Origin: a virus
Direction: 5' to 3' (one strand)
DNA: 26,230 nt
IMG/VR virus record: IMGVR_UViG_3300033145_001232
Location: 1 to 26,230 of that record
Position numbers and translations under genes: made by a program. The notes under the pieces were generated by a model that made no database searches, was not told the origin of the DNA, and was given only the letters and a program-made list of their open reading frames with translations. Of this stretch, positions 1-26,230 are shown in pieces (positions within the stretch are counted from its first letter, which is position 1; each line of letters opens with the position of its first letter).

Positions 1-1
1 A

Positions 2-265
2 TATAGGGAAGAAAAAGAAATACAAAAAATTCTAAAGGAGGTAAAAGAATCATATGCATTTCATCCCTTCCATCTAGACCAAGCCACTCCGAGGATAGAT
101 GAGTGGTGGTGGGGGGAGGAAAAAAGGCGAGTGATTAAGGAGCTCGTCGGGTTGCCAGATACAAAAATCTGGCACACTGGCGAGCGCCACGACTGGGGAG
201 GGGTAGCGGATTGGTTTGTTTTCTATAATCCCACGAGAAAAATAGTAGTCGCGGGATACTTATAA
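2..265 (+). CDS. Hypothetical protein, C-terminal part (5' truncated by window edge)
   Basis: A reading frame is open from the first bases to a TAA at 263-265, giving 87 residues with no start inside the window. The N-terminal visible part is charged and probably helical. The rest is rich in aromatic residues (WWW, HDWGG, ADWFVFYNP). I recognise no family. An ATG at 53 follows an AGGAGG but is out of frame and closes after seven codons, so it does not compete. It precedes a hairpin and another small gene, in line with a string of small early phage genes. Whether it is a full gene or only a chance frame cannot be settled without the upstream sequence. Confidence 0.55.
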   Translation, partial: YREEKEIQKILKEVKESYAFHPFHLDQATPRIDEWWWGEEKRRVIKELVGLPDTKIWHTGERHDWGGVADWFVFYNPTRKIVVAGYL

Positions 266-278
266 GAAGAATAAGGCC

Positions 279-300
279 TGCCGGGAGCCAGATCCCGGCA
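279..300 (+). other. Intercistronic hairpin
   Basis: TGCCGGGA (279-286) and TCCCGGCA (293-300) form a perfect 8-bp stem around a 6-nt loop. It is followed by A-rich rather than T-rich sequence, so it is not a classical terminator on the + strand. An mRNA-stabilising or processing hairpin is more likely. A related ATCCCGGCAAA sequence recurs at 745-755 ahead of the next broken gene. Confidence 0.5.
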
Positions 301-344
301 AAAATCAAAAAAGAAGTTTTAAAAAGAATAGGAGGTAAAATAAA

Positions 345-679
345 ATGAAAGCAAAACAAATTACCTATGGAAGTCATATTTTTGATCTCCTCGCTCTGTC
401 GAGTTCACGGGGGAGTGGATCGTATATAAAAATGAAGGGGAGATACATATCCCCGCAACGCTTTTTGTTATCCTCGATACCGAGGATGATGTAGAAGAAA
501 TGACGGAGAGTGAAATACTCTCCGCCGGGTGGGAGCAATGTGAAATCTTACCAAAATATGTCTGCCCCTCCTGCGGGGCGTTCCTCGATCGAAAGATCGA
601 GGGTACCCCTGGCTGTGGGGGCGACCCCGAGTGGCACGATGGGGGTGTTGCCGGAATTGGTATAGTTGTGCAGGACTGA
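345..679 (+). pseudogene. Zinc-ribbon small protein with an apparent -1 frameshift
   Basis: AGGAGG precedes ATG 345, which opens MKAKQITYGSHIFD. This frame then runs into unconvincing sequence and stops. The convincing frame (EFTGEWIVYKNEGEIHIP, from about 401) lies at -1 relative to the start, is closed upstream by a TGA at 383-385, and has no start codon of its own before the conserved part. It ends with CPSC and CGG near the C-terminus, suggesting a zinc ribbon, and stops at 677-679. Shifting by one base around 386-402 joins both halves into one protein of about 110 residues. Possible explanations are a real mutation, programmed -1 frameshifting, or a missing base in the assembly. The family is not recognised. 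Confidence 0.55.
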
Positions 680-794
680 CTGCCCTGTCCGAAGAGCCTG
701 CTCAAACGGACCTTTTTTAATAAATAAAGGAGGGGCAAAGCCGAATCCCGGCAAACAAAAACCGGAGTTGTCAGAAAAGGAGGATTCGCTGTAA

Positions 795-874
795 ATGAAA
801 AAAGTTTTACCTTTACAATTGTGATGGAAGACCAATTCGATCCATTCTATACGCAATTCAAGGTGAATACTTGA
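795..874 (+). pseudogene. Fragment of a small gene, apparent -1 frameshift at an A6 run
   Basis: AAGGAGG (777-783) lies 11 nt before ATG 795. Directly read, the ORF is only MKKVLPLQL. Slipping back one base on the A run just after the start gives MKKSFTFTIVMEDQFDPFYTQFKVNT, whose TGA at 872-874 overlaps the ATG of the next ORF. The shifted frame looks far more protein-like. A further one-base shift at 872 would join it smoothly to the next ORF (…FKVNT / MIYDEKG), so both may be pieces of a single gene of about 90 residues. The family is not recognised. Confidence 0.4.
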
Positions 875-1068
875 TGATATACGACGAAAAAGGTCAGTGT
901 AAAAGTAAAAAAAGAATCATAAACGAAAATAGTCCTTTTACTTATCAGTTTACAGACACCACAATAGTTGCGGATAATGTGAATCGCATATTAGAAAAGG
1001 CTAATAGTCCACATAATCATTTAAATTCTGTGTTGTTTACTGCCTTAGAAACACTGGCCCGGGAGTAA
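874..1068 (+). CDS. Small hypothetical protein, possibly the 3' part of a frameshifted gene
   Basis: This is a 64-residue ORF. ATG 874 is preferred over TTG 871 because AAGGTGA (860-866) then sits 7 nt upstream. The start overlaps the stop of the preceding frame (TGATG), which would allow translational coupling if both are real. The sequence is mixed charge with no cysteine pair or membrane segment. It contains a stretch (FTYQFTDTTIVADNVNRIL) that looks like a beta strand followed by a helix. It may be the C-terminal part of the gene starting at 795, separated by one missing base. No function can be assigned. Confidence 0.5.
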   Translation: MIYDEKGQCKSKKRIINENSPFTYQFTDTTIVADNVNRILEKANSPHNHLNSVLFTALETLARE

Positions 1069-1158
1069 CTATGTCTGCTATTCGCTACTCTGTGCTCACA
1101 GGAGCGGGTACAGAGGAGCGGCAAGCTCCAAATCCTTTATAAAAGAGGAGGAATGAAA

Positions 1159-1671
1159 ATGAACAATGTTGAAATAAAGAAAAAAGAACAAAATACTATC
1201 ATCAATAGAGCTATAAAATACTTGATGAATAACCAGAACCTAGATATTGAAATGGCTGTAGAAGATGCGATTATTGAAACAGTCCCTGATGCTTTGAAAC
1301 ACGATGAGTGCAGAGACAGTTATTTGGCTGTCTCCGGGGACGTCTTGCAGGGAATTAAAGCTGAAGTAAGAAAGAGGATTGAAGAAAAAGAAAATAACAC
1401 AGATACAGAAGAAGTGCGGTTTTGTTTGTGCGGCTGTGGCTTATTAGCAAGAAAAGGTCGCAAATTTCGCCAAGGGCACGATGCTAAATTAGCCTCTATT
1501 CTAAGAAAAGTTGAGTCTGGAAAACTTGATAAAAGTCATATTCCTGAGGTTGCTCGTCGCGAATTGGTACCATGTAAATGCTGTGGTAAACTTATCATAC
1601 CGCATAAGTCAGGTATGTGTCCTACTTGCCGGACTGGTATCAATGTTGTAAAGAAAGGAGGGACTAAATAA
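1159..1671 (+). CDS. Phage protein with two C-terminal zinc-binding segments
   Basis: The protein has 170 residues. ATG 1159 is chosen over ATG 1153 because AGGAGG (1146-1151) is only 1 nt from the first and 7 nt from the second. The N-terminal half is charged and helical. Then comes a CLCGCG…KFRQGHD segment, a small cysteine/histidine pattern often seen in phage and mobile-element proteins, followed by a CKCC…CPTC zinc ribbon near the C-terminus. Both point to metal binding and perhaps DNA or protein contact, but the function is unknown. The stop overlaps the next start (TAATG), so the two genes are co-translated. Confidence 0.8.
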   Translation: MNNVEIKKKEQNTIINRAIKYLMNNQNLDIEMAVEDAIIETVPDALKHDECRDSYLAVSGDVLQGIKAEVRKRIEEKENNTDTEEVRFCLCGCGLLARKGRKFRQGHDAKLASILRKVESGKLDKSHIPEVARRELVPCKCCGKLIIPHKSGMCPTCRTGINVVKKGGTK

Positions 1672-1841
1672 TGATTAAGGTAACATTTGACCGCGAAAAA
1701 GAAACCAAAAATACGATTCGCTTTCAAGAGCGAGAAGCAGATCAAGCGCCAGTCATCGGAACACTTTACGTTCGAAAGTGGGTACTGCGTAAGTTAAACA
1801 ACCCAGAATCCATTACGCTAACCATCGAAGCGGTTAAATAA
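1671..1841 (+). CDS. Small conserved phage protein (56 aa)
   Basis: The ORF starts within the stop of the preceding gene (TAATG). AAAGGAGG just upstream (from about 1653) supplies the binding site. The product begins MIKVTFDREKETKNTIRF and ends VRKWVLRKLNNPESITLTIEAVK. It reads as a compact beta-rich single domain with a basic middle. Such short proteins are common in phages of Gram-positive bacteria and have no known role. Overlap, a strong binding site and clean codon use support a real gene despite the length. Confidence 0.75.
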   Translation: MIKVTFDREKETKNTIRFQEREADQAPVIGTLYVRKWVLRKLNNPESITLTIEAVK

Positions 1842-1842
1842 C

Positions 1843-1870
1843 TGGAGGCGGTAAAGCCAGGCCGCCTCCA
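1843..1870 (+). other. Intercistronic hairpin before the SNF2 gene
   Basis: TGGAGGCGG (1843-1851) and CCGCCTCCA (1862-1870) form a perfect 9-bp stem with a 10-nt loop, directly after the stop of the preceding gene. No T-tract follows, so it is more likely an mRNA processing or stability element than a terminator. The SNF2 gene has its own binding site downstream. Confidence 0.5.
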
Positions 1871-1896
1871 ACTAAAATTAAGGAAGGAGGAGCTAA

Positions 1897-3582
1897 ATGC
1901 CAACTGTCACTATCGAAGGACTATACAAAAATGGCCAGTTGGTGGGAATTATAGTCTGCTGTCCTTATCGGTCCAATTCTCGAGCTAAGTCCATCCCTTC
2001 TTGTCGATGGGACAATGAACGTAAGGGGTGGCGGTACAAACTAGACTTGGACGTTATCAATCAAATAGAACAAAAGTTTACTGAAGCAGAGCTTCCAGAG
2101 GACTTGCGTAAGTGGCGAGACCTACAAATGAAGTTACAGAGGGAATTGCTAGACCTACAAAGGCAGCAGGACGCAACTTTACAATCTGAAATAGCTAGCA
2201 AACTTTACGGATTTCAACGAGTAGGTGTTAAATTTCTAACAGAAGCTCGACGTGCCATCTTGGCCGACGACATGGGACTGGGAAAGACCGTTCAATCGAT
2301 CACTGCCTGTGAAGAACTGCAAGCAAAACGTATTCTAATAATCTGCCCAAATACAATGAAAGACAACTGGGCTGGTGAAATTAAAAAGTGGACCCCAGAT
2401 CGTGAAGTAACAGTATTGCGGGGCTATAATCGTGAGAAGAAAGAAGAAGTTATTCGTAGTTTCAAATCCGGATATCTGATTGTTAATTATGAGGCTATAC
2501 GCAGAAGTAAGCGAAAAGTTGGCAATAAATCAAAACCAACTCCGCGAGAACATGATCTCATTGATGACTTGTATGCTATGTCGTGGGATGTGATCATTGT
2601 AGATGAAGCCCACAACATCAAAAATCGTAAAGCAAGCCAGACGGAAGGCGTACGCAAATTGGCTGCTAAGACCGAAAACATTTATCTGCTAACTGGAACT
2701 CCCATTATGAATAGAGTCGATGAACTGTGGTCTCCGCTAAATATACTATATCCCAAACAATATTCGTCCTTTTGGACATTTGTTAAAAAACACACCATTG
2801 CTTATCCCGGCCGGTTTGGATGGGTTATAGATGGTAAACCAACTCAACCTGAAGAATTGCGCCAGGAAATAGCTCCAATATTTTTACGCCGAGAGAAAGA
2901 AGAGGTATTCCCAGATATGCCGCGTAAAGTCTATCAAAAGGTGTGGGTAAACCTGGAGGGTGAACAGCGACGTATCTATCAAGAGATTGAACAAACAGCC
3001 ATGACCCAAATAGATGAAAACACTACGGTTATTACTCCAAGTGTACTAGCTAAACTTACCAGATGCAAGCAAGTAGCTATATCCCCAAGACTAATAGGGG
3101 GCAAACCGGAGGGAGTGAAAATAGATGTCTTGATAGACATCTTACACGGTACCAACCAGAAAGTATTGATATTCTCTCAGTTTGCCAAAGCTGTCAAACT
3201 GGTTGCCGAAAGACTGAAATCAGAAGACATCGGCTACGTTACTTTCACCGGAGAGACCTCAGAAAATGAACGTAATAATGCAATTAAACAATTTCAAACA
3301 AATCCAGAAGTCCGGGTATTTTTAGCTACTATGCAGACTGGTGGCACTGGCGTTACCTTGACAGCAGCGTCCTTAGTAATCTTCTTAGATAAACACTGGA
3401 CTCCTGCCATCAATGAACAAGCTGTAGACCGAACCCGCCCGCACCTACAGAAACAGCCTATCCAGATCATTGAAATACTGGCCCGAGACACCATAGACGA
3501 GATGGTTGAAGATGTGTTACAGGGCAAAGTCTCCATTGTAGAAGCTGTCATTGCCAGGCGGAAGAAAGTCAAAATGGTGTAG
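1897..3582 (+). CDS. SNF2-family DNA helicase/translocase
   Basis: This 561-residue protein is an ATP-driven dsDNA translocase of superfamily 2. The N-terminal ~60 residues resemble the small pre-helicase segment of SMARCAL1-like phage helicases (SIPSCRWDNERKGW). Walker A is DMGLGKT (K130), motif II is DEAH (236-239), motif III is TGTP (266-269), and the C-terminal helicase lobe starts near VLIFSQF. Motif VI reads QAVDRTRPHLQ (508 onward), so the usual second arginine of RxGQ is replaced by a PHLQ variant. AAGGAAGGAGGAG precedes the ATG. It leads a run of recombination and replication genes, and a role in replication-fork or recombination-intermediate remodelling is inferred from this context. 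Confidence 0.93.
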   Translation: MPTVTIEGLYKNGQLVGIIVCCPYRSNSRAKSIPSCRWDNERKGWRYKLDLDVINQIEQKFTEAELPEDLRKWRDLQMKLQRELLDLQRQQDATLQSEIASKLYGFQRVGVKFLTEARRAILADDMGLGKTVQSITACEELQAKRILIICPNTMKDNWAGEIKKWTPDREVTVLRGYNREKKEEVIRSFKSGYLIVNYEAIRRSKRKVGNKSKPTPREHDLIDDLYAMSWDVIIVDEAHNIKNRKASQTEGVRKLAAKTENIYLLTGTPIMNRVDELWSPLNILYPKQYSSFWTFVKKHTIAYPGRFGWVIDGKPTQPEELRQEIAPIFLRREKEEVFPDMPRKVYQKVWVNLEGEQRRIYQEIEQTAMTQIDENTTVITPSVLAKLTRCKQVAISPRLIGGKPEGVKIDVLIDILHGTNQKVLIFSQFAKAVKLVAERLKSEDIGYVTFTGETSENERNNAIKQFQTNPEVRVFLATMQTGGTGVTLTAASLVIFLDKHWTPAINEQAVDRTRPHLQKQPIQIIEILARDTIDEMVEDVLQGKVSIVEAVIARRKKVKMV

Positions 3583-3586
3583 TTAG

Positions 3587-3616
3587 TTGACAAATTTTGT
3601 CATGTTGTGTTACGAT
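3587..3616 (+). promoter_or_regulatory. Candidate promoter with palindromic operator over the -35
   Basis: TTGACA (3587-3592), an 18-nt spacer and TACGAT (3611-3616) lie in the gap between the helicase and nuclease genes. A 15-bp perfect dyad, TGACAAA-T-TTTGTCA (3588-3602), covers the -35 box, as expected for a repressor site. The start site would fall near 3623, leaving a leader of about 39 nt before ATG 3662. Confidence 0.5.
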
Positions 3617-3661
3617 GGTTATAGTGAAAGTATTACAGAGTAAAAGGAGAGAAATAAAGGA

Positions 3662-4645
3662 ATGGAGCGGAACACTGTAAGCTGGTCTGAAATTTCAACG
3701 TGGTGTGAGTGTCGTCAAAAGTGGTATTGGACTTATGAAGTCGGTATTGTACCCAAGCGCGTAGAGCGTGCACCTTCTATTGGTTCTTGTGGTCATGTTG
3801 CTATCGCTGCTATACTGCGAGGCGAAGATTGGAAACAAGCAATCGACAAGTGGCGCAAAGAAGAAATCAATAAAAGGCCAATGTTCGACGAGGAAATTGA
3901 AGAATATGACGAAATAGTAAAGCTGGTCAAGGGTATCATACCGCGATACTTGGAGCACTATCAAGACACCTGGGAGCCGGTTTTAGTAGAACATAGATTT
4001 GAAATTCCTGTACCAGGTACAAGTCTAAAGCTAATTGGCTACTGGGATGCCATTGTAAAGAGTGATGACGGGCATTTATGGTTACTGGAACACAAATTTC
4101 CTCAACAATTTAGAACTGAAGAGCAGGTAGAGCTAGATGGACAAATTGGAGTTTATCAACACGCTGCTCACCGCCTCGGTTACCCAGTGATTGGCACAGT
4201 TTATAACCAGCTCCTAGCACGCCTCCCAGCAATTCCCAACATCAATAAAGATGGCAGTGTTTCTAAAGCCAGAATTTACACTGATTGGAAAACTTACAAG
4301 TCAATCGTAGAGGCTCAAGGGCTGAATCCGGCCGATTATGAAGACATGAAAGAAAAATTGCAAAGCTTTGAGTTCTTCAAACGATTTTACATCTATAGAT
4401 CAAAAACAGAGATAAAATTATTTGCTGAAGACGTACAACGTAGGATCTGGGATATGCGAAAAGTTAAGAAGCACATTTACAGAAGCGAATCTCACATAAC
4501 TTGCGGGCGTTGTCCTTACAGGGAACTCTGTCTAGAGCAATTGAAAGGGGGTGATGTAGAACACATTATTGAAATGAACTTTGAGCCAAAATCAGATTTA
4601 TCGAGAAAGGAGGAAACTTATGACAACACCAGTCAATCAATCTAA
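3662..4645 (+). CDS. PD-(D/E)XK nuclease of Cas4/AddB/RecB type with a predicted Fe-S cluster
   Basis: This is a 327-residue single-domain nuclease. The core shows GYWDA (D129) and LLEHKF (E143, K145), the D…ExK signature. Cysteines at 15 or 17, before the core, and C281-x2-C284-x5-C290 after it match the four-cysteine iron-sulfur arrangement known from Cas4 and AddB. The family cuts ssDNA or resects DNA ends. Here it sits between a SNF2 helicase and a RecA-fold ATPase, which suggests an exonuclease of a phage recombination system rather than a CRISPR adaptation factor, since no cas1 or cas2 is present. The next gene starts inside its 3' end, on an AAAGGAGG at 4606-4613. Confidence 0.88.
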   Translation: MERNTVSWSEISTWCECRQKWYWTYEVGIVPKRVERAPSIGSCGHVAIAAILRGEDWKQAIDKWRKEEINKRPMFDEEIEEYDEIVKLVKGIIPRYLEHYQDTWEPVLVEHRFEIPVPGTSLKLIGYWDAIVKSDDGHLWLLEHKFPQQFRTEEQVELDGQIGVYQHAAHRLGYPVIGTVYNQLLARLPAIPNINKDGSVSKARIYTDWKTYKSIVEAQGLNPADYEDMKEKLQSFEFFKRFYIYRSKTEIKLFAEDVQRRIWDMRKVKKHIYRSESHITCGRCPYRELCLEQLKGGDVEHIIEMNFEPKSDLSRKEETYDNTSQSI

Positions 4646-5414
4646 AATCAAAATCTATAAGCCTAAATTGACAGAATATAAGCTTAAAATGCTTATCTAT
4701 GGTCCACCTGGAGTAGGGAAGACTTCGCTTGCAGCTACAGCAAACCTGCATGAGTTAACCAGAGAGGTTCTTTTTATTAATATTGAGGGCGGTATGTTGA
4801 GTATTTCTGAAGCTGAAGAACTTGGATTACCCGATGTCCCTAGTGTAGTAGACTTAGAAGATTTTGATCACCTGGAGGACATATTCTGGTATCTAGCAAA
4901 AGGTGATCACCCTTTCAGGACTGTCTGTGTTGATTCTCTTTCTGAACTACAGTTGGTAAACATCGAAAGCATAGTCAGAGAGCAGTTGAAGAAAGTTAGC
5001 GGTTCAGGAGCAAGACGAGAATCCCTGGACGATGTATGGCAGGAAGATTACGGAAAATCCACGCAGCAAATGCGCAGATGGGTTAGGAGATTTAGAGATT
5101 TGCCAATGCATGTTATCTTTACTTGCCATGATAGACTGTCTCAGGACAAAGAAAAGAATGAAACTGTCTATCCGGCGCTGACGCCCCAAGTTAGGACTGC
5201 AGTTATGGGGTACATGGATATCGTAGCCTACATGTTTAATTCAACTGTGGAGAATGAGAATGGAGACGAAGTACTAGTAAGAAGGCTGTTATGCCAACCT
5301 TATGGCAAATGGATAGCCAAGGATCGTTCACCTGGAGGGAAATTGGGGATGGTAATAGATAATCCTACTATCCCTGATATGATAAACAAAATCCTTAAAG
5401 GGAGGGATAAATAA
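4620..5414 (+). CDS. Phage RecA-fold ATPase, Sak4-like recombinase
   Basis: The protein has 264 residues. ATG 4620 is chosen because AAAGGAGG (4606-4613) lies 6 nt upstream; an in-frame ATG at 4581 lies deep in the previous gene without a site. Walker A is GPPGVGKTS (28-36) and Walker B ends in D105 (VCVDS). The fold matches the AAA_24/Sak4 group of phage nucleotide-binding proteins, which act as single-strand annealing recombinases with an SSB partner. The following gene encodes such a partner, and the stop overlaps its start (TAATG). The distinction from other RecA-like phage ATPases rests on size and gene order. Confidence 0.85.
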   Translation: MTTPVNQSKIKIYKPKLTEYKLKMLIYGPPGVGKTSLAATANLHELTREVLFINIEGGMLSISEAEELGLPDVPSVVDLEDFDHLEDIFWYLAKGDHPFRTVCVDSLSELQLVNIESIVREQLKKVSGSGARRESLDDVWQEDYGKSTQQMRRWVRRFRDLPMHVIFTCHDRLSQDKEKNETVYPALTPQVRTAVMGYMDIVAYMFNSTVENENGDEVLVRRLLCQPYGKWIAKDRSPGGKLGMVIDNPTIPDMINKILKGRDK

Positions 5415-5917
5415 TGGCAAAGAATCTGGATATTCCTGGTGTAAGCAATAAAAACGACAAGAGACGGGAAGAGCCGATGGGACTTCCCGAGCAGAATGAC
5501 GAAGTATTTGAAGAAGATTTCACAGATGTAGATACTTCAGGCTACAAACTGGCTTCCGAAGGCTTCCATCCTGCAAAAGTCATTGACTTTGAAAAGACTT
5601 ATAGTAAAACAGGGAATCCAACGTATGTTTGGCAGTTCTTAATCACCGCCGGAGACTCTGAAGGTATTGAGATCCGTTTCTGGACTAGCTTGTTACCGCA
5701 AGCAAGGTGGAAAGCTGCCGAAACACTGGAAGCTGTTGGTATTAAGGCGACAGGCAGTATAGCAAGATTTAAACGCTCTGATATTGTAGGTAAACCGTGC
5801 ATTCTAGAAATAACTCATGAAGAGTACGACGGCCGGACAAGCCACAAGGTAGAACGCGTTCATCCTCCAGACGAGAGAGCTATTGCTGCAGCAAAAGACA
5901 ACAGTGTTCCATTTTAG
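5414..5917 (+). CDS. DUF669-type phage single-strand-binding-like protein
   Basis: This 167-residue protein begins with an acidic N-terminus (EVFEEDFTDVDTSGY), followed by a beta-rich domain with the GFHPAKVID…KTGNPTYVWQF pattern typical of DUF669. In phages this family commonly accompanies Sak/Sak4 or RecA-like recombinases and is thought to act as an SSB analogue. The C-terminus ends in DNSVPF, resembling the acidic-hydrophobic tip (…DIPF) by which bacterial SSB recruits partners. It overlaps the preceding stop by one base and is followed by a strong hairpin, so it likely ends the transcript started near 3623. Confidence 0.85.
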   Translation: MAKNLDIPGVSNKNDKRREEPMGLPEQNDEVFEEDFTDVDTSGYKLASEGFHPAKVIDFEKTYSKTGNPTYVWQFLITAGDSEGIEIRFWTSLLPQARWKAAETLEAVGIKATGSIARFKRSDIVGKPCILEITHEEYDGRTSHKVERVHPPDERAIAAAKDNSVPF

Positions 5918-5924
5918 TTAATGT

Positions 5925-5961
5925 GGGCAAGTCCGAGAAAACACATCTTCTCGGCTTGCCC
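5925..5961 (+). terminator. Likely intrinsic terminator or strong intercistronic hairpin
   Basis: GGGCAAG (5925-5931) plus CCGAGAA (5933-5939) pair with TTCTCGG (5948-5954) plus CTTGCCC (5955-5961). This is a 14-bp stem with one bulged T (5932) and an 8-nt loop. The downstream GTTTATATC is only moderately T-rich, so termination may be partial. Confidence 0.6.
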
Positions 5962-5991
5962 GTTTATATCTAAACACAAATTACGTTCTTC

Positions 5992-6016
5992 ACCATTGAT
6001 TCTATTACCATTGATT
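5992..6016 (+). repeat. Short direct repeat ACCATTGATT x2
   Basis: ACCATTGATT occurs at 5992-6001 and again at 6007-6016 (15-bp spacing) in the leader of the zinc-ribbon gene. The spacing and position suit a protein-binding site, but two copies are weak evidence. Confidence 0.3.
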
Positions 6017-6039
6017 AGCAAGAAAGGAGAATAAGTTAA

Positions 6040-6237
6040 ATGCCCCAGTATAGACGTTGTCAGAAGTGTAGAGAACTATTGTATTCTGCTGATAACTCGC
6101 TAAAAGTGTGGATCTGTCCCAGGTGTAAGACTGTTGTCAGTGCTGAAAATGTGTGTAACCAAAACTGGGAGTCTCAAGAACAAGATGAGGAGGTAAGAAG
6201 AAAAAGCTGTGCTAATTCAGAGCGAAGAACAATATAA
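6040..6237 (+). CDS. Small zinc-ribbon protein
   Basis: This is a 65-residue ORF with an AAAGGAG upstream of ATG. It carries CQKC near the N-terminus and CPRC about 20 residues later, a classic zinc ribbon, followed by a glutamate-rich tail. Its 3' end overlaps the start of the DNA polymerase gene by 29 nt, and its own tail contains the polymerase's GAGGAGGT site. It may be a small DNA-binding or adaptor protein; there is no specific family match. Confidence 0.7.
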   Translation: MPQYRRCQKCRELLYSADNSLKVWICPRCKTVVSAENVCNQNWESQEQDEEVRRKSCANSERRTI

Positions 6238-7972
6238 AAACATGTTGAGTAAGATAGATAAAGGTCCACCTGTAATGGTGTATGACTTAGAAACTACAGG
6301 TCTGAACCCTTATCTGGGAGACAGACTAATTGGTATTGCTATTTTGATACCTGACTTGAGTGGAGAAACGGATGGAGAGTCCTTCTATGTACCATTCAGG
6401 CACAAAAGAGGAAAGAATTTACCTATTAACGAATTGTATCACCTAGCGCCATTCCTAGCAGATCCGAAACGGGTACTCATTGGCTTTAATATAAAATTCG
6501 ACATCCACTTTACCGAAATAGAGGGAATTTCCGTATTCAACCAGATTGTAGACGTCATGTTAGGCGCACACCTGTGTAATGAGAACGAGATGAGCTTTGC
6601 TTTGAAAAAGCTGGGTTCAAAGTACATTGACAAAGACGCGGCAAAAGAAGAGATAGAACTAATAGAGCTACTGAAAAAACACAAGCTTAAAAAAGAAGAG
6701 ATGGACAACCTGTTACCAGAGAAGGTAGCTCCCTATGCTGAAAAAGACGTTGTGCTTACGTGGCAACTGGCTAAATTTTATCAGGATCAGTTAATCCAAC
6801 AAGGACTGGTAGACATGTGGTGGGAGGTGAATAAGTACTGCAAAGCTATAACTGATATGGAACGCAGAGGCGTTTTGATTGATCCGATCAAATGCTCTGA
6901 ACATTTGAAATCTGCTGATACCAAACGGCAGGAAGTCCATCAAAAAATGGTTGAACTAGTTGGGCATGATTTCAATCCAAATAGTGTTCCACAGTTACGG
7001 AAGATATTGAATCAAAAAGAGACTGACAGAAAAGCGCTAAAGAAAACCAAACATCCGGTAGCGCCCTTATTGTTAGAATACAGGGGATGGGATAGAGCTA
7101 TAAATACTTATTATCAAAGTTTCCTGGATTCAATGGATGAAAATTATAGAATCCATCCCAACCTAAACATTCATGGGACCGTATCGGGACGGCTGTCCTG
7201 CACAAAACCAAATTTGCAGGCGTTGCCAAAAGGAAAGGACCAGTACAAGGTGAGAGAGCTGGTTGTTGCCCCGCCAGGATATGTGCTCATGTCATGGGAT
7301 TGGAGCCAAGTCGAGCTTAGATTACTTGCACATTATACAAAGGACCCACTCTTGTTGAATGCCTTTAGGGAAAACAAGGATATTCACCAAGCTACATCAG
7401 AGCGGCTAAAGATAGACAGGAGTGAAGCCAAAAGAATTAATTTTAGCATAGTTTACGGTATTGGGGTAAATGGTCTTGCCGAGAATCTAGGAATTACCAA
7501 AAAGGAAGCTGAAAAATATCTAAACCAATATCATAGTATGATTCCTGGAATAAAGAAACTTTACAACATTGCAGAGAGGATCGCTATCAGGGATCAAAAG
7601 TTGCCGATGTGGACGGGGCGATTACGACATTATAGGAAAGAAGATGCAACTCATAAAGCTATGTCCAACCTAATTCAAGGTGGCGTAGCTGAAATGATGA
7701 GAATAGCTATTACCCGATTGGACGAAGTGCTTAAAGGGACAAGAGCACACATGATTTTACAAGTTCATGACGAAATATTATTTGAAATACCTGAGGAAGA
7801 AGTGAATTGTTGGATACCAGTAATCAAGGAAATCATGGAAGACTTTCCTTTTGAAGTACCGATTAAGGTAGAAAGTAAAATTGGTTACTCTTGGGGACAC
7901 ATGGAGCCAGTCACATGGTCCAATGAAAGCAAAGAGCCAGTTGTTCCTGATTTGGGGGAAAGGTGTAAATGA
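6209..7972 (+). CDS. Family A DNA polymerase with 3'-5' exonuclease
   Basis: This 587-residue phage replicative polymerase lacks a 5' nuclease domain. Exo motifs: YDLETTG (D26, E28), FNIKFD (D98), YAEKD (Y176, D180); all catalytic residues are present. Polymerase motifs: A, DWSQVELR (D364); B, R404…K408…F412…YG417; C, HDE (520-522). F412 is at the position that discriminates against dideoxynucleotides. GTG 6209 is the only start after an upstream in-frame stop; the GAGGAGGT site is 14 nt away, which is long, so ATG 6241 remains a weaker alternative. Polymerases of this type (DpoZ) occur in phages with PurZ, and a PurZ homologue lies three genes downstream. Confidence 0.95.
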   Translation: MLIQSEEQYKNMLSKIDKGPPVMVYDLETTGLNPYLGDRLIGIAILIPDLSGETDGESFYVPFRHKRGKNLPINELYHLAPFLADPKRVLIGFNIKFDIHFTEIEGISVFNQIVDVMLGAHLCNENEMSFALKKLGSKYIDKDAAKEEIELIELLKKHKLKKEEMDNLLPEKVAPYAEKDVVLTWQLAKFYQDQLIQQGLVDMWWEVNKYCKAITDMERRGVLIDPIKCSEHLKSADTKRQEVHQKMVELVGHDFNPNSVPQLRKILNQKETDRKALKKTKHPVAPLLLEYRGWDRAINTYYQSFLDSMDENYRIHPNLNIHGTVSGRLSCTKPNLQALPKGKDQYKVRELVVAPPGYVLMSWDWSQVELRLLAHYTKDPLLLNAFRENKDIHQATSERLKIDRSEAKRINFSIVYGIGVNGLAENLGITKKEAEKYLNQYHSMIPGIKKLYNIAERIAIRDQKLPMWTGRLRHYRKEDATHKAMSNLIQGGVAEMMRIAITRLDEVLKGTRAHMILQVHDEILFEIPEEEVNCWIPVIKEIMEDFPFEVPIKVESKIGYSWGHMEPVTWSNESKEPVVPDLGERCK

Positions 7973-8418
7973 GATTAAAGATTCCAGAAATAAGCCTAGT
8001 AGCTATAGATCCCGGAGCCTTTATTGGGGTTGTGGAGATTAAACGGGGTCAACTGAAGCAAGCTTACACTACAACCTACGAGCAAGTTGTGAAAGCTGTA
8101 GCGTTTAACAAGAAACCGGTCCAAATTTGGCAAAAATATAAACTGTGGATAGTTGAAGATTTTCGAACCTATCCCTGGATGACTACTGCTGGATTCAATC
8201 CGGTTATCCCAGCTCGATTGTTAGGCGTTTTAGAAACAGCGGCCACACGTAGTAATATAAATATTACTTATCAGATGGCCGGACTTGCTAAACAATTTGT
8301 TGACAATGATAAGTTGCATTGGCTAGGCTGGTGGTCCAAATTACATAACAACCATGAACGGGACGCCGCGCGACACGCAGCATATTTCCTTCTTCACAAC
8401 ATGGAAACAAAAGCATAG
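7969..8418 (+). CDS. RuvC-like phage resolvase/nuclease
   Basis: This 149-residue protein has an RNase H-like fold. It has an N-terminal strand ending in AIDPG (D14), a later acidic WIVEDF strand and a C-terminal ERDAARHAA helix. This is the order of metal-binding acids found in RuvC-type Holliday-junction nucleases. It overlaps the polymerase stop (ATGA), which indicates coupled translation. A role in resolving branched replication intermediates before packaging fits the family and the position. Assignment rests on motif order only. Confidence 0.75.
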   Translation: MRLKIPEISLVAIDPGAFIGVVEIKRGQLKQAYTTTYEQVVKAVAFNKKPVQIWQKYKLWIVEDFRTYPWMTTAGFNPVIPARLLGVLETAATRSNINITYQMAGLAKQFVDNDKLHWLGWWSKLHNNHERDAARHAAYFLLHNMETKA

Positions 8419-8422
8419 AGAC

Positions 8423-8452
8423 TTGACAGGCTTTACCAATGCATAATATAAT
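8423..8452 (+). promoter_or_regulatory. Consensus promoter upstream of the methyltransferase-purZ genes
   Basis: TTGACA (8423-8428), an 18-nt spacer and TATAAT (8447-8452) form a full-consensus sigma-A type promoter. The -10 box abuts the AGGAGG (8453-8458) of the methyltransferase, so a transcript from here would begin close to or inside that binding site. Confidence 0.6.
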
Positions 8453-8466
8453 AGGAGGTGGACAAG

Positions 8467-9018
8467 TTGTTCAACAAGAAATTCAGATGCGTCGTCGCCG
8501 ATCCGCCGTGGTATTATAGACAAGGGGGCCGGGGAGCCTCAAGAAACCACTATCCGCTAATGAAGACAGAAGAGATTTGTGCTTTACCTGTATCTGAAAT
8601 GACAACCGATGACGCAGTATTATTCTTATGGTGCACAAACCCGCAGTTACCGGAGGGATTGAAGGTCATCAAAGCCTGGGGGTTTCAATATAAAACAAAA
8701 CTCACTTGGATTAAGCTAACTAAGAAAAAACACATAGCCATGGGCAATGGGATGTGGTTGAGGGGATGTTGTGAAGACATATTAATTGGAGTGAAGAGGA
8801 AAGCTAGACCACCGAAACCTGAAAAAAGGATGCTTGGAATATTAGAGGACGTTGCAGCACTGGAAGAACAAAGATACCAACATAGTAGAAAACCAAAGAC
8901 ATTGCACCAGTTAGCAGAGCTAGTATCTCCTGGGCCATATTTGGAACTATTTGCGAGGGAAAGATTTCCAGGCTGGGAAGCTTGGGGGAATGAAATAGTA
9001 AATAAGGAGGAAATGTAA
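8467..9018 (+). CDS. MT-A70 family adenine-N6 methyltransferase
   Basis: The product has 183 residues. TTG 8467 is chosen because AGGAGG (8453-8458) would overlap the alternative GTG 8458. ADPPW (DPPW at 12-15) is the catalytic signature, and the MT-A70 pattern continues with LFLWCTNP, KTKLTWIK and GMWLRGCCEDILIG. The family transfers methyl from S-adenosylmethionine to the N6 of adenine; phage members usually modify phage DNA to escape host restriction. It is followed after 1 nt by the adenylosuccinate-synthetase homologue. If the genome carried 2-aminoadenine, its normal substrate would be scarce, which makes the pairing odd. Confidence 0.9.
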   Translation: MFNKKFRCVVADPPWYYRQGGRGASRNHYPLMKTEEICALPVSEMTTDDAVLFLWCTNPQLPEGLKVIKAWGFQYKTKLTWIKLTKKKHIAMGNGMWLRGCCEDILIGVKRKARPPKPEKRMLGILEDVAALEEQRYQHSRKPKTLHQLAELVSPGPYLELFARERFPGWEAWGNEIVNKEEM

Positions 9019-9019
9019 A

Positions 9020-10060
9020 ATGATTGACATCGTTGTTGGTGGACAATACGGCGATGAAGGGAAAGGACAAGTATGTGCTTGGTTAGTTGAATATGAAGGG
9101 GTGTATGGAGACCCCTACAAGTTTGCTGTGCGAGTTGGCAGCAGTAGTGCCGAACATCGCTTTGTCACTCCCAAAGGCCAAAAATACACTGCTCGAGTAC
9201 TACCGGTAGCAGCCTGGATGGACCCTGACATCGATGTTGTGTTAGGACCGGGACATATAATCAAATTGGAAAGTTTCTTCCGAGAAGTAAAAGAGCTAAC
9301 AACCTTACACGGTGACCGGTCCGGGCACATTTTTATCGATCCACTCGCTGGGGTGATTGAACCAAAGCATGTTAAAGCAGGAAAAAAGACTGCCTGGCGG
9401 GGATCAACTTACCAGGGGGCCGGTCACGCTGTAGCCCACAAAGTGCTACGGGATGGGTCATTTAAGACAGCAAAAGATTACCCAGAATTAGAGCCATACG
9501 TCTATTGTCCAGGAGTTTGGCGCCTATTAAGGCAATGGCTTAAGGAGGGCCGTACTGGGATGTTGGAGGGCTCTCAAGGAATTTTATTATCTCTTAATCA
9601 CGGTTGTTACCCATTCTGCACATCTAAAGATACCACTCCAGCCGCCTTACTGGCAGAATCTGGAATACCAACCCGCTATGTCCGGCATATTTACGCTATT
9701 TATCGGGCAGTGCCGATGCGAGTACCTGGCAATAGCGGTCCTACTGGCAACATAGAATTAACCTGGGAACAACTGGAAGAAGCCATTGGGCGCACCTTAC
9801 CAGAAAGAGTTAAACGACAGACAGATTCCGGCAACTTAGAAAGAGTGTTCCTGTGGTCCTGGAGCGACTTTGAAAAGTCTGTATTCCTGTGCGGTCCAGA
9901 CCGTTTGGTGCTGACCTTCGCCGACTGGTGGCCCACAAGCCTAATGAACGGAACGACAATAAAAGACCTCATCGAAGGTATGGAAGAGCGGTCCAACTGT
10001 CCAGTAATCATGGTTAGAAGTGGCCCTGCCTGGAACGACTATTATTTGCGCCCAGTCTAG
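9020..10060 (+). CDS. purZ: Short adenylosuccinate synthetase homologue (PurZ-like)
   Basis: This 346-residue member of the PurA family has the short length of archaeal PurA and phage PurZ (bacterial PurA is about 430). The P-loop is GGQYGDEGKG (7-16), with D12 at the catalytic Asp. The second catalytic His is kept (H46), but the usual NAGHT reads SAEHR (43-47). EGSQG and NHGCYPFCTS match the nucleotide-binding and switch segments. The base-recognition strand reads LTFADWW rather than TKLD. PurA joins aspartate to IMP; PurZ does so to dGMP on the way to 2-aminoadenine. Described PurZ enzymes mostly replace the Asp by Ser or Gly, so substrate preference is open. AAGGAGG lies 9 nt upstream. Confidence 0.8.
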   Translation: MIDIVVGGQYGDEGKGQVCAWLVEYEGVYGDPYKFAVRVGSSSAEHRFVTPKGQKYTARVLPVAAWMDPDIDVVLGPGHIIKLESFFREVKELTTLHGDRSGHIFIDPLAGVIEPKHVKAGKKTAWRGSTYQGAGHAVAHKVLRDGSFKTAKDYPELEPYVYCPGVWRLLRQWLKEGRTGMLEGSQGILLSLNHGCYPFCTSKDTTPAALLAESGIPTRYVRHIYAIYRAVPMRVPGNSGPTGNIELTWEQLEEAIGRTLPERVKRQTDSGNLERVFLWSWSDFEKSVFLCGPDRLVLTFADWWPTSLMNGTTIKDLIEGMEERSNCPVIMVRSGPAWNDYYLRPV

Positions 10061-10082
10061 AGGGGAAGGGGGTGAATCCAGC

Positions 10083-10391
10083 ATGCAACTTATTGCAATC
10101 AAGCCAATGGGAGCTTTAGGCAGAATTGTTATTCCAAGCGAAGTACGAAAAAGCTGGGGCTTACAGCCCGGTACTGCTGTCGGTATTTATATAGATAAAG
10201 GGAGAGTTATATTACAGGCTCTTGACGATGAAGAGCGCTGCTTTTTATGTGGAAAACCGTCTCAGCGACAAGTACGCGGTAAATACCTGTGCGAAGAGTG
10301 TATTAACGAAATAGCTAAAGAAAGGAGGAAACCTACATATGCCAAACCAGAGAATTCGCCTTGTTTACCTAGCCGGTCCCGTAGATCTTGA
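10083..10391 (+). CDS. AbrB/SpoVT-type regulator with zinc finger
   Basis: The protein has 102 residues. ATG 10083 follows AAGGGGGTGA by a normal distance; the longer in-frame start lies inside purZ. The N-terminal half (MGALGRIVIPSEVRKSWGLQPG) is a SpoVT/AbrB swapped-hairpin DNA-binding domain. CFLCG and CEEC further on form a four-cysteine zinc finger, a common combination in Bacillota. The C-terminus overlaps the next gene by 53 nt. It probably regulates transcription by binding AT-rich DNA as a dimer or tetramer. Its target is unknown; the operator-like dyad at 3588 and the palindromes near 12700 are candidates. Confidence 0.85.
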   Translation: MQLIAIKPMGALGRIVIPSEVRKSWGLQPGTAVGIYIDKGRVILQALDDEERCFLCGKPSQRQVRGKYLCEECINEIAKERRKPTYAKPENSPCLPSRSRRS

Positions 10392-10779
10392 TCCTACGGA
10401 CAATAAGTACCGGTGGAGAGAACAAGCGGTGCAGCTTCTTGCAGCCTATAACATTTGTTCGTACAGTCCGGCAGCGGCGTTTTATTGGGTGGGGGGATCA
10501 GCAGGAGCTGAAAAACTAATTCGTATTAACATAGCAGCTCTAGAACAGAGTGATGCTGTGTTGTTACATTTGAACGAACGTCCAACTGTCGGCAGCTTGC
10601 GAGAGCTCCAGTTGGCTGTAGACCTACGGAAACCTGTAGTGTTGTGGTTATCCGATGAAGGATACAAGCATTATAGCAATTCGCTATATCTGTCAGGATT
10701 TCACAAATCAGGAAGCTTAGAACATGCAGTTGAACTGTTAGCAACCACAGACCCCCAAAAATTAACAGTACCGGTATGA
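10339..10779 (+). CDS. Nucleoside 2-deoxyribosyltransferase-fold protein
   Basis: This 146-residue protein has AAAGGAGG just before ATG. VYLAGPVD (9-16), SDAVLL (D72) and GSLRELQLA (E89) are the elements of the nucleoside 2-deoxyribosyltransferase/DNPH1 superfamily; E89 aligns with the nucleophilic glutamate. Members exchange bases on deoxynucleosides or hydrolyse the N-glycosidic bond of deoxynucleoside monophosphates. Substrate cannot be read from the sequence. Its place in the purZ-primase stretch suggests work on the phage's deoxynucleotide pool, for instance salvage or removal of an unwanted nucleotide. DUF4406-like phage proteins of the same fold with unknown function are an alternative. 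Confidence 0.75.
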   Translation: MPNQRIRLVYLAGPVDLDPTDNKYRWREQAVQLLAAYNICSYSPAAAFYWVGGSAGAEKLIRINIAALEQSDAVLLHLNERPTVGSLRELQLAVDLRKPVVLWLSDEGYKHYSNSLYLSGFHKSGSLEHAVELLATTDPQKLTVPV

Positions 10780-10810
10780 AGAAGAGGTGATTATAAGGAG
10801 GAGACAACCT

Positions 10811-12580
10811 GTGCTCAAAAGCGCATTACGTTACCTAAAAATAGGATGGAACGTCATTCCCGTAAATCGAGACAAAAAGCCTTACTTGAGCAGTTGGGAG
10901 CAATACCAGCAGCGCAGGGTTACAGAGGAAGAAGTTCGGCAGTGGTGGACTAAATGGCCTGATGCCAATATTGCAGTATTGACCGGACAATTGTCAGGTA
11001 TTGTAGTGATTGATATAGACGAAAAGTCTAGTCTACAGTACATCGAGCCACATCTCAATAAGAAGACCACTTTGACCTGTATTACAGGGCGCGGAGGAAA
11101 ACACTTATACTTCCGCCACCCAGGAATTACAGTTCCAAATGCGGTACGCTTTTTACCTGGGGTGGACTGTCGAGGAGATGGTGGTTATGTAGTAGTACCG
11201 CCGTCTATACATCGATCATACCGTCGTTATCGCTGGGAAAATTCTAACAACAAACTTGCTGAACTGCCACAAACGCTCCTATCATTGATTTTAGACAAGA
11301 GCCGGAAAAAGAAATTGTCCAGTAAAGACTGGAAAGCTGATATTCCGGAGGGAAACCGTGATGTCGAGTTAACTCGCCGGGCAGGACGGTTGCTGCAAAT
11401 AGGTATCCCGGCCGGTGAAGTATTAACCATACTTAAAACCTTGAATCAGGCACACTGCAAACCACCATTACCAGAGGCCCAAGTAGAAAAGATTGTTGAG
11501 AGCATTGCCAGCAGGGAAACAAGGAGAAAAGAAGAGAGAATAAAATCAAAGCAAGAAAATGATAGTTCGCCGTTCACAGTATTGACTCAACAAGAAATGT
11601 TAGAACGCTATGGAGGAGGAGAAGATGAGATACGGTGGACAATTGCAGAATGGCTGCCGGAGGCCAGTTGTGGCTTGATAGTGGCACCGCCCGGCTCTCA
11701 TAAAACATGGATCTTATTAAACCTTGCATTAGCAGTCAGTACAGGCAGACCGTTTTTAGGACATTATCCGGTAAATAGACGTGGCCCAGTACTGTTTATT
11801 CAACAAGAAGACCCGTGGCCAATGTTATTAAATCGGCTAGGCAGAATGCTTAATTCGCTAGAACCTATGGAAGAAGCTGATGGAGAAGATATAACCTACA
11901 CTCTTGACTGCAGGTTTATAGAAGAATTCCATTCAATGCCTATATTTTGGTACACCGACCGGCAACTCAATTTTGCCGACGAAGACATTATGATTAAGCT
12001 AGAACAAAAAATTGCAGAACTGAAGCCCCGGCTGGTGGTGATTGACCCGCTCTACACTGCCGCAGATACAAGAGAGTATATGGCCGGAGGCGCACAAAAA
12101 ATGGTTGCACTAAAAAAGATGCGTGACAATTATAAATGTTCTTTCATAATAGCCCACCATACAAAGAAGAGCAGCGAAGAAGCTGGAAATCGTACAGAGC
12201 TGTGGGGCAGCCAATTCCTTAATGCGTGGTTAGAATTCGGATGGCAGATTCGCAAAAGCGAGGATGAAAATACAGAGAGGATAAGCCGACATTTCAAAAA
12301 TGCGGAAGCACCGGAAAAGCTTCAACTGGTTTTCAAGATAACCAACTGGACCTTTGAGGTCAATATCAATAGTGTCGATACCAGTGAAGACTCTAAGCCT
12401 TCTAAATCTTCTGTTACATCAATAATAGAGAAAGCTATACTACTAGAAGGAAAACGTTTCAACAGCGTAAGAGAAATGGCTGAACTAGCCAAATGTAGCA
12501 AGTCTACAGCACACGATGTAATTAAGAAATTAAAATTAGAAAAGAACGAAGATGGATACTACCAGCTGCCGGATAAATGA
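10811..12580 (+). CDS. Primase-polymerase/RepA-like helicase with C-terminal winged helix
   Basis: The product has 589 residues. GTG 10811 is chosen over GTG 10787 because AAGGAGG lies 9 nt before it. Domains: N-terminal primase-polymerase (IDID, D68 and D70; GRGGKH; VDCRGDGGYVV), a PriCT-like linker (about 180-240), then a RecA-fold RepA/DnaB-type ATPase with Walker A APPGSHKT (K298), in which H replaces the usual Gly, and Walker B VVIDP. The C-terminus is a winged helix (REMAELAKCSKSTAHDVIKKL). The protein likely primes and unwinds DNA at the phage origin. Just downstream lies a palindrome cluster that could be that origin. Confidence 0.92.
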   Translation: MLKSALRYLKIGWNVIPVNRDKKPYLSSWEQYQQRRVTEEEVRQWWTKWPDANIAVLTGQLSGIVVIDIDEKSSLQYIEPHLNKKTTLTCITGRGGKHLYFRHPGITVPNAVRFLPGVDCRGDGGYVVVPPSIHRSYRRYRWENSNNKLAELPQTLLSLILDKSRKKKLSSKDWKADIPEGNRDVELTRRAGRLLQIGIPAGEVLTILKTLNQAHCKPPLPEAQVEKIVESIASRETRRKEERIKSKQENDSSPFTVLTQQEMLERYGGGEDEIRWTIAEWLPEASCGLIVAPPGSHKTWILLNLALAVSTGRPFLGHYPVNRRGPVLFIQQEDPWPMLLNRLGRMLNSLEPMEEADGEDITYTLDCRFIEEFHSMPIFWYTDRQLNFADEDIMIKLEQKIAELKPRLVVIDPLYTAADTREYMAGGAQKMVALKKMRDNYKCSFIIAHHTKKSSEEAGNRTELWGSQFLNAWLEFGWQIRKSEDENTERISRHFKNAEAPEKLQLVFKITNWTFEVNINSVDTSEDSKPSKSSVTSIIEKAILLEGKRFNSVREMAELAKCSKSTAHDVIKKLKLEKNEDGYYQLPDK

Positions 12581-12608
12581 TGTGGGGGTACAGCAAAGAA
12601 GCTCCAAG

Positions 12609-12737
12609 CGTTCGTACGTTCGGTTTTTTTTAAAAAAAAAAAAAACGAACGTCCGAGTTCGTCTCTCCCACACACAAAGTGTGTGGGGAGAGAGACGAAC
12701 TCGGCGAACTAACGCTAGCGTTCGGTACTACGAACGC
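12609..12737 (+). other. Palindrome cluster, candidate replication origin or regulatory region
   Basis: Between the primase-helicase and nrdJ lies a dense set of inverted repeats built on CGTTCG/CGAACG: CGTTCG at 12609, 12617 and 12719, and CGAACG at 12646 and 12731. ACGTTCG (12616-12622) and CGAACGT (12646-12652) enclose T8-A14. A 12-bp palindrome AACGCTAGCGTT lies at 12711-12722, and GCGTTCG/CGAACGC (12718-12724, 12731-12737) has a 6-nt loop. The region is unlike its surroundings and holds no convincing gene. Location next to the initiator-type protein suggests an origin; a bidirectional terminator is the alternative. Confidence 0.5.
12653..12704 (+). terminator. Very long hairpin, possible terminator or cruciform
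   Basis: A 23-nt left arm (12653-12675) and a 26-nt right arm (12679-12704) pair almost completely around an AAA loop, with 3 extra bases on the right arm. There is no T-tract after it. It lies inside the palindrome cluster and could extrude as a cruciform or end the replication-gene transcript. Confidence 0.5.
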
Positions 12738-12781
12738 CTCCAAATTTAAAGAAGGACGGGCATTCTCGCCTCCGGGTGTTC

Positions 12782-12801
12782 GGTGACGTTTGGTAACGTT
12801 C
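12782..12801 (+). repeat. Tandem 10-bp repeat GGTRACGTTY x2 upstream of nrdJ
   Basis: GGTGACGTTT and GGTAACGTTC follow one another directly. Related AACGTT-like sequences occur at about 12815 and within the palindrome cluster. They look like iterons or operator half-sites. Just after, TTGCT/AGCAA (12820-12833) forms a small inverted repeat. Confidence 0.35.
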
Positions 12802-12867
12802 TGTAATATCGATCAAACGTTGCTATTCAGCAATGGTCAATTAAACAAAATAGAAGGAGGAAGATGA

Positions 12868-14712
12868 ATGGAAATAAGACCTTGGGATAAACAACGACGC
12901 ATAGTCTTTTTAGATCGCTACGCTTTAAAGGACAATTTGGGTAGACCTGTAGAGCAGGAGCCGGAGCAGATGTGGCAACGAGTGGCAAGGGTCTTTGCTA
13001 ATAACGAACGAGAGAGAAATTCATTTCTATCTGCCATGCGGGGGTTTAAATTCATACCAGGAGGGAGAGTGTTAGCGGGGGCTGGCACCAATACCTTAAT
13101 GGCCTATTACAATTGTTTTTTAGTACCGATCGAATGTAGTGATTCTAAAAAAGGCAACGATAGTCGTCAAGGTATTATGGAGACTATGGCTAATGTCATT
13201 GAGATCAATTGTCGTGGCGGTGGTGTAGGAATTAATTGGTCTACGTTGCGACCCAAGGGGTCTTATGTCCAAGGTGTACACGGCCATAGTTCCGGTGTTA
13301 TCGGGTGGTCTAGAGCTATGAGTGCTTTGGTTCGACAAGTAGAACAAGGCGGTAGCCGGGAGGCAGCATTAATCTTTTTGTTAGAGGACTGGCATCCGGA
13401 TATTATAGAGTTTATTCGAATGAAACGTGACTTGGACACCGTTCGGAATGCGAACGTTTCTATAGGGGTATCGGATGCCTTTATGGAAGCGGTTCGAACT
13501 AATAGCGAGTGGAAATTAGTATTCCCGGAGACTAGTCATCCGGAATATAACAGATTTTGGACTGGAGATTTAAGAGGGTGGTTGGATAGAGGTTTGCCGG
13601 TTAGGGTTTATCAAACGATTAAGGCTAGACAGCTGTGGGACCTTATCTGTGAGTCAGCCTGGTGCAGCGGTGAGCCTGGTGTTGTTTTTTTAGATCGTTG
13701 TCAAACAATGTCCAACACTTGGTATACTGAACGTATTCGAGGTGTGAATGTCTGTGGAGAGCAACCGTTGCCCGATTGGGGCGTCTGTAATTTGGGAGCT
13801 ATTAATTTGGTGGCACATATGGACAAGAACGGCAATGTTCAGGATGCTCAGCTGGCTCGGACAATACACACTGCTGTAGCTTTCTTAGATAATGTCATTG
13901 ACAAGAATTTGTACTTGAATGAAAAAATGAAGGAGCGACAATTACGGATACGTCGAATTGGTTTAGGGACCATGGGACTAGCTGATGCTTTATTGTTAGC
14001 TGGAATTCGTTATGGTAGTCCGGAATCGGTGACTTGGGTCGACCGGGTCTATGCTAAAATACGGAATACTGCTTATTGGGCAAGTGTTAAATTGGCAGAA
14101 GAACGGGGACCAGCCCCAGCTTTTGACCCAGATAAATACCTACAAGGACCGTTTATCAGGCGGTTGCCAGAAAATTTACAAGAGGCTATTAGAAATCGGG
14201 GTATACGAAACCTGTCGTTACTGACTCAAGCACCGACTGGAACAACTAGTATATTGGCCGGGGTGTCTAGCGGTATCGAGCCAGTTTTTAGTTGGACATA
14301 TGTGCGTAAAGATAAGACTGGTGAATATTTAATTGAACATCCGTTATATGCAAAGTACGAGAAGAACTTGCCTGATTATTTTGTAACAGCTTATGACTTG
14401 ACGCCGCAGGAGCATGTAACAGTTCAGGCTGCTGTTCAGAAATATGTCGACAGTTCCATTTCTAAGACTGTTAATGCTCCAAACAACCATACTTTACAGG
14501 AGGTGAAAGAATTATTCGAATTGGCTTATGAGCAAGGATGCAAGGGTATAACTTATTATCGGGACGGATCTAGGGAGGGTGTTTTACAGAAGGTGGAGAA
14601 GGAACGGTTTAATAAGGGTATTTGTCCAAGTTGTAACATGAATAGCATCATCTATGAAGAGGGTTGTATCAGGTGTAAGAATTGTGGATATAGTGCTTGC
14701 TATTTATCGTAG
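12868..14712 (+). CDS. nrdJ: Adenosylcobalamin-dependent (class II) ribonucleotide reductase
   Basis: This 614-residue enzyme reduces ribonucleotides to deoxyribonucleotides using adenosylcobalamin to make the thiyl radical. It shows NCF (C83) and CNLG (C307), the redox pair, and N294, C296, E298 in NVCGEQPLP, the radical cysteine with its base and partner. CRGGGVGINW and QAPTGTTS are further class II hallmarks. It ends in a zinc-ribbon tail (CPSC…CKNCGYSAC), as in many NrdJ proteins. GAAGGAGG precedes ATG. No separate activator gene is needed for class II enzymes. It increases deoxynucleotide supply for phage DNA synthesis; dependence on B12 fits an anaerobic host. Confidence 0.95.
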   Translation: MEIRPWDKQRRIVFLDRYALKDNLGRPVEQEPEQMWQRVARVFANNERERNSFLSAMRGFKFIPGGRVLAGAGTNTLMAYYNCFLVPIECSDSKKGNDSRQGIMETMANVIEINCRGGGVGINWSTLRPKGSYVQGVHGHSSGVIGWSRAMSALVRQVEQGGSREAALIFLLEDWHPDIIEFIRMKRDLDTVRNANVSIGVSDAFMEAVRTNSEWKLVFPETSHPEYNRFWTGDLRGWLDRGLPVRVYQTIKARQLWDLICESAWCSGEPGVVFLDRCQTMSNTWYTERIRGVNVCGEQPLPDWGVCNLGAINLVAHMDKNGNVQDAQLARTIHTAVAFLDNVIDKNLYLNEKMKERQLRIRRIGLGTMGLADALLLAGIRYGSPESVTWVDRVYAKIRNTAYWASVKLAEERGPAPAFDPDKYLQGPFIRRLPENLQEAIRNRGIRNLSLLTQAPTGTTSILAGVSSGIEPVFSWTYVRKDKTGEYLIEHPLYAKYEKNLPDYFVTAYDLTPQEHVTVQAAVQKYVDSSISKTVNAPNNHTLQEVKELFELAYEQGCKGITYYRDGSREGVLQKVEKERFNKGICPSCNMNSIIYEEGCIRCKNCGYSACYLS

Positions 14713-14829
14713 GTAATGAACGGCAGATGGAGTAAATGTAATGTGTTTATTCTTTGGGTTCGGAAGACAAGCCCTTAGGTGTTAATTTTTAATCCGGGCA
14801 ATCTTTTACAAAAAGGAGGAAAAAGAAGT

Positions 14830-15774
14830 ATGAGTTTATTAGATAAGGAATTTGATGAAAGGATACAAGAAATAGTTAATTTCAATAGTGAGCCCTATGT
14901 GATTGAGCCTTTAAGAAGGCTAGCCAGGGATGTGAAAAATGCAGTAAAAACTATAACTCCTTCTACTATTAGGTTTTTCGTGGATAAATACTACCAATTT
15001 CAAAAAAACAGAATAGCTTTTAAAAATCAAATTAGAAGCGAAGAAGGAGAACCCAATGAAGTTGTCAATTGGTTGTACCAAAATTTAGTGTATTTGGAAG
15101 CTGATTTAAAAAGTGTCTTAGATGCTTATACTGATGCCGATCCTGTTGGAAGATGGGCAAAAGGGATAGTTGGAATTGGGCCGGTTTTGTCAGCGGGGTT
15201 GCTGGCACATATAGATATTACGAAAGCAGAGACGGTTGGATCAATATGGCGCTATGCGGGGCTTGATCCTACTCTTAAATGGGAGAAGGGGGAAAAGCGC
15301 CCCTGGAACGCTAGGTTGAAAAGTTTATGTTGGAAAATCGGAGAAAGCTTTGTAAAAGTGAGAAATAACCCGAAGGATGTTTATGGCAAAATTTACTGGA
15401 AAAGGAAAATTTATGAGTGGGAGAAGAATATCAGAGGGGATTATGCGGGCCAGGTTAAAAAAGTTGGGAAGAATACTGAAGCGTATCTTTGGTATTCTGG
15501 TTCTCTGAAGCCGAAAGAAGAATTTACAGGTGCTGATTTTGCTACAGCGAAAACTGGGGAACACAAGAGATTGGTTGACAAGGTCGGTGAAGGAAGAGGC
15601 GTGCTGATGTTGCCTCCGGGACACATTCATGAACGGGCAAAGCGAAAGGCTGTTAAGCTGTTCCTGGCACATTGGCATGAAGTGGCTTACGAGAATCACT
15701 ACGGCAGGAAGCCTCCGAAGCCTTATCCGATAGCAATATTGGGGCATGTTCATGAGATAAAAAGGCCAGAATGA
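14830..15774 (+). CDS. Phage protein with IS110-transposase C-terminal-like helix-hairpin-helix domain
   Basis: The protein has 314 residues. ATG 14830 is chosen because AAAGGAGG lies about 9 nt upstream; an earlier GTG has no site. The N-terminal 100 residues are helical and charged. GIVGIGPVLSAGLLAHID then RYAGLDP recall the helix-hairpin-helix (Transposase_20) domain of IS116/IS110/IS902 transposases. The RuvC-like DEDD catalytic domain of those enzymes is absent, and no IS110 ends are seen, so it is not an intact transposase. The rest is lysine- and tryptophan-rich, and histidine-rich near the end (PPGHIHERAK, LGHVHEIK). DNA binding is inferred. The repeat array begins about 40 bases after its stop. 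Confidence 0.7.
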   Translation: MSLLDKEFDERIQEIVNFNSEPYVIEPLRRLARDVKNAVKTITPSTIRFFVDKYYQFQKNRIAFKNQIRSEEGEPNEVVNWLYQNLVYLEADLKSVLDAYTDADPVGRWAKGIVGIGPVLSAGLLAHIDITKAETVGSIWRYAGLDPTLKWEKGEKRPWNARLKSLCWKIGESFVKVRNNPKDVYGKIYWKRKIYEWEKNIRGDYAGQVKKVGKNTEAYLWYSGSLKPKEEFTGADFATAKTGEHKRLVDKVGEGRGVLMLPPGHIHERAKRKAVKLFLAHWHEVAYENHYGRKPPKPYPIAILGHVHEIKRPE

Positions 15775-15810
15775 AAATTTTAGCTAAGGTATAAAAGAGG
15801 ATTATGAGTG

Positions 15811-16680
15811 CTAAGCGAGCTAATCTATTGCGAGAGTACCATAAGCGGTGAGCGAGCCAAAGGCCAAGAAAGCACTATTGAAGAAGAGCGAGCCACCTGA
15901 CAGGAGAGCACTGTTAAAGCAGAACGAGCTATTTACGGGAAAGAATTAGGGGAAGAAGCGAGCCATTCGGCCTGAGAGTACTATAAACCGCAGAGCGAGC
16001 CACGGTGAAAGAGAGAACTATTGAGAAGGAGCGAGCCATACGGCGGGAGAGCACTATTAAAGCAGAGCGAGCCCAAGGGTTATGAGAGCGCTATTAAAAC
16101 AGAGCGAATAGAATAGAATAAGCTACATGGTAGGAGAGCACTATTAAAGCAGAGCGAGCCATTTTTGGTGAGAGAACTAACAGTGGAGAGCGAGCCATTT
16201 ATTAGGAGGGCACTACAGCGTGAGAGCGAGCCAAGGGGAGTGAGAGCACTATGCAGAGAAAGCGAGCCAGCTACTGAGAGAGAACTATGAAAAAGGAGCA
16301 AGCTAAAGCCTGCGAGAGCACCACTAATAAAAGAGCGAGCCATGTCGGCAGGGAGGGAACTATGAATAACGAGCGAGCTGTTTGTTACAAGAGTACTATT
16401 GAGGCAGAGCGAGCCATAAAACCGGAAAGCACCACAGTTGGGAAGCGAGCCAAGGCTTCAGAGAGTACTATTAGAGCAGAGCGAGCTAAAGACATAGAGG
16501 GAACTAGATGAAGAGAGCGAGCCAGGGTTTTAGAGAGAACTAATCGGAAAAGAGCGAGCCAAGACTTCAGAAAAAACTAGGTAAGGGGGAGCAAGCTATT
16601 CCCCTGGGAAAGGACTATATGGGGAGAGCGAGCCATAAAAGTAAAGAGAGTCAATGTGGTAGAGCGAGTTGATGGCCTGG
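15811..16680 (+). repeat. Array of ~24 degenerate 36/37-bp tandem repeats with 8-nt hypervariable spacers
   Basis: Units read GCGAGCCA - N8 - GAGAGCACTAT - about 9 nt, often TTAAAGCAGA. The GCGAGC motif recurs at 15815, 15852, 15888, 15958, 15995, 16031, 16067, 16154, 16190, 16226, 16262, 16335, 16373, 16409, 16445, 16481, 16517, 16554 and 16628, with one-base variants at 15924, 16104, 16298, 16591 and 16664. Spacing is mostly 36, often 37, once 50. The N8 segment differs in every unit yet keeps its length (9 nt in two units). One phase would read ERAxxxESTIKA, 12 residues per unit, but stops and shifts break it. This fills the ~1-kb gene-free stretch 15775-16802. Confidence 0.9.
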
Positions 16681-16761
16681 GTGGTAGGAAAGAGGTGCAA
16701 GATAAGCAGGGATGATGCAAAATATTTTATCTTTCAGCTGATTAGGGTGGCTGTATAAAAA

Positions 16762-16776
16762 GCCGCTTTAAGCGGC
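16762..16776 (+). other. Small GC-rich hairpin
   Basis: GCCGCTT-T-AAGCGGC is a perfect 15-bp dyad in an otherwise A/T-rich leader, about 30 nt before the start of the next gene. The following AAAATTTTCT is weakly T-rich, so it might act as a partial terminator at the end of the array. Confidence 0.4.
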
Positions 16777-16808
16777 CAACAAAATTTTCTAAAAGGAGTG
16801 TATTGCAT

Positions 16809-17117
16809 GTGCAAGAGAAAGTCAAGAGTAAAAAAGCTGTGTTGGAAAAACTTGCAGAGAACTATCTAAAAGCAGTTACAGAATTAACAGAAGAATGCAA
16901 TGCCACTTATATTTACTGCGGTTTCTTACACGAGGGGTATTCAGTACAAGTACCTTGCGAAGATTTCTTTAAGCTTTTTTCAAATGAAGAAATACATTGT
17001 GTAAAAAGAGATAGCTCTGACTATCCTTATGAAGCTCGTACTAAAGTTGGTGATATGATATTTTTTACTTTGTTGACACAAGAAGAGTATAAAAGGGAGG
17101 TAGATGAATGCGACTGA
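16809..17117 (+). CDS. Hypothetical small acidic protein
   Basis: The product has 102 residues. The start is GTG 16809 (10 nt after AAGGAG, 16793-16798) or TTG 16803 (4 nt after). An ATG at 16807 is out of frame and closes quickly. The N-terminus is a charged helix (KKAVLEKLAENYLKAV). The remainder looks like a mixed alpha/beta domain (ATYIYCGFLHEGYSVQVP) and ends acidic. It has three scattered cysteines but no paired zinc motif. It is the first of a set of small genes after the repeat array. No family recognised. Confidence 0.7.
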   Translation: MQEKVKSKKAVLEKLAENYLKAVTELTEECNATYIYCGFLHEGYSVQVPCEDFFKLFSNEEIHCVKRDSSDYPYEARTKVGDMIFFTLLTQEEYKREVDECD

Positions 17118-17209
17118 TAGCGAGCTCTGGCAGAGTACCGGGAAAAGAAAAAGACTGCTTTGAAAGCGGTCAAAAAACCTTTCAAGCCGACTACAGCATA
17201 GTGAGGTGA
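17108..17209 (+). CDS. Possible very small protein (33 aa)
   Basis: ATG 17108 lies 7 nt after GGGAGG (17095-17100) and overlaps the previous gene's end. The product begins MRLIASSGRVPGKEKD. The stretch GCGAGCT…GAGTACC at 17120-17137 resembles a worn copy of the upstream repeat. Translation signals are good, but the length and content are not convincing. Confidence 0.25.
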   Translation: MRLIASSGRVPGKEKDCFESGQKTFQADYSIVR

Positions 17210-17218
17210 TATAGACGA

Positions 17219-17395
17219 ATGATGAAAAAGAAATGTTGTTCGTTTAACCATGAAGAGTGTATGGAAGAAAAGATATCTAGGTTGGTGTATAAAGGTTATT
17301 GTTTTCTCCAGCTGATAGCAAAATATTACGTACTTAAAATTGGGGAGCATGGGATAAACACGTGGTTAGCTGATAGGGAGGGTAATACCAAGTAA
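17219..17395 (+). CDS. Small cysteine-containing protein (58 aa)
   Basis: ATG 17219 (or the adjacent ATG 17222) follows GAGGTGAT by about 8 nt. The product begins MMKKKCCSFNHEECMEEK, with CC, a histidine and another cysteine within 12 residues (a possible metal site). A helical segment (LVYKGYCFLQLIAKYYVLKIG) follows. It is too short for family recognition. It lies in the small-gene cluster and is spaced normally from its neighbours. Confidence 0.6.
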   Translation: MMKKKCCSFNHEECMEEKISRLVYKGYCFLQLIAKYYVLKIGEHGINTWLADREGNTK

Positions 17396-17461
17396 GGAGA
17401 GGATAAAAAATGGTACTGTAACTACAACAGCTACAACCACGTAAAAATGCGAGGTGAAACT

Positions 17462-17884
17462 ATGAGCAAGCGTAACTGGGAGAAGGACTGGGAATTATGC
17501 CAAAAAGCACCTGGTGGAGTCTGGTCGAGGGTAAAGGGCCTAAACTGGGATTGTTGGACAATCGGCATTATTGAGCACCACCAGGCACTGCCTTTTCGTG
17601 GCGAGGAAGCTGAGCATGCATGGAACTTTATTGAAAATGCCCGCAAAGCCTTACCCTACTGGCTTCAGCAAGTGCAAAAGCTGGAGGAAAGAATTGAAGA
17701 GTTGGAGGACGTGGCATTTACTGTTTTGAGGTACTTGAGAGCTAATTGCGCTTCTTGTGATTATGGTGTCTCGTTTGATTCACCGTCTGAGTGCAATGTA
17801 GGGGGCTACTACGCAGCGATCTGCTACGCTAAAGAGGCTTATTTGTTGCTTAGTCGTGTGCTCGACATTAGCGACAACTTTTAA
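17462..17884 (+). CDS. Ead/Ea22-like phage accessory protein
   Basis: The protein has 140 residues. ATG 17462 is preferred over ATG 17447, which would place the GAGGTGA (17451-17457) inside the gene; spacing to 17462 is short (4 nt). The middle segment AWNFIENARKALPYWLQQVQKLEERIEEL matches the recurrent F-x-x-NAR…LP pattern of Ead/Ea22-like proteins encoded in phage accessory regions. The N-terminus is tryptophan-rich (NWEKDW, GGVWSRVKGLNWDCW). The C-terminal part has CASC and a probable helix. Function in the family is unknown. Confidence 0.7.
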   Translation: MSKRNWEKDWELCQKAPGGVWSRVKGLNWDCWTIGIIEHHQALPFRGEEAEHAWNFIENARKALPYWLQQVQKLEERIEELEDVAFTVLRYLRANCASCDYGVSFDSPSECNVGGYYAAICYAKEAYLLLSRVLDISDNF

Positions 17885-17909
17885 GGGGGTATTGAGGGAG
17901 GTCTGAAAA

Positions 17910-18128
17910 ATGACACTTTCATGGCAAAACCAAATGTTGTCGATGTTAGAGGTTGCAAAATCACAGTTAGAGAATTCAATGCGTCAGTTAGTTTCAGCAC
18001 GGGTTTATGGTGATATAGAAGGACAGAAAGAGTGTTCTCTTGAGTTCGAGGAGGCACTCCAGAATATGGATTATGCAAGGAGTTTGATTGAAATAATTGT
18101 TAAGCATTATAAGGAGAAGAAGGAATAG
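17910..18128 (+). CDS. Hypothetical small helical protein (72 aa)
   Basis: GGGAGGT precedes ATG 17910. The sequence is almost wholly helical and amphipathic (MLSMLEVAKSQLENSMRQL, then ECSLEFEEALQNMDYARSLIE) with a basic tail, suggesting a helical hairpin or a coiled-coil dimer. No known domain. The next ORF begins 11 nt after the stop, in line with one transcript. Confidence 0.65.
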   Translation: MTLSWQNQMLSMLEVAKSQLENSMRQLVSARVYGDIEGQKECSLEFEEALQNMDYARSLIEIIVKHYKEKKE

Positions 18129-18139
18129 GGGGTACATTG

Positions 18140-18436
18140 ATGCATTACTTAGATTGTATCGATTTTTTCAATTTGCAGGATGAAGTGAGAAAGTTTGTTT
18201 ATAAGAGGGTAAAAGAGAAAATAGGGGAAGTAAATCAATTTTCTTTTGAGGGGTATTATACACCGTGTAAAGATATTTCCCCGCATCCTCCACACAAGAC
18301 AGGTTTCTATGAGACAGAGAGGTATGGAGAATTAGATAAATTTTGTTTGGGACGTGATGGAATTTTGCCTGATGGAAATGAAATTATTATTAATACAGAA
18401 GAGTTTTTATCTGGAACCCTGATGTTCCTACATTAG
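18140..18436 (+). CDS. Hypothetical protein (98 aa)
   Basis: ATG 18140 follows a weak G-rich site (18127-18132); TTG 18137 is the adjacent alternative. The product has an N-terminal helical part (DFFNLQDEVRKFVYKRVKEK) and a probable beta-rich C-terminal half (FSFEGYYTPC…GILPDGNEIIINTEEFL). It could be a small single-domain protein. No family recognised. It is followed by a GC-rich stretch without a good gene. Confidence 0.6.
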   Translation: MHYLDCIDFFNLQDEVRKFVYKRVKEKIGEVNQFSFEGYYTPCKDISPHPPHKTGFYETERYGELDKFCLGRDGILPDGNEIIINTEEFLSGTLMFLH

Positions 18437-18479
18437 TTAGGGGATATTGGTTTATAAAAGGAAGAGAGTAAATAACTCT

Positions 18480-18665
18480 CTTCAAAATAAGCGGGGCGGT
18501 GGCGGAAGAGAGACGCAGGGAACCTCATCTCGACGGTTTGGGGAGAGCCAATCGTCTCCTCTCCCGGCTGGGTTGGTAGCACGTATGAGGAGACTCGTCC
18601 AGCGTGCAGGGGAGAATGGCTCCTGCCCGCCCTGCCATACTCGAAAAAGGCAAGAAAGGATAAGG
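18480..18665 (+). other. GC-rich structured intergenic stretch, possible RNA element
   Basis: This region is markedly richer in G and C than its neighbours and contains several pairable segments: GGGAGAG (18541-18547) with CTCTCCC (18559-18565), GAGACG (18510-18515) with CGTCTC (18553-18558), and GCACG (18579-18583) with CGTGC (18603-18607). An ORF crosses it, but it would be very basic and low-complexity. A structured RNA or leader for the next gene is possible. Confidence 0.35.
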
Positions 18666-18678
18666 AGGAGAGACAAAA

Positions 18679-19518
18679 ATGAAACTTTACAAAGTTTTAA
18701 AGAGAGTAAGCGGGAGACTAAGGAGCCCGTTCCAAGATTATGAATATAAACCAGGCAAAGAATATACATGTAAAAACTTTAACGCAGATGTCGAAGTAGG
18801 ATGTTCTTATGGTTATTATGCTACTGAATTAGAAGGGCTGATCTACAGCTTTTGTGACTCTCCAGAATATGAAATTTGGGAGGTTGAAGTAGGAGGCAGA
18901 AGAGTGGAAATTGATCAATTTAAACGGCGGTACGAACGAATCAGGTTGTTACGCCGAGTACCTCTTGAGGAAGTTAAAAAGTTAGCGTTAGCTGAAGAAG
19001 AAAAAGTCGGATATAAGCTAGCAGAGGTACTGTTTCCAATCCATCCGTTAAGAGTCAAAGCTAGGTTGGTTACAGAAGCGGAAATCGGTTTATTAAAAGA
19101 TTGGGGTTTAGTTTGGGATTTAGCTTGGGCTTCAATCAGGGATTCAGCTTGGGATTCAGTCAGGGTATATATTTGGGATTCAGTTAGGAGTTCAGTCGGG
19201 AATTCGGTCTGGGATTCAGTCAGGGATTCAATCAGAAGTATCAGAAGTTTAGTTAGAGCTTCAGCCTGGGATTCAGTCAGGGTATATATTTGGGATTCAG
19301 TCTGGGCTTCAGTTGGGGCATATATCTTCAGTTTATTTCCAGGCATTGCAGACCGGAAGTGTGTCGAACATTCCAAGGATATAACTCCCTATCAGCCGTG
19401 TATTGACTTATGGCGCAGGGGATTTGTGCCGAGCTTTGACGGCGAAAAATGGAGACTCCACGCTGGAGAAGAAGCAGAGATTGTATGGGAAGGAGCGTTG
19501 AAGGAAGGATCACAATAA
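18679..19518 (+). CDS. DUF7666-like protein with WDSV-type four-residue repeats
   Basis: This 279-residue protein has a clear AAGGAGG before ATG. The N-terminal 65 residues (MKLYKVLKRVSG, then GCSYGYYATELEGLIYSF and YEIWEVEV) resemble the DUF7666 domain found in phage proteins. Residues about 144-217 form a repeat of four residues per step (WDSV, RDSA, WDSV, RVYI, WDSV, RSSV, GNSV), encoded by a 12-bp DNA repeat; a 35-nt copy at 19150-19184 recurs exactly at 19267-19301. A W/aromatic C-terminal tail follows. The repeat could form a regular solenoid or stack. Function unknown; rapid length change by slippage is likely. Confidence 0.75.
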   Translation: MKLYKVLKRVSGRLRSPFQDYEYKPGKEYTCKNFNADVEVGCSYGYYATELEGLIYSFCDSPEYEIWEVEVGGRRVEIDQFKRRYERIRLLRRVPLEEVKKLALAEEEKVGYKLAEVLFPIHPLRVKARLVTEAEIGLLKDWGLVWDLAWASIRDSAWDSVRVYIWDSVRSSVGNSVWDSVRDSIRSIRSLVRASAWDSVRVYIWDSVWASVGAYIFSLFPGIADRKCVEHSKDITPYQPCIDLWRRGFVPSFDGEKWRLHAGEEAEIVWEGALKEGSQ

Positions 19519-19624
19519 TTTACTAAACGAGCATGATTGGCAATCTGCAGACGCAGGCGGGTTTGCAGAGACAGGGGCGATTAAAGCTCTTTGGTAAGGA
19601 AAATACTACAAAGAGGTGATTAGT

Positions 19625-19804
19625 ATGTTTCAGCAATGTAAAACGTGTAGTTTCTGGAGAAGGTGCTCCTGTGGAAGGCACGGGTGGTGCGAGAAATACG
19701 AGGTTTTCACGGGGGCTGAAGGGAAGTGTGTGATTACTTTGAGGCGCGGTTGGGTTTGGTTTGAAGGGGATGGAAGGAGTAAAGCTGAAAATAAGGCTTG
19801 GTAG
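19625..19804 (+). CDS. Small cysteine-rich protein (59 aa)
   Basis: ATG 19625 follows GAGGTGAT by about 7 nt. The first 30 residues hold five cysteines (CKTC, CSC, WCEKY) and a histidine, suggesting zinc binding. The rest is tryptophan-rich and basic (RRGWVWFEGDG). It is the last + strand gene before a convergent hairpin. No specific family. Confidence 0.6.
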   Translation: MFQQCKTCSFWRRCSCGRHGWCEKYEVFTGAEGKCVITLRRGWVWFEGDGRSKAENKAW

Positions 19805-19858
19805 TGTAGAAGAACGATGCAGGTTTAAGTCATGCCAGTGGGACTTGGTTGATAGAGA

Positions 19859-19886
19859 GGCCCTGGTTTGTAAAATAGCCGGGGCC
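19859..19886. terminator. Convergent (bidirectional) terminator-like hairpin
   Basis: GGCCCTGG (19859-19866) pairs with CCGGGGCC (19879-19886), with one G-T pair, around a 12-nt A/T-rich loop. It lies between the stop of the + strand small gene and the stop of the minus-strand gene, the expected place for a shared terminator. T-tracts on either side are weak. Confidence 0.6.
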
Positions 19887-19898
19887 AATAATTGTAAT

Positions 19899-20066
19899 TT
19901 AAGCTCCTTTTCTTTCTTTTCGTAATTGTTGGATGTGTTCTCGCAGAAGTTTTCGAACCAGAGCTGACAAGTTTACACATTGTTCTTTTGCGAAACCGAG
20001 GATTTCTTCTTTTTCCTCACGGGAGATTCTGACCACAATTTTGGCTTCTTTACATTCTTGGTTCAA
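19899..20066 (-). CDS. Ribbon-helix-helix (Arc/CopG-type) regulator on the minus strand
   Basis: This 55-residue protein is read right to left from TTG (20066-20064), 8 nt after AAAGGAGG on that strand, to a TAA at 19901-19899. The sequence (AKIVVRISREEKEEILGF, then VNLSALVRKLLREHIQQL) gives one strand followed by two helices with NLSALVR at the turn, a typical ribbon-helix-helix dimer that reads operator DNA with its strand. It is the only minus-strand gene and faces away from the late operon, with divergent promoters between. It probably represses its own promoter and perhaps the late promoter. Confidence 0.8.
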   Translation of the reverse strand: MNQECKEAKIVVRISREEKEEILGFAKEQCVNLSALVRKLLREHIQQLRKERKGA

Positions 20067-20107
20067 GTGCCGTTCCTCCTTTATGCTGTTATGTCGCTTT
20101 CACCTAC

Positions 20108-20137
20108 AGTATATCATAGACAGACGAAGACTGTCAA
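20108..20137 (-). promoter_or_regulatory. Promoter of the ribbon-helix-helix gene with operator-like dyad
   Basis: On the minus strand TTGACA (20137-20132), an 18-nt spacer and TATACT (20113-20108) form a near-consensus promoter. GACAG (20119-20123) and CTGTC (20131-20135) form an inverted repeat inside it, suiting autoregulation. Confidence 0.65.
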
Positions 20138-20176
20138 GGTGTTTACAACATTTAGAAAGAATAGAGGTACATATAC

Positions 20177-20205
20177 TTGACAAAAGGCCAAATTTGTGCT
20201 TTAAT
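20177..20205 (+). promoter_or_regulatory. Late-operon promoter
   Basis: TTGACA (20177-20182), a 17-nt spacer and TTTAAT (20200-20205) form a near-consensus promoter pointing at the packaging and head genes. ACAAA (20180-20184) and TTTGT (20193-20197) form a loose dyad recalling the perfect one at 3588. The leader to ATG 20278 is about 65 nt and can fold over the binding site. Confidence 0.65.
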
Positions 20206-20277
20206 AAAAGAAAAAAGATTTTACGAAAAATAGAGCGGTAGCAGCCAACCCGCTTAAACAAAGCTGCGGGGTGATCG

Positions 20278-21678
20278 ATGGAAATAGTCAAAATCCCGAT
20301 TAAAAAGATAAAACCTGCAAGTTACAACCCGCGCAGGGACTTAAAACCAGGTGACCCGGAATATGAAAAATTGGAAATGTCGATCCGTGAATTTAGCTTG
20401 GTGGAACCGCTGGTCTGGAACCGGCGCACTGGCAACCTCGTCGGAGGACATCAGCGGCTGAAGGTGCTGCGGCAGATGGGGCTGCAGGAAGTAGAGGTTT
20501 CGGTTGTTGACTTGTCACCGGAGAAAGAAAAGGCTTTGAATATAGCGCTCAACAAAATACAGGGTGATTGGGACTACGTTAAGCTAAAAGATTTGCTGCA
20601 GGAGCTGGATACAGGGACGTTTGATATAGAGATTACTGGGTTCAGTATGGAAGAAATAGAGCAGTTAATGACAGAACTGCATGGTGCGGTTGGTGAAGAA
20701 AAAGAAAGGAAACTGCCGCAGGTTGAGGCCAGGGCAGCGTTAGGTGATATCTGGCAGTTGGGAGAACATAAGGTAGTTTGTGGGGATTGTACAGACGCTA
20801 ATTTGCTTCAAAGACTTCTAAGCGGCAATAAAGCGAATACGATTGTAACTTCGCCACCGTACGCTCAACAGCGCAAAAGTGAGTATGGAGGAATTTCGGC
20901 AGAGGAATATCCAGAATGGTTTGGTGCTGTGGCAAATGCAATGTGGAGTGTCCTTGACGACACAGGGTCGTTTTTCCTCAACATTAAGGAGCATGTCGAG
21001 GATGGGCAGAGAAGTTTGTATGTCATGAAACTGGTTATCGCAATGGTGGAGCAGTATAGTTGGCGATTTATAGACGAACTTATTTGGGTAAAGCCAGGAT
21101 TGCCTGGCGGCTGGAATAATCGGCTTAAAAATGATTTTGAGCCAGTTTTTTGGTTTGCAAAAGGCGATAATGTGGGTATAGTAGAACGACAGATTGAGGA
21201 AGGCGAAGAAAACGATGAAACAGAGAATATCGTTGATGAGTTTGGACGAGTGTTTCATTTCTCAAAACAGCGAAAGATAAGGTTTTATCCCAAAAGTGTA
21301 GGGAGAAAATCAAGCACAGTACTGGCGTATACTTCCTTAAATGTGAGCAAAGGAGCAACAGGGAATATTACAGTGTCAGGGCCAAGAAAGAAAGGCATAG
21401 CCAGACCCGGCAACGTTATTAAGATTCAAGGTAATACAGAGAAGTGGGAGCATCCGGCAATGTATCCGGTTGGCCTTGCAGAGTTTTTAATTAAATTGAC
21501 AACATTAAGGGGAGATAGAGTATTAGATCCGTTCCTTGGTGCAGGTTCTACCCTTATCGCTGCTGAGAAAACTAAGCGGGCATGCTATGGTGTGGAGCTG
21601 CAGCCGAAGTATGTTGATATTGTTCTTGCTCGTTGGGAACAGTTCACAGGCCGAAAGGCGGTGAAATTAAATGGCTGA
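20278..21678 (+). CDS. ParB-like domain fused to a DNA methyltransferase
   Basis: The protein has 466 residues. The first ~95 residues form a ParB/sulfiredoxin-type domain (KIKPASYNPRR, GGHQRLKVLRQMG). The second part is an S-adenosylmethionine-dependent methyltransferase with TSPPY (S192-Y195, motif IV) before DPFLGAGST (D417 onward, motif I), the beta-class order. SPPY favours cytosine-N4 methylation, although adenine-N6 is possible. Such fusions are common next to phage terminase genes and may protect phage DNA from host restriction or mark it for packaging. GGGGTGAT precedes ATG. Its 3' end overlaps terS by 8 nt. Confidence 0.92.
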   Translation: MEIVKIPIKKIKPASYNPRRDLKPGDPEYEKLEMSIREFSLVEPLVWNRRTGNLVGGHQRLKVLRQMGLQEVEVSVVDLSPEKEKALNIALNKIQGDWDYVKLKDLLQELDTGTFDIEITGFSMEEIEQLMTELHGAVGEEKERKLPQVEARAALGDIWQLGEHKVVCGDCTDANLLQRLLSGNKANTIVTSPPYAQQRKSEYGGISAEEYPEWFGAVANAMWSVLDDTGSFFLNIKEHVEDGQRSLYVMKLVIAMVEQYSWRFIDELIWVKPGLPGGWNNRLKNDFEPVFWFAKGDNVGIVERQIEEGEENDETENIVDEFGRVFHFSKQRKIRFYPKSVGRKSSTVLAYTSLNVSKGATGNITVSGPRKKGIARPGNVIKIQGNTEKWEHPAMYPVGLAEFLIKLTTLRGDRVLDPFLGAGSTLIAAEKTKRACYGVELQPKYVDIVLARWEQFTGRKAVKLNG

Positions 21679-22186
21679 ACCATGGGAGCGGCAACCAGGT
21701 GAAACCAGTAAAGCGTATGCTGCTTTTTGTATTTACAGGGACTTAGGCCTGGAGCGCACACTTAATAACGTTAGAAAAAAGTTCGCGGAAAATGGGAAGA
21801 GAATATCAGTTAAATTTCTTGGGCGATGGTCTAGCAAGTATAACTGGGTAGCTCGGTGCGAGGCTTATGATGATTACCTTGAACGCAAAAAGCGAGAAGA
21901 AAAGGAAGCAGCCATTTTGAAGATGGCTGAACGCCATGCTAAGCTGGCGATGGCATTCCAGCAGAAGATTGCTCAGCGGTTGCAGGAAGTAGACCCATTG
22001 GAATTGAGCCCGTCAGATATGGTGAAGTGGTTAGATGTTGCGACAAAATTGGAGCGCTTGAGTCGAGGTGAGCCGACCGAAATAGGAAAGCAAGAGGTGA
22101 CATTACCGACAATTGTGGAAGTGACAACCAATGAAGAAGGTGCAAATACAGCTGCACCCAGGCCAGAGCCGAGTATGGAAGAGTGA
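21671..22186 (+). CDS. terS: Terminase small subunit-like protein
   Basis: This 171-residue protein is helical, with a DNA-binding-like N-terminal part (SVKFLGRWSSKYNWVARCEAYDDY), a coiled central region and a variable acidic tail. It sits between the methyltransferase and the large terminase, overlapping both. TerS recognises the packaging site and delivers DNA to TerL. The assignment depends mainly on position and the helix-turn-helix-like start. Confidence 0.75.
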   Translation: MAEPWERQPGETSKAYAAFCIYRDLGLERTLNNVRKKFAENGKRISVKFLGRWSSKYNWVARCEAYDDYLERKKREEKEAAILKMAERHAKLAMAFQQKIAQRLQEVDPLELSPSDMVKWLDVATKLERLSRGEPTEIGKQEVTLPTIVEVTTNEEGANTAAPRPEPSMEE

Positions 22187-23348
22187 TGCCCGTTTCGTGG
22201 CGATGCTGGCTGGGACAGGCGGAGGAAAGTCTTGGTTTGGCCCGGTGTGGTTGTACCGGGAAATGCGGAAATACCCGAAAGACGGCTTTTTAGCTGTATC
22301 TCCTACCTATCCGATGTTCCAGCGCATTATATTGCCCCGCACTAAAGAATTCCTAGACACAGTTACAGGCGGGGAATACCGGGCCGGGGAGAGAACATAT
22401 TACCTGCCCACTGGTGGCAAAGTGTTTTTTGGGAGCGCAGATAACCCGTTTTCTTTGGAGGGCGTCCACGTTCGGGCAGCTTGGTTAGACGAAGCCGGGC
22501 AGATGCGCCGGGAAGCATGGGACGTAGCTCTTAGACGTATCGGTTTTCACAAGGGACGAGCTTTACTCACCACTACACTTTACAACCTGGGCTGGCTGAA
22601 GACCGAGATATACGATCGGTGGAAAGCTGGGGATAAAGATTATGATGTAGTACAATTCGCAAGCATTCTTAATCCGGCATATCCGAGAGAAGAGTTTGAG
22701 CGAGCCAAGGCTACTTTGCCAGAGTGGAAGTTTAAGATGTTTTACCTTGGGCAGTTTGCTAGACCTGAGGGGCTGGTTTATCAAGACTTTGACCCTGGTA
22801 AGCATGTTGTAAAGCCTTTTGAAGTACCAGCAAGCTGGCGCAAGATTATTGGAGTAGACTTTGGTTATAATAACCCGACTGCAGCGGTCTGGATAGCTAT
22901 TAATCCTGACGGCGTGATGTACGTTTATCGTGAATACTATAGGCGGCAGAAGTTGCCGGAAGAAAGCGGACTGGCGATAAAGAAGCTGAGTGAGGGTGAA
23001 AGGATAGATGCAGTATATTGTGATCCGTCCGATCCGGCAGCTATTGAGAAATACTGCAGGCTAGGGTTGCCAGCAGAACCCGCAAATAATGCAGTTAAAG
23101 AAGGCATAGAGACAGTTATAACGCTATTTAAGGCAAATCGGCTTTTTGTTTTTCAAGGTCTGGTTAATTTACTGGATGAGATAGAGAACTACCGCTGGCA
23201 AGAGAAGCAAGAGAAATTAAGAGATGAACCAGTAAAAGAATACGACCATGCAGTGGATGCAATGCGTTATGCCTGCTTTGGAATTGGCAAAGCGGCACCA
23301 GTTATAACACCAGTTAGCGTAGATGGCGAGAGCCGCTGGAGGCGATAA
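22131..23348 (+). CDS. terL: Terminase large subunit
   Basis: This 405-residue packaging motor has an N-terminal ATPase with Walker A GTGGGKS (28-34, K33) and Walker B AAWLDEAG (D120, E121). The C-terminal RNase H-like nuclease shows GVDFGYNN (D243), CDPSDP (D298) and EYDHAVDAMRY (D372, D376). Together they translocate DNA into the prohead and cut it. ATG 22131 lies 56 nt inside terS with no strong site of its own, so translation is probably coupled. All catalytic acids are present. Confidence 0.95.
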   Translation: MKKVQIQLHPGQSRVWKSDARFVAMLAGTGGGKSWFGPVWLYREMRKYPKDGFLAVSPTYPMFQRIILPRTKEFLDTVTGGEYRAGERTYYLPTGGKVFFGSADNPFSLEGVHVRAAWLDEAGQMRREAWDVALRRIGFHKGRALLTTTLYNLGWLKTEIYDRWKAGDKDYDVVQFASILNPAYPREEFERAKATLPEWKFKMFYLGQFARPEGLVYQDFDPGKHVVKPFEVPASWRKIIGVDFGYNNPTAAVWIAINPDGVMYVYREYYRRQKLPEESGLAIKKLSEGERIDAVYCDPSDPAAIEKYCRLGLPAEPANNAVKEGIETVITLFKANRLFVFQGLVNLLDEIENYRWQEKQEKLRDEPVKEYDHAVDAMRYACFGIGKAAPVITPVSVDGESRWRR

Positions 23349-23351
23349 GTT

Positions 23352-24626
23352 TTGGCTAAGACGAATATTTTTCTTGAGCTAGGCAGTACCGGTCTTAGCA
23401 GATGGGGTGGCTACATTCAGGAAGAATGGCTACCAGAGCTTCAGGGTATCAAAGCTATTCGGGTTTACAAAGAGATGCGTGATAACGACCCGATCATTGG
23501 TGCTATTCTCTTCGCAATAAAAATGCTTTGTAGGCAAGTTACCTGGCGAGTAGAGGCGACGGGCGCAAGCAATGCTGACAGAGAAGCAGCGACGTTTCTT
23601 GAGTCTTGTCTCTATGATATGTCTATGTCCTGGCAGGACACTATTAGCGAAATTCTATCTATGTTGGTGTTCGGGTGGTCCTGGCATGAAATAGTCTACA
23701 AACGGAGAGAGGGAGATAATCGCGATCCCTCGCGGCGTAGTAAATACACAGATCATAGAATCGGCTGGCGCAAGCTCCCCATTCGTGCTCAGGAGACTTT
23801 GGTTGAATGGGTTTTTGATGATGAAGGCGGAATCCAGGCAATAAGACAGTCTGCACCGCCTGATTATAAGCTCAGGGAAATCCCGATAGAAAAATCGCTG
23901 CTTTTTAGGACAGAGGCGACCAAAGGATCACCAGAGGGGCGAAGTATTTTGCGCAATGCTTACAAACCTTGGTGGTTTAAAAAGAATATTGAAGCCATCG
24001 AGGGAATTGGCATTGAGCGGGACCTGGCTGGTCTTCCAGTGGTGTGGGTACCGCCTAATGTAGCCAATCCTCAGACTGATGAGGAGAGAACAGCTCAGCA
24101 GAAGTTTAAAGACTTGGTAACCAAAATTCGTCGCGATCAACAGGAAGGCGTGGTCATGCCGCTGCTCTACGATGAAAGGGGGAACAAGTTATATGATATT
24201 CAGCTCCTTTCCACCGGAGGCAGGCGGCAATTTGACACTAATACCATCATTCAGCGGTACAATACGCAGATTGCTCAGACTGTGCTGGCAGATTTCATTA
24301 TGTTGGGAACGCAGAAGGTAGGGAGCTATGCATTGGCCTCCTCAAAGACTAACCTGTTTGCCGTAGCTATTGGCGCTTTCCTGGATGAGATTGAGGATGT
24401 GTTTAATACTCATGCAGTACCGAGGCTGTTCAAGTTGAACAACTTTAAAGTTGGAGACTATCCGAGGCTGAGACACGGGGACATTGAGGACGTGGACTTG
24501 AAGGAACTGGGCGACTTCGTGCAGAAATTATCAATGTCTGGCATGCCGCTCTTCCCGAATAAGGAACTTGAAAAGCATTTACTCGAAGTTGCAAACCTGC
24601 CAAGCGGGGGAGTGGAGGAGGAATAA
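23352..24626 (+). CDS. Portal protein (DUF935/Mu gp29-like)
   Basis: This 424-residue protein starts at TTG 23352, 9 nt after GGAGG (23338-23342). Phrases such as DNDPIIGAILFAIKMLCRQVTWRVE and LFRTEATKGSPEGRSILRNAYKPWWFKK are typical of the DUF935 portal group. The portal forms the dodecameric ring through which TerL packs DNA and to which the tail attaches. Position directly after terL and before the Mu F-like gene is standard. The stop overlaps the next start (TAATG). Confidence 0.9.
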   Translation: MAKTNIFLELGSTGLSRWGGYIQEEWLPELQGIKAIRVYKEMRDNDPIIGAILFAIKMLCRQVTWRVEATGASNADREAATFLESCLYDMSMSWQDTISEILSMLVFGWSWHEIVYKRREGDNRDPSRRSKYTDHRIGWRKLPIRAQETLVEWVFDDEGGIQAIRQSAPPDYKLREIPIEKSLLFRTEATKGSPEGRSILRNAYKPWWFKKNIEAIEGIGIERDLAGLPVVWVPPNVANPQTDEERTAQQKFKDLVTKIRRDQQEGVVMPLLYDERGNKLYDIQLLSTGGRRQFDTNTIIQRYNTQIAQTVLADFIMLGTQKVGSYALASSKTNLFAVAIGAFLDEIEDVFNTHAVPRLFKLNNFKVGDYPRLRHGDIEDVDLKELGDFVQKLSMSGMPLFPNKELEKHLLEVANLPSGGVEEE

Positions 24627-25528
24627 TGTTCATTTCAAGGCTGCCAAAGCAGCGCATCCTGAAAGCTGTAAGCCCGAAAGATCCGGAATGGAAGCTGTTG
24701 CATCGCGTGGCTGATAGCAAGCTGGACAAAACAAAGAAGGCTTTCTTAATGGCAGTAGCGGCGACCCAAGATAAAGTTATTGTTTCCAGAATGGCTGAGG
24801 CTTTGGAAATCGGAGATTTGGCTGCAGTCGAAAATATGATTGACTGGGCAGCATTTGATGCGGGGCAGGGCGTAGTGAAAGAAATATTCCAGGAAATAGT
24901 AGATGAAGTGGGAAAAGCGACCGCTCGGAGGCTGGGCGAAAAACTGAAAGTAGAACTGCGCTTTGATTTGCTTAATCCCCGGGCTGTTAAATTTATCAAT
25001 CAGCATACGGGCGAACTGATAACGCAGGTTACAGAAGAGAGTAAGAAGGCTATCCGAAGCATTGTCCGCCAGGCTTTTGAGGAGGGCGGTCATCCGTACG
25101 AGCAGGCGAAGAAAATAATACAACACATAGGGTTGACTGAGCGGCAAAGCAGAGCAGTAGAGAACTTTAGGCGGAGGTTGATTGAGGATGGGATTAGCAA
25201 AGCCGAAGCCGATAAGCGGGCAGAGGCTTATGCAAAGAGGTTATTGCGGGACAGGGCGGAGACCATTGCACGTACTGAAACATTGATGGCCTCGAATGAG
25301 GGGCAAAGAGAAGCCTGGAGGCAAGCGGTAGAACAGGAATTGCTGGGTGAGGCTGAATTTGAAAGAGAGTGGATTTATACGCCCGATGAGCGTGCTTGTG
25401 AACGCTGTATGGCGATGGACGGCAAGCGGGCACCGATAAATGGGACTTATGAAGGCGGGATTGCGGGGCCGGTCCTCCATCCCAATTGTAGGTGTACAGA
25501 AGGACTTGCAAAAAAGAGGCGATTATAG
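24626..25528 (+). CDS. Mu F-like minor head protein (SPP1 gp7 family)
   Basis: This 300-residue protein has a C-terminal signature (ETIARTETLMASNEGQREAW, then CERCMAMDGK and HPNCRC) that marks the phage Mu F/SPP1 gp7 family (PF04233), which associates with the portal inside the prohead and is thought to act in head assembly or DNA entry. The cysteine-histidine pattern probably binds a metal. The N-terminal half is helical. It overlaps the portal stop by one base and is followed directly by the next gene. Confidence 0.92.
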   Translation: MFISRLPKQRILKAVSPKDPEWKLLHRVADSKLDKTKKAFLMAVAATQDKVIVSRMAEALEIGDLAAVENMIDWAAFDAGQGVVKEIFQEIVDEVGKATARRLGEKLKVELRFDLLNPRAVKFINQHTGELITQVTEESKKAIRSIVRQAFEEGGHPYEQAKKIIQHIGLTERQSRAVENFRRRLIEDGISKAEADKRAEAYAKRLLRDRAETIARTETLMASNEGQREAWRQAVEQELLGEAEFEREWIYTPDERACERCMAMDGKRAPINGTYEGGIAGPVLHPNCRCTEGLAKKRRL

Positions 25529-26230
25529 ATGCCAAGCAAAGAATATCTTGAAGCCCTTCTTGAAAAAGCAAAACAGTACTTACCACATAAAGTAGCCATG
25601 CCTGTTGCTGGCGGCAGGGCTCGCTGGCGCGAGCCGGAGGAGCCGTCCTTCCTGGAGAAGATGGCTCTGACGGAGATGCGACCGGATAAGCTGAAGGACG
25701 TATCTGATGATGAGGTACGTATGGCATGGTTGAGGCTGCACCAATGGTACAGCGCAGCGAAGAAACGTAAGGAATCAGTGGAAGATATAGTAAACGCTGC
25801 TATTTGGGTGCTTGATGAATTTGAACGGCGAGGTTTTGATTATGATAAGAACAGTGAGCTTGCGCAGGAAGCTAAAAAACTGCGTGATGTAAAGAAGGCG
25901 CAAAGCCTAGAAGCAAAGCTGGCGAAGCTTCCAGATGAAGTAGTTGTTGTGCCTAATTTCGTATGCGTGGTAGGATCTGCAACTACTGGCAAAGAGAACC
26001 CTGGCGACATAGACGTGCTTTTCCGTGCCGAGCGCGACGAGAGTGGGGACAACTTCCTAGTGCAGGCGCAGAACGTTTGGCTTCCGGTGCGAAAGGTACT
26101 CGATCCAGAAAAAAAGGGGCTGCTGCATTATATTGACGGGCCTACTGGCCCACATAGCACAAGCGTTCCCCTATATGATTTAGTGTTGAGACGTAAGGCC
26201 GAGTTTAAGCGAGAGGTAGTGAAAGCAGAA
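25529..26230 (+). CDS. Head-region protein with nucleotidyltransferase motif (3' truncated by window edge)
   Basis: At least 234 residues are present, starting at ATG 25529 directly after the preceding stop and open to the window end. The first 130 residues are helical and charged. VVGSATTGKENPGDIDVLF (G149, S150, D160, D162) fits the GS-x9-DxD signature of the nucleotidyltransferase superfamily. The text after it (KKGLLHYIDG, GPHSTSVPLYDLVLRR) looks like a further conserved part of the same domain. In head operons this position often holds a fused protease or scaffold, which may lie beyond the window. The substrate is unknown. Confidence 0.75.
   Translation, partial: MPSKEYLEALLEKAKQYLPHKVAMPVAGGRARWREPEEPSFLEKMALTEMRPDKLKDVSDDEVRMAWLRLHQWYSAAKKRKESVEDIVNAAIWVLDEFERRGFDYDKNSELAQEAKKLRDVKKAQSLEAKLAKLPDEVVVVPNFVCVVGSATTGKENPGDIDVLFRAERDESGDNFLVQAQNVWLPVRKVLDPEKKGLLHYIDGPTGPHSTSVPLYDLVLRRKAEFKREVVKAE

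What the first reader, a model, noticed from the sequence alone, without database searches (positions are those of the whole stretch)
15811..16680. 36-bp two-box repeat array with fixed-length hypervariable 8-mers
About 24 units share GCGAGCCA and GAGAGCACTAT boxes, while the 8 nt between them differ in every unit but keep their length. The array is purine-rich on the + strand and free of a full reading frame. Box A and box B resemble each other, hinting at an older 18-bp unit. It could be a non-coding RNA, a protein-binding array (iterons or partition site), or a decayed gene for ERAxxxESTIKA repeats; synonymous-type changes (GCC/GCT, AGC/AGT) favour some coding past, whereas stops and 37-bp units argue against present coding.
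Basis: seen in the sequence. Interest (0 to 1): 0.75.

Follow-up and report, generated by a model that had tools for sequence, protein, structure and literature searches.

The report
Phage guide-RNA array (TIGR-TasA system)
The repeats are a string of small guide RNAs, each carrying two short address sequences, next to the gene for the protein that uses them to bind DNA; this is a phage TIGR-Tas system, a kind first described in 2025, whose natural targets are still unknown.

Summary
The array is real. It is not a gene or a pseudogene: across about 1,400 distinct spacers from related arrays, stop codons in the ERA/EST frame occur at chance. It is a TIGR array. The gene ending 38 bp upstream (14830-15774, 314 aa) matches NCBIfam NF052498 'TIGR-Tas' (198 bits, cut-off 100), and its AlphaFold model is closest to solved TasR and TasH. 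It has no nuclease domain, so it is TasA type. The same repeats occur on about 100 phage contigs; in 60 of 60 tested loci the array is on the tas strand, 59 within 300 bp. The kind is known (Faure et al., Science 2025); this is a new member with a divergent loop repeat (CTA for CCA). Beyond the paper: related phages share whole 36-nt units in mosaic order; A and B spacers re-pair within arrays about 30 times above background; 1,489 spacer pairs show no excess of tandem targets in 2.9 Mb of array-bearing sequence. Targets and TasA's role stay open.

The parts
14830..15774 (+). tasA gene: TIGR-associated Nop-domain protein, 314 aa, no nuclease domain (ORF can be read from GTG 14779; ATG 14830 has a GGAGG site upstream)
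   Evidence: NCBIfam NF052498 197.8 bits, cut-off 100; PDB TasR 9mty E 5e-15 and TasH 21kl E 6e-12; AlphaFold2 pLDDT 86.6, best folds 9mty and 9vzx
15813..16671 (+). [quoted passage not shown] last edge repeat degenerates (GAGCGAGTTG)
   Evidence: same repeat family in 119 viral stretches
15850..15885 (+). example of a unit: edge GAGCGAGCCA, A AAGGCCAA, loop GAAAGCACTA, B TTGAAGAA
16029..16064 (+). unit whose spacer B TTAAAGCA recurs in the units at 15886 and 16116 with different spacers A
16102..16125 (+). lesion in the array: degenerate edge and short GAATA repeats that break the 36-bp register
16761..16777 (.). hairpin after the array; its T-run is good only on the - strand, so its role as array terminator is uncertain

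Best explanation
A phage-borne TIGR-TasA system. [quoted passage not shown] A TasA dimer holds one tigRNA by the two repeat-borne C/D-type motifs (inferred from the TasR structure; supported here by covarying pairs inside the repeats). Spacer A pairs with one strand and spacer B with the other at adjacent sites, about 16 bp in all, opening and bending the DNA (inferred). With no nuclease domain, TasA should bind without cutting, most likely to block transcription or replication of competing elements or to regulate; that last step is a guess. The confidence below is for the identity as a TIGR-TasA system, not for the final biological role.
For: Shown here: anatomy 10+8+10+8 nt. The neighbouring gene is a Tas protein by curated family, by sequence to TasR/TasH and by fold. 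Gene and array are linked on one strand in 60 of 60 loci found through the array, and an independent protein search in bacterial genomes found arrays of the same type, on the tas strand, next to 13 of 23 Tas genes. Edge repeats show covarying pairs at positions 2-7 and 3-6, loop repeats only at 2-7, matching the TasR edge (two pairs) and loop (one pair) in PMC12045711. Non-coding. No HNH or RuvC hit in the window protein.
Against: No RNA data for this phage. Loop box C is CTA in 18 of 22 units where others have CCA, and the repeats are more divergent than in most arrays (1.8 to 2.6 changes per 20 nt, median 1.5), so part of the array may be decaying. No natural target was found.
Confidence: 0.93

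Rival explanations
1. Decayed gene for a 12-aa repeat protein (ERAxxxESTxxx).
For: One frame reads ERA/EST in every unit; a 74-aa ORF runs through 16287-16511.
Against: Stops in that frame are at chance over about 5,600 spacer codons; 111 of 123 arrays of 6 or more units are closed in all three frames and only 4 are open in the ERA frame; the 8-mers show no codon-like conservation.
Confidence: 0.01
2. Iteron or partition (parS-like) protein-binding array used in replication or segregation.
For: Regular repeats; the contig also has a ParB-domain methyltransferase (20278-21678).
Against: Strict linkage and strand match with tas; fixed-length variable spacers; the ParB-like gene starts 3.6 kb after the array (4.5 kb after tas) and is fused to a methylase, not an adjacent tasParB.
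Confidence: 0.02
3. A TIGR array that is real but no longer active (relic): tasA intact, array decaying.
For: Repeats more divergent than in most arrays, box C change to CTA in the loop, broken register near 16110.
Against: tasA is intact with a good ribosome site; spacing is kept in almost all units; the CTA change is shared by 18 of 22 loops, which looks like a fixed variant rather than random decay.
Confidence: 0.15
4. Bridge-RNA (IS110-type) transposon with repeats.
For: The protein shares the IS110 C-terminal (Nop-like) region: weak Transposase_20 and IS621 matches.
Against: No N-terminal DEDD domain and no room for one; much better match to TIGR-Tas models; many short guide-like units rather than one bridge RNA.
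Confidence: 0.01

Closest known systems
TIGR-TasA, dual-repeat type (Faure et al. 2025, PMC12045711; e.g. Flavonifractor plautii FpTIGR)
   Same: Solo Nop-domain protein without nuclease; array next to the gene on the same strand; [quoted passage not shown] 36-nt period; phage-borne.
   Different: 8-nt spacers with 10-nt repeats (FpTIGR has 18 spacer nt per unit); 23 units where 5 to 15 are usual; loop box C is CTA while the edge keeps CCA; no clear + strand terminator.
TIGR-TasH of Salicola phage CGphi29 and TIGR-TasR (PDB 9mty)
   Same: Nop fold, 36-nt units; SpTIGR also has 16 nt of spacer per unit.
   Different: They carry HNH or RuvC nuclease domains; the window protein has none; only 27% identity over 43% of the query to the CGphi29 protein.
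IS110 / IS621 bridge-RNA transposases
   Same: Shared Nop-like RNA-binding region.
   Different: No DEDD recombinase domain; array of short guides instead of one bridge RNA.
CRISPR arrays
   Same: Works like one: repeats alternating with variable guides.
   Different: Two short repeats and two 8-nt spacers per unit; unrelated effector; no cas gene seen.

Membership tests
TIGR-Tas | Nop-domain Tas protein encoded next to the array | tested here: met
   NF052498 197.8 bits, cut-off 100; fold match to TasR and TasH; gene ends 38 bp before the array
TIGR-Tas | Two alternating 8-12-nt repeats with about 9-nt spacers (16 to 18 variable nt per unit) | tested here: met
   10+8+10+8 nt in the window and in 1,801 units of window and related loci
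TIGR-Tas | Array on the coding strand, up- or downstream of tas | tested here: met
   60 of 60 same strand, 59 within 300 bp; window: downstream
[quoted passage not shown]
   Family: CCA at the end of both, with covarying pair 2-7. Window: edge CCA 15/22, loop CTA 18/22, so the two differ
TIGR-Tas | Truncated edge repeat at the ends and a rho-independent terminator | tested here: inconclusive
   Last edge GAGCGAGTTG fits a 3' truncation; hairpin 16761-16777 has its T-run on the - strand
TIGR-Tas | Processing into 36-nt tigRNAs | not testable with these tools
   needs small-RNA sequencing
TIGR-Tas | Tandem DNA targeting by spacers A and B on opposite strands | not testable with these tools
   binding not testable; no natural targets found
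TIGR-TasA subtype | No RuvC or HNH nuclease domain | tested here: met
   no such Pfam match; all-helical model; alignment to TasR begins after the TasR N-terminal part (query 63 to chain 115)
TIGR-TasA with tasParB | parB-like gene in the tas operon | tested here: not met
   ParB-domain protein starts 4.5 kb after tas and is fused to a DNA methylase
IS110 transposase | N-terminal DEDD domain | tested here: not met
   absent
CRISPR-Cas | cas genes and single repeats of 25-36 nt | tested here: not met
   repeats are 10 nt; the array's companion gene is a Tas protein; no cas effector or adaptation gene among the window proteins scanned against Pfam, PHROGs or NCBIfam
Repeat-protein gene | Open frame or fewer stops than chance | tested here: not met

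The most novel reading that the evidence does not exclude
TIGR arrays make new guides by themselves: units are duplicated, moved and lost as 36-nt blocks, and spacers A and B are re-paired by recombination at the short repeats, so that guide sets diversify inside the phage without capturing foreign DNA; TasA would then carry a randomised set of DNA binders under selection rather than a memory of past targets.
Probability: 0.3. Interest if true: 0.75.

Novelty: new member of a known kind. Interest (0 to 1): 0.45.

Why it matters
TIGR-Tas is a young discovery, and the paper that described it lists as open points the natural targets, what the nuclease-free TasA does, and how arrays arise and change. 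The repeat family found here occurs on about 100 phage contigs with about 1,770 different units, which is a ready data set for those questions. The first results (block-wise unit turnover, re-pairing of A and B, no excess of targets in the array-bearing phages) narrow the options.

Tried and rejected
Rfam scan of the region: nothing. DNA search against isolated phages: nothing. The only isolated phage with a related protein is Salicola phage CGphi29, 27% over 43%; none on plasmids. Target search: units as A + 0-2 nt + reverse complement of B, the geometry I derived from the paper's cleavage rule. No excess over re-paired controls in 1.07 Mb (7 against 4.7, gaps -1 to 3), in the array's own locus with up to 2 mismatches, or in 2.86 Mb including most of the sequence of about 30 array-bearing contigs (gaps 0-2, 8 exact against 8.3). 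One search seemed to show a strong excess, but its database included the loci L156 onward that had been fetched because they match two window units; rerun without them, the excess vanished. A small peak at gap 5 came from low-complexity and duplicated sequence. Other geometries (A then B on one strand, or inverted order): no excess; the same tests used the mixed database and also showed none. Scans of all viral contigs for two window units gave 26 and at least 120 hits with no contig in common among those listed, as expected of 16-nt chance matches. Close relatives of the window's own phage: none found; the only single-protein hit is 48% identical, so spacer turnover could not be followed for this very array.

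Full report
What is there. Between 15813 and 16671 lie 23 units of 36 bp. Each unit has a 10-nt repeat GAGCGAGCCA, 8 variable nt, a second 10-nt repeat GAGAGCACTA, and 8 more variable nt. Both stretches vary. Most have 8 nt, a few 7, 9 or 10. The array is on the + strand of a 26,230-base virus record and starts 38 bp after the stop of a 314-aa gene.

It is not coding. In the frame that reads ERAxxxESTxxx, stop codons in the variable stretches occur at the chance rate (A: 121 seen, 126 expected; B: 117 seen, 136 expected, both within the range of the shuffles), and of 123 arrays with 6 or more units 111 are closed in all three frames and 4 are open in that one.

The family. A parser found 244 arrays and 1,779 units in 118 of them; the same sequences read backwards gave one array. 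Consensus: edge GAGCGAGCCA, loop GAGAGCACCA, spacers 8 nt in 92% (A) and 96% (B) of units. Some stretches share a contig and some contigs are near copies, so the number of independent contigs is about 100.

The gene. Its neighbour in the window and in the related loci is one protein family. All 54 members aligned match NCBIfam NF052498, TIGR-Tas (window 197.8 bits, cut-off 100). By sequence the closest solved proteins are TasR 9mty and TasH 21kl; the AlphaFold2 model (pLDDT 86.6) has 9mty and the TasH structures as its best fold matches, then IS110 transposases. No nuclease domain is seen, so by the naming of Faure et al. (PMC12045711) it is TasA. The NCBIfam name says endonuclease, but that is the name of the whole family. 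Linkage: 60 of 60 loci have the array on the tas strand, 59 within 300 bp. A search by protein alone in bacterial genomes found 23 Tas loci, 13 with arrays of this type, all on the tas strand; two are in named isolates (Halomonas sp. NO4, Acidobacteriaceae KBS 96).

Match to the published anatomy. [quoted passage not shown] 36-nt processed RNAs; a box C/D pair in both repeats and one further pair in the edge only. Here, positions 2 and 7 (counted from 0) of both repeats covary (edge A-U in 24 units where about 5 are expected, p 1e-11; loop U-A in 28 where about 2 are expected), and positions 3 and 6 pair and covary in the edge (p 3e-4) but are mostly A and A in the loop. These counts treat units as independent, which related arrays are not. 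The window departs in one respect: its loop ends in CTA in 18 of 22 units while its edge keeps CCA in 15 of 22; its segments are the only ones of about 214 with that majority. A C-to-T change in the middle base of box C may be tolerated or may mark decay.

How it probably works. Inferred from the family: transcription through the array, cutting inside each edge repeat, one 36-nt guide per TasA dimer, spacer A and spacer B pairing with opposite strands of about 16 bp of DNA. TasA should bind and bend but not cut. What it binds is unknown here as in the paper.

Targets. I searched for A + 0-2 nt + reverse complement of B. With 1,489 units against 2.86 Mb, including most of the sequence of about 30 array-bearing contigs, there were 8 exact matches at gaps 0-2 against 8.3 in controls with re-paired spacers. 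Own-locus matches with up to two mismatches were also at control level. So arrays of this family show no excess of tandem matches to their own phage or to the sampled array-bearing phages. Other phages, plasmids and host chromosomes were not tested with power.

Array change. Related phages share whole units (both spacers), mostly in the same order but with different units between them and no preferred end. Example L034 and L102: 8 matching unit pairs among 25 and 20 units, with one unit duplicated in L102. Within single arrays or loci, the same spacer A or B occurs with a different partner 27 times where 0.9 is expected from unrelated loci, and whole units recur 13 times where none is expected. 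The window's TTAAAGCA with three different spacers A is one such case. This suggests duplication and recombination at the short repeats. It does not exclude capture of outside sequence.

Judgement. It is a new member of the TIGR-TasA group with a divergent loop repeat and a long array. The turnover and re-pairing results go beyond what I found in the main text of the paper; its supplement could not be read here.

Noticed in passing
L055 102-2225 (- strand): A tasA gene of this family carries an in-frame insertion of about 400 aa with Hint, LAGLIDADG and intein-splicing matches: an intein inside a Tas protein.
   Followed up: partly
window 9020-10060 and 6209-7972: Adenylosuccinate-synthetase-like protein, 32% to the PurZ-type protein of Vibrio phage phiVC8 but below the PurZ cut-off (162 of 300 bits) and with GDEGKG kept, near a PolA-type polymerase with a sub-threshold DpoZ match: may or may not be a 2-aminoadenine phage.
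   Followed up: partly
window 20278-21678: ParB-like N-terminal domain fused to an N6/N4 DNA methylase, starting 3.6 kb after the array; not the tasParB arrangement.
   Followed up: partly
window 18679-19518: ORF with 12/24/36-bp tandem repeats encoding WDSVRDS-type motifs; here the repeat is coding, unlike the TIGR array.
   Followed up: no
contigs of L016/L026, L014/L029, L036, L039/L106, L046/L067: Some phage contigs carry TIGR units of this family on both strands, apparently at several places in one genome.
   Followed up: no
Tas alignment A1: Two of the 54 Tas relatives give an HNH_3 match (best E 4e-4); I could not pin down which. They might be nuclease-bearing forms using the same repeats.
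   Followed up: partly
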